From Anaerolineales bacterium (lineage in GTDB: Bacteria > Chloroflexota > Anaerolineae > Anaerolineales > UBA4823): 50,343 bases of DNA. Position numbers and translations under genes: made by a program. The DNA is taken from NCBI GenBank assembly GCA_020061105.1, contig JAGUYW010000043.1, positions 1 to 50,343 on the forward strand, read 5' to 3'. Each line of letters starts with the position of its first letter. Within the stretch, counting starts at the first letter, position 1. Under the pieces are notes generated by a model. That model had not been told where the DNA came from. It saw nothing but the letters and a program-made list of their open reading frames with translations, and searched no databases. Shown here piece after piece: positions 1-50,343 of the stretch.

Positions 1-1
1 C

Positions 2-865
2 TCATTCAACGCTATTCCATTAGGAGGCTTCGTCCGCCCACGTGGCGAAAACGACCCCGATATTCCCGATGGTCTATCGGCCGCTAAGCCTGGCGTGCGT
101 CTGGGCGTGCTCTTTGCCGGACCGGCCATGAACCTGATCGTGGGCATCTTGCTCGCCATGCTGCTGGTTTACACCTATGGCGTACCCGCTGCTGACAAAG
201 TGCTCATCAGCTATGTCGACCCCGATTCTCCAGCCCAGTCTGCCGGATTGGTAGCCGGCGATATTGTGCTCAGGTTTGACAACCAACCAGTCTCCAGCGT
301 CTCACAACTTATCGAGATGATCAACGCCAGGCGTGGCCAGGCCGTCGAAATGCTCGTACTGCGCGACTCGCAAGAGCTACTTCTAACAGCCACTCCGCGC
401 CTGGACCCCCCTGAAAACAAGGGCGCCCTGGGGGTAGTGCTGGGAAATCCCATCGAAAAGGTGGGCATCGCCGGTTCAATGACCTACGGCTTTCGACAAA
501 CCTACGAGTACGGGCGCGCCTTGCTCACCCTGCCGATGCGCCTGATGAGCGGCGAAGCCCAACCGCAAGAAGGCCGCCTGGTTGGTTACAAAGGCATGTA
601 TGAAATCTACACCGGCATCAATAACCCGATCTTCTTCTTCATGATCATCTCGATCTCGCTCGGTTTACTAAACTTGATGCCCATCCCTGCCTTGGATGGC
701 GGGCGCATCTTGCTCACTTTGCCCGAACTCATCGTGCGCCGGCGCGTTCCAATCCAAATAGAGAATTTTCTCAACGCAGCCGGTTTTCTGCTATTGATCG
801 CCCTGCTGATTTACGTTAACTTGCAGGATTTTATTAACCCTGCCGTATTCCCGTGGGACAAATGA
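2..865 (+). CDS. rseP: Site-2 protease / RseP-type M50 zinc metalloprotease, 3' part
   Basis: Intramembrane zinc protease that cleaves membrane-bound regulators such as anti-sigma factors. The frame is open from base 2, so the gene starts outside the window and the HExxH site is not visible. The visible part begins with NAIPLGGFVRPRGEND, typical of the region after the first active-site helix. A membrane segment (FAGPAMNLIVGILLAMLLV) follows, then a PDZ domain of about 90 residues, then the second active-site motif LNLMPIPALDGGR, which carries the aspartate zinc ligand, and a last membrane helix. The GTG at 95 is an internal valine, not the start. The stop overlaps the next gene's ATG by four bases, which suggests translational coupling. 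Family assignment is secure; the substrate is unknown. Confidence 0.93.
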   Translation, partial: SFNAIPLGGFVRPRGENDPDIPDGLSAAKPGVRLGVLFAGPAMNLIVGILLAMLLVYTYGVPAADKVLISYVDPDSPAQSAGLVAGDIVLRFDNQPVSSVSQLIEMINARRGQAVEMLVLRDSQELLLTATPRLDPPENKGALGVVLGNPIEKVGIAGSMTYGFRQTYEYGRALLTLPMRLMSGEAQPQEGRLVGYKGMYEIYTGINNPIFFFMIISISLGLLNLMPIPALDGGRILLTLPELIVRRRVPIQIENFLNAAGFLLLIALLIYVNLQDFINPAVFPWDK

Positions 866-1917
866 ACGATCTACCCTCGATAAATGGGCCTTCCATAATT
901 CCATTTCCGGAAGTGGTCGCCGCGCTCTTGGATGAGGATAACACCCTGGCAGCCCGGTTCCTCTATCGCCTGTCGGACCTCGAGCCAGAACAAGAGAGGA
1001 AACTGGCCCTGGCCTGGCCAAAGATTAACGTGCAACGCCGCCAGGCGCTGATGGAAGACGTCGATGATTTGAGTGTCAAAGACACGCTACTCGATTTCAC
1101 CGCTCTGGGCCGCCTGGCGCTACAAGATTCAGACGCCCAGGTGCGTATGCTGGCTGTGCGCACCCTGTGGGAGTATGAAGACAAACACCTGCCCGCCGCT
1201 TTTATCAAATTGGTAGAGCACGACAGTGACCTCGAAGTGCGCGCTGCCGCCGCGGGCGCCCTTGGCCGTTATGTTTACCTGGGCGAAATCGAAGAATTAC
1301 CCGAAAAAATCTTTCGCCAGGTTGAAGATTGCTTGCTGCAGGCCGCTGGAGGCCAACAACCAGTCAAAGTACGCCAGCGCGCCCTGGAGGCGCTGGGCTT
1401 CTCCAGCCGCCCAGAAGTTGTGGAGCTGATCCAATCTGCTTACCATTCTCAGGATAAGAGCTGGGTTGCCAGCGCCCTGTTAGCCATGGGGCGTTCGAGC
1501 AATAAGCAATGGAGACCGCAGGTGCTGGAAGCGCTGGAAAGCGACCTGCCGTTGGTGTGCAGCGAAGCTGTCCGCGCTGCTGGCGAGCTAGAAATCAAAT
1601 CTGCCCGGCCGGTATTGCTGGAACTGTTGAGCGACCCAGATGAGGCCATCCGTTTCGCCAGCATTTTGGCGCTTTCGCAAATCGGCGGTGAAGGCGTGCG
1701 TGACGCGCTGGAGGAGCTTTACGAAGAGACCGATGACGAAGAAGAATTGGGATTGCTGGATGAGGCGTTAGAAAACCTGGAGTTCAATGAAGGGCTGGCT
1801 CTGATTCCGCTTTTGGATATCAGCGACCCGGACGAATGGGCGGAGGATTTCGACAGCAATTTCGAGGCTTTTGAAGACGAATATCTGGATGACAGCGACG
1901 AGGACGACCTGGCTTGA
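862..1917 (+). CDS. HEAT-repeat protein with acidic tail
   Basis: 351-residue soluble alpha-solenoid protein. Repeats of about 30 residues with the PBS-lyase/HEAT pattern (DSDLEVRAAAAGALGRY, QPVKVRQRALEALGF, DPDEAIRFASILALSQIG) run through the middle of the protein. The last 60 residues are very rich in Asp and Glu. Such proteins are usually scaffolds for protein contacts; no enzyme motif is visible. A GTG at 853 would add three residues, but the ATG at 862 forms an ATGA overlap with the rseP stop and is preferred. The gene overlaps the next one by four bases (TTGA), so rseP, this gene and the permease probably form one operon. The function is unknown. Confidence 0.85.
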   Translation: MNDLPSINGPSIIPFPEVVAALLDEDNTLAARFLYRLSDLEPEQERKLALAWPKINVQRRQALMEDVDDLSVKDTLLDFTALGRLALQDSDAQVRMLAVRTLWEYEDKHLPAAFIKLVEHDSDLEVRAAAAGALGRYVYLGEIEELPEKIFRQVEDCLLQAAGGQQPVKVRQRALEALGFSSRPEVVELIQSAYHSQDKSWVASALLAMGRSSNKQWRPQVLEALESDLPLVCSEAVRAAGELEIKSARPVLLELLSDPDEAIRFASILALSQIGGEGVRDALEELYEETDDEEELGLLDEALENLEFNEGLALIPLLDISDPDEWAEDFDSNFEAFEDEYLDDSDEDDLA

Positions 1918-2837
1918 GCATCGACCTGGGCAACCTGTTGCCCATCTTCTCCAACAACCTGCTGCCCATCTTTTTGGCAGCTGGGGCCGGCTACCTGCTC
2001 TCTCGCACACTGCATGTCAATCCGCGCGGGCTTGCTCAGGTAATTTTTTACATTTTAAGTCCGTGCCTGATCTTTAACCTGCTGGTAAAAAACCAGCTTG
2101 GCAACGGCGAAGTATTCAGCATCATGCTGATCGCCAGTGTTTTCATCCTGATCATGGGCGCGCTAACCTGGATGATGGGTAAAGCGCTGCGCCTGCCCAG
2201 GTCGCAGATGGCAGCTGTTTTGCTGGGCAGTATGTTTATGAACGCCGGCAATTATGGCATGCCAGTGGCGTTGTTTGCCTTCGGCGAAACGGCTCTGAGC
2301 TATGCCAGTCTCTTCTTCATCGCCGATGCAGTGATGGCTTACAGCCTGGGTGTGCTGATCGCTTCGATGGGCAAAGCCAATCTCAGGCAAGCCATCACAA
2401 ACTTGTTTAAAATTCCTACCATATATGCCCTGATCCTGGGAATGGTTTTTATGCAAACGGGCTGGCAAACACCAACATATGTCCAACGCACCATCGATCT
2501 GCTCGGCGACGCCTCAATTCCCGCCATGTTAGTCTTGTTGGGTCTGCAATTTCACCAGGCCGATTGGCGCGGCAAGCTGAAACCCCTGGCCTTGGCCAGC
2601 GGCATGCGGCTGGTGATTTCCCCATTGCTGTTACTGCTATTGGCGCCAATCTTCGGCCTGAGCGGGATTGCCCGCCAGGCCAGTGTATTGCAAGCCGGTA
2701 TGCCCACCGCTGTACTCACCACCACCCTGGCAGCCGAATTCGACTCAGAACCATCTCTGGTGGCGGCTACCGTTTTCATCACAACCCTGCTGAGCCCGCT
2801 CACCCTGACCCCGCTTTTGGCTTACCTGGGAGCATGA
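1914..2837 (+). CDS. AEC-family (auxin efflux carrier-like) permease
   Basis: 307-residue polytopic inner-membrane protein with about ten hydrophobic helices. It carries the AEC-family signature NAGNYGMPVALFAFGE near residues 105-120 and a proline-containing hydrophobic core in both halves. Bacterial AEC members export or exchange small organic acids; the substrate here cannot be read from sequence. The start is TTG in a TTGA overlap with the previous stop, with GAGG about ten bases upstream. The next gene starts one base after the stop, so the operon continues. Confidence 0.85.
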   Translation: MSIDLGNLLPIFSNNLLPIFLAAGAGYLLSRTLHVNPRGLAQVIFYILSPCLIFNLLVKNQLGNGEVFSIMLIASVFILIMGALTWMMGKALRLPRSQMAAVLLGSMFMNAGNYGMPVALFAFGETALSYASLFFIADAVMAYSLGVLIASMGKANLRQAITNLFKIPTIYALILGMVFMQTGWQTPTYVQRTIDLLGDASIPAMLVLLGLQFHQADWRGKLKPLALASGMRLVISPLLLLLLAPIFGLSGIARQASVLQAGMPTAVLTTTLAAEFDSEPSLVAATVFITTLLSPLTLTPLLAYLGA

Positions 2838-2838
2838 A

Positions 2839-4047
2839 ATGCACGCCTGGAAAATTTTCATTTTCAGCATTCTGAGCGCATGGTTGGCTTTGACCGGCCC
2901 TGTGGCAGAGGCTGCGCCAGCCTTGAATGTGGGAAGTATTCAAACAAAAGTAAACCATGAATTTGGGCAGCACATCACGTTTCAAGTTGATTTGGAATCT
3001 ACAGTCCCGATCGAAAAAGCCTACCTGGTCTTCGAAGATGTCAGTCAAACCTACACTTCCCTGGGCGAAATGCAAATCGGCGCGCCGGTCGATGGTGTCT
3101 ACGAATTGCAATACCGGCATAAAATCGAAGATTACCACTTGCGAGCTTTTGCAATCATCGAGTATCACGTTGAGGTTCGCCTGCAAGGCGGCGAAATGTA
3201 CACCAGCCCCGTGCAGCAGTATCAATATTCGGATAATCGCTTCGAATGGCAACCTCCACGCCGGGAAGGGCCATTCGAGGTGCGTTGGTATGAAGGCGAC
3301 GAAGCCTTTGCCCAAAGCGTGTTAGATATCGCTCAAGAGGGCTTGCTGCGCATCGAAAACATGCTGCAAACCTCGCAACCCGCTCCAATTACCCTCTATG
3401 TTTACGCAAGTGGACGCCATCTTCAAGAAGCCCTGCACCCCAGCAGTGAAAGTTGGGTAGCCGGGCATGCCGATCCCGACCTGGGCGTTATTTTGGTCGC
3501 GTTGCCGCCTGGCCCGGACCAACGATTGCTCATCGAGCAGCGCATCCCCCACGAACTCGCTCACATCATACTCTATCAGACCACGCTCCTGGGCTATAAA
3601 AACCTGCCCATCTGGTTCACCGAGGGGATTGCCTCCTTAGCCGAGTTGTATCCCAGCCCAGATTACCAGATTGTGCTTGACTCAGCCGTCGAAAATAACA
3701 ACCTGATTCCGCTCCCCGCGTTATGCGATTCGTTCCCTCGCGACGCATCTGGAGCGCTGCTGGCCTATGCCCAGTCCGCCTCGTTCACTCAATATCTACG
3801 CAGCGCTTACGGCATCTCAGGCCTGCAAGCGCTGATGAAAGCCTACGCCAATGGGCTGAGCTGCGATCAAGGCGCCAAAATTGCCCTGGGCGCCAGCCTG
3901 ACCCAGCTAGAGCGCCAATGGCAGCGCCAGGAACTATCAACCAATATCGCCCTGACTGCTTTGACCAACTTGTTACCCTGGCTGCTGGTCTTACTCGGTG
4001 CGCTGGCTGCGCCGCTCTTTCTGATATTGCGTAAACCCAAAGCCTGA
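2839..4047 (+). CDS. Membrane-anchored gluzincin peptidase (peptidase MA-like)
   Basis: 402 residues. A signal sequence (about 1-26) is followed by an extracellular beta-rich domain (about 30-145) and a zinc peptidase domain. HELAH at 238-242 supplies two histidine ligands and the catalytic Glu. WFTEG at 259-263 supplies the third ligand (E262), the gluzincin arrangement of the peptidase-MA family. A C-terminal helix (about 372-395) ending RKPKA looks like a membrane anchor. It is therefore probably an exported protease held at the outer face of the membrane. It is co-transcribed with the permease (one-base gap). The substrate is unknown. Confidence 0.85.
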   Translation: MHAWKIFIFSILSAWLALTGPVAEAAPALNVGSIQTKVNHEFGQHITFQVDLESTVPIEKAYLVFEDVSQTYTSLGEMQIGAPVDGVYELQYRHKIEDYHLRAFAIIEYHVEVRLQGGEMYTSPVQQYQYSDNRFEWQPPRREGPFEVRWYEGDEAFAQSVLDIAQEGLLRIENMLQTSQPAPITLYVYASGRHLQEALHPSSESWVAGHADPDLGVILVALPPGPDQRLLIEQRIPHELAHIILYQTTLLGYKNLPIWFTEGIASLAELYPSPDYQIVLDSAVENNNLIPLPALCDSFPRDASGALLAYAQSASFTQYLRSAYGISGLQALMKAYANGLSCDQGAKIALGASLTQLERQWQRQELSTNIALTALTNLLPWLLVLLGALAAPLFLILRKPKA

Positions 4048-4062
4048 GGAAAAGACTCCGCC

Positions 4063-4365
4063 ATGGAAATTGAACAACAAAAACCAGAAGCCCGGTTATA
4101 TGCCGCCATCACGGGGCGAGTACAAGGAGTTGGTTTTCGTTATTTTGTACAGGAGGCTGCCGTTGCCCTGAACTTAACTGGCTGGACGCGCAACCGCTGG
4201 GATGGCAGCGTTGAGGTAACGGCGGAGGGCAGTCGTGAAAATCTGGAAAAATTCGCTCAGACCTTACAGCGCGGTTCACGTGCTGCTCATGTAAGCCATG
4301 CCAGGTTGGAGTGGGAAACCCCCAGTGGTGAATTTACTGGCTTTCGTATCCGGATGACCGGCTGA
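4063..4365 (+). CDS. acyP: Acylphosphatase
   Basis: 100-residue cytosolic enzyme that hydrolyses carboxyl-phosphate bonds in small molecules such as acetyl phosphate. It contains the family motif GRVQGVGFRYF, whose arginine binds phosphate, and TGWTRNRWDGSVEV, whose asparagine positions the catalytic water. The ferredoxin-like fold length is normal. It begins 15 bases after the peptidase gene and ends the plus-strand operon. The stop TGA directly abuts the stop of radC on the other strand (TGATCA at 4363-4368), leaving no room for a terminator. Confidence 0.93.
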   Translation: MEIEQQKPEARLYAAITGRVQGVGFRYFVQEAAVALNLTGWTRNRWDGSVEVTAEGSRENLEKFAQTLQRGSRAAHVSHARLEWETPSGEFTGFRIRMTG

Positions 4366-5067
4366 TCAATTGAACCCCAATCCGCGCTCCTTGAGTGACA
4401 CATACCGCCCACGCCCAATCACCAAATGATCTAACACCCCCACATCCAGCAAATTGCCAGCCTGAACGATGGCGCGCGTCAAAGCGACATCCTCCGGGCT
4501 GGGAGTGGGGTCGCCGCTGGGGTGATTATGAATGACAATAATGGCAGCTGCGTTGCGCCGGATGGCTGCCTTGAACAATTCGCCCACTCGCACCTGCGCC
4601 GAGGTCGCCGAACCCCGGTAGATTGATTGAACATCCAAAACCCGGTTGCGCACATCCAACAACACCACACGCAGTTCTTCGTGCTCCAGAGCGCTCATTT
4701 CATACTGCACCAACGCCGCAGCATCCTCCGGGCTGTGTACCGTTGGGCGCTCCTCTGGCGCAGCCACCGCCAGGCGCCGCCCCAACTCGATAGCGGCTTT
4801 GATTTGGGCTGCTTTTGCCGGTCCAATGCCATGCTGGGCGCACACATCTTCGTAGGAAGCGCGATGAATGCCCGCCAGCCCGCCCAGGTCGCTCAAAAGG
4901 CGCTGCCCAACCTGCACCGCATTCTCGCCCGGCACGCCCACCCGCAGTAAGATCGCCAGCAATTCAGCCTGGCTCAATGATTGCGCCCCAAGCTGCGCCA
5001 GCCGTTCACGCGGCCGCTCTGAAACTTGCAAATCAGTAATCCGATACGTGGCGTTTTGCTCTTTCAA
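4366..5067 (-). CDS. radC: RadC-family JAMM/MPN+ protein (UPF0758)
   Basis: 233 residues. An N-terminal helix-hairpin-helix-like region ([14 protein letters not shown], then [21 protein letters not shown]) precedes a C-terminal JAMM domain with the zinc motif [20 protein letters not shown]. The family is widespread and was named for a DNA-repair phenotype later assigned to another gene; its true role is unsettled. The start is TTG at 5067, preceded on this strand by GGGAGG with suitable spacing. It is transcribed alone, divergently from the zinc-ribbon gene. Confidence 0.92.
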
Positions 5068-5121
5068 ACCTGCCTCCCAAACCAGTCATTTGCTGGCATT
5101 TGCCATCTCATCTGTGCTCTT

Positions 5122-5154
5122 GTGCGCATTGCGCACCCCCTTTCGTGCTATAAT
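5122..5154 (+). promoter_or_regulatory. Extended -10 promoter with palindrome for the zinc-ribbon gene
   Basis: TGC followed by TATAAT at 5146-5154 is a perfect extended -10 element. Transcription should start near 5161, giving a leader of only about 12 bases. No good -35 hexamer is present at normal spacing. Instead a perfect palindrome (GTGCGC, ATT, GCGCAC; 5122-5136) covers the -35 area and could be an operator. The promoter call is fairly strong; the operator is inference. Confidence 0.55.
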
Positions 5155-5172
5155 CAGCCTAATTATACCGCT

Positions 5173-5694
5173 ATGACTTTCGATCCATCAAACCTGAGCA
5201 ATGTCTTATTAATCGTAGTCGCCTGGGGCGGGGCCTTCCTGGCTGCCTTATGGTTGAGCCTGGTATTCTGGACTTTCCGCGATATCCGCGGCCGGGCGCG
5301 CTCGGTTGGCGAGCGCTTGCTGGCAGTTTTGATTGTCGCGGTGCTTTTCTTACCGGGTATCGTCATCTACCTGATTCTGCGCCCGCCGCGCACGCTTGAA
5401 GAAGAATACCAGCACACCCTGGAAGAAGAAGCGCTGCTGACATCCATTGAAGAGAGCGCACTCTGCCCGGGCTGTGGTCGACGCATCAAGGATAACTGGC
5501 AAGTCTGCCCAAGCTGCCACACTCGCTTGAAGAAAAACTGCCACCACTGCGGTAAGTTAATGGAACTGCCCTGGAACCTGTGCCCGTACTGCGCCAACCC
5601 CACTCCTGGGGCGCGCCGCGAGAATTTGAACCTCGACGACGCACTGAGCCCGCTGCCGGTCGAGGAAGAATCAGCAGTGGAAAACCAGTCCTGA
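5173..5694 (+). CDS. Membrane protein with C-terminal double zinc ribbon
   Basis: 173 residues. Two hydrophobic helices (about 8-35 and 52-73) are followed by an acidic stretch and a cytosolic double zinc ribbon. The ribbon has four CxxC knuckles (CPGC, CPSC, CHHC, CPYC at about 98-140). Such ribbons usually mediate protein or nucleic-acid contacts. The frame stays open further upstream to 5026, but that start lies inside radC and upstream of the promoter, so ATG 5173 is chosen. A strong terminator follows. The function is unknown. Confidence 0.8.
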   Translation: MTFDPSNLSNVLLIVVAWGGAFLAALWLSLVFWTFRDIRGRARSVGERLLAVLIVAVLFLPGIVIYLILRPPRTLEEEYQHTLEEEALLTSIEESALCPGCGRRIKDNWQVCPSCHTRLKKNCHHCGKLMELPWNLCPYCANPTPGARRENLNLDDALSPLPVEEESAVENQS

Positions 5695-5710
5695 AACCCA
5701 GACAAACAAA

Positions 5711-5750
5711 AAAGCCGGTTGGCAATCATTCGCCAACCGGCTTTTATTTT
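5711..5750. terminator. Bidirectional intrinsic terminator
   Basis: Perfect 13-base stem (5711-5723 with 5732-5744) and 8-base loop. There is a T-rich tail on the plus side and an A-run on the other side that serves as a U-tract for minus-strand transcripts. It sits between the convergent zinc-ribbon gene (stop 5694) and enolase (stop 5756) and should terminate both. Confidence 0.92.
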
Positions 5751-5755
5751 TCGAT

Positions 5756-7054
<1,299 letters not shown>

Positions 7055-7177
7055 TCACCTCATACGATTTGATTTATGTTCAAAACTGATCAACTTGATT
7101 AAGATCATCCCAACAATCTACAATCAAGAGAACTCTTTGTCTTACGCCGCACCAAGTATACTCGATTTTTCCGGCTT

Positions 7178-8902
<1,725 letters not shown>

Positions 8903-9277
8903 TCATCCAACCACTTTCTCCAGATGCTCCGCCGCCCGGCGCATCTCCAAAAAGATCAACCCGAGCTTGGCGTTCTCGCGCGCCAGGGCAGTCAATACGG
9001 CTTCTTCTCCGATGGCGGTAACCAGGACGTAGCCACCCTTGCCGCGAATATAAACCTGATCCAGATTGCCGCGCCCCAATTCGCTGGCGATGCGCTCACC
9101 CAGGCTGAGCATGGCAGCTGACATCGCCGAGACGCGGTCTTCCTCCACATCGCTCGGTAAAGCCGAGGCCATGATCAAACCATCCACAGAAACCACCGCC
9201 GAAGCTTCGATATCCGGTGAAGCAGCTTGCATCTCCCGTAAACGGGCAACCATCAGTTCGGTGCGCGAGCGTGTCAT
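8903..9277 (-). CDS. Roadblock/LC7 domain protein
   Basis: 124 residues of single-domain roadblock/LC7 fold. The family pattern is visible: VSVDGLIMASALPSDVEEDRVSAMSAAMLSLGERIA, then the strand YVLVTAIGEEAVLTALARENAKLG. Bacterial members such as MglB regulate small Ras-like GTPases or act as polarity and gliding regulators; no GTPase partner lies in this window. The frame is open to 9328, but ATG 9277 has AGGAAA about eight bases upstream and gives the usual N-terminus. It is the first gene of the minus-strand block leading to pyrG. Confidence 0.87.
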   Translation of the reverse strand: MTRSRTELMVARLREMQAASPDIEASAVVSVDGLIMASALPSDVEEDRVSAMSAAMLSLGERIASELGRGNLDQVYIRGKGGYVLVTAIGEEAVLTALARENAKLGLIFLEMRRAAEHLEKVVG

Positions 9278-9305
9278 GACAGTTTTCCTTTCGCCTGAAC
9301 TTTCC

Positions 9306-9360
9306 AAGTCTACCACTAAGTCTACCATATTTGACAGTACTTAGGTACTATCTTTAGGAT
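9306..9360. promoter_or_regulatory. Divergent control region: direct repeats, palindrome, TTGACA box
   Basis: Between the roadblock gene and pth lie two direct copies of AAGTCTACCA (9306-9315 and 9318-9327), a consensus plus-strand -35 box TTGACA (9331-9336), and a palindrome AGTAC/TTAG/GTACT (9337-9350). A possible -10 (TAGGAT, 9355-9360) stands 18 bases after the -35. This looks like a regulated promoter, but the regulator and main direction are unknown. Confidence 0.4.
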
Positions 9361-9461
9361 TGGTTGAACCTGGAATGCCTTCCCCTTCACTTCTCCGGGA
9401 AGCCAGCCATTGCCACTCCAGCCAAAACATGCCCAAAAAAGCAGAAGTTCGCTTCTGAGCG

Positions 9462-9470
9462 TGTTATACT
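9462..9470 (+). promoter_or_regulatory. Extended -10 promoter for pth-mfd
   Basis: TGT followed by TATACT. The predicted start is near 9477, about 41 bases before the pth ATG. AGGAG at 9471-9475 would then lie at or before the transcript start, so it probably does not act as a ribosome site. A small hairpin with a TTCG loop (AGAAG/CTTCT, 9443-9456) sits just upstream. Confidence 0.5.
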
Positions 9471-9517
9471 AGGAGATTGCCAATCCCTTGTTTCTAATTA
9501 CAACGCACGTTTCAGTC

Positions 9518-10117
9518 ATGCAAAACCAACTTGAACCGAACTTGCCTTACCTGATCGCCGGCCTGGGCAACCCAGGCCGGGAGTACCGCTTCAACCGCCA
9601 CAACGCTGGCTTTGCCCTGCTCGACTGCCTGGCCGAGCGTTTGAAGGTCAGCTTTACGCGCCTGGAGTCGAAAGCCCTGGTTACCAAAGCTGAATACCAG
9701 GGTCGCCGCTTGATCTTAGCCAAGCCGCAAACTTACATGAACCTCTCCGGGCAAGCGGTTGGAGCGTTGTTACGCTATTACAAAGTCCCCCTCGAAAACC
9801 TGCTGGTGGCCTACGACGATGTCGACCTGCCATTGGGCATGCTGCGTCTGCGCCCGGACGGGGGCTCCGCCGGGCAAAAGGGCATGCTATCGATCATTGA
9901 ACGCCTAGGCACCAACCAGTTCGCTCGTTTGCGCATCGGCATCGGGCGTCCGCCCGGGCGCATGGCTGCCTCCGATTATGTACTGCAAGATTTCACCAGT
10001 GGAGAAGTCAAAGCGCTTTTGCCAGCCCTGGAACGCGGCGCAGATGCGGTTCTGACTTTCATTGTAGATGGCCTGGTCAGCGCTATGAACCAGTATAACG
10101 GCGGCGCAGAAGTATGA
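9518..10117 (+). CDS. pth: Peptidyl-tRNA hydrolase
   Basis: 199-residue cytosolic enzyme that frees tRNA from peptidyl-tRNA that dropped off ribosomes. It contains the start motif LIAGLGNPGREYRFNRHNAGF with the catalytic histidine, AKPQTYMNLSGQAV, and the YDDVDLPLG aspartate motif. An in-frame TTG at 9488 would add ten residues; ATG 9518 gives the usual length. No clear ribosome site precedes either. The stop overlaps the mfd start in ATGA. Confidence 0.96.
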   Translation: MQNQLEPNLPYLIAGLGNPGREYRFNRHNAGFALLDCLAERLKVSFTRLESKALVTKAEYQGRRLILAKPQTYMNLSGQAVGALLRYYKVPLENLLVAYDDVDLPLGMLRLRPDGGSAGQKGMLSIIERLGTNQFARLRIGIGRPPGRMAASDYVLQDFTSGEVKALLPALERGADAVLTFIVDGLVSAMNQYNGGAEV

Positions 10118-13100
10118 ATTCTCTCGACTTACTTCTCGAACCGGTCGCCAGTTGCTTACAGCCCATCCTGGCGAGCCTGGAGGCAGGACGCAACGAATAC
10201 AGCCTGGGCTTGCGCCGCTCTGCCCGCTTGACTTTCCTGGCTGCCTTACGCAAACGCCTGGACCTCCCACTATTGCTGGTTGTCGCCCGAACCGACCAGG
10301 CCCTCACTGCCCTGGATGAACTCAGCCTGTGGCAGCCCGAAATCCCACGCCTGCTCTTTCCGGAACCGAACCCATTATTCTACGAGCCAGCCGCCTGGGG
10401 CGAGGCCACCCGCCGAGAACGCCTGATGGCGCTGACCTCACTTTGCGGCTACCACCTGCCCGGTCTAAAACCGCCCAACCCGGCGCCGGTGATTATAGCA
10501 ACCGGGCGCGCCCTGATGACGCGCACCCTGCCACGCCGAGACTTTCTTAAAGCCAGCCGCAGCCTGAAACTCAACCAGGTGATCCAACCCGACGAACTGA
10601 CCCGCACCTGCCTGGCTTTAGGTTACGAAATGGTCAACACCGTCATCGCCAGCGGGCAGTTCGCCCGGCGCGGCGGTATTTTCGATCTCTGGCCGCCCGC
10701 CGAGAGCCAACCCATGCGCCTGGAATTCTTTGGCAACGAGATTGACGCCTTGCGGCGTTTTGACCCTGCCACCCAAAGAGTTGAGAAGGCCTCCCCTGCA
10801 ACTGAACCTACCCGCCTGCTGCTGACTCCGGCGCGAGAATACATTTTGGGCCCCAATGCCCCAACCCTTCCAGAAGGGGAAAAACACAACGAATTCCACT
10901 TGCCGCTGCTGCATAGCAGCTCTGCCAGCTTGCTTGATTACCTGCCACATCAGGCCTTGGTGCTGCTCGACGACCGCCAGGATATCGCCGAAACCATCCT
11001 GGGACTGGAAGAGCAAGCCGCCGCCATGCGCAAAGATTTCGTCAAGGATGGCGTTTTGCCCGATGATTTTCCGCTGCCTTACCTGACCTGGGGGGAAATT
11101 GATGATGTTTTGGCCAGCCAGCGCCATATCGATCTCAGCATGCCCAACGGCCTGGCTGAACAATTAAACGATGCAGACGGCGCTGCCATGCTGGAACTCG
11201 GGCGCCAGTTCAGTTCTGGACCGCGCTTCGGTGGTGGGGTGAAAGCCTTTTTACAGCACCTGGCTGAGCGCCAGCAAGCCAAGGAGACGGTGGTTATTGT
11301 CTCGCGCCAACGCCAACGTTTGCAAGCCTTGTGGGCTGAACAACTCCCTTCGCCTGAGCTTCCTCCAGTGTATTTCATAGAAGGCAGCCTGGCAGAAGGC
11401 TGGAGCTTCCAGTCTGAGTGCACTTCGCCCTTACATCTTCTTACCGATGGCGAGATTTTCGGTTGGCGACGCCCCGAGCCGCGCCGCCGGCCGCGCCCAT
11501 CTGCCCAGGCCCCCGAAGCGAGCTATGCAGACCTGCAAATCGGCGACCATGTTGTACATATCGAGCACGGCATCGGGCGCTTTGCCGGGCTGGTGCAGCG
11601 CACTGTGGAAGGCATGGCGCGCGAATACCTGTGTCTCGAATACGCCGGCGATGCTCAACTTTTCGTCCCCGTCCACCAGGCTGACCGGTTGACGCGCTAT
11701 GTCGGCCCCGATAATCGCAGCCCCACCCTCAGCCGCCTGGGCAGCCCGGAATGGAAATCTGTCAAAGCCCACGTCAAAGAAGCAGTCCAGGAAGTAGCCG
11801 AAGAACTGCTCGAGTTATACGCCCAACGCAGCATTGTGCAGGGTTACACTTTTAATTTCGATACCCCCTGGCAGCAAGAACTTGAAGCCAGCTTCCCATA
11901 TATCGAAACCGAAGACCAGACGCGCGTCCTGGCTGAAGTCAAAGCCGATATGGAAAGCAAACGCCCGATGGATCGCCTGGTATGCGGCGATGTGGGCTAC
12001 GGTAAAACCGAAGTCGCCCTGCGAGCGGCTTTCAAAGCGGTTATGGACGGTAAACAGGTTGCTGTGCTGACCCCCACCACCGTCCTGGCGCAGCAGCATT
12101 ACAACACTTTCCAACAGCGCCTGGCGGCTTTCCCGATCGAAGTGGAAATGCTCTCTCGCTTTCGCAATCCTGCTCAGCAGCGCCAGATCGTCGAGCGGCT
12201 GGGCGAAGGTGCAATTGACATCATCATTGGAACCCACCGCCTGTTTTCCAACGATGTGCAGTTCAAAGATCTTGGCTTGCTGATTATCGATGAAGAACAG
12301 CGCTTCGGAGTCAGCCACAAGGAGAAGCTCAAGCGCATCCGCACCGAAGTGGATGTGCTCACCCTGACCGCCACGCCTATCCCGCGCACCTTATACATGG
12401 CTTTGAGCGGCATCCGCGATATTTCGACTATTAACACCCCACCGGAAGAGCGCCTGCCAGTGATCACCCACGTCGGACCGTATTCTCCCAAGCTGGCGCG
12501 CCAGGCCGTGCTGCGTGAACTCGAGCGCGGCGGGCAGATCTTCTTCGTACACAATCGCGTCCAGACCATCGGAGCGATGTATATGCATTTGCAGCAGTTG
12601 CTGCCCGAAGCGCGCATCACTGTTGCACACGGTCAAATGCCCGAACACGAACTCTCGCAGCGCATGGAACAATTCAGCCACGGAGAAGTTGATATCCTGC
12701 TCAGCACATCGATCATCGAATCAGGCCTGGACATTCCCAACGCCAACACCCTGATCGTCGACCGGGCGGACACCTTCGGCCTGGCCCAGCTATACCAGCT
12801 GCGCGGGCGGGTCGGGCGCGGCGCCCAACGCGCTTATGCTTACTTCTTCCGCCATAATCGCATCCCCCCCAGTTTCGAAGGTCGCCAGCGTCTGGAAACC
12901 ATCGCCGAGAACGCCCAACTCGGCGCCGGCTTTTCCATTGCCATGCGCGACCTGGAAATGCGCGGCGCCGGCGACATCCTGGGCATGCGCCAATCCGGGC
13001 ACATCGCCGCCGTCGGTTTCCACCTGTACACCAGCCTGCTGTCAGAGGCGGTGCGCCGCCGGCGCGATTCCACTGGCGTAGATGGGGCGCTGCCGCCCAG

Positions 13101-13530
13101 TCTGAACCTGCAGCTTAACGCCATCAACGTCGAACTGCCCATCCCTGCCAGACTGCCGGAAAATTACATCCCCGACCAATCCACCCGCCTGGGATTGTAC
13201 CGGCGCATGACCGATCTGAAAAATCTGTCTGAACTGGATGCCTTAGGTGAAGAACTGCTCGAGCGTTTTGGCCCGCTGCCAGATAATGTCGTAGAATTAT
13301 TCTTCCAGTTGAAAGTGAAGCTGCTGGCTGAGCGCGCCAGCCTGGTTTCCATCTCGCCCGAGAACAACCAACTGGCCTTGCGTTACTCCGAAGGCGGCCT
13401 GCCCGATAACCTGTCCGACCTGGGCGACCATGCCCGACGCGGCAAAACCGCCATCTGGCTGCCGATGAATGGCGACTGGAAAGATAATCTGTTACTTTTG
13501 TTAGAGAAATTGCAAACCCAATCACCATAG
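10114..13530 (+). CDS. mfd: Transcription-repair coupling factor Mfd
   Basis: 1138-residue ATP-dependent translocase that removes RNA polymerase stalled at DNA damage and recruits UvrA. The N-terminal UvrB-like, UvrA-binding region spans about 1-400. The CarD-like RNA-polymerase-interaction domain is at about 475-535 (IGDHVVHIEHGIGRF). A superfamily-2 helicase core follows, with Walker A GDVGYGKTE at about 625-633, the DEEQRFG box near 725, and QLRGRVGRG. The C-terminal TRCF domain is complete. Length is typical. It overlaps pth by four bases and ends four bases before the convergent toxin gene. Confidence 0.98.
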   Translation: MNSLDLLLEPVASCLQPILASLEAGRNEYSLGLRRSARLTFLAALRKRLDLPLLLVVARTDQALTALDELSLWQPEIPRLLFPEPNPLFYEPAAWGEATRRERLMALTSLCGYHLPGLKPPNPAPVIIATGRALMTRTLPRRDFLKASRSLKLNQVIQPDELTRTCLALGYEMVNTVIASGQFARRGGIFDLWPPAESQPMRLEFFGNEIDALRRFDPATQRVEKASPATEPTRLLLTPAREYILGPNAPTLPEGEKHNEFHLPLLHSSSASLLDYLPHQALVLLDDRQDIAETILGLEEQAAAMRKDFVKDGVLPDDFPLPYLTWGEIDDVLASQRHIDLSMPNGLAEQLNDADGAAMLELGRQFSSGPRFGGGVKAFLQHLAERQQAKETVVIVSRQRQRLQALWAEQLPSPELPPVYFIEGSLAEGWSFQSECTSPLHLLTDGEIFGWRRPEPRRRPRPSAQAPEASYADLQIGDHVVHIEHGIGRFAGLVQRTVEGMAREYLCLEYAGDAQLFVPVHQADRLTRYVGPDNRSPTLSRLGSPEWKSVKAHVKEAVQEVAEELLELYAQRSIVQGYTFNFDTPWQQELEASFPYIETEDQTRVLAEVKADMESKRPMDRLVCGDVGYGKTEVALRAAFKAVMDGKQVAVLTPTTVLAQQHYNTFQQRLAAFPIEVEMLSRFRNPAQQRQIVERLGEGAIDIIIGTHRLFSNDVQFKDLGLLIIDEEQRFGVSHKEKLKRIRTEVDVLTLTATPIPRTLYMALSGIRDISTINTPPEERLPVITHVGPYSPKLARQAVLRELERGGQIFFVHNRVQTIGAMYMHLQQLLPEARITVAHGQMPEHELSQRMEQFSHGEVDILLSTSIIESGLDIPNANTLIVDRADTFGLAQLYQLRGRVGRGAQRAYAYFFRHNRIPPSFEGRQRLETIAENAQLGAGFSIAMRDLEMRGAGDILGMRQSGHIAAVGFHLYTSLLSEAVRRRRDSTGVDGALPPSLNLQLNAINVELPIPARLPENYIPDQSTRLGLYRRMTDLKNLSELDALGEELLERFGPLPDNVVELFFQLKVKLLAERASLVSISPENNQLALRYSEGGLPDNLSDLGDHARRGKTAIWLPMNGDWKDNLLLLLEKLQTQSP

Positions 13531-13534
13531 AGAT

Positions 13535-13816
13535 TTAGCTATGCAAGTTTTTATACGCGCTGCTGCGAAGCGAAACCTCCAATACTAAAACCACCAAACG
13601 ATCATCTTCAATAGCATAGATAATCCGCCAATCCCCTTGACGGATGCAATACAAATTATCATATCCAGTCAACTTCTTACAGCCCGCCGGGCGAGGATTG
13701 TGCGCCAGCTCCAGGATGGCGCGGTTAAAGCGTTTCAGTAAATTCTTAGGCAGTTTGTGGAACAGTTTTTCAACCTGGCGAGTAACAATTACCTGATAAA
13801 GCAGCTGCTTACTCAT
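13535..13816 (-). CDS. RelE/ParE-superfamily toxin
   Basis: 93 residues with a RelE-type fold pattern: VEKLFHKLPKNLLKRFNRAI, then LTGYDNLYCIRQGDWRIIY and a final beta strand LVVLVLEVSLRSS. RelE toxins cut mRNA on the ribosome. The basic residues of the core (R in CIRQGDWR) are kept. The usual GHR-type ending is replaced by SLRSSAYK, so activity may be altered. Its ATG overlaps the end of the antitoxin gene by eight bases, the classical coupled arrangement. It is encoded convergent to mfd. Confidence 0.85.
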   Translation of the reverse strand: MSKQLLYQVIVTRQVEKLFHKLPKNLLKRFNRAILELAHNPRPAGCKKLTGYDNLYCIRQGDWRIIYAIEDDRLVVLVLEVSLRSSAYKNLHS

Positions 13817-14093
13817 CCAGAAGCCCTTCTTGAACCAATTCCTCTCGCACTTGATGATACGGCTTGCCTAAAGAGGAATCTTGTTTCCATGCCTGGTAGA
13901 CCACATCCGCCCGGCGCGCCGCTCGGAGTTCTTCAAGTTCCTCCTGTAACGCTTCATAATCTTCAACCGGGATCAAAACTGCCACCGCCTTGCCATTGCG
14001 TTCAATGAGCACATCTTCGCCCTTCAACACCCGGTCTAATAAACCACGCCAACTTTGGCGAGCATCGCCGCTTTTGATTGCTTTTAAGTTCAT
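13809..14093 (-). CDS. Phd/YefM-family antitoxin
   Basis: 94 residues. The N-terminal Phd/YefM DNA-binding fold (MNLKAIKSGDARQSWRGLLD, then ERNGKAVAVLIPVEDYEAL) precedes a charged, probably disordered C-terminal part that would bind the toxin. The frame is open to 14165, but ATG 14093 follows GGAGGTAGAT, a strong ribosome site, and gives the standard N-terminus. It is first in the operon, with the toxin gene overlapping its end. The palindrome upstream suggests self-repression. Confidence 0.88.
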   Translation of the reverse strand: MNLKAIKSGDARQSWRGLLDRVLKGEDVLIERNGKAVAVLIPVEDYEALQEELEELRAARRADVVYQAWKQDSSLGKPYHQVREELVQEGLLDE

Positions 14094-14115
14094 ATCTACC
14101 TCCAATTGACAAAAT

Positions 14116-14139
14116 GTACAATCTATACAAATTGTACCA
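14116..14139 (-). promoter_or_regulatory. Operator and extended -10 of the toxin-antitoxin operon
   Basis: Perfect inverted repeat GTACAAT (14116-14122) and ATTGTAC (14131-14137) with an 8-base centre. On the minus strand the second arm overlaps an extended -10, TGG-TACAAT (14139 to 14131). An antitoxin or complex bound here would block RNA polymerase, as in known Phd/YefM autoregulation. Binding by this antitoxin is inferred. Confidence 0.6.
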
Positions 14140-14281
14140 TATTTCAGCTTCCATTTTTGAACCAACGAAACCTACCTGTGCAATGGGCTTTAGATTCTGC
14201 TAACCGATTTCTACACTGTCAAACAGGGTTTTTCTGGTCGCGCGGGTTCTCTGAGATACCATAAATACCCGGATTCTGCGC

Positions 14282-14287
14282 TATAAT
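14282..14287 (+). promoter_or_regulatory. -10 element, leaderless start of the glycosyl transferase gene
   Basis: Perfect TATAAT. The expected first transcribed base, seven positions after the hexamer, is exactly the A of ATG 14294, so the mRNA should be leaderless. No Shine-Dalgarno sequence is present and no good -35 box was found. Confidence 0.55.
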
Positions 14288-14293
14288 CGCTGC

Positions 14294-15379
14294 ATGGCCT
14301 CCTACGGCACACCACTCTCGAAACGAATTTTTGACCTGCTTCTCGGCCTGGTCGCCTTGATCTTGCTCTCTCCGGTGATGCTGGTTATTGCGCTGCTGGT
14401 GCGGATCAAACTCGGTGCGCCGGTGCTCTTTCGCCATACTCGCCCGGGTTACAAAGGCAAGCCCTTTACATTATATAAATTCCGCAGCATGACCGACACT
14501 CGCAATGTCGACGGAAAATTATTGCCCGATACCCAACGTTTGACCAGGTTCGGGCGCCTTTTACGTTCTACCAGCCTGGATGAACTGCCCGAACTATTCA
14601 ATGTCCTGCGTGGCGAGATGAGCATCGTTGGGCCGCGCCCGCTGCTGATGCATTACCTGGATCTCTATACTCCTGAACAAGCCCGCCGCCATGATGTGCT
14701 GCCCGGTATCACCGGTTGGGCGCAGATCAATGGGCGCAACGCCTTGACCTGGGAGGAAAAATTCCAGCTGGATGTCTGGTATGTCGATCACTGGAGCTTG
14801 TGGTTAGACATCAAAATCATCGCCCAGACGGTATGGAAGGTCGTGCGGCGAGAGGGTATCAGCCAGCCCGGTCACGCTACCGCCAAGGAGTTCACAGGCA
14901 GCGCCCAGCCCGACCCACGCCCGGCGCGCTTCTGGAACGAATTTTTGCAGCACAACCTGCACCTGCCAGCCGATACACTATACCAGGCATGGAGCTTTGG
15001 TGATAACCCGCAGCTGGCCGATGAACTTATTACCCTGGTACTGGTGGGTAAAAAGACCGCCACCGCCAGCCTGGTTTGGGAATATGAAGCAGATGGCGAA
15101 GCGCTGCCGCAGGTAGGCGCTTACAGCGTGATCACCAATTCTAGCGGCGAGCCGCGCTGCATCATACAAACCAGCGAAGTACGCATCCTGCCCTTCGACG
15201 AAGTAGACGCCCCATTCGCCGCCGATGAGGGCGAGGGCGACCTGAGCCTGGAATACTGGCGCCAGGCGCACTGGCGCTTCTTTGGGCGCTCCTGCGCCCG
15301 GATCGGCCGCCAACCCGACAAAAAAATGCCGGTGGTATGCGAGCGGTTTCGAGTAATTTATAGGCAAAACATATTGTAG
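14294..15379 (+). CDS. Phosphoglycosyl transferase (WcaJ/PglC type) fused to ASCH domain
   Basis: 361 residues in one open frame. Residues 1-205 form a complete monotopic phosphoglycosyl transferase that loads a sugar phosphate onto a polyprenyl phosphate carrier. The parts are the membrane hairpin at 11-38, the FRSMTD loop, the catalytic D96-E97 in [18 protein letters not shown] and [12 protein letters not shown]. Its usual C-terminus (GISQPGHA, then EFTG) is intact. A short linker leads to a complete ASCH domain (about 211-357: [36 protein letters not shown]). ASCH domains are PUA-like and are thought to bind RNA or nucleotides. I do not recognise this pairing as usual. Confidence 0.88.
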
Positions 15380-15380
15380 C

Positions 15381-15401
15381 TTGCCGTTATCACTACGGCA
15401 A
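15381..15401 (+). other. Hairpin after the glycosyl transferase gene
   Basis: Perfect 7-base stem TTGCCGT/ACGGCAA with a 7-base loop, starting one base after the stop. It has no T-run, so it is at most a weak terminator. Its position inside a possible longer reading of the next gene supports the later TTG start there. Confidence 0.4.
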
Positions 15402-15434
15402 ATAAAACCCTATCTAGAAATTCTGGAGCTCCCA

Positions 15435-16334
15435 TTGACTGCCTACCTTGGCGAATTTGCTGCTCTGGCAACCGCTGCCTTATTTACCGTTTCTTCTACC
15501 CTGCTCACCCTGGCAAGCCGGCGGATCGGCTCCTTGATGCTCAACCGGGTACGCCTGGTGTTGGCAGTCGGGTGGCTGCTGCTCGCTCACGCCCTGCTGC
15601 GCCAGCCATTGCCGCTGAACGTAGGCGCGGATCGCTGGTTATGGCTGGGGCTTTCAGGCATCGCCGGGCTGGCCATGGGCGATGCCTTTCTGTTCCAGGC
15701 TTTTATTTACGTTGGGCCGCGCCTGACCATGTTGATGATGGCCCTGGCGCCGGCTATGGCAGGCATCCTGGCCTGGATTTTCCTGGGAGAAAGCCTGTCA
15801 ACATCCCAATTGTTGGGGATTGTAGTTGCCCTGGCAGGCATCGCCTGGGTGGTAAATGACCGCAACCAGAAGCCTGGCGCTGCTCCGGAAGATCGCCGCC
15901 AATACTGGCTGGGGATTTTGTGCGGGCTGGGGGCAGCCACCGGACAGGCTTCCGGTTTAGTTTTAGCCCGACCAGGGGCGCTAGGCATTCCGGCGGTTTC
16001 AGCCACCTTGATGCGCATGTTGGCAGCCACTATCGTGATCTGGCTGTACACCTTGCTGCGCGGCCAGGCAGGCGACACAATTCGCAAACTCTCCATCCAG
16101 CGTCCTGCGTTGTGGCTGGCTGTTGGCGGCTCGTTTTTTGGGCCCTTCCTGGGAGTCACTTTCTCGATCTTTGCTATCCAACACGCCGCCATCGGCGTCG
16201 CCAGCACCTTGATGGCGCTTACGCCGGTGCTGCTGCTGCCAGTGGGCTATTTCTTCTTCAAAGAAAAGTTCGGCTGGCAAGCAGCCGCAGGAACGCTCCT
16301 GGCGATGGCTGGCGTGGCGCTGCTCTTTTTATAG
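15435..16334 (+). CDS. EamA/DMT-superfamily permease
   Basis: 299-residue inner-membrane protein with about ten helices in two repeated EamA halves. The first half ends in the GDAFLFQAFIYVGPRLTMLM and ILAWIFLGESLS pattern. The second half has the parallel SIFAIQHAAIGVASTLMALT and PVGYFFFKEKFGWQ. The family moves amino acids, nucleotides or other metabolites; the substrate is unknown. TTG 15381 would add 18 residues inside a hairpin. TTG 15435, with GGAG six bases upstream, is preferred. It converges on the large cytochrome gene with a 15-base gap. Confidence 0.85.
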   Translation: MTAYLGEFAALATAALFTVSSTLLTLASRRIGSLMLNRVRLVLAVGWLLLAHALLRQPLPLNVGADRWLWLGLSGIAGLAMGDAFLFQAFIYVGPRLTMLMMALAPAMAGILAWIFLGESLSTSQLLGIVVALAGIAWVVNDRNQKPGAAPEDRRQYWLGILCGLGAATGQASGLVLARPGALGIPAVSATLMRMLAATIVIWLYTLLRGQAGDTIRKLSIQRPALWLAVGGSFFGPFLGVTFSIFAIQHAAIGVASTLMALTPVLLLPVGYFFFKEKFGWQAAAGTLLAMAGVALLFL

Positions 16335-16349
16335 CTCGGGCTGCGTAGC

Positions 16350-19300
16350 TCAACGCTGCACGACTGGCAGGAAAACCGGAAAAGCCGGAAAAAACGCCGC
16401 TGCCATAACCTGCGGCGGGCTTTTCAGACCTTGCCACAATTCCCCAAGCGCCAGCCCATCGACCCCGCCATTGTGAGCCAGGAATTCTATATATTCCTTC
16501 GAAGAAGTCTGGTAGTACAGCAACACCAATACCCGGGCTGTCTCGGCGGGTAAGATATAGCTGGTATCGTCCCAATGCTGCCCATCCAGGTACAGCGCGC
16601 CCACCGGCCGCAAACCCGGGCGATCGAATTCCGCCTGGGTCACACCTTGTGGTGGGATGCGGTTATCTTTGACCACGGTATTGTTCAGTAAAAAGTGGAA
16701 TGATTCTCCCACCGGCAAGCCGAGAAACGCCGCCAGTTCGGAAGTAATGCCCTGTTTGATCTCATAGACTTTTATGGCCGGGTCGCGAGTTAGCTGCCCG
16801 CTGAGCGGATCGTAACCGCCCGAAAGGTAAATCAAATCACCCTGCTCGTTGAAAGCCTGCACCTGCAGCCACATCTGACGTCCTTCGGCGTAGCCGGTGG
16901 GCAGTTTATGACCGGCGTGGTTGATCACCCGCACCGTGGCGGTTTTATGGGTTCCCTGATCTTGCAGGGACAATTCCAGCGAGGCCGCCCGCTTCAGCAT
17001 CGCCTGAGCCTGGAGCACTGTCGCGTTCAGGTAAGCGCTCTCTCCGGCGGCGTTCAAACGCCAGAGCGGGTTTTGCAGCAGCAGCGGAACCCAGGTATTG
17101 CCGCCCACAAAAGTGTGCACCGGTAGGCAGCCGCTGGTTTCGCAATCTCGCAAGACCGGATTGAACGCCGGGTCAGCCGCCAAACCAACCGCCCGCGGCA
17201 TGTGGCAATCCTGGCAGGTTTCGACCAAACCGCCTGGCTTGTATGATCCAAAGATTGGAGCGAGCACCCCACCGCTGGCGAAATCGCTGGCCAACCATTC
17301 GTCGAAGGTTGTTTCCACCGGAAAAAGCTGGTCTTGCTCGAAGGACGGCGCGGCTGTCCCCATCTCATTAGGCCAGAATTGCTGGCGATCTTCGTCCCAG
17401 GAAAAAACCGGGTTGTAGACGTTGTGGCACGTCCCGCACATGCGCGCCTGGGTGACGGCATCTTGATCCTGTCCCAGGAAAGCCGTGCGCAAGGCTGAAT
17501 GGTAAGGCAGGCTGAAAGCGAAAGAAAACGGCCCACGACGGTTATCATTCGGGTCGATGATCGCTGCGGCGCTGCCCACCAGCCAGGGGGGAACGGGGTT
17601 GGCTAAACTGCTGCGAATTTGCGCATCGATGGCAGCGCTCTCGTCCTGTGGGTTCGGCAGCGGATCGACCATGCGGTGGCACATGGCGCAGGTCACGCCG
17701 TTATGGATGTCTTCGCCCAATAGAGCGCTGCCATCGCCCGGCGCGGCGCGCCCTTGCAGCCAGCCGCGCGGTGTATGGCAGCGCAGGCAGTATTCGCCCG
17801 AACCCGGCGCATCGATCTCTGCCACCCGCAAAGCCGCCCAAAAGACCGGATCGCGCCCCGCCTGGCTCATCATGCTGCCGCGCCAGGCGTCGTAGATTGG
17901 AGCGCTGTGGCAGGTATCGCAATCTGCCGCCGGGTGTAGTTCGCTCACGCCGCTCTCGGGCTGTGTGCCGGGAACGAAGAAATCCTCCGCGCTGGTCGCC
18001 AGGCCGCGACGGGGGGTTGTCAACGATGCAGCTAAGAATATGGAAGCATCTGGAGGAATTTGCAAAACAGCCTGGTTGACAATGCTGCCGGTTACTGCAC
18101 CCGTAACACTGACTTGATACGTGACTGTGATCAATGGGGCAGCAGACAGGTTACCCTGCCAGGTTAAAATCGGGTTGGAAGTGTCGTCCACCGTGCCATG
18201 ACTGGCTTGCAAGGTTCCAGGGCGATATTGCAACCCGGCAGGCACCTGATCGGTGATGAAAGCCGGCGTATTCGGTAAACCGCCGGTGTTGGAAATTGTG
18301 ATGGTGTAGGTGACCACCTCACTGGCATCGGCAATCGGGGTCGAAACACGCTTGGAGGAATTGGAGAGGTTGGGCGTCGGTCCGTTGATATCCGCCAGGT
18401 GGTGGATTTGTCCCTGGTTGTAATTGGCGACATAGAGTTCACCCGCCTCGTCTTCACCGAAAGCGCTGATGTTGAAGCTCATATCCAGTTCCAAATCCGG
18501 CACAGACCAGGTCAACGGATTTTCACTGGTCTTATACAAGCTCCAGATTTTGCCGGTGACATAATCGGCGTAAAAATAGCGCCCCAATAAAGCCGGGTAA
18601 GCCACGCCGCGGTAGACAAACCCGCCGGTGACCGAGTAACCGCCGTCGATGGTATGGGGATATTCAGCAATCGGGTCAGTCAGAACGGCGGTCAGGCAGC
18701 TTCCGGTGAAGTTATAGTTGTGAGCGCCTTCACGGCAGCGCCAGCCGAAATTGACCCCACCGGGCGTTCCATAAGCTTGAAAATCAATCTCCTCCCACAG
18801 GTTTTGGCCAACATCGCCGATATACAGGTCTCCGGTCAGGCGATCAAAACTAAAACGCCACGGGTTGCGCAGACCTAATGCCCAAATCTCGTCCAGGCCG
18901 TCTTGCCCGACAAAGGGATTAGTCGCCGGAATGGCATATGGGCTGCCGTGATCTACATCAATGCGCAGCATCTTGCCAAGCAATGAATTGATGTTCTGGG
19001 CGTAATTCTGCGGGTCGCCGCCGCTGCCGCCATCTCCCATACCGATGTACAGGTAGCCATCCTTGCCAAACAGCAACTGCCCGCCATTATGATTGGTATA
19101 GGGCTGGGGAATAGTGAGCAGGATTTGCTGGCTGCCGGCGTCTGCCAGGTCGGGGTTGCCAGCCGAGCGCAGGTAGCGAGCGATCACCGTTGCTCCATCT
19201 GACTTGCGGGTATAGTTGATGTAAAAAAGTCCGTTGCTGGCGTAATTGGGATGAAAAGCCAGGCCGAGCAAACCGCGCTCGCCGCAGCAGATCACCAAAG

Positions 19301-19634
19301 CGCTGGCATCCAGAAAAGCGGTCGGCAACACGGCTCCATTCTTGACAATCTTGATCCGGCCGGTCTGCTCGACCACGAACATCCGCCCTGTGCCATCGCC
19401 GGCATGCGTGACCTGCACCGGCGAACTGAATCCGCTGGCAATTACCTGGTCGAGCGTGATTTGAATATCGGCCGCAGCCTGCAAGCCCTGCGCCTGAGCA
19501 AAGCCGTCTCCTTGCACAATAACCTTGTTTTCAACTCCGCTCCGCACCTGTGTAAGTAACAACAGCCCGATCAATGTCAGCGCAATCAGCCAGCCAGCTT
19601 TTTTCCAAAATGCCCATCGCTTCGCCGCGTTCAT
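16350..19634 (-). CDS. Secreted PQQ-type sugar dehydrogenase / DUF11 / pentaheme cytochrome c fusion
   Basis: 1094 residues. A signal or anchor helix (about 13-30) precedes a glucose/sorbosone-dehydrogenase beta-propeller (about 60-415) with NHNGGQLLFGKDGYLYIGMG and the calcium loop GDGGSGGDP. A DUF11-type beta domain follows (about 420-540). The C-terminal half (about 560-930) has five CxxCH haem sites (CDTCH, CLRCH, CAMCH, CGTCH, CQDCH) and the motif GHKLPTGY seen in multihaem cytochromes. Electrons from an oxidised sugar or aldehyde could pass directly to the haems; this is inference. Two ATGs are in frame; GGAG is correctly spaced only for 19634. Confidence 0.9.
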   Translation of the reverse strand: MNAAKRWAFWKKAGWLIALTLIGLLLLTQVRSGVENKVIVQGDGFAQAQGLQAAADIQITLDQVIASGFSSPVQVTHAGDGTGRMFVVEQTGRIKIVKNGAVLPTAFLDASALVICCGERGLLGLAFHPNYASNGLFYINYTRKSDGATVIARYLRSAGNPDLADAGSQQILLTIPQPYTNHNGGQLLFGKDGYLYIGMGDGGSGGDPQNYAQNINSLLGKMLRIDVDHGSPYAIPATNPFVGQDGLDEIWALGLRNPWRFSFDRLTGDLYIGDVGQNLWEEIDFQAYGTPGGVNFGWRCREGAHNYNFTGSCLTAVLTDPIAEYPHTIDGGYSVTGGFVYRGVAYPALLGRYFYADYVTGKIWSLYKTSENPLTWSVPDLELDMSFNISAFGEDEAGELYVANYNQGQIHHLADINGPTPNLSNSSKRVSTPIADASEVVTYTITISNTGGLPNTPAFITDQVPAGLQYRPGTLQASHGTVDDTSNPILTWQGNLSAAPLITVTYQVSVTGAVTGSIVNQAVLQIPPDASIFLAASLTTPRRGLATSAEDFFVPGTQPESGVSELHPAADCDTCHSAPIYDAWRGSMMSQAGRDPVFWAALRVAEIDAPGSGEYCLRCHTPRGWLQGRAAPGDGSALLGEDIHNGVTCAMCHRMVDPLPNPQDESAAIDAQIRSSLANPVPPWLVGSAAAIIDPNDNRRGPFSFAFSLPYHSALRTAFLGQDQDAVTQARMCGTCHNVYNPVFSWDEDRQQFWPNEMGTAAPSFEQDQLFPVETTFDEWLASDFASGGVLAPIFGSYKPGGLVETCQDCHMPRAVGLAADPAFNPVLRDCETSGCLPVHTFVGGNTWVPLLLQNPLWRLNAAGESAYLNATVLQAQAMLKRAASLELSLQDQGTHKTATVRVINHAGHKLPTGYAEGRQMWLQVQAFNEQGDLIYLSGGYDPLSGQLTRDPAIKVYEIKQGITSELAAFLGLPVGESFHFLLNNTVVKDNRIPPQGVTQAEFDRPGLRPVGALYLDGQHWDDTSYILPAETARVLVLLYYQTSSKEYIEFLAHNGGVDGLALGELWQGLKSPPQVMAAAFFPAFPVFLPVVQR

Positions 19635-19698
19635 AACCATCTCCTAATCACAATAAACCCATTTTTTCTAAGAAACCCAATGGCTAAGTCTTGCTCCT

Positions 19699-21036
19699 TC
19701 ACTTGCCAGGCGCCATTTTTCTCTCATAAATTGCATCTTCAGTGCGCAAATAGCCCCGAATCAAGTGGCTGACTGCCCAACGCAAGGGCTCGGGAGGCCA
19801 GGGGATCATACGACGGTTGACAAACCACACCTCGGTCAGGTCAGTCTGGCGTTCCAGGATCATGTCAGCGAGTGTGCATCCGTTTAAATGCGTCATCGAG
19901 ACGCCATGTCCCACGCAGCCCAAACTGTAGACGGCGCGCTTGTCTCCTAAATATCCAATCGCCGGGGCCATATCCACTGGCACGGAAACCGGCCCACCCC
20001 AATGATGGGTAAATCCAATTCCTTTCAAAGCAGGGAAAAGGCGCACCACATCGCGTTCCAGATCGTCGAACACGCGTGGCGCAATATCCCGCTCCATGTC
20101 TCGACCATAGGTAATACTAACATCACTGCCGCCCATCACCAGGCGGTTGTCGATCGTCAGGCGAAAATAATGCACCAGGTTGCGAGCATCTTCAACTCCC
20201 TGGCGGTTCTTCCAGCCGATGCTCCCAAGTTGCTCAGGACTGAGCGGTTCAGTGATCACCATATGAGTAAAAACCGGCGCCTGTTTACTGATCAACCCAG
20301 GGATTAAGTGAGAATAGGCATTGGTAGCCAATACGATTTTATCCGCCTTAACCTGTCCGGAGGGAGTTTTGAGTGTAAAGCGTTCCTGGCGTTGGATTTC
20401 CTCCACAGGGGAACCCTCATAGATTTGAGCCCCCGCCTGCTGCGCGATACGCTTCAGTTCCCGAACATGTTTGACGGGGTCCAGCAATCCACAGCGCGGC
20501 TCCCACCACCCGCCTAAGAAGAGCGGCGAATCCACCTCGGCGCGGATGCTTTCGGCGTCGATCCACTCGATGCCAGAAATGCCCATAGAAGTCAGGATCT
20601 CCAGATCATGCTGGATGCGCTTCATATAGCCTGGCGTGGTAGCCGCACGCAAAAATCCTGGAAACCAGTAGTCTGACTGCATTTGGTGCTCTCTCACCAA
20701 TGCATCGACATAATCGACAGCACGCTCCATATACCGGTGCGCCTCCACTGTGCGCTGCTGGCCAAATAACAACTTGGTAACGGCTGGTTCCAGGCCAAAC
20801 AACGTCATCGAAAAGCCGCCGTTGCGCCCGCTGGCGCCATAACCAATCCATTCTGCTTCCAGAACCGCAACTTTCATTCCAGGGCTAAGCTTACACAGGT
20901 TATATGCTGTCGATAGTCCTGTAAAACCTCCGCCAATGATAGCAACATCCACTTGAAGATTACCTTCAACTGGAGCATTCGGCGCATACGGTCCATAGGC
21001 AGCCAACCAATAGGATTTTTCGCTGAATTCTTGCAT
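19699..21036 (-). CDS. FAD-dependent oxidoreductase, DAO family (PuuB-like)
   Basis: 445 residues. The N-terminal Rossmann FAD motif [17 protein letters not shown] is followed by the second dinucleotide segment [11 protein letters not shown] and a typical DAO-family C-terminal FAD contact near [14 protein letters not shown]. The order and length resemble gamma-glutamylputrescine oxidase and similar amine or amino-acid oxidases; the substrate is not certain. The frame is open to a GTG at 21075, but ATG 21036 follows AAGGA with good spacing. A minus-strand TATAAT (21092 to 21087) lies about 50 bases upstream. Confidence 0.88.
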
Positions 21037-21086
21037 CCTCATATCCTTTCTCGTAATCGGGCAAGCGGAATCCAAACACTATCTAT

Positions 21087-21111
21087 ATTATAGCGCTCAT
21101 CCTGATATACT
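21087..21111. promoter_or_regulatory. Divergent promoter pair
   Basis: Minus strand: TATAAT at 21092-21087 drives the DAO oxidoreductase. Plus strand: extended -10 TGA-TATACT (21103-21111) drives arfB. The plus-strand start point falls on the A of the arfB ATG (21118), predicting a leaderless mRNA. The two elements are only 13 bases apart, so the promoters probably compete. Confidence 0.6.
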
Positions 21112-21117
21112 TAACCC

Positions 21118-21543
21118 ATGATCGAGATCACGCCGCTAGTAAAACTCGAGCAGCATGAGGTTCAATTAGAATTTGTTCGCGCCTCTGGCCCAGGCGGTCA
21201 GAACGTCAATAAAGTCGCCACTTCGGTGCAATTACGCTTCGATGTGCGCAATTCGCCTTCCTTGCAAGAAGATGTAAAAGAACGTTTGATCCAATTAGGC
21301 GGCAGCCGGATAACAGACGATGGTGTTCTGATTATCGAAGCCAGGCGCTTCCGCACCCAGGAACAAAACCGGTTGGACGCCTTACGCCGGCTGACCTTAT
21401 TAATTCAAAAAGCGCTGCAAAAGCCAAAAACCCGCCGGGCAACCCGCCCAAGCCCGGCAGCGAAGGCGCTGCGGATAGACGAAAAGAAGAAGAGGGGACA
21501 AATCAAACGCACGCGGCGCGTTACTCCTCACGATTGGGAATAG
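21118..21543 (+). CDS. arfB: Ribosome-rescue peptidyl-tRNA hydrolase ArfB (YaeJ)
   Basis: 141 residues. Frees stalled ribosomes that lack a stop codon by hydrolysing peptidyl-tRNA. It contains the GGQ motif at 26-28 in RASGPGGQNVNKVATSVQLR, as in class-1 release factors, and no codon-recognition domain. The basic C-terminal tail (EKKKRGQIKRTRRV) is the part that enters the empty mRNA channel. There is no ribosome site; the promoter position predicts a leaderless message. Confidence 0.93.
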   Translation: MIEITPLVKLEQHEVQLEFVRASGPGGQNVNKVATSVQLRFDVRNSPSLQEDVKERLIQLGGSRITDDGVLIIEARRFRTQEQNRLDALRRLTLLIQKALQKPKTRRATRPSPAAKALRIDEKKKRGQIKRTRRVTPHDWE

Positions 21544-21571
21544 CCTTCCGGTAAATGCGCTGAAAAAACTA

Positions 21572-21580
21572 TGCTATACT
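21572..21580 (+). promoter_or_regulatory. Extended -10 promoter for the E1-to-UbiA gene run
   Basis: TGC followed by TATACT. The predicted start is near 21587, about 45 bases before ATG 21632 and three bases before an in-frame TTG at 21590. No other convincing promoter was seen before the terminator at 30635, which fits one long transcript. Confidence 0.5.
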
Positions 21581-21631
21581 TGCCCAAGATTGGTTCCTGT
21601 CTTGGATGTTGCCGCGCCTGATTTTCTACTT

Positions 21632-23617
21632 ATGAATCCCCCTTCCTCTGCCGATCTTTACCGGATGCTCTATCTGATGCGCCGTTTTGACGAAACGGTG
21701 CTGGAGAACTTTGCCTCCGGTGTCTTCTTCGGCACGACTCACACTTATCTCGGGCAAGAGGCCAACGCTGCTGGCATACTCAGCCATCTTCAGGTTGGCG
21801 ACATCGTCTTCAGTAACCATCGCTGCCACGGGCACTTCCTGGCTTACGGCGGCGACCCACGCGCCTTATTCGCCGAACTGATGGGGCGTTCGACCGGGGT
21901 GTGCAGCGGGCGCGGCGGTTCGCAACACTTGCATTGGAAGAATTTTTATTCCAACGGCGTGCAAGGCGGCATTACGCCCATCGCGAGTGGAATCGCGCTG
22001 GCAGAGAAACGCAAATCCGGCGATCTCCCGCCCGACCAGCGTCCGGTGGCAATCGCTTTCCTGGGCGATGGCACGCTGGGCGAAGGCGTCGTTTACGAAG
22101 CGCTCAACCTGGCTGCCCTTTGGCAGGCGCCGGTATTGTTTGTGTTGGAAAACAATCACATCGCCCAAACCACACCAACCCACCAGGCTATTGCCGGCAA
22201 CATGGCGGCGCGCTTTAAGGCCTTCGGTATTCCAACTTATGAAATTGACAGCAGCGATGTACTGGAAATTCTGCCGGTCGCCGGGCGATTGCTCAGCGAA
22301 GTTCGCCAACAACAAGCGCCGCGCGCCTTGATCTTACACACCTGCCGTTTCGGTCCACATTCCAAGGGCGACGATACCCGCCCGCAAGCCGAAATCGACA
22401 CGCTGCGCCAGCAGCGTGATCCGCTGGCAATCCACGCACCCCGCCTGGCGCCAGCCGAACGCACGGCCATCGAAGCCCAGATAGACGAAACCATCCAACG
22501 TGCTTACCAGCAGGCCTTGCAAGACCCATTTCCAACCTTTTCGCGTTTGAACGTTTACACGTTTGAACGTTTACACGTTACAGAATCCCAACGATCTTCC
22601 GCCACCGTCCTTGAGTCCATCAATGCCGCCTTGCACAGCGCCCTGGCTGATGACCCTGCCGTGTTGCTGCTCGGCGAGGATTTGCTCGATCCATACGGCG
22701 GGGCTTTCAAGGTCTGCCGCGGCCTTTCCAGCGCCTTCCCGGGGCGAGTGTTGAGTACGCCTATCTCAGAAGCCGGCTTTACCGGGTTGGCGACCGGCAT
22801 GGCGCTACGCGGTCTGCGCCCAGTGGTCGAGATCATGTTTGGCGATTTTGTCGCCCTGATCGCCGACCAGGTGATCAACCACGCTGCCAAGTTTCGTTGG
22901 ATGTACAACGAACAGGTGAATGTTCCGTTAGTCATCCGCGCCCCCATGGGCGGGCGGCGCGGTTACGGGCCTACCCACAGCCAAAGCCTGGAAAAACACT
23001 TCCTGGGCGTCCCTGGCCTATCTGTACTGGCGCCGACCGCCCTGGGTGATCCCGGCGCGCTGCTCTACCAGGCCATTCGTAACACCCAAGATCCGGTGTT
23101 GTTCATCGAAAATAAGCTGCTCTACTTGCAACGTTTACATACCCCGCAAAGCCTGGCAGAGTTCGAAATTCGCCAATCTTACCCCCAGGCTGTGCCTTTT
23201 GCGCCCACCTATCATCTCTTGCTGCAAGACGCCCCGCCGCCAACCCTGACCCTGGCAGCGTACGGGTACATGGCCGAATTGGCTATGCAAGCAGCGCTGA
23301 AACTGGCTTATGAATTCGAAGTTTTCTGCGAACTGGTGATCCCGACACAGCTTGCGCCTTTCGAGTTAGACCCGATCATCGACTCAGCTAAGCGCACCCA
23401 ACGCCTGGTAACCATCGAGGAAGGTACGATGAGCCTGGGTTGGGGCGCCGAGACCCTGGCGCAAACCGCCCAGGCGCTGGGTGCAGGCTTGCTGGCTGCC
23501 CGGCGCGTTGCAGCGTTGGATATCCCCGTCCCCGCCAGCGGCCCTCTGGAAGCAGCAATGCTGCCGGAAGTTGAACAGATTATAAGAGTCTGTCAGGAAG
23601 TTGCCCTCAAAGGGTAG
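21632..23617 (+). CDS. 2-oxoacid dehydrogenase E1, fused alpha and beta subunits
   Basis: 661 residues. Thiamine-diphosphate enzyme that decarboxylates a 2-oxoacid and normally passes the acyl group to lipoyl-lysine. The alpha part (about 6-300) has NHRCHGHFLAYGGDP, GRGGSQH and the ThDP motif FLGDGTLGEGVVYEA, ending near ENNHIAQTT. The beta part (about 323-661) has LLLGEDLLDPYGGAF, TPISEAGFTGLATGMAL and APMGGRRGYGPTHSQ. Both halves look intact. The linker is encoded by a 16-base tandem repeat. An in-frame TTG at 21590 would add 14 residues. The substrate (pyruvate, branched-chain or other) cannot be told. No E3 gene is in the window; the nearest lipoyl protein is at 24982. Confidence 0.9.
   Translation: MNPPSSADLYRMLYLMRRFDETVLENFASGVFFGTTHTYLGQEANAAGILSHLQVGDIVFSNHRCHGHFLAYGGDPRALFAELMGRSTGVCSGRGGSQHLHWKNFYSNGVQGGITPIASGIALAEKRKSGDLPPDQRPVAIAFLGDGTLGEGVVYEALNLAALWQAPVLFVLENNHIAQTTPTHQAIAGNMAARFKAFGIPTYEIDSSDVLEILPVAGRLLSEVRQQQAPRALILHTCRFGPHSKGDDTRPQAEIDTLRQQRDPLAIHAPRLAPAERTAIEAQIDETIQRAYQQALQDPFPTFSRLNVYTFERLHVTESQRSSATVLESINAALHSALADDPAVLLLGEDLLDPYGGAFKVCRGLSSAFPGRVLSTPISEAGFTGLATGMALRGLRPVVEIMFGDFVALIADQVINHAAKFRWMYNEQVNVPLVIRAPMGGRRGYGPTHSQSLEKHFLGVPGLSVLAPTALGDPGALLYQAIRNTQDPVLFIENKLLYLQRLHTPQSLAEFEIRQSYPQAVPFAPTYHLLLQDAPPPTLTLAAYGYMAELAMQAALKLAYEFEVFCELVIPTQLAPFELDPIIDSAKRTQRLVTIEEGTMSLGWGAETLAQTAQALGAGLLAARRVAALDIPVPASGPLEAAMLPEVEQIIRVCQEVALKG
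22545..22576 (+). repeat. Two tandem copies of a 16-base unit in the E1 linker
   Basis: The unit gtttgaacgtttacac occurs at 22545-22560 and again at 22561-22576, followed by the partial match gtta. Sixteen is not a multiple of three, so the two copies are read in different frames, and copy number decides whether the alpha and beta parts are in frame. Confidence 0.95.
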
Positions 23618-23671
23618 AATATTGGTACGGAACTTATTTTTAGCGATGAGTGAGTAGACAGGAATGAGACC

Positions 23672-24952
23672 ATGAACAACCCTTCTAAACCCAACCAACC
23701 CCAACTGTTTCACTGCCCGACCTGCGGCGCCAGCCTGCCCAACCCGGAAACCGCCACTGTGCGCTGCCAGTATTGCGGCAGCACCGTTGTGGCGCCGCCC
23801 GAAATGCTTCCCAAGAAGGAGAGCCCACGCCCAGCGAATGTCTTCCGGGTAGATGACGCCCCGGTGGTCATCCATACCGAAGTGTTTACCAACACCACCC
23901 GCAAAAAAGAACCCTTCGGCGCGGTCAATATGATCGGCCTGGTGATAGGCTTGCTGGTTGCCTGTGGTGTCCTGGTGGCCTTGGGCATCGGATTATTTAC
24001 AGCTTTCTCGGCTTCTACAACAGCAAGCAGTGTGATCATTCAGACCGAAGTGGTCCAGCCGACCGACCGTCCGACCGCCACGCCAACCCCACAGCCCAGC
24101 CCTACGCCAATCCCACCCATCAACCTGGTATTGCAATTTGGCGGCGAGGGCGTCGGCCCGGGCATGTTTGACGACCCACGCAGCATTGCCGTCGACATGG
24201 AGGGCTATATCTTTGTCGCGGATTACAACACCGGACGCTTGCAAAAATTCGACTCGAGTGGAAAGTTCCTCCAACTGATCAAGCTTGACCCCCCCTCCAA
24301 CAATTCCGACCTGATCTTCGACCTGGCAACGGATTATTTAGGCTACCTGTATGTTGCCCGCGGCGCTGACATCCTGGTGATTGACGGTCGCGACGGCAGC
24401 CTGGTCAACACCATCGACTTTCAATCCACCCGCCGCTTGTTCCGAAAAATTGCTATCGATCCGAGCAACCTGATTTACGCAGTGGTTGGCGGCTCTACGC
24501 CAACTGACAACCTGATTCAGATGAGCCTGGATGGGCAGATCGCCTGGGAAAACGAGGGATTTCTCTACAACCGAGACCCCAAAAGGCCTGGGAGACCCGA
24601 GGTGTTGGTAGTTGACGGTTTAGGAACGACATTTGTTCTCGACACAACCAATAAGCGCATTTACAAATTCAACCCACAAGGCCAGTTTGTAGACCAGTTT
24701 GGTGAAGGCGGTAATCAAGAAAACCAATTACTCGTCCCGACCGGGTTGGCAATCGATCCAAAAGGGCGCCTGTATGTCGGCGATTCCCGAATGATCAAGG
24801 TTTTTAGCAGCACCGGCAGCTTTATTCGGGCAGTTGAATTCGCCAACGAATTGGGTGGGATTAGAGATTTGACCATCGATCTGCAGGGTAAGTTATACGC
24901 AGTGACCAATCGGAATCTGGTTTTAGTTTTCGAAGTCAGGTTAGACGAATAA
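23672..24952 (+). CDS. Zinc-ribbon, single-pass membrane protein with NHL-type propeller
   Basis: 426 residues. An N-terminal zinc ribbon (HCPTCG, then RCQYCGSTVV, about 13-38) is followed by one membrane helix (about 90-115) and a Pro/Thr spacer (PTATPTPQPSPTPIPP). The C-terminal beta-propeller of NHL-like repeats (about 150-420) shows units such as DDPRSIAVDMEGYIFVADYN and PTGLAIDPKGRLYVGDS. The ribbon should be cytosolic and the propeller outside. Propellers of this kind bind protein or glycan; no catalytic motif is visible. ATG 23672 follows AGGAA. It lies 54 bases after E1 and 29 before the lipoyl chimera. The function is unknown. Confidence 0.83.
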   Translation: MNNPSKPNQPQLFHCPTCGASLPNPETATVRCQYCGSTVVAPPEMLPKKESPRPANVFRVDDAPVVIHTEVFTNTTRKKEPFGAVNMIGLVIGLLVACGVLVALGIGLFTAFSASTTASSVIIQTEVVQPTDRPTATPTPQPSPTPIPPINLVLQFGGEGVGPGMFDDPRSIAVDMEGYIFVADYNTGRLQKFDSSGKFLQLIKLDPPSNNSDLIFDLATDYLGYLYVARGADILVIDGRDGSLVNTIDFQSTRRLFRKIAIDPSNLIYAVVGGSTPTDNLIQMSLDGQIAWENEGFLYNRDPKRPGRPEVLVVDGLGTTFVLDTTNKRIYKFNPQGQFVDQFGEGGNQENQLLVPTGLAIDPKGRLYVGDSRMIKVFSSTGSFIRAVEFANELGGIRDLTIDLQGKLYAVTNRNLVLVFEVRLDE

Positions 24953-24981
24953 TTCATCAAGAAGAAAGATCGAAATCAAGG

Positions 24982-26118
24982 ATGTCCAAAGCCATTCTAA
25001 TTCCCTTACTCAATCCTAATGAGACCGAAGCGCTCATCGCCGGGCTGCACATTCAAGAAGGCCAGCAGGTCGCAGCCGGCGAAATCCTGTGCACCCTGGA
25101 GACTACAAAATCGACTGCGGACTTGCCGGCTGAACAGGATGGATACGTAATCGGGCTACGCTTTGCCGAAGGCGATACTGCTTCTGCTGGCGAGTTATTA
25201 TGCTACCTGGCGGAAAGCGCCGAGTGGCAGCCTCCTGCAGCGCCAGCGACAACCACGCCCACTCAAGACGCCCCACTACAAGCCGCTGCTCCTCCAGGGT
25301 TGCGCATCACCCGCCCCGCCCTGGAGATGGCGCAGCAGGCCGGCCTGGATTTGGCCAGCCTGCCTCAAGATCGCCTGTTGACTGAAAGTTTCGTGCGCGA
25401 CTGGATCGCCCAAAACAGTGGCGCAATGGCCTTGCAACCGCCCACCAGCGCTTTCGATGCAAGCGCGGTTGTGGTTTATGGCGGCGGCGGACACGGCAAA
25501 GCGGTCATCGACTTGCTGCGCGCCCTGGGGGTATACCGCGTGATCGGAATTTTGGATGACGGGATTGAGATAGGCGAGACCATCATGGGCGTTCCTGTCC
25601 TGGGTGGAGCAGAAGCGCTGCCCGAATTATTCGCCCAAGGGGTGCGCCTGGCAATTAACGCCGTCGGTGGGATTGGTAACATCGCCATCCGCATCAAAGT
25701 GTTCGAAAACCTGGCGGCGACCGGTTTTGTCTGCCCGGCGATCATTCACCCCAGCGCAGTCGTCGAACCCAGCGCGGTTCTGGCGCCAGGTGTGCAGGTC
25801 TTTGCTCAGGCTTATGTCGGCAGCGAAGCCCAGCTAGGCTTTGGCTGCATCGTCAACACCGGCGCCATCGTCTCGCACGATTGTCGCCTGGGTGATTACG
25901 CCAATATCTCGCCGGGTGCAATTCTGGCTGGCGAAGTGCAGGTCGGCGCCGCCGCCCTGGTGGGCATGAGCGCGACGATCAACTTGAGAGTAAGCATCGG
26001 AAATTACGCCCGCATCGGCAATAGCGCCACAGTCATTCGCGATGTACCCGAGAAGGGCGTGGTGCGCGCCGGGCAAACTCATCCCAGCCGGCCTACACCG
26101 GCATCATCGCAAGAATAA
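24982..26118 (+). CDS. Lipoyl domain + E1/E3-binding domain + NeuD-type acyltransferase chimera
   Basis: 378 residues. Residues 1-80 are a lipoyl domain with the modifiable lysine K43 in LETTKST. An Ala/Pro/Thr linker (81-105) leads to a peripheral-subunit-binding domain (about 106-142, RITRPALEMAQQAGLDLASL). So far this is the front of a 2-oxoacid dehydrogenase E2. From 160 on it is instead a NeuD/PglD-like sugar acyltransferase. That part has a nucleotide-type motif VVYGGGGHGKAVIDLL, then a left-handed beta-helix of hexapeptides with catalytic H299 in VSHDCRLGDY. NeuD-type enzymes normally acylate amino sugars from acyl-CoA. The acyl donor here may be the lipoyl arm (inference). The domain reading itself is firm. 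Confidence 0.88.
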   Translation: MSKAILIPLLNPNETEALIAGLHIQEGQQVAAGEILCTLETTKSTADLPAEQDGYVIGLRFAEGDTASAGELLCYLAESAEWQPPAAPATTTPTQDAPLQAAAPPGLRITRPALEMAQQAGLDLASLPQDRLLTESFVRDWIAQNSGAMALQPPTSAFDASAVVVYGGGGHGKAVIDLLRALGVYRVIGILDDGIEIGETIMGVPVLGGAEALPELFAQGVRLAINAVGGIGNIAIRIKVFENLAATGFVCPAIIHPSAVVEPSAVLAPGVQVFAQAYVGSEAQLGFGCIVNTGAIVSHDCRLGDYANISPGAILAGEVQVGAAALVGMSATINLRVSIGNYARIGNSATVIRDVPEKGVVRAGQTHPSRPTPASSQE

Positions 26119-26132
26119 ACCAAGGAGCAACC

Positions 26133-27311
26133 TTGAGCAAATATTCTATCCCAATGTCTTCTCCAGACCTGACCGAGGCCGAGCGCCAGGCCGTAGCAGC
26201 GGTCTTGCGCACTCCTCACCTGAGCATGGGAACAGAAATCCATGCCTTCGAACAGACTTTCCGTGAATTAACTGGCTTGCCTCACGCCATTGGCGTCAAC
26301 TCTGGCACCGCCGGGCTGCACCTGTGCGTGCATGCCGCTGGGGTGGGTGAAGGCGACCTGGCGCTTACCACCCCCTTTTCTTTTGTTGCTTCGACCAATG
26401 TGTTATTGTTCGAGCGCGCCACCCCAGTTTTTGTGGATGCCGATCCTCAAAGTGGCAATATCGACCCGCAGCACTTGAGACAGGCGGCGGCTGACTTAAC
26501 GGCTGGCGGCAGCGCTGCCCAACGCTGGTTGCCGCGACGCGGCGCGCCTCAAGATGGGCGCTTGAAAGCTTTGCTGCCGGTAGATGTCTTTGGCCAGCCG
26601 GCCGATATGGACGAAATCTGCGCAGTCGCCCGGCAGTATGATCTAAAAGTAATCGAAGATTCGTGTGAGGCCTTGGGAGCAGAATACAAGGGTCGTCCGG
26701 CTGGAACTTTGGGCGATTATGGGGTGTTTGCTTTTTATCCCAACAAACAGATCACCACCGCCGAGGGCGGCGTGATTGTCACCGGCGACGACCAAGCAGC
26801 GGCGCTGATGCTCGCCCTGCGCAACCAGGGCCGCGCGCCAGGCGATACCTGGCTGCAACACACGCATCTGGGCTACAACTACCGGCTGGATGAATTAAGC
26901 GCCGCGCTAGGAAGAGTGCAGATGGGACGCCTGGACGAAATGATCGAGAGGCGCACCCGGGTCGCTGCCTGGTATGAACAACGCCTGATCCATCTACCCG
27001 GCGTCGAGGCGCCTATCATCCAACCCACAACCACCCGCATGAGTTGGTTCGTCTATGTTGTGCGGTTCAACCCCGATCTCAATCGCGACCGTATCGCTCA
27101 ACATTTGGAAGCGCGCGGCATCCCTGCCCGTCCTTATTTTATCCCTATCCATTTGCAACCTTACATGGTGCAACGGTTCGGATATCGGGAGGGCGATTTT
27201 CCGGTCACAGAAGATCTTGGACGGCGCGGCCTGGCGCTGCCATTTTCGAGCGTAATGAGTGAAGCTCAAGTGGATATTGTGTGCCAGGCGCTGAAAGAGA
27301 GTTTCGCCTGA
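26133..27311 (+). CDS. DegT/DnrJ/EryC1-family aminotransferase
   Basis: 392-residue PLP enzyme of the family that aminates keto-sugars on nucleotide carriers. Visible signs are NSGTAGLHLCVHAAGVGEGD, VDVFGQPADMDEICAVA, the aspartate segment IEDSCEALGAEYKG and the PLP lysine K205 in FYPNKQITTAEGG. A stretch at about 125-147 is longer than in most relatives. The start is TTG 26133 with AAGGAG five bases upstream. It follows the lipoyl-NeuD chimera by 14 bases, matching the common pairing of a DegT aminotransferase and a NeuD-type N-acyltransferase acting in sequence on one sugar. Confidence 0.9.
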   Translation: MSKYSIPMSSPDLTEAERQAVAAVLRTPHLSMGTEIHAFEQTFRELTGLPHAIGVNSGTAGLHLCVHAAGVGEGDLALTTPFSFVASTNVLLFERATPVFVDADPQSGNIDPQHLRQAAADLTAGGSAAQRWLPRRGAPQDGRLKALLPVDVFGQPADMDEICAVARQYDLKVIEDSCEALGAEYKGRPAGTLGDYGVFAFYPNKQITTAEGGVIVTGDDQAAALMLALRNQGRAPGDTWLQHTHLGYNYRLDELSAALGRVQMGRLDEMIERRTRVAAWYEQRLIHLPGVEAPIIQPTTTRMSWFVYVVRFNPDLNRDRIAQHLEARGIPARPYFIPIHLQPYMVQRFGYREGDFPVTEDLGRRGLALPFSSVMSEAQVDIVCQALKESFA

Positions 27312-27330
27312 CAGAAAGGAGAAGATTCAT

Positions 27331-28476
27331 TTGACAATCCAATCACCCAGCTTTGGTTTTCCCCGCATGCGCCATGAAGCTGGTGAGCGCAGAGATTTTT
27401 TGCCCGAAACCATCGCCTTGTTGGACAGGCTCGGGGCAAAAATTTTTCTGGAACACGATTATGGCGTTGGCATGGGGTTTAGCAAAGAATATTACCAGGC
27501 AGTTGCTCCCAACGTACAATTTGTCTCCCATGAAGAGGCTTACAGGCAAGCCTTTGTGCTCGTCTTGCGTTGCCCCGCCGAAGAAGAATTGCGCTTGCTG
27601 CGCCCCAGCGCCTGTCTGTTATCGATGCTGCATTACCCTACCCGGCCGCAGCGCACCGAATTTATTCGCTCCTTAGGGATCGAAGCCATCTCGCTCGACT
27701 CGCTAAAAGATGATGTCGGCAGACGGTTGGTGGAAAACCTGCGCGCCGTGGCCTGGAATGGCCTGGAAGTTGCCTTCCGCACCCTGCGCACAATCTACCC
27801 CCATCCTGGTTTTGAAAGCCCGCATCGCGATTCGATTCATGCCACGCTTTTGGGCACGGGAGCGGTCGGTGTACATGTCTTGCAAGCTGCCATTCGCTAT
27901 GGCGATCTCAACCTATGGAAAGAGATGATCGAACGCCAGACGCCAGGAGTACAAGTTACCGCTGTGGATTACGATCTGACAGGCCGCCAGGATAAAATGC
28001 TGCCCATCCTGGAAAAAACCGATCTACTGATCGACGCTACACAGCGCCTGGATCCCAGCCGGCCGGTTATCCCGAACGAATGGATCGCCGTCATGCCGAA
28101 ACATGCCGTATTGCTCGACCTGTCGGTTGATCCGTATATTTGCGACGAATCGGCGCCCTCGGTGAAAGGCATCGAAGGCATCCCACAAGGCAACCTGGAC
28201 CAGTATGTCTTTGCCCCTGACGATCCGGCATATGACAGTATTCCTGAGTGTTTTCCAAAAGCCAACCGTCGCTATGCCATATCATGCTATTCCTGGCCTG
28301 GCATTCATCCAAAAGCATGTATGAGCATCTATGGGCAACAACTGCGCCCAATCTTACGGGTGTTGTTTGAAAAAGGGCTGCCTTCTGAAAACGGTTCCGA
28401 CCAACGCCCTGCTATCCGTGGGAAATTCTTCGAACGCGCCATCCAACGCGCCTTGCTTTCGCGCTGGCAACCGTAA
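27331..28476 (+). CDS. Alanine-dehydrogenase-like oxidoreductase, first paralogue
   Basis: 381 residues of the alanine dehydrogenase / N5-(carboxyethyl)ornithine synthase / saccharopine-type superfamily. There is an N-terminal substrate domain, then the NAD(P) motif LLGTGAVGVHVL (about 174-185). A histidine (H101 in SMLHYPTRP) and an aspartate (D267 in DLSVDPY) match the catalytic pair of alanine dehydrogenase. The active-site lysine of that enzyme appears to be arginine (R80 in VLRCP). The reaction could be reductive amination of a 2-oxoacid or reductive joining of an amine to one. TTG 27331 has AAAGGAG nine bases upstream. It is a clear paralogue of the next gene. Confidence 0.78.
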   Translation: MTIQSPSFGFPRMRHEAGERRDFLPETIALLDRLGAKIFLEHDYGVGMGFSKEYYQAVAPNVQFVSHEEAYRQAFVLVLRCPAEEELRLLRPSACLLSMLHYPTRPQRTEFIRSLGIEAISLDSLKDDVGRRLVENLRAVAWNGLEVAFRTLRTIYPHPGFESPHRDSIHATLLGTGAVGVHVLQAAIRYGDLNLWKEMIERQTPGVQVTAVDYDLTGRQDKMLPILEKTDLLIDATQRLDPSRPVIPNEWIAVMPKHAVLLDLSVDPYICDESAPSVKGIEGIPQGNLDQYVFAPDDPAYDSIPECFPKANRRYAISCYSWPGIHPKACMSIYGQQLRPILRVLFEKGLPSENGSDQRPAIRGKFFERAIQRALLSRWQP

Positions 28477-28495
28477 AAAACAAAAGAGAAGAATA

Positions 28496-29608
28496 ATGAA
28501 AAAACAAATCACGATTGGCTTTCCCAGAATGAAGAATGAGTCTGGCGAAAAACGCGTCTATTTACCGGAGTTCATCCAGTTCCTGGCAGATCAGGGCGCT
28601 CATATTTATCTCGAAGAAGGTTATGGCTCTCGCTCTGGGTATACCTTTGACGATTACCGCGCCGGTAGTCTGGCAATCCACCAATGCAATCGCAACCAGG
28701 CATTCCAGCAAGACTATGTGATCGTACTGCGCTCGCCGCGGCTGGACGAATTTCATTTGCTGGGTGAAAATTCGTGCCTGATCTCGATGTTGCATTACCC
28801 CACCCGTCCGAAGCGTGTCGCGTTACTCAAAGAATTAAAGCGCCGGGCTATCTCCATGGATAGCATTGTCGATGATCGCAACATTCGCCTGGTAGAAGAT
28901 ATGCGCGCCGTGGCCTGGAACGGACTGGACACAGCCTTTGGCATCCTCGAGCAACGCTGGCCTAACCTGGAGCGCGGCGATGGCGAGCCGCTGCGAACAT
29001 TAATTATTGGCACCGGCATGGTTGGTAAGCACGCCGTCGAAGCAGCGACCAAGCTGGGCAACATCGAACGCAACAACGATCACATTGCCGCAGGCGGGCC
29101 TGGGTCGCTGGCCATCTCAGTCGGGCGCAGCATTTCGGCCAACCCAACCATCATGGAAAAGCTCATTCGCCAGGCCGATATTTTGGTCGATTCCGCCTAC
29201 CGGCGAGATTCTTCCAAACCGGTTGTCCCCAATGATTGGATCGCCTGGCTTCCCGAACACGCCGTGGTTGTCGACCTCTCCGTGGATCCTTACACGATGG
29301 ATGTCGACACGCCGGTGGTGCGCGGTATCGAAGGTATTCCACAAGGCAACCTGAACCAATATATCTTCCATCCTGATGATCCGAACTGGGAAAAAACCAT
29401 CCCATCCGACATCCCCACCGCCAACCGCCGCCCAACCGTGACCTGTTACTCCTGGCCTGGCATCCACCCCGAGGCTAGTATGCTACATTACGCTGCCCAG
29501 CTAGAGCCGCTGATGCAGGCCTTGCTGAGCACCGGCTACGACGGACTGTCGGCTGATGGCGACTATTTCGAGCGCGCTCTATACCGGGCAGCGCTCAAAG
29601 CCTGGTAA
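28496..29608 (+). CDS. Alanine-dehydrogenase-like oxidoreductase, second paralogue
   Basis: 370 residues, collinear with the gene just upstream. Shared blocks include SMLHYPTRP, RAVAWNGL, GIEGIPQGNL and CYSWPGIHP. The NAD(P) motif is IIGTGMVGKHAVEA (about 171-184). H100 and the DLSVDPY aspartate are kept and R79 replaces the usual lysine. The frame is open to 28331 inside the previous gene; ATG 28496, giving MKKQITIGFPRMKNESGE, aligns with the paralogue's start and is chosen. The pair may be a heteromer or may act on two related substrates. The gap before the prenyltransferase gene is 24 bases. Confidence 0.78.
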   Translation: MKKQITIGFPRMKNESGEKRVYLPEFIQFLADQGAHIYLEEGYGSRSGYTFDDYRAGSLAIHQCNRNQAFQQDYVIVLRSPRLDEFHLLGENSCLISMLHYPTRPKRVALLKELKRRAISMDSIVDDRNIRLVEDMRAVAWNGLDTAFGILEQRWPNLERGDGEPLRTLIIGTGMVGKHAVEAATKLGNIERNNDHIAAGGPGSLAISVGRSISANPTIMEKLIRQADILVDSAYRRDSSKPVVPNDWIAWLPEHAVVVDLSVDPYTMDVDTPVVRGIEGIPQGNLNQYIFHPDDPNWEKTIPSDIPTANRRPTVTCYSWPGIHPEASMLHYAAQLEPLMQALLSTGYDGLSADGDYFERALYRAALKAW

Positions 29609-29632
29609 TTTTCGCGTAATCACGAGGCAAAC

Positions 29633-30628
29633 ATGAACCCTCAAATGTGGTTAAAAGCCTTACGAATCATTCCTCACGTAAATAAAGAGGAATGGCAACA
29701 ACTCGATCTGATCTCAAAATGGCTGATCTCCACCCGCGCCGCGGTGTTGATTATGACGTTTATCTCAGCAGCAATCGCCGGCATCCTGGCATTCCAGGAT
29801 GGTAAATTCAACCTGTTGTACTGGGTCCTGGTAGCACTCGGCCTGGTGCTGGCGCACGCTACCAATAACCTGCTCAATGACATGACCGATTTCGCCAGGG
29901 GCGTAGATCAAGATAATTATTACCGCAGCCAATACGGCCCACAACCGCTGGTACACGGCCTGATGAACAAGCGTCAGATGTTCACCTACGCTGCCGTCAC
30001 CGGGCTATTTGCACTGGCTGCCGGGCTGCTCCTGATCTGGCTGCGCGGTGGTTGGACAGCCCTCTTTCTCGGCCTGGGAGTTTTCTTCGTGCTTTTCTAT
30101 ACCTGGCCTTTGAAATACATTGCCTTAGGCGAGATCGCCGTCCTGGTGGTATGGGGGCCCCTGATGATCGGCGGCGGTTATTATGTGATTGCGGGCGCGT
30201 GGGATTGGAATGTGGTGATTGCCAGCCTGCCCTACGCCCTGGGCGTCACTGGGGTGATTTTTGGCAAACACATTGATAAATGCGAGATGGATCGCGCTAA
30301 GCGCATCTTTACTCTACCTGTCTTACTGGGTGAGAAAGCTTCCCGCTTTGCAGTGCTGGGCATGCTGATCCTACAATACCTGGCAGTGGTTTACCTGGTG
30401 ATCAGCGGCTTTTTCAGTTGGATTATGCTGGTGGTCTTCCTGGCGCTGCGGGCTTTCAGGCGCATTTTTCCAATGTTTTTGGCGCCCAAACCGGACGAAA
30501 AGCCAGCCGATTTCCCGGATGTATGGCCGAATTATTTCGTGGCGGCGGCCTTCTTCCACAACCGTGAGTTCGGCCTGTGGTTCATGCTGGGGTTAATCAT
30601 CAATGCCGCTCTGAAAGTCTGGGCGTAA
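29633..30628 (+). CDS. UbiA-family prenyltransferase
   Basis: 331-residue integral membrane protein with about nine helices. The first Asp-rich site NDMTDFARGVD binds the magnesium-diphosphate of a prenyl donor. The second conserved segment, KHIDKCEMDRAKRIFTLPVLLG, sits where other members have their second Asp-rich site. It would join a prenyl chain to an acceptor, as in menaquinone (MenA) or ubiquinone synthesis. The acceptor is unknown and no other quinone gene is nearby. ATG 29633 has GAGG upstream. It is last in the run and followed by a terminator. Confidence 0.87.
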   Translation: MNPQMWLKALRIIPHVNKEEWQQLDLISKWLISTRAAVLIMTFISAAIAGILAFQDGKFNLLYWVLVALGLVLAHATNNLLNDMTDFARGVDQDNYYRSQYGPQPLVHGLMNKRQMFTYAAVTGLFALAAGLLLIWLRGGWTALFLGLGVFFVLFYTWPLKYIALGEIAVLVVWGPLMIGGGYYVIAGAWDWNVVIASLPYALGVTGVIFGKHIDKCEMDRAKRIFTLPVLLGEKASRFAVLGMLILQYLAVVYLVISGFFSWIMLVVFLALRAFRRIFPMFLAPKPDEKPADFPDVWPNYFVAAAFFHNREFGLWFMLGLIINAALKVWA

Positions 30629-30634
30629 TCAATC

Positions 30635-30671
30635 AGCGGCAGTCTCATCCAAGATGAGGCTGCCGCTTTTG
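30635..30671 (+). terminator. Intrinsic terminator of the 21.6-30.6 kb gene run
   Basis: Fifteen-base stem (30635-30649 with 30653-30667) with one G-U pair and a 3-base loop, followed by a short T-run. It lies seven bases after the prenyltransferase stop. Confidence 0.9.
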
Positions 30672-30707
30672 ATAAAACTACTTCCGATGTGATAGTTGCC
30701 AGCCTGT

Positions 30708-31817
30708 TTATGGCGCTGGGGGTCTCTGGCTGGCGACAAGCAGCGCCAGGTATTCTCCATTGTCCATTTTCTTGGCGTTCACAACCAGGATCATGCCGTT
30801 TTGCAAATCAGACAGCTCAGTAACTTGCCCACCTAAGCTGCGAAAGCGCGTATTTTCATCTACCTGGAAGGTGATTTGCTCGCCGCGCCGGGTTTCGATG
30901 GTAAAGGATTGGCGATCCACACTCACCACTTTTCCGGCAAAACGCTCACCGCCCCGAGGCAGATCCTCCCGGTCAACAGCAATGATCATTTTCACCAGCG
31001 GGTTCGGGTAAGCCGGATCGTATACCGCTGCGGTTGCGCCTACCATGCCCACTTCCAAATCGTCCAGCCTATTCAATTGATCGCCTTTTGAGCGATAACG
31101 CGTCTCATCGTTTACCGAGAAGGTGGTCAGGATGCCATCCCGGCTTTTGACAGTGAAGGTTCTCGCCGCCGGATCGATAGCAACAATCTGGCCAACTTTA
31201 CGCGCCGCCGGGTAGCTCGAGCGCACAGACTGCGCCAACAAACTTCCATCTGCAAGCGTCTCTGCCATCACCTGCGCCAACATTTCTTCCTCCAGGCTGC
31301 CCAGGTCGCTAGCCTGTCCAAAGAAATTTGTGTCCTCACCAACCTGGATTGTAACTTCTTGCTGGTCGCGGGTTTGGATGGTAATTTCACCAGCATCGAC
31401 ATTGACCCCTGCAATAACACCGCGGTAACCGCTCATCTTTTCTGGATCAAAGTCAGCCGGCAGGATGACTACCAAACGAGCAAGCGGTTTCTGGTTGGCT
31501 TCAGGTTGGCGCGGCCCAAAAGTTGCTACGATCCAACCATCTTCGACCAGTTCAGCGAGACTTAGCTCGTTACGGTCCTGGTCGACAAATTTGGTATCAT
31601 CGTCTACCAGAAAGGTCACAACAGAGCCATCTTGCTTTTGAATAGTTACTTCATTGTTCTGAACTTCACTCACCTGCCCCAGAACCCCATGTGGCCGGCG
31701 CAGGCGCTGCAACCATCCGCTGCTATCCTGAGCCAACACAGACTCCACGGCAATAAAACCGGCGGAAATGGCTGCCAGAGCAGCAATCACGATTAGAACC
31801 ATTATTTTCTTAGACAT
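30708..31817 (-). CDS. Secreted protein with four DUF5666-like repeats
   Basis: 369 residues. A signal peptide (about 1-29, ending VLAQ) is followed by four beta-rich repeats of 75-85 residues. Each has the pattern G-x-V-x-x-V-(6-8)-TI-x-x-(K/R)-x-G followed by a short (V/D)-(D/E)-x-T-x-(F/Y) strand (for example GKVVSVDRQSFTIETRRGE and VDENTRFRS). This is the DUF5666 pattern. The function is unknown; it is probably extracellular or bound to the cell surface. ATG 31817 follows GGAGG. It stands alone between a terminator and a 190-base upstream region holding an inverted repeat. Confidence 0.82.
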   Translation of the reverse strand: MSKKIMVLIVIAALAAISAGFIAVESVLAQDSSGWLQRLRRPHGVLGQVSEVQNNEVTIQKQDGSVVTFLVDDDTKFVDQDRNELSLAELVEDGWIVATFGPRQPEANQKPLARLVVILPADFDPEKMSGYRGVIAGVNVDAGEITIQTRDQQEVTIQVGEDTNFFGQASDLGSLEEEMLAQVMAETLADGSLLAQSVRSSYPAARKVGQIVAIDPAARTFTVKSRDGILTTFSVNDETRYRSKGDQLNRLDDLEVGMVGATAAVYDPAYPNPLVKMIIAVDREDLPRGGERFAGKVVSVDRQSFTIETRRGEQITFQVDENTRFRSLGGQVTELSDLQNGMILVVNAKKMDNGEYLALLVASQRPPAP

Positions 31818-31880
31818 ATAACCTCCATTCGTTATGGTTGCTTGGGGAGGATTACATCACCTGTCTACCCAAACTACACC

Positions 31881-31948
31881 CTTTGTTCTTAGCCTGAACT
31901 GGCTTTACTACAATAGGATATCGCGCCGGTGTAATCAGGCGAACAAAG
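31881..31948. repeat. Interrupted inverted repeat upstream of the DUF5666 gene
   Basis: Arms CTTTGTTC/CCTGA (31881-31888 and 31893-31897) pair with TCAGG/GAACAAAG (31935-31939 and 31941-31948). This gives 13 paired bases around a 37-base centre. It lies 64 bases upstream of the start and could be a leader structure or protein-binding region. No clear promoter hexamers were seen. Confidence 0.5.
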
Positions 31949-32007
31949 CGATGTAAACAGATTGTAAAATCCACTTCCGTGGCGGGGATATGGAGGCAAG
32001 AATAACT

Positions 32008-32652
32008 TTAGCCAGAGGGCAAGATCAATTCCTCACGCCCGGCCAGCTTATCTTGAATGCGCTGCACAACCAGTTCAAGGTGTTGAGACTGGTGAACGAA
32101 ATCCAGGTCATCGCTGCGGATGGTCAACACCGGGCAAGCATCGAATGTTTGCAGCCACTCGTCATAGAAGGTATCCAGCAATTGCAAATAATCCGCGCTG
32201 ATGCCGCTTTCGATCGCTCGCCCGCGTCGCTGGATGCGCTGCACAAGAACTGCTACCGGGGCTTTTAGATAAATTAATAAATCGGGTGGCGGCAGGTGGT
32301 TGACCACCAGGTCAAAAATGCGCCGGTAAGAAACAAAATCGCGTTCACTCAGGTTACCCAGGTGGTGGAGGGCGCGGGCAAAGATAAAGGCATCCTCATA
32401 GATACTGCGATCCAGAATCGCCGGCTGCGGCGTTGCTGCTAGGTCCAGGTATTGTTGGGCGCGGTGCCCCAGAAAAAACACCTGGAGATGAAAAGACCAG
32501 GAGCGCATATCCGCATAAAAATCGGGTAGGTAGGGATTATCAGCAACCGATTCAAAAGCCGACTGCCAGCCCAGGCGCGCCCCCAGACGCTCGGTGAGAG
32601 ATGTCTTTCCAGCGCCGATATTCCCGGCGACTACGATCATGCGTTTGGTCAT
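32008..32652 (-). CDS. Deoxynucleoside kinase (dAK/dGK type)
   Basis: 214-residue cytosolic salvage enzyme that phosphorylates deoxynucleosides with ATP. It contains the P-loop GNIGAGKTSL, the substrate segment FESVADNPYLPDFY, the DRS motif in ILDRSIYEDAFIFA and an arginine-rich lid QRRGRAIE. The lack of thymidine-kinase zinc sites and the overall pattern point to the dAK/dGK/dCK family. Exact base preference is not readable. ATG 32652 has GGAG eight bases upstream. It is 15 bases after the methyltransferase gene and downstream of nrdJ, so it sits in a dNTP-supply operon. Confidence 0.92.
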   Translation of the reverse strand: MTKRMIVVAGNIGAGKTSLTERLGARLGWQSAFESVADNPYLPDFYADMRSWSFHLQVFFLGHRAQQYLDLAATPQPAILDRSIYEDAFIFARALHHLGNLSERDFVSYRRIFDLVVNHLPPPDLLIYLKAPVAVLVQRIQRRGRAIESGISADYLQLLDTFYDEWLQTFDACPVLTIRSDDLDFVHQSQHLELVVQRIQDKLAGREELILPSG

Positions 32653-32667
32653 CTGTACACTCCAGGT

Positions 32668-33537
32668 TCAGGGCGAACTCTCGCCAGGTTTCTGAGCCAC
32701 GCACAAGATATGCGTGCCCATGTCCAGCGCGCCAGGGTTGGCGCTGGCTTCCAATTCAATACGCAGCAACTCATCCCATCGAAGGGAAACTGCACGAATC
32801 TGCGAAAGCAGTTCCCACCAACCAACCGATACACAGCCTGATGCCGATAGATCGAGAATTTTCAATTTGGCCGCTTCGATCCACTGCTGCAACTCGACAA
32901 CCCGGAATAAATGCATAAAATTGCTCTTGCGCTCTGGGAAGGTTTTCGGAGAGATATCGCCAGTGGCAATAATCTGTTCATTGGTTGCCGGCGATACTTC
33001 TACCACACCTGTCAGGTGGCGGTGGATTGTTCCAAACAACGACATAACGCTAAAAAGTAGCTTTCCACCCGGCCTGAGCACCCGGATACATTCACGCAAA
33101 GCTGAATGGCGTTGATCCATCACATAGCTGAGCGGACCGCCATAAGCAACTACAGCGTCAAAGGAGTCACTGGCAAGGTTATGCATGTCGCAGATATCGA
33201 TCTGCTGCCAATCTTCGACAGCGTGGTCAAAAGCAAACTGACTGGCGTGCCGCCGGTTAAGTTCCAATTGCACCGGCGAAATATCCGCTGCCAGGATGCG
33301 CGCCCCCAAACTGGCTAATACCTGGGTAAAACGGCCGGCGCCCGCCCCAATCTCGAGCACACGCCAGTCCGGCTGAATATATTTCGCTAAGTAATAATGA
33401 TGTATGTGAAGGCTGATTTCATCAAGCGGCGTGGCAACCAGGCGTTCCCACTCCCGCAAACCAAATTCATCAAAGTACCGGCGGATCGACGCAGCATCGT
33501 ATTGCCCACCGGTTCGGTCATGTTCGACAGAAGACAA
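32668..33537 (-). CDS. Class I SAM-dependent methyltransferase
   Basis: 289 residues. The SAM-binding motif I is VLEIGAGAGRFTQVLASLG, followed by the acidic end of strand two (ILAADISP) and a post-motif AYGGPLSYVMDQRHSALREC of the Methyltransf_11/25 type. The substrate is unknown. The start is TTG 33537 with a moderate AGGCGG upstream. It lies between nrdJ (37-base gap) and the deoxynucleoside kinase (15-base gap), so it is likely co-transcribed, though a direct role in nucleotide metabolism is not shown. Confidence 0.85.
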   Translation of the reverse strand: MSSVEHDRTGGQYDAASIRRYFDEFGLREWERLVATPLDEISLHIHHYYLAKYIQPDWRVLEIGAGAGRFTQVLASLGARILAADISPVQLELNRRHASQFAFDHAVEDWQQIDICDMHNLASDSFDAVVAYGGPLSYVMDQRHSALRECIRVLRPGGKLLFSVMSLFGTIHRHLTGVVEVSPATNEQIIATGDISPKTFPERKSNFMHLFRVVELQQWIEAAKLKILDLSASGCVSVGWWELLSQIRAVSLRWDELLRIELEASANPGALDMGTHILCVAQKPGESSP

Positions 33538-33574
33538 GGTTCCGCCTCTTTACACAGACGCCAGGTGATTCAAA

Positions 33575-36166
33575 TCAGCACTCACTAAAAGCGCAGGCGT
33601 AGCACTTACGGCAGCCTTCTTCATTAACTACAGCTGCCTGTCCACACTCTGGGCATAAATCACCTATCTTGCTGCTCAGGCTGTCGCTGTAGGCCGCTGA
33701 TTCGTTAATCAGGTTGTAACCATTCCCGCCAACCTGTTCTTCTTCTCGTGACCCGGTTTGGTCAGGATCAGTGCTTTGTAAATATTCTGCCAAAGCCTGG
33801 GCTACCCCATCTGGCAGCGAGCGCACCCGGTTGGGGCCAAATCCAAGCGAACGCCCACCGCCAATCCCTGAAAGCTGGCGCCAGATTTCTTTCAACCGTT
33901 CACGTGGCGCAACCGGCGAGGACAGGCGCAGCACATAGGAAATTAAACGACCAATCGCCTCGGACACTGCGGCGGTGTCTGACCCGGCCTTGGAAGTATT
34001 GACGAATACTTCGAAAGGCTGGTTGCCGCCGTTTTCATTGATGGTAACAAACGCTTTTCCAAGCGGCGTGCTGACATTCACCGTATGGCCGCGCAGCAGA
34101 CGCGGGCGGGGTTTCTTTTTATCATGCCAGATCGCCAATTGCTCTGCTTTGGGCGCCGGCGCCGGAGTTTCACCAGCGGTTTCCTTCTGTTTGGCGGTTG
34201 CTTTGGTCTCGAGCACAACAATTTGCCGGGAGCCCGTGACATACACCGTAATCCCTTTGCAACCCAGTTCCCAGGCCAATTGGTAGACCTGGGCTACCTC
34301 ACCTTCAGACGCCCCTTCGGGAAAATTCACAGTCTTGCTCATGCTGTTATCGACAAACGCTTGCATGGCGGCCTGCATTCGCACATGCTCTTCAGCGGTA
34401 ATATCCTGCGAAACCACAAAAAATTGCTGAATGTCCTGGGGCACTTCGCCCAATCCCTGGCAAGACCCGACTTCCATCACATGGTTGAAGACTTTCTGCC
34501 GATCTGCCTCGTCCAGACCGGCTTGTACCAAAGCCTTTTCGAAAAGCGGGCTGGCATAGGTGAGTTGCAAATCCTTGCCATTGTCATTGACATGGCGAAT
34601 ATAAGCCAGGGCAAAGACCGGCTCGCAGCCATATCCCTCGCAACCTGCCACGGTGGCAATCGTCCCAGTCGGGGCGACGGTGGTCTGAGCAGCGTTGCGA
34701 ATGCCGTGTTGTTGAATGCCCGTCACAACCTGGTCCCAATCCACCTCTGGCCTTCCCCAATCATGTTGGTATTCTTGCAGCGGTCTGGGAGGTTGCCAGG
34801 TGATTTTGTCGGGGTCATAGATACTACCTTCGATAGCCGGGAACGAACCGCGCGTCTTCGCCAATTCGATGCTGGTCAGCATGCTATGATAGCGAACGAA
34901 TTCCATCACCTGGGCGGAGAACTCTTGCCCTTCGTCAGAGCCATAGCGAATACCCGCGTGATACATCAAATCCCCCAGACCCATAATGCCCAAACCAATC
35001 CGGCGAGCGCGGTGCGCCGCTTTTGCCAGTTGCGGTACTGCTGGAACATACGCATTGGCTTCAACCACGTCATCTAAAAAGATCGTCGATAGCACAACAT
35101 TCTGGCGCAGTTTCTCCCAATCCACCGTACCGTCTTCCCCAAAGTGTTGAGCCAGGTTCACCGACCCCAGGCAGCAGTTTTCATAGCTCCCTAGCCATTG
35201 TTCGCCGCACGGGTTGGTTGCTTCCAATTGGTAGAGGTGTGGTACAGGATTCTCACGGTTAGCTGCATCGAGGAAGAGCACACCAGGTTCGCCATTGTGA
35301 TGTGCCTGGCGTACGATTTTGTCGAATAATTCTCTGGCTCGCACAGACTTATGGACTTTAATGGGAATGCCGGCCTTTTCGGCCTGTTCCAATGTGCCGT
35401 GAAAGCCCTTGTAGCGCGGGTCATCCACGTCTGGGAAGCGCAGATCCCACATGGCGTCATTGCGTACCGCTTGCATAAAAGCATCGGTAATGCCTACCGA
35501 AATATTGAAGTTGGTAATGGCGTTTTCATCAACTTTACAGGTGATAAAATCTTCAATATCAGGATGGTCGACGCGCAACACAGCCATATTGGCGCCTCGC
35601 CGGGTGCCGCCTTGAGCGATCTCGCCAAACGCTTTGTCGTAAACCCGCAAAAAACCTACCGGCCCGGTGGCCTGACCGGCCGAAGATTGCACCAGGGCGC
35701 CTTTAGGGCGCAAGCGCGAAAAACCAAACCCATTGCCGCCTCCGGTTTGTTGAATCAAGGCAGCGTCTCGCAATGTCTGAAAGATACCTGCCGAGTCGCG
35801 TCCCATATCATCTGAGATGGGCAGTACAAAACAAGCTGCCAATTGGCCAAGAGGTGTGCCAGCGCCGGTGAAAGTTGGTGAGTTGGGAAAAAAGCTTTTG
35901 CTGGTCAGCAGTTGGTAAAATTGCCGGGCTCGTTCAAGCACGTCGCCATCCCAGTTTTGTTCGCTGGCAGCCACATGGTAGGCAACCCGCCAAAACATCT
36001 CTTCAACGGTTTCCACTGGCTGGCCATCTTTCCCACGCCGGACATATCGTCGCATCAAGACCTGGCGAGCATTATCAGCCAGGTCTACCGGCGCTAAATT
36101 ATCCGGCATGGCTGGGGTAGGCAGAAGACCGTTCTGGGTTTGTTTTGTAGCGGAATCGTGCAACAT
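33575..36166 (-). CDS. nrdJ: Adenosylcobalamin-dependent (class II) ribonucleotide reductase
   Basis: 863 residues. Reduces ribonucleotides to deoxyribonucleotides using coenzyme B12, independent of oxygen. Visible are the first redox cysteine C112 in [11 protein letters not shown], the [15 protein letters not shown] loop, and the NPCGEQ motif (about 319-324) with the radical-site cysteine and glutamate. A TSCPD domain (about 690-800) and a C-terminal cysteine cluster (CPECG, then CRKCYAC) that renews the active site complete the protein. AGGAGG at 36176-36181 touches one in-frame ATG, so ATG 36166, nine bases further on, is chosen. It follows nrdR in the same direction. Confidence 0.96.
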
Positions 36167-36248
36167 AGTAAGCATCCTCCTCACCAATTTTAAGACAATT
36201 CGACAAAGCCCTGGTCGGCGGCTAACCGGGCTTACGATAAAGCAATCA

Positions 36249-36698
36249 CTATGCTTCTAATAAACGATCAATTTCGTTACGTAAGGCTTTCAGGTCATCC
36301 AGACCCAGATACACAATCGCGTAGCGGATATATGCAATTTGATCCAGTTCTTTCAAACCGGTAATCACCATATCCCCCACCACACGCGAGGACACCTCTG
36401 CGCGACCTAAGGTTTGTAAAGTAGCTTCGATCTCCCCCACCAAGCGTTCGATATCGGCTGCTGAGACTGGGCGCTTGGCGCAAGAAATGCGAATGCCGCG
36501 CAGCAGCTTGTCGCGGTCGAACTCCTCGCGTGTGCCGTCCTGTTTGATGATCAATGGAATCGCCAGGATTGGGCGCTCGTATGTGCTAAAGCGTTGCTTA
36601 CAATCCTCACACTCACGCCGCCGGCGTACACCGCCGCGGGCATCGTGGGTTGTATCCACCACTCTTGAATTCTGGTTCTGACAATACGGACAGCGCAT
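36249..36698 (-). CDS. nrdR: Transcriptional repressor NrdR
   Basis: 149 residues. Nucleotide-sensing repressor of ribonucleotide reductase genes. The N-terminal zinc ribbon (MRCPYCQNQ, then [13 protein letters not shown]) binds DNA. The ATP-cone domain (about 46-136) begins [20 protein letters not shown] and senses ATP/dATP. Length is standard. It is directly upstream of nrdJ, its expected target. No obvious pair of NrdR boxes was recognised in the upstream region. Confidence 0.97.
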
Positions 36699-36746
36699 GC
36701 CTCAGGGTAGCTCTCTCAAATCTCGTGATTAATAGAACAAACGTAG

Positions 36747-36814
36747 CCCCAATAGGTGGGGGGTTGCCCACTTAAGCCCCACACCCGTGGGGTTTGGATG
36801 GGAGAATTCTAGCA
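36747..36814 (-). promoter_or_regulatory. nrdR-nrdJ promoter and structured leader
   Basis: Minus-strand extended -10 TGC-TAGAAT (36814 to 36806), predicted start near 36799, leader about 100 bases. The leader holds a six-base hairpin (CCCCAC 36777-36782, GTGGGG 36787-36792) and further G/C arms. These are CCCAC 36767-36771, GTGGGGGG 36756-36763 and CCCC 36747-36750, which can pair with each other in more than one way. This could be an RNA switch or attenuator. I do not recognise a cobalamin riboswitch. Confidence 0.45.
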
Positions 36815-36938
36815 TAAATGCAATCGAAAAACAAGGGATATAGTCATCGCTTCCAAGCCAGTTTAACGAGTTTACGAAAACTTTAAGATTGGAGCATGTT
36901 GGCTTGCGCATCCAACAATTGTGCATAATCTATTGACT

Positions 36939-36989
36939 TGATTTGCCAGAAAATCAGGTGGTTGCCTGTGCGATGCACAGGCAACCACC
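36939..36989. repeat. Double hairpin: 15-base perfect inverted repeat plus 6-base neighbour
   Basis: Large arm pair 36957-36971 and 36975-36989 (15 of 15 bases, 3-base loop), directly abutting TGATTT/AAATCA at 36939-36944 and 36951-36956. It lies 124 bases downstream of ftsZ. On the minus strand the large hairpin is followed by TGATTTTC, so it may end ftsZ transcripts, or be a REP-like palindromic element. Confidence 0.8.
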
Positions 36990-37112
36990 AATGGTCTGTC
37001 GCCTCATCCCCACGCGAAGGCATATGTGGAGAACGCATACAGGCTCCCACCCTGCTGGCGTACAGACCCATGAAAGTGCTAAGTATCAGTTATTGCCCGG
37101 CGCGTCGCAACC

Positions 37113-38243
37113 TTAACGGTTACGATTGCGTAAGAAGGGCGGGATTTCCAGATCCTCGGTATTGAATGAACGAGGCTGAAATTCCCTCGGAGCAGGTTGC
37201 GGGGTTTCAGGGCGCGGGGTGGCTTCCCGCGTTTCAGTTTTTGGAACTGCCACAGACGGTTCTGCTGCAATCCGGCGCGGCACCCCGCTGCGCTCAAAAC
37301 CCGTTGCAATGACCGTAACGCGTACAGAATCCTTCATCTCGGGATCAATCACTGCGCCAAAGATCAGGTTGACATCTGGATGTGCAGTTTCTTTGATGAT
37401 CGCAGCCGCCTGGTTGACATCAAACAAAGTCAGGTTCTGCCCACCGGTCACGTTGAACAAGATGCCATGCGCGCCGTCAATCGTAATATCCAATAATTGG
37501 CTTGAGATGGCCTGCTCGGCAGCCAGGCGAGCCGCATCTTCTCCTTCTGCCTGCCCAACCGCCATCAACGCTGCGCCGCCTTCAGACATAATGGTGCGCA
37601 CATCCGCAAAGTCCAGGTTGATCAAACCGGGAACGGTGATCAGTTCTGAGATACCCTGGACGCCCTGGCGCAAGACATCGTCAGCCACCCGAAAGGCTTG
37701 CTGCAAGCTTGAGCGTTTATCCACAATTTGCAGAAGGCGATCATTGGGGATCACAATTAAAGTATCGGCCTGTTCCTTCAAACGGGTGATGCCCAGGTCA
37801 GCGGCAGCAATGCGACGCGAGCCCTCGAAGGTGAACGGGCGGGTGACCACTCCGATCGTCAAGGCGCCAACCTCTTTAGCGATCTGCGCCACAATTGCAG
37901 CGCCGCCTGTTCCGGTGCCGCCGCCCATCCCGGCGGTGATGAAGACCATATCAGCACCCTTCAGCACGCCATACAACTGCTCAGCCGTCTCTTCAGTAGC
38001 TTTGCGGCCGGTTTCTGGGTCGCCGCCTGAGCCCAAGCCGCGGGTGAGTTTTTCGCCCACCCGTACCCGGTTGGTCGCTTTTGAGAGCAGCAAGGCTTGC
38101 GCGTCCGTGTTGATCGCCACAAACTCAACGCCTTGCAAACCTTCGTCTATCATCCGGTCGACTGCATTGCAGCCGCCCCCGCCAACGCCAACTACTTTGA
38201 TGCGGGCAAATGATTCGACATTCATGTTTTGATTGTTAGACAT
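37113..38243 (-). CDS. ftsZ: Cell division protein FtsZ
   Basis: 376-residue tubulin-like GTPase that forms the division ring. It has the GTP-binding signature GGGTGTG (107-113), the T7-loop catalytic segment [11 protein letters not shown], and a flexible spacer. The C-terminal tail [13 protein letters not shown] is the conserved peptide that binds FtsA and other partners. ATG 38243 follows GAGGAGG. It is the last gene of the dcw cluster. Confidence 0.98.
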
Positions 38244-38299
38244 TCATTCCTCCTCAATGGGTTTCAACGAATAATTCAATGCAACGTAGTGTCAAGTTA

Positions 38300-39592
38300 T
38301 TAAGGGAAGAGCCGCCTGATAAAATTCTTGATGGTTTCAAAGTCAATGCCACTGGCGTCACCTCCTTGGACCCGGTCGGGCTTAATAAAACCACGGCCTT
38401 TCGCGCCGCGCTTACCGCCCTCCGGCATATAGGTATTCATCAACATTGCCCAGCGTAACAGGCCCACGCTGGCGGAAAATGCTGGAGAATCCAAACGATC
38501 AACCATACCGATCAAATTTTCGGGTTGACCAATTCGCACAGGTACCCCCAACACCCGACTGGCAACCTGGCGTATCCCTGGCAGCAGGCTGGCGCCGCCG
38601 GTCAGGACAATTCCAGCCGGAAGCAAGCCATCGTAGCCTGAGCGCTTAATCTCCTGGATAATCATCGAAAAGATTTCTTCAATTCGTGCGTTAATGATCT
38701 GTACTAATTCCAGGTGGCTAACCTGCACTAAATCTTGCTCTCCAAAGGGCTTGATCTGAAAGTATTCCTGCCCATCGATAGCCTGCGGATCCGCATGGCC
38801 ATGCTGAAGCTTGACTTCTTCAGCCTGCGAATGCGGCAGCCGTAAAATCTGGGCGATATCCGATGTGACATAGCTACCCCCGATTGGGATCACTGCGGTA
38901 TGCCACACATCACCATCCACAAATATCGCCAGGTCAGTGGTGCCGCCGCCTATATCGCACACAATCACACCCATCTGGCGCTCAGTTTCAGTAAGCACCA
39001 CTTCAGCGCAAGCCAGCGGGTTGAGCACAAATTGCGATACATTCACCCCTGCCGCCGCCACGCACTGGCGCAAATTTTGAACACTGGCAGCCGAGGCGGT
39101 AATGATATGGGTCTCAACTTCCAGGCGATATCCATGCATCCCCAGTGGCATCCGAATCCCATCCTGACCATCTACATTGAAACTGCGCTGAATGACATGC
39201 ACAATCTCGCGGTTGTGCGGAATAGCCACGGCGCGAGCCGCGTCTACCGCCCGCCCAATGTCATCCTGATCAATCACACGCCCTGAAACACCCACAACTC
39301 CTCGGCTGTTCACCGAAGACACATTCGCGCCGGCCAGGCTGACCAGAGCTTCGACGATTTCAATTCCGGATGTACGTTCAGCTTTATCCACTGAACTGGC
39401 AACTGCCTGAGCCGCTGCTTCAAGATCAACCACCACGCCTTTGCGCATACCTTGCGAAGGTTCGATGCCCAGGCCCAGAATACGCAACTGGCTATTTCCT
39501 GCGCCTCCTGCCAACCCGCCTTCCTGACGCGCTACCAGGGTGCAGATTTTTGTGGTTCCCACATCAATTCCTACCCAAATTTGATCATCCAT
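38300..39592 (-). CDS. ftsA: Cell division protein FtsA
   Basis: 430-residue actin-like protein that tethers FtsZ to the membrane. The phosphate-1 motif is VGIDVGTTKICTLVA; the SHS2 1C region follows; phosphate-2 is VIVCDIGGGTTDLAIFVDG; the adenosine motif is GIVLTGGASLLPGI. The C-terminus ends FETIKNFIRRLFP, an amphipathic membrane-targeting helix as expected. It is followed by ftsZ after 56 bases, the classical order. The ribosome site is weak (AAAGAAA). Confidence 0.97.
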   Translation of the reverse strand: MDDQIWVGIDVGTTKICTLVARQEGGLAGGAGNSQLRILGLGIEPSQGMRKGVVVDLEAAAQAVASSVDKAERTSGIEIVEALVSLAGANVSSVNSRGVVGVSGRVIDQDDIGRAVDAARAVAIPHNREIVHVIQRSFNVDGQDGIRMPLGMHGYRLEVETHIITASAASVQNLRQCVAAAGVNVSQFVLNPLACAEVVLTETERQMGVIVCDIGGGTTDLAIFVDGDVWHTAVIPIGGSYVTSDIAQILRLPHSQAEEVKLQHGHADPQAIDGQEYFQIKPFGEQDLVQVSHLELVQIINARIEEIFSMIIQEIKRSGYDGLLPAGIVLTGGASLLPGIRQVASRVLGVPVRIGQPENLIGMVDRLDSPAFSASVGLLRWAMLMNTYMPEGGKRGAKGRGFIKPDRVQGGDASGIDFETIKNFIRRLFP

Positions 39593-39621
39593 AGTTTCTT
39601 TTCACCATTCAAGATCAGCCA

Positions 39622-40752
39622 TTATGGCGCCAATCGATAATAAGGCGCATGGAGATACTCCACACTGATCAAAGCAGGTTTAGTATCCTGGGCTTTGAGA
39701 TGTTCGAGAATCGCTTGATAAACCTGCAATTTCATCTCAAACTCACTCGTAGCGCCAGCGAGGTCTTGTTGTCCTATACCGCCGAAATACACATTCCAGC
39801 CGCGTCGATCTTGCCAACCCAGGCCATTTTCAGCGTTATAAATCAACACCGCGCCTTCGGGCAGCTTTTCCGACATCATTAAAACGACGCGTACCATCTC
39901 CGGCGTCATAAATGGCCGCGCCGGCTCGGGTTTTACCAGGTCTTCAACAGACACCAGGCCAAGACTTTCGAATAACCCGGCCGTATCAAGTGCTTGTTCT
40001 GTCTCTTTCAACAATTCCTGCGCAGCCCAATACGGTAAAGGCGGTGAAGCTGTCGCCTCGACAACCGGATAACTCATCTGTACATCTTCATCGCGCAGAG
40101 AGAAGATCGTTCCCTGGTTATCTACCAGGTAAGCGCGACCATCCAATTTCCAGATCAGCGCCGGGATGCGCTCAGTGACCCTCACAAGCACAGTGTCAGG
40201 TGGTTGGATCGCCACGGCGACCTCAGAAAATTCGGCGAATGCGACCAACAAGGATTGTTCAATCCGCTTCGGGTCGATCATGAAAATGGGCTGGTCGCCG
40301 ATATTTACTACTTCTAACACTGCATTGCTATCCAAACGTTGTAAACCTGAAATCTGCACCGTTTTCACATGAAACTGGGGTGAATTCCAAACCTGGTACA
40401 GAGAATATGCCAGCAATCCTGCCAACAGGAAGGAAATCACCCGCCACCCAACACGCACGCGGGGTATTGATGGCAGGCGCATCTCAGCGCCAGTCGTGCC
40501 CAATGAGACATTGTATAAGCGGCGCGAGCGCGGCGTTGCAGCCGAGCGCGCCGAACCACGCACCATCACAGGCGGCGGTTCCGGAGTCCCAACCGAGCGA
40601 CTTTTGCGAGCAGGCAAAAGCGTCCGGCGATTACCTGAAATCGCCTGCTTGGGTTTCGAGGCCGACGTTGCCACCTTAACCTTGTGGGTTTGGTTAGAGC
40701 GCCGGCGGCGAATCTCATCTGCCCGGTTAGAAGGCTTGCTAGAACGAGACAT
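39622..40752 (-). CDS. ftsQ: Cell division protein FtsQ/DivIB
   Basis: 376 residues. A long, basic, Ser/Arg-rich cytosolic N-terminus (about 1-105) leads to one membrane helix (about 107-122, VISFLLAGLLAYSLYQVW). The POTRA domain (FHVKTVQISGLQRLDSNAVL) and the FtsQ/DivIB beta domain (RIPALIWKLDGRAYLVDNQG) follow. It bridges early and late divisome proteins. The cytosolic tail is longer than in E. coli FtsQ. It starts two bases after ddl stops. Confidence 0.92.
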   Translation of the reverse strand: MSRSSKPSNRADEIRRRRSNQTHKVKVATSASKPKQAISGNRRTLLPARKSRSVGTPEPPPVMVRGSARSAATPRSRRLYNVSLGTTGAEMRLPSIPRVRVGWRVISFLLAGLLAYSLYQVWNSPQFHVKTVQISGLQRLDSNAVLEVVNIGDQPIFMIDPKRIEQSLLVAFAEFSEVAVAIQPPDTVLVRVTERIPALIWKLDGRAYLVDNQGTIFSLRDEDVQMSYPVVEATASPPLPYWAAQELLKETEQALDTAGLFESLGLVSVEDLVKPEPARPFMTPEMVRVVLMMSEKLPEGAVLIYNAENGLGWQDRRGWNVYFGGIGQQDLAGATSEFEMKLQVYQAILEHLKAQDTKPALISVEYLHAPYYRLAP

Positions 40753-40754
40753 CT

Positions 40755-41915
40755 TCAGCTTTGCCTCCGAAAACGCCGTTCGGTATGATCACGTTCAGCC
40801 TTGCGCTCTAAAGCCAGTTCAATTAATCGATCGATTAAAGCCGGGTAAGCCATTCCACTGGCCTCCCATAATTTCGGGTACATGCTGATCTTCGTAAAAC
40901 CAGGTATTGTGTTGATTTCGTTGAGATAAAGCCCCGACCTGGTAGCTTCTGAGGCGCTTTTCTCAAGCAAGAAGTCAACTCGCGCCATTCCAGAACAATC
41001 CACCGCCCGGTAGGCGCGCACCGCCAGTTCCTGAAGGCGCTCGCTCACAGCCTGCGAAAGAGGCGCCGGAATTATCAAGCGTGAAGCCTCATCAATGTAC
41101 TTGGCCTCGTAGGAATAGAACTCTCGGCTGGGAATGATCTCGCCAGGAATGGATGCTTGCGGCTGATCGTTGCCCAAAACGCTGACTTCGATTTCTCGAG
41201 CATTGACGCCACGTTCAATTAACACCCGCCGGTCGAAACGGGCTGCATCCAGTAGACCTTCCACCAAATCCGAAGGCGACATGCATTTCGTAATCCCTAC
41301 GGATGAACCCAGGTTAGCCGGCTTGACAAACAGTGGAAATGCCGCCAATCCCATGGCGCGCTGCACCACGGCAGAAATATCTTCCTGGATTTCCCGGCGC
41401 AGAACGATGATCGACTCCACCACTGGGATCTGATTGGCGCACATAACATCTTTAAAGACGCCCTTATCCATTCCCAACGCCGAACCCAGCACGCCTGCGC
41501 CTACATAAGCCACATCCATCATTTCCAGTAAACCCTGCAATGCGCCATCTTCACCATAGGTGCCGTGCAAAACTGGAAATACCACATCCAACTCAGTCAG
41601 GAGTTCCATCGCTTGACTTTCGCCAGCCTGAGTGATAGAAAACAGACCTTTACGAGTTGGATCTGGTAACAGCGCCGCGGATTGCAAAGCGCCATAATCA
41701 GCCTGGATCATAGCCTCCAGCAAATTATCGCCTACTAACCACGCCCCATCATGGGTAATTGCGATCTGTGTGACAGAATATTTTACCGGGTCGATCGCAG
41801 ACAGCACAGAGCGCGCCGACATCAGCGAGACTTCATGCTCACCAGAGCGACCGCCAAAAATCACTCCAAGCCGAATTTTGGCTTCCCTATGCTGTAGTTC
41901 GTTTCGCATTACCAT
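40755..41915 (-). CDS. ddl: D-alanine--D-alanine ligase
   Basis: 386-residue ATP-grasp enzyme that joins two D-alanines for the peptidoglycan stem peptide. It shows GVIFGGRSGEHEVSLMSA at the N-terminus, FPVLHGTYGEDGALQG, FPLFVKPANLGSSVGITK (ATP site) and the metal-binding end YLNEINTIPGFTKISMYP. A second in-frame ATG at 41909 is also possible; neither has a clear ribosome site. It lies 33 bases after murB. Confidence 0.97.
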   Translation of the reverse strand: MVMRNELQHREAKIRLGVIFGGRSGEHEVSLMSARSVLSAIDPVKYSVTQIAITHDGAWLVGDNLLEAMIQADYGALQSAALLPDPTRKGLFSITQAGESQAMELLTELDVVFPVLHGTYGEDGALQGLLEMMDVAYVGAGVLGSALGMDKGVFKDVMCANQIPVVESIIVLRREIQEDISAVVQRAMGLAAFPLFVKPANLGSSVGITKCMSPSDLVEGLLDAARFDRRVLIERGVNAREIEVSVLGNDQPQASIPGEIIPSREFYSYEAKYIDEASRLIIPAPLSQAVSERLQELAVRAYRAVDCSGMARVDFLLEKSASEATRSGLYLNEINTIPGFTKISMYPKLWEASGMAYPALIDRLIELALERKAERDHTERRFRRQS

Positions 41916-41948
41916 CTTTTCAATCCGGTAAATCGGGCCAACCCGTTT

Positions 41949-42920
41949 TTACCAATCTCCTAATAATTCCACTTCGAGTTCCAGGCCAACACCAAACTGG
42001 TCTGCGACTGCCTGTTGGGCCTTTTGGATTAATTCATATACATCTGCTGCACAGGCGTCTCCCAGATTGATGAAAAAATTTGCGTGCAGTTCACTGATCT
42101 GGGCATTACCAACCCTTAGCCCCTTCAGCCCGGCTGCTTCGATCAAGCGACCAGCGTAATCACCAGAAGGGTTCTTGAACATCGATCCCATGCTGGCGCC
42201 GGGTGGCTGGGTGCGCCTGCGGTAAGCAACAAACTGGTCGATCTTGGCCTGCACTGCCTGGGGTGTGCTGCGTTGCAGGCTGAGTTGCGCTGCCAGTACC
42301 ACTGTACCTTCAGATTGGCTCTTCAACGCGCTGCTGCGATATCCAAATGCCAACTTTTCTACCTCCCAACGCTCTGGCTGCCAGGAGCCTGCCTGCAAAG
42401 ATGAACGTTGCAAGATTTCAGCCACAACAAGATTGCCAGACATATCACCGTCATGCGCGCCCGCGTTGCCGACCACCGCCCCTCCAACGGTGCCAGGGAT
42501 GCCAGCCGCCCATTCTAAACCAGCCAATCCATGCAGGGCTGCCTGGCGAGCCGCCAATCCCAGGTTTGCACCCGATTCTGCCCGCACGAAGGGTGGATCA
42601 GCCTGTTCGTCAAAGCGAATTTGCCGAGCGCGGTTGATCAATGTCAACCCACTCACCCCACGATCACTGACCAGAATATTCGACCCGCCGCCCAACAAGA
42701 CAAACGGTGCTGGCTGGCCTGGGTTGGGTGCATAACGCCAGCACTGGCTGACCACGTCGACCAATTCCTGAAGGCTGTCGACTTCTAACAAATATTGCGC
42801 CGGCCCACCCAGGCGCGCAGCCGTGTAGCGCGCCAACGAAGCGCCTTGCTGTAGGCGATCTCCAAAGGCCTGCTGCAGCGCTTGCAATAATTCAATGGGC
42901 GTCGACGGGTTGTTTTTCAT
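41949..42920 (-). CDS. murB: UDP-N-acetylenolpyruvoylglucosamine reductase
   Basis: 323-residue FAD enzyme that makes UDP-MurNAc, the second committed step of peptidoglycan precursor synthesis. FAD-binding segments are VLLGGGSNILVSDRGV and GIPGTVGGAVVGNAGAH. The catalytic serine region is GSMFKNPSGDYAGRLIEAAG. The final glutamate lies in LELEVELLG. The pattern is that of type-II MurB. No Shine-Dalgarno is visible; it starts seven bases after the small gene upstream, so translation is probably coupled. Confidence 0.97.
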   Translation of the reverse strand: MKNNPSTPIELLQALQQAFGDRLQQGASLARYTAARLGGPAQYLLEVDSLQELVDVVSQCWRYAPNPGQPAPFVLLGGGSNILVSDRGVSGLTLINRARQIRFDEQADPPFVRAESGANLGLAARQAALHGLAGLEWAAGIPGTVGGAVVGNAGAHDGDMSGNLVVAEILQRSSLQAGSWQPERWEVEKLAFGYRSSALKSQSEGTVVLAAQLSLQRSTPQAVQAKIDQFVAYRRRTQPPGASMGSMFKNPSGDYAGRLIEAAGLKGLRVGNAQISELHANFFINLGDACAADVYELIQKAQQAVADQFGVGLELEVELLGDW

Positions 42921-42927
42921 TATGACA

Positions 42928-43131
42928 CTACTTCGACATCCAATCGATCAGGCGTAAAATCACCTGGCGTGAAACGGAAAACGTGCGCCGAGGGTTGGGC
43001 GATGGAATATATTCACTGACCGGGTAAATCGCTGCCTGATCGGAATCGGGTGAGGATCGGCGGCGTGGTTGCAGTTGCATTTCGGTGAAATCTTTGGTTT
43101 GTAGTTCGTAGGCACGTTTCTCTTCTGTCAT
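42928..43131 (-). CDS. Small conserved-context protein in the dcw cluster
   Basis: 67 residues, unknown family. The N-terminal half is charged (MTEEKRAYELQTKDFTEMQL) and the middle is Ser/Pro/Arg rich. The C-terminus (FSVSRQVILRLIDWMSK) could form an amphipathic helix able to touch a membrane. A good ribosome site (GAGGAG, seven-base spacing) precedes ATG 43131. The gene fits exactly between murC (30-base gap) and murB (7-base gap). These points favour a real gene despite its size. Its place suggests a cell-wall or division role, which is inference. Confidence 0.65.
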   Translation of the reverse strand: MTEEKRAYELQTKDFTEMQLQPRRRSSPDSDQAAIYPVSEYIPSPNPRRTFSVSRQVILRLIDWMSK

Positions 43132-43161
43132 TAGCGCTCCTCATTTTGCATGGGGCATCGA

Positions 43162-44547
43162 TTACCCAGCCTTCTGAGAAATACTCTGAAGCAATTGGGT
43201 GTTGATCCAATCAGCATCGCCTGCAGATAATACAATAATCACTTCGCCAGACCTGGCGTTTTGGAGCAAAATGTCGACAGCCTGATCCAGGCGGCTGGCA
43301 AAATAAACATCTTTTCCGGGCGTTTGAACCGCCAGGCGATCAGCCACCAGCCGGGCAGAAAAACCATCTTCTGGCGGCGTTTCGCGGGCCGCATACACCT
43401 CTGTAATCACCACATGATCAGCCTGTTCAAAGGCGTTCAGGAATTCATTCATCAGCAAACGCGTCCGCGAAAACGTATGCGGCTGCCATACCGCCCACAA
43501 AGGACGGCCGGCGAAGCGCGCCCGGGCTGCCTGCAGGGTGGCGCGGATTTCAGTCGGATGATGCCCGTAATCATCAATCAAAAGCAGACCACCCACCTGG
43601 CCGCGCTCTTCAAAACGTCTGCCTGCGCCCCGGAACTGCCCCAAGGCCAAGGCTGCCTGGCGAATGGGCAAATCGAGCAAACGCGCCACCGCCAGGGCAG
43701 CTAAAGCATTGAAGATATTATGCTGGCCAGGCACTTGCAAATGTACTTCAGCCAACTCGACGCCCTCTTGCATGGCGCGAAAACTATAGCCGCCTTGCGC
43801 ATTGATCTGCAGATTCTCGGCCTGAAAATCAGTCGCTCGGTCACTCATCCCGTAAAGATAAACCCGTCGTCCTTCCGCTGCTGCCATCAGGTTGAGCGCT
43901 CCGGCGTCATCCGCACAAAGCAGCGCCTTGCCGTCCGGTCGAACTCGCTGGATGAACTCCTGAAAAGCCTGCTGGAAAGATTCAGGCGTCGGGTAACAGT
44001 CTGGGTGATCGTGTTCAACATTGGTCACAACCGCCAGGTCAGGTCGCAACCCCAAGAACATCCGGTCATATTCATCCGCTTCAATTACGAACCACTCGCC
44101 CTGCCCGGCATGGGCGTTTCCACCCAGGTTAAGCGACACGCCGCCAATTACATAGGATGGGTCAAGCCCCAGCGCGCTGAGCATCCAGGCGATCATGGTT
44201 GTAGTGGTCGTTTTGCCGTGCGCCCCAGCAACAGCGATACAGCGCTTGCCAGCAATCAGTTCCTCCAGGAAATCTACCCGCTTCAGCACGGCGATCCCGG
44301 CTGCTCGAGCCGCTTGTACTTCGACATGATCATCCGGAATGGCTGACGAGCGAATCACCAGGTCTGCTCCCGCCACATTTTCCGGCGCATGAGAAGAATA
44401 CACCTGTGCGCCAGCCCCTTCCAACTGGCGGGTGAGGGCGGTGGCCTGGCGGTCAGAACCGCTCACCATGTGCCCATTCTCCAGCAGCACCCTGGCGATG
44501 GCGGATAATCCGCTGCCTGCAATCCCAATCAGGTGATAATGCGTCAT
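43162..44547 (-). CDS. murC: UDP-N-acetylmuramate--L-alanine ligase
   Basis: 461-residue ATP-dependent ligase adding L-alanine to UDP-MurNAc. The N-terminal motif is HLIGIAGSGLSAIARVLLE, the ATP P-loop GAHGKTTTTTMIAW, the metal and substrate segment VIEADEYDRMFL, and the C-terminal domain carries DDYGHHPTEI. The frame is open to 44673; ATG 44547 has AGGAAG just upstream and gives the family N-terminus. It lies 50 bases after the CvpA-like gene. Confidence 0.97.
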   Translation of the reverse strand: MTHYHLIGIAGSGLSAIARVLLENGHMVSGSDRQATALTRQLEGAGAQVYSSHAPENVAGADLVIRSSAIPDDHVEVQAARAAGIAVLKRVDFLEELIAGKRCIAVAGAHGKTTTTTMIAWMLSALGLDPSYVIGGVSLNLGGNAHAGQGEWFVIEADEYDRMFLGLRPDLAVVTNVEHDHPDCYPTPESFQQAFQEFIQRVRPDGKALLCADDAGALNLMAAAEGRRVYLYGMSDRATDFQAENLQINAQGGYSFRAMQEGVELAEVHLQVPGQHNIFNALAALAVARLLDLPIRQAALALGQFRGAGRRFEERGQVGGLLLIDDYGHHPTEIRATLQAARARFAGRPLWAVWQPHTFSRTRLLMNEFLNAFEQADHVVITEVYAARETPPEDGFSARLVADRLAVQTPGKDVYFASRLDQAVDILLQNARSGEVIIVLSAGDADWINTQLLQSISQKAG

Positions 44548-44597
44548 AACTTCCTGTTCATCCACAATTTCAATCGGTCCACAATCTCGCTGTTCGC

Positions 44598-45134
44598 TTA
44601 GATGAAGACCACCATAACAAAAATAAACGCCAATACCACAGCAATAATGACATTGGTGCCTTGCCCCAACCAAACCGGGGGCAGTTTACTCATAATGCTT
44701 TGCGTTGCATCCAGCATACCTCCAGTTGGGGCAACTATATACTTGGCCAGTCCAGGATAAGCGGCCTGGTCTGAGTAGAACCAAATCGTCCCGATTACAA
44801 AGAAACCGCTTACCAACCCCATGACAAAGCCCAACATGATATCCTGGATGCGATCGCGTCGTTCGGCGGCTTTTGCCAGGCGCGAGATTTTGGGCGATTG
44901 GTAACCAAAAAATGTGAGCGACACAATGATCGTAATCCGCACCCCATACTGGATATTGGGGTTGCTGGCAATCAGCGGGCGGATGACAGGGACCAGATTC
45001 TCCAGCACCCAGATCAAAGCCAGGCCTAAAACCACGCTGAAGACAATCAGCAATTCCTTCGCCCATCCACGCATCGATCCAATGAGCGCAAATACGCCCA
45101 GGAAGAGGTAGAAAACAATGAAGGTAGCTATCAT
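44598..45134 (-). CDS. CvpA-like membrane protein
   Basis: 178 residues with four to five membrane helices. The N-terminal half (FALIGSMRGWAKELLIVFSVVLG) matches the CvpA (colicin V production) pattern of a short loop with Gly-Trp/Arg between the first two helices. In other bacteria CvpA affects envelope integrity. The ATG overlaps the murG stop in ATGA, so it is translationally coupled to murG. It is weakly conserved and could also be called a generic DUF membrane protein. Confidence 0.7.
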   Translation of the reverse strand: MIATFIVFYLFLGVFALIGSMRGWAKELLIVFSVVLGLALIWVLENLVPVIRPLIASNPNIQYGVRITIIVSLTFFGYQSPKISRLAKAAERRDRIQDIMLGFVMGLVSGFFVIGTIWFYSDQAAYPGLAKYIVAPTGGMLDATQSIMSKLPPVWLGQGTNVIIAVVLAFIFVMVVFI

Positions 45135-46270
45135 CTTACACTTCCTTTGCCAGCTTGTGCAGCCAAAGCTTGCAGCAAATCAGCAATCCGATTAGCTGCC
45201 TGCGGGCGAGCCAGAGAACGCATGGCTTGCTGCATTTGCTGCCGGCGTGAAGCATCGAAGATCAATTCACGCACTGCAGGCAGCAACCTTGCCGGTAATT
45301 CAGCATCTGGTATAACGAGCGCTGCGCCATGCTGCTCCAGACTGCGAGCATTAACTTGCTGGTATCGCCAGGCATGCGGGTAAGGCGCCAATATCGCCGG
45401 CAAGCCAAACGCCGGAAACTCGCCCAACGTAGATGCGCCCGCCCGCGAAATTACCAGGTCTGCTGCAGCCAGGGCTGCCCCCATCTCCTCATGCAAATAA
45501 GCATGGGCATGGTAGTGCGCCGCCAGGCCTGGCTGGGTTTGCGCCAGGAGGCGCCGCGCCTCAGATACCTCTGGCCAATCTAACTGGCCGCTGATATGCA
45601 CAACCTGGAGATCCTGTAGCAATTCGGGCAGCGCGCCCAGCAAAGCGCGATTGATGGAGCGTGCCCCCTTGCTGCCGCCGAAAACCAGCAAAACCGAGCG
45701 ATCTTCCTGCAAGCCAAGCGCCTGGCGCGCCCGGGGCGCATCCCACTCCAGCAGATCTGGGCGCACGGGATAACCGGTTACTTCGATCCTGGCACGCCGG
45801 GAGAAGAAAGCTCGCGAATCGGCATCGGTCACGGCAATACAATCGGCAAAGCGCGCCAGGGTCTTCAGCGCCAGACCCGGTTCGATATCGGGAACAAACA
45901 GGGCTACCGGCGTGCGAAAGCCCGCCAGAGCCACTGGGGCTGCTATATATCCGCCGGTGAAAAACATCACCTCTGGCCGGAAGCGGCGGATAATTTTCCT
46001 GGCCTGGCGATAGCCGCGCCCCAACAGCAGCAAATTATGGGGCAAGGCGCGCAATCCTACGCCGTGCACCCCAGCTGCCGATATGGTTTCAAATGGCGCC
46101 CCTGCTCGCTTTACCAATTCTTCCTCCATTCCACCAACGCCGCCAACCCACAAGACTTCGTGCAGCGTCGAGGATTCATTTTGCAGTGCGTGCAGAACGG
46201 CCAGAGCTGGATACACTCCGCCGCCAGTCCCGCCTGCGCAAATCAACAACCGCATTGAAAGACCTTTCAT
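45131..46270 (-). CDS. murG: MurG, lipid II-forming GlcNAc transferase
   Basis: 379-residue membrane-associated GT-B glycosyltransferase that adds GlcNAc to lipid I. It contains the first G loop AGGTGGGVYPALAVL, FFTGGYIAAPVALAG, the third G-loop-like VFGGSKGARSINRAL and the donor site LVISRAGASTLGEFPAFG. The highly conserved histidine of GGTGGH is glycine here. ATG 46270 has GGGAGG three bases upstream; ATG 46255 is an alternative. It overlaps the ftsW 3' end by 95 bases (80 with the later start). Confidence 0.95.
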   Translation of the reverse strand: MKGLSMRLLICAGGTGGGVYPALAVLHALQNESSTLHEVLWVGGVGGMEEELVKRAGAPFETISAAGVHGVGLRALPHNLLLLGRGYRQARKIIRRFRPEVMFFTGGYIAAPVALAGFRTPVALFVPDIEPGLALKTLARFADCIAVTDADSRAFFSRRARIEVTGYPVRPDLLEWDAPRARQALGLQEDRSVLLVFGGSKGARSINRALLGALPELLQDLQVVHISGQLDWPEVSEARRLLAQTQPGLAAHYHAHAYLHEEMGAALAAADLVISRAGASTLGEFPAFGLPAILAPYPHAWRYQQVNARSLEQHGAALVIPDAELPARLLPAVRELIFDASRRQQMQQAMRSLARPQAANRIADLLQALAAQAGKGSVR

Positions 46271-47534
46271 TGTCCTCCCGGCTTTTTACCGAAAGCCGTG
46301 AGATATTGAGCAGAATCCCCACCGCCGCCAGCGTGGCAGTCAGGTGCGATCCGCCTGCGCTAAAGAAGGGCAAGGCATTCCCGGTAAACGGCACCAGGTT
46401 GACCATCCCTGCCAGGTTCAAGAAGGCTTCAAGACAAATCCATAAAGTCAAACCGCCAGCCAATAAAGACCCTAGATGATCGGGAGCGTGACGGGCGATC
46501 ACCATCCCACGCCACAGGAACAACGAAAACATTCCGAGCACAAAAATCACACCCATAACCCCAGTTTCTTCACCAATCACCGCAAAAACGCTATCATAGG
46601 GCGCCAATGGCAATCCCGTCAGCTTGGTCTCGGCGTTACCAATCCCTACTCCAAACCAACCGCCGCGAATAAACGCTTCAAAAGAGCGTTGAACATGGTT
46701 AGAAGCCATTCTAGGGTCTGTCAACCCGCCCACAAATTGCTTGATTCGATCGCTGCCTGTTGGGTTGATCACCACGACGAAAATAACAATCAACACCACC
46801 AGGATCAATAAAGCGACAATCTGTTTGCTATCGCCTTCGCCCAGGAAAAACATCAGGCCGCCCAACATAAAGATCGTAAATGCAGCGCTCAGGTCGGGTT
46901 GCACCAGGATTAAGCCGGCTACCAGACCAAGAATTATCGCTAAGGGGATCAAGCCAAAGCCAATCATGTGCAGGCGATCCCTTTTAGAAAATAACCACAC
47001 TGCCAGGTAAATCACAATCGCGAACTTTGCCAGTTCCGAGGGCTGGATCGAACCACCACTAAACGTACGCGTGGCGCCATTCAGCGTCTCACCGGTAAAT
47101 AGAACAGCAACTAAAAGCGCCACTGCGCCGACCATAATTACGGTCGCCAGGCGATGAAACCAATGATAATCAAAGAAAGTGAGAAACAAAGCTGAAACGC
47201 AACCTACCCCAAGGAATAGCAACTGGCGGGTAAAAATTGTTGACGGGTTTTCATACCACCGCAGTGAATAATCATAGCTGGCTGAATATAACATCACCAT
47301 ACCGAAGATGATTAATGTAAAAACGATCAACAACATCAAGGCATCTACACGCAGGTGTGTGGTTTTCTTGTTGGTGATGGGGCGCGTTGCTACTGGCGCG
47401 TAAGCATTCACATTGTCCGCCTTGCCAGGCGCAGCTGATGGATGCAGTAAATCAGCTACCGAGGCGTATCGGCGTTCACGTTCACTGCGCCGCCGTGTGT
47501 TTATGGCAGGTTTTTCACCCAGTTTACGAAACAT
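46176..47534 (-). CDS. ftsW: FtsW, SEDS peptidoglycan glycosyltransferase
   Basis: 452-residue membrane protein with about ten helices that polymerises lipid II at the septum. It has the SEDS signs GMVMLYSASYDYSLR, GSIQPSELAKFAIVIYLA, VLVQPDLS-type LILVQPDLSAA, and GVGIGNAETKLTGLPLAPYD. The long basic cytosolic N-terminus (about 60 residues) is of low complexity. Presence of ftsQ, ftsA and ftsZ in the cluster favours FtsW over RodA. The start lies 34 bases inside murD, and the end overlaps murG. Confidence 0.94.
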   Translation of the reverse strand: MFRKLGEKPAINTRRRSERERRYASVADLLHPSAAPGKADNVNAYAPVATRPITNKKTTHLRVDALMLLIVFTLIIFGMVMLYSASYDYSLRWYENPSTIFTRQLLFLGVGCVSALFLTFFDYHWFHRLATVIMVGAVALLVAVLFTGETLNGATRTFSGGSIQPSELAKFAIVIYLAVWLFSKRDRLHMIGFGLIPLAIILGLVAGLILVQPDLSAAFTIFMLGGLMFFLGEGDSKQIVALLILVVLIVIFVVVINPTGSDRIKQFVGGLTDPRMASNHVQRSFEAFIRGGWFGVGIGNAETKLTGLPLAPYDSVFAVIGEETGVMGVIFVLGMFSLFLWRGMVIARHAPDHLGSLLAGGLTLWICLEAFLNLAGMVNLVPFTGNALPFFSAGGSHLTATLAAVGILLNISRLSVKSREDNERSFNAVVDLRRRDWRRSVSSSGRSARTAK

Positions 47535-48922
47535 TTCCCACGCTCCTCAAAGTCTTTAAACTCATCAAAACTCGTCCCGCCAGGCGAAAGCAGAACGACA
47601 TCGCCGGTCCTCACCACTTGGGCAGCGACTTGCACGGCCTCTTGCAGCCCGCCGCAACGCGTAACCGGTGGGATTTGGGAATGGGCTGCAAATTGTTTTT
47701 CACAAACCTGGGCAATTTGATCAGCAGCCTCTCCAAATAAGATCAAATGCCTCGCTCGTTCACGCGCCAGGTCAACAAATTCTTCCCAGGGAAGTTTTTT
47801 ATCGCGCCCACCCACCAGTAAGACCAGCGGCTCATTAAACGAACGTATATCCGCCATAGCTCGTTCAGGGGCGGTAGCAATCGAATCGTTATACCAATCA
47901 GCCCCGCCCCAATGCCGCACAAACTCCAGGCGATGAGGAACCCCAGTAAACCCTTCCACACCGGCTCGCATCGCCTCTTCAGGCAAACCCAAGGCTGCTG
48001 CAATCGTGCATGCTGCCATCACATTCAATAAGTTATGCTCGCCGCGCAAGCGTATCTGATCCCGGCGCATCAAAAGCTGATCTTCAGAAGATGCGTCTCC
48101 CATCCGTAAGCGGATGGTTTTCGAAGAAGGTTCCAGGTAGACACCCTGCTCCCCATCCGGCAATTTGCTGATGCCAAAAGATAAACTGCGCCCGTTCACC
48201 ATCGAACGCATAGACCAGGCATGCAGATCGTCTCGCCCCAAAATCGCAACATTATCCGGCGATTGGAATTGCAGTATGCGAGATTTGGCGGCGATATATG
48301 CCGCCATGTCGCCATGCCGGTCGAGATGATTGGGGGTAATATTCAGAACTGCGGCAACCTGTGGTGAAATCGTCATCAATTCCAGTTGGAAGCTGGAGAA
48401 TTCAACCACAGCCAGGTCATCGACCTGCATCACATCCACATTAGTTATTAATGGCGAGCCGATATTCCCGCCTACCCAAACCCGGCAGGATGGATCATCA
48501 GCGTGGGCAGCCTGGGCCATCCTGCCCACCAAAGTTGTAGTGGTGGTTTTGCCAGCCGAACCAGTAATCCCAGCAACTTTACAAGGGACAACCTGCATAA
48601 AAATCTGCGAGTCGTTCGACAGCGGAATACCGCGCTGGATGGCTTGTTCTACGAGCGGGTTATCAAGCGGCACCCCGCCTGAAACACAGAGTAAATCAAC
48701 GCCATCCAATAGTTCAACCGGATGCCCTCCAAAGGCAAAGATCAGCGGCTGGCGGTCTGCCACCAGGTCGGACAGCGATTGTTGGGCAGCCCCCAAAGCT
48801 TCAGTGGGCTGGCGGTCGTTCAATACGATTGACGCTCCTCGTCCCAGCAAAAAGCGCGCTAAGGCAGTCCCTTGCCGGGCTGCACCCAGTATCAGCACTT
48901 TTTTACCTCGCCAATCTACCAT
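47501..48922 (-). CDS. murD: UDP-N-acetylmuramoylalanine--D-glutamate ligase
   Basis: 473-residue ATP-dependent ligase adding D-glutamate to the stem peptide. Visible are VLILGAARQGTALARFLLG at the N-terminus, the P-loop GITGSAGKTTTTTLVGRM, NITPNHLDRHGD, and the C-terminal WYNDSIATAPERAMADI. Length is standard. It follows mraY by ten bases and overlaps ftsW by 34. Confidence 0.97.
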   Translation of the reverse strand: MVDWRGKKVLILGAARQGTALARFLLGRGASIVLNDRQPTEALGAAQQSLSDLVADRQPLIFAFGGHPVELLDGVDLLCVSGGVPLDNPLVEQAIQRGIPLSNDSQIFMQVVPCKVAGITGSAGKTTTTTLVGRMAQAAHADDPSCRVWVGGNIGSPLITNVDVMQVDDLAVVEFSSFQLELMTISPQVAAVLNITPNHLDRHGDMAAYIAAKSRILQFQSPDNVAILGRDDLHAWSMRSMVNGRSLSFGISKLPDGEQGVYLEPSSKTIRLRMGDASSEDQLLMRRDQIRLRGEHNLLNVMAACTIAAALGLPEEAMRAGVEGFTGVPHRLEFVRHWGGADWYNDSIATAPERAMADIRSFNEPLVLLVGGRDKKLPWEEFVDLARERARHLILFGEAADQIAQVCEKQFAAHSQIPPVTRCGGLQEAVQVAAQVVRTGDVVLLSPGGTSFDEFKDFEERGKCFVNWVKNLP

Positions 48923-48932
48923 CCCAAACCTT

Positions 48933-49955
48933 TCATGCCGCTGCCAACGATACGCCTAGCATCGCGAAAAGTAAGCTAATGAGCCAAAATCGCTGCACCA
49001 CCTGTGTTTCACTCCAACCAGATAATTCGAAATGGTGGTGCAAGGGCGTCATCTTGAACAAACGCCGCCCGCCGGTTATTTTGAAATAAGCCACTTGCAA
49101 AATCACACTCAGCGCAGTACTGATGGGGATAATTGCAACCAGGGGCAACAAAATCCATTGACCTGTCATCAACGCTACGACACCCAACCCCGCGCCCAAA
49201 GGCAGAGAGCCCGTATCGCCCATAAAGAGTTGCGCCGGATGGACATTGAACCAAAGAAAGCCAAAAATCGCGCCTACTACAATAAAACAAAAGCGAGCTA
49301 AAAAGACTTGCTCTTGTAAAACAGCAATTCCGCCATATGTGGCGAACGCAGTAGCAGAAATCAGACCCGCCAGGCCGTCCAAACCATCCGTCAAATTTAC
49401 GGCGTTTGACATGAAGACAATTACAAAGGCCGCTATCGGGATGTAGAGCAGCCCAAGTCGCACTTCACCTTTTACACCTGGCAGGAAAAGGTTCGGCGCA
49501 TCCAGCAGTGCATCCAACGCCCAGGCAATAAAAAACGCAAACACCCATTGAAAGAAAAACTTGGTACGGGCACGCATTCCCTTCGCTTTGCGTTCGCCGC
49601 GCAACCCTTGCCAATCGTCTACTGCTCCCAGCACGGCGAACAGGCCTACCGCTCCCAAAGGCACAATGATCGAACGCCCAACGCCTGGTAAACCGAATAG
49701 ATAAGCCGCATTCAGCAGTACTGTTACCAGGATCACCGGCGCCAGAATCATGATGCCGCCCATCGTTGGGGTGCCGAGCTTGCTAAAATGGCGTTCCGGG
49801 CCTTCGACGCGAATTTGCTTTCCAATCTTAAAATAGCGCAGCACCCGCAGCAGAGGAACGCCCCAGATAACCGTCATCATGAAGCTAAAACCAGCCAGCG
49901 CCAGTGTCATCGAAGCCGGTGAAGTGTTAGAAATATTTTCCAACACACCATCCAC
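48933..49955 (-). CDS. mraY: Phospho-N-acetylmuramoyl-pentapeptide transferase MraY
   Basis: 340-residue, ten-helix membrane enzyme that forms lipid I from UDP-MurNAc-pentapeptide and undecaprenyl phosphate. It contains GTPTMGGIMILAP, the catalytic aspartates in AVLGAVDDWQGL, SNAVNLTDGLDGLAGL, LFMGDTGSLPLG and the cytosolic MTPLHHHFEL histidines. The start is GTG 49955, whose G is the last base of the murF TAG stop, a one-base overlap. GGTGG lies just upstream. Confidence 0.98.
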   Translation of the reverse strand: MDGVLENISNTSPASMTLALAGFSFMMTVIWGVPLLRVLRYFKIGKQIRVEGPERHFSKLGTPTMGGIMILAPVILVTVLLNAAYLFGLPGVGRSIIVPLGAVGLFAVLGAVDDWQGLRGERKAKGMRARTKFFFQWVFAFFIAWALDALLDAPNLFLPGVKGEVRLGLLYIPIAAFVIVFMSNAVNLTDGLDGLAGLISATAFATYGGIAVLQEQVFLARFCFIVVGAIFGFLWFNVHPAQLFMGDTGSLPLGAGLGVVALMTGQWILLPLVAIIPISTALSVILQVAYFKITGGRRLFKMTPLHHHFELSGWSETQVVQRFWLISLLFAMLGVSLAAA

Positions 49956-50343
49956 TAAGCCACCTCCAGTGCCGAAACGATCCGGTCCATGCGCAAGCCG
50001 TGAGAGCCTTTGATCAACACAATGTCACCAGCCGTCAATTGTTGGCGTAAGAGATCAATCGCTTGCAATGTTTCATCAAGTTCAGTAATCTGGTTTGCTG
50101 CAAGCCCCATCGAACGTGCTGCCTGGGCAGTGATGCGCCCACGTTCTCCAACCGTAATCAGTTCGTCCACCACTTCGGCAGCCCGCACCCCCACCATACG
50201 ATGCCCCTGCTGTTCATAAGGCCCCAGTTCCAGCATATCGCCCAGAACTGCAATTTTGCGACCAGAGACACTCATTTCGTCCAACAAGTTCAGCGCTGCC
50301 ATGGTTGATTCGGGAGAAGCGTTGTAGGTGTCATCGAGGATAA
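49955..50343 (-). CDS. murF: MurF, UDP-MurNAc-tripeptide D-Ala-D-Ala ligase, 3' part
   Basis: C-terminal 128 residues of the ligase that adds D-Ala-D-Ala to complete the pentapeptide. The frame continues past the window edge. Before the first internal ATG it reads ILDDTYNASPEST, the classical MurF substrate motif, which confirms that the gene is cut by the window. The rest (KIAVLGDMLELGPYEQQGH, VLIKGSHGLRMDRIV) is the normal C-terminal domain. It is the most upstream visible member of the dcw cluster and overlaps mraY by one base. Confidence 0.96.
   Translation of the reverse strand, partial: ILDDTYNASPESTMAALNLLDEMSVSGRKIAVLGDMLELGPYEQQGHRMVGVRAAEVVDELITVGERGRITAQAARSMGLAANQITELDETLQAIDLLRQQLTAGDIVLIKGSHGLRMDRIVSALEVA

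Follow-up and report, generated by a model that had tools for sequence, protein, structure and literature searches.

2-Oxoacid dehydrogenase complexes are the textbook producers of acyl-CoA. Their E2 dihydrolipoyl acyltransferases carry a lipoyl domain, a subunit-binding domain and a C-terminal acyltransferase core of the chloramphenicol-acetyltransferase-type fold (PF00198), and have an E1 as partner. The NeuD/PglD/PerB/VioB enzymes (TIGR03570; PerB 4ea7, PglD 3bsy, Pcryo_0637 7l7y) are composed of a nucleotide-sugar-binding PglD_N domain and a left-handed beta-helix, with a catalytic His, an Asp pair and an aminotransferase gene as neighbor. Characterized NeuD/PglD enzymes take their acyl group from acyl-CoA (PMC8040287). 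Two further systems use carrier arms in ways that are relevant here. LpxA is a beta-helix acyltransferase that receives its acyl group from the carrier protein ACP (PMC6408518); LpxA and LpxD are both left-handed beta-helix UDP-sugar acyltransferases supplied by a phosphopantetheine arm on a separate protein, the ACP, and involve no E1. In the QncN/QncL system, a lipoyl domain carries a glycolyl unit to an ACP (PMC6335953). QncN/QncL/QncM and the homologous scl genes provide an example of a thiamine diphosphate (ThDP)-dependent E1 that loads a lipoyl arm for an acceptor other than CoA, starting from a ketose phosphate and employing an E2-like acyltransferase (PMC6335953).

Here, we describe a gene that unites features of these systems. 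It is located in a 50,343-nucleotide stretch of DNA from an Anaerolineales bacterium (Chloroflexota), henceforth termed the window, and encodes a protein that we call lipoyl-NeuD. The protein shares with NeuD/PglD/PerB/VioB enzymes the domain pair, the catalytic His, the Asp pair and the adjacent aminotransferase gene, but adds an N-terminal lipoyl arm, a likely subunit-binding segment and a near-constant E1 neighbor, and in the main family of homologs the G-x-P-A tail motif is replaced. With E2 proteins it has in common the lipoyl domain, a putative subunit-binding domain, the C-terminal position of the acyltransferase and the E1 partner gene, whereas its core is of the NeuD type rather than PF00198 and its acceptor is probably an amino sugar instead of CoA. 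The best explanation of these data is probably a 2-oxoacid-dehydrogenase-type complex with a UDP-amino sugar as acyl acceptor. QncN/QncL is the nearest precedent, and none was found for the lipoyl-NeuD route itself: a search of the open-access literature returned no paper on a NeuD-lipoyl protein or on lipoyl-to-amine transfer.

The lipoyl-NeuD open reading frame comprises 378 amino acids at positions 24982-26118 of the forward strand, as the preliminary description had placed it. Residues 1-80 (25221 being the last nucleotide, from 24982, + strand) form the lipoyl domain, with a Pfam Biotin_lipoyl match at residues 13-76 (E 7.8e-12), AlphaFold pLDDT values mostly above 90 and Foldseek matches of the front part to the lipoyl domains 3crk and 1y8n. 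The predicted lipoylation site is K43 within ETTKS (codon 25108-25110), which is conserved in all 74 homologs covering that position among 75 aligned proteins. PglD_N follows at residues 163-244 (25468-25713, +; Pfam E 1.8e-13), and residues 252-362 (25735-26067, +) constitute the left-handed beta-helix acyltransferase domain, identified by TIGR03570 and by the PerB, PglB and PglD structures, which were the best structural matches in Foldseek and sequence comparisons. Residues 163-362 score 177.9 bits against the NCBIfam model TIGR03570 (NeuD/PglB/VioB), above its cut-off of 160.8 bits, and Pfam Hexapep matches residues 283-317 (E 1.1e-11). The AlphaFold model is confident for the lipoyl, linker-helix and PglD_N parts and less so for the beta-helix, as expected for a trimer modeled as a monomer. 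By alignment, H299 (codon 25876-25878, within NTGAIVSHDC) corresponds to H141 of PerB, the perosamine N-acetyltransferase of Caulobacter, whose H141N and H141A mutant structures are 4eaa and 4eab. H299 is thus the predicted catalytic base of the NeuD domain; it is kept in 74 of 75 aligned homologs, and G317 (codon 25930-25932) is likewise conserved in the beta-helix domain. Pfam found no PF00198 catalytic core in the protein. Judged by sequence, lipoyl-NeuD is a NeuD-family protein by profile and E2-like by its front half and its partner, and is not an E2 by its core. The preliminary description had assigned a lipoyl domain with K43 and a NeuD-type acyltransferase with H299. Both assignments are borne out by Pfam, TIGR03570, alignment and conservation, and the domain search and structure prediction it had proposed as checks recovered both parts with Pfam, NCBIfam, AlphaFold and Foldseek.

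The acceptor is suggested by the D192-D193 pair of PglD_N (25555-25560), which is invariant in 36 of 36 homologs. Since the matching Asp pair of Pcryo_0637 touches uridine (PMC8040287), a UDP-sugar is the likely acceptor of lipoyl-NeuD.

Between the lipoyl and PglD_N domains, residues 104-147 (25291-25422, +) resemble a subunit-binding domain and share the motif LRITxPALxLA...LxxLPxxxLVTExxVR. In the preliminary description, this region was called a subunit-binding domain. Among 35 homologous segments, 11 give a weak match to Pfam E3_binding (best E 2.1e-4), although the window's own protein stays below the Pfam thresholds. When residues 103-149 were modeled separately with AlphaFold, two helices resulted, and the ten best PDB matches of this model in Foldseek all contain an E2/E3BP peripheral subunit-binding domain (PSBD), with TM scores of 0.45-0.71 and weak E-values of 0.17-5.5. 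The segment is likely a shortened, diverged PSBD.

Upstream on the same strand lies a gene for a fused E1 alpha-beta 2-oxoacid dehydrogenase (21632-23617, +). The E1 cited at 21632 in the preliminary description is genuine, as seen from Pfam matches to E1_dh (6.2e-50), Transket_pyr (1.3e-31) and Transketolase_C (7.5e-17). Its open reading frame as listed begins with a TTG at 21590, and the ATG at 21632 is the more likely start. The solved chains closest to this E1 are pyruvate dehydrogenase (PDH) E1s, which makes a pyruvate-derived acetyl the default guess for the acyl group. We also considered reading the E1 substrate directly from the sequence; PDH E1 chains are closest, yet this does not fix acyl specificity. 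The E1 gene further bears on the cofactor. Pfam does not distinguish biotinyl from lipoyl domains, so that K43 could carry biotin in place of lipoate and the domain serve carboxyl transfer. Biotinyl domains have the motif MKM, whereas K43 sits in ETTK (ETDK in the separate locus L172), the best matches on the lipoyl side are E2 proteins, and the neighboring gene encodes an E1 and no carboxylase, all of which leaves a biotin function barely credible.

Downstream of lipoyl-NeuD, a DegT/DnrJ/EryC1/StrS aminotransferase is encoded at 26133-27311 (+; Pfam 2.7e-107). Its best NCBIfam models are PseC and the LegC-family aminotransferase, both under their equivalog cut-offs, and it is presumed to make the amino sugar. 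An initiating sugar-phosphate transferase of the Bac_transf family (14294-15379, +; Pfam 3.6e-67) is encoded 6 kb upstream and probably consumes the sugar, a link that we infer. We take the set of DegT, Bac_transf and lipoyl-NeuD genes to recall the PglC, PglD and PglE steps of bacillosamine-type sugars. No acyl carrier protein gene was found among the neighboring genes scanned with Pfam. The Bac_transf protein carries a C-terminal ASCH domain in the same open reading frame, which is an odd combination.

Dozens of Anaerolineales metagenome-assembled genomes (MAGs) encode full-length homologs with 46-65% identity. Among plasmid records, none covers 80% of the query for the full lipoyl-NeuD architecture. 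In a tblastn survey of 80 loci, upstream sequence was available for 78, and 76 of these have E1 (alpha and beta) on the same strand no more than 3 kb upstream. The gap between the E1 and lipoyl-NeuD genes is usually below 100 bp, with a median of 14.5 bp where open reading frames were callable. This recurrence in dozens of genomes, together with the upstream E1, rules out a chance fusion or an assembly error. DegT aminotransferase genes are found near the pair in 32 of 75 homologous loci, Bac_transf genes, assigned from one representative, in 35, and either of the two in 51. From the sequence data, E1, the lipoyl arm and the NeuD domain are very probably functionally coupled.

Loss of the lipoyl lysine and of E1 go together. 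Four NeuD relatives without an intact lipoyl lysine (L133, L136, L137 and L138) have no E1 nearby. In L133, ETTK is replaced by ESRR and the binding domain is lost; in L137, the lipoyl domain is degenerate; and in L136 and L138 it is absent, while NeuD is kept throughout. A bactofilin-like gene adjoins NeuD in all four. This common neighbor suggests one lineage decaying stepwise, and the joint losses may therefore represent a single event. The genome harboring L138, G257, is a single contig that is 99% complete; it lacks a PF00198 core and lipA (lipoate synthase), and its E1_dh matches are only weak. Presumably, relatives without the lipoyl part use some other donor. Of the loci that keep K43 and have ample sequence upstream, only L061 lacks E1, and its H299 is replaced by Q.

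These patterns bear on whether the protein is an ordinary acetyl-CoA-dependent NeuD whose lipoyl domain is accessory or regulatory, with E1 serving another reaction. Such an arrangement would be compatible with the complete NeuD domain and with the persistence of relatives that have neither the lipoyl part nor E1. It is nonetheless improbable, given that K43 is kept in 74 of 74 proteins, that E1 adjoins in 76 of 78 loci, that lysine, binding domain and E1 were lost jointly, and that the pairing of E1 with lipoyl-NeuD was formed twice.

The second formation is seen in L172, from the genome G491 (99% complete) of another Chloroflexota class. An E1 alpha tree groups the NeuD-linked E1s, among them the distant L139 from another order and L135 from an Acidimicrobiia MAG, in one clade with support of 100/99, while the E1 of L172 sits apart, among canonical E1s. 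Based on this placement, the pairing appears to have arisen twice independently. The L172 gene row encodes a UDP-GlcNAc-3-dehydrogenase-like protein, lipoyl-NeuD, E1 alpha, E1 beta, DegT, a chain-length protein and a glycosyltransferase. Its lipoyl-NeuD has a classical ETDK site, retains a C-terminal GVPAK and contains no recognizable PSBD. That such a pairing came about twice, in one case among the genes of a plain amino-sugar operon, would be difficult to account for if E1 did not supply the N-acyltransferase. The lipoyl-NeuD encoded in L171 (genome G616) shares about 69% identity with its L172 counterpart and likewise has a Gfo/Idh neighbor; no E1 was found on the 7.4-kb contig of L171.

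Three genomes encode the pair without a recognizable canonical E2. G011 (97% complete), G056 (94%) and G330 (94%) contain E1 and lipoyl-NeuD, and a search for the PF00198 core gave no match in any of them, with completeness ranging from 94 to 97% and none at 100%. The sole E1_dh match in G330 is the gene beside lipoyl-NeuD; that in G056 lies at a contig end and falls inside the NeuD-linked E1 clade. Both genomes also encode E3 and lipA. As far as their sequences, each 94% complete, allow a judgment, lipoyl-NeuD is the only recognizable E2-like partner of E1 in G056 and G330. Most lipoyl-NeuD carriers encode canonical E2s as well, so the missing alternative acceptor applies to these three genomes only. 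One might ask whether the protein is instead an atypical E2 in which NeuD has replaced PF00198, supplying acyl-CoA to general metabolism and having no role in sugar synthesis; its position as the sole E2-like protein for the sole E1 in G056 and G330 would fit. We consider this very improbable in view of the Asp pair that is invariant at the nucleotide-sugar site, the aminotransferase and sugar-transferase genes among the neighbors, and the location of L172 in an amino-sugar operon. With the 76 of 78 neighborhoods, the joint loss, the genomes lacking an E2 core and the second pairing, the notion of an E2 with a swapped catalytic domain and the link to E1, both put forward in the preliminary description, gain good comparative support. 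As a separate observation, G044 (92% complete) has an intact lipoyl-NeuD and E1, yet no lipA over the cut-off; lipoate may be scavenged, or lipA may be missing from the assembly.

Whether CoA takes part is addressed by the C-terminal tail (26050-26115, +; VPEKGVVRAGQTHP...), which has the family consensus VRAGxxWP. In a motif census, the G-x-P-A motif, a customary NeuD feature that is not a curated requirement of TIGR03570, occurs in 23 of 24 stand-alone NeuDs of the phylum and in none of the 75 main-family lipoyl-NeuDs. In Pcryo_0637, a conserved proline near the C-terminus turns cis upon CoA binding (PMC8040287); it would presumably be the proline of G-x-P-A. The absence of this motif from the main family could point away from CoA use. 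As a marker of lipoyl use, however, AGxxWP is weakened, being kept by lipoyl-less relatives while L172 has GVPAK, and the tail motif is therefore suggestive only.

The data could also be reconciled with a channeled but CoA-dependent route, in which the acyl group passes from E1 to K43, then via NeuD or a canonical E2 to CoA, and finally to the sugar. Acyl-CoA is, after all, the donor of characterized NeuD/PglD enzymes (PMC8040287), most carriers have canonical E2 cores, and L172 pairs with E1 yet keeps GVPAK, so that CoA use is possible in that locus. The lack of a PF00198 core in G011, G056 and G330, the loss of G-x-P-A from the main family, and the joining of lipoyl arm and N-acyltransferase in one chain argue against such a detour, which we regard as unlikely.

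Direct transfer from the lipoyl arm to an amine without CoA, as proposed in the preliminary description, is the likeliest reading, and a probable one. E1 and lipoyl-NeuD would then work as the two components of one machine that acylates a UDP-amino sugar. E1 with thiamine diphosphate would decarboxylate a 2-oxo acid, by default guess pyruvate, and reductively acylate the lipoyl group on K43, and the subunit-binding-like segment would keep E1 or E3 near the lipoyl arm. The arm would swing to the active site of the trimeric beta-helix, where, with H299 as general base, a UDP-sugar with a 4-amino (or 3-amino) group, the product of DegT, would attack the acyl-S-lipoyl thioester to yield an N-acyl sugar. 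An E3 encoded elsewhere in the genome would re-oxidize the dihydrolipoyl group on K43. The sequences themselves show the domain layout, the pairing of the genes, their shared conservation and loss, and genes for E3 and, in most cases, lipoate synthase; that K43 is lipoylated, that E1 binds, that transfer is direct, and which acyl group and sugar are involved is inferred.

With slightly less confidence, we favor the wider view that these proteins represent a CoA-independent class of 2-oxoacid dehydrogenase complexes that has at least two origins, in which a nucleotide amino sugar aminolyzes the acyl-lipoyl group on the same polypeptide, and which possibly serves acyl groups lacking a convenient CoA ester. 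If true, the chemistry of lipoate would extend to a conserved branch of these complexes that puts its acyl group into an amide bond and dispenses with CoA, and in Chloroflexota central carbon metabolism would be tied directly to the synthesis of cell-surface sugars. Bacterial glycans might then bear N-acyl groups that the CoA pool does not predict. In such genomes, the annotation "pyruvate dehydrogenase E1" can mislead, since the sole E1 found in two genomes is of the NeuD-linked type.

Several further genes surround the pair in the window. An NHL-repeat beta-propeller protein is encoded between E1 and lipoyl-NeuD (23672-24952), a position in which only a few close relatives have such a gene. 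Two adjacent genes for AlaDH/PNT_N-domain proteins (27331-28476 and 28331-29608), paired likewise in L031, both score far under the NCBIfam cut-offs for alanine dehydrogenase and PntA. Further downstream, a UbiA-family prenyltransferase is encoded at 29633-30628 and is found in 18 of 75 homologous loci.
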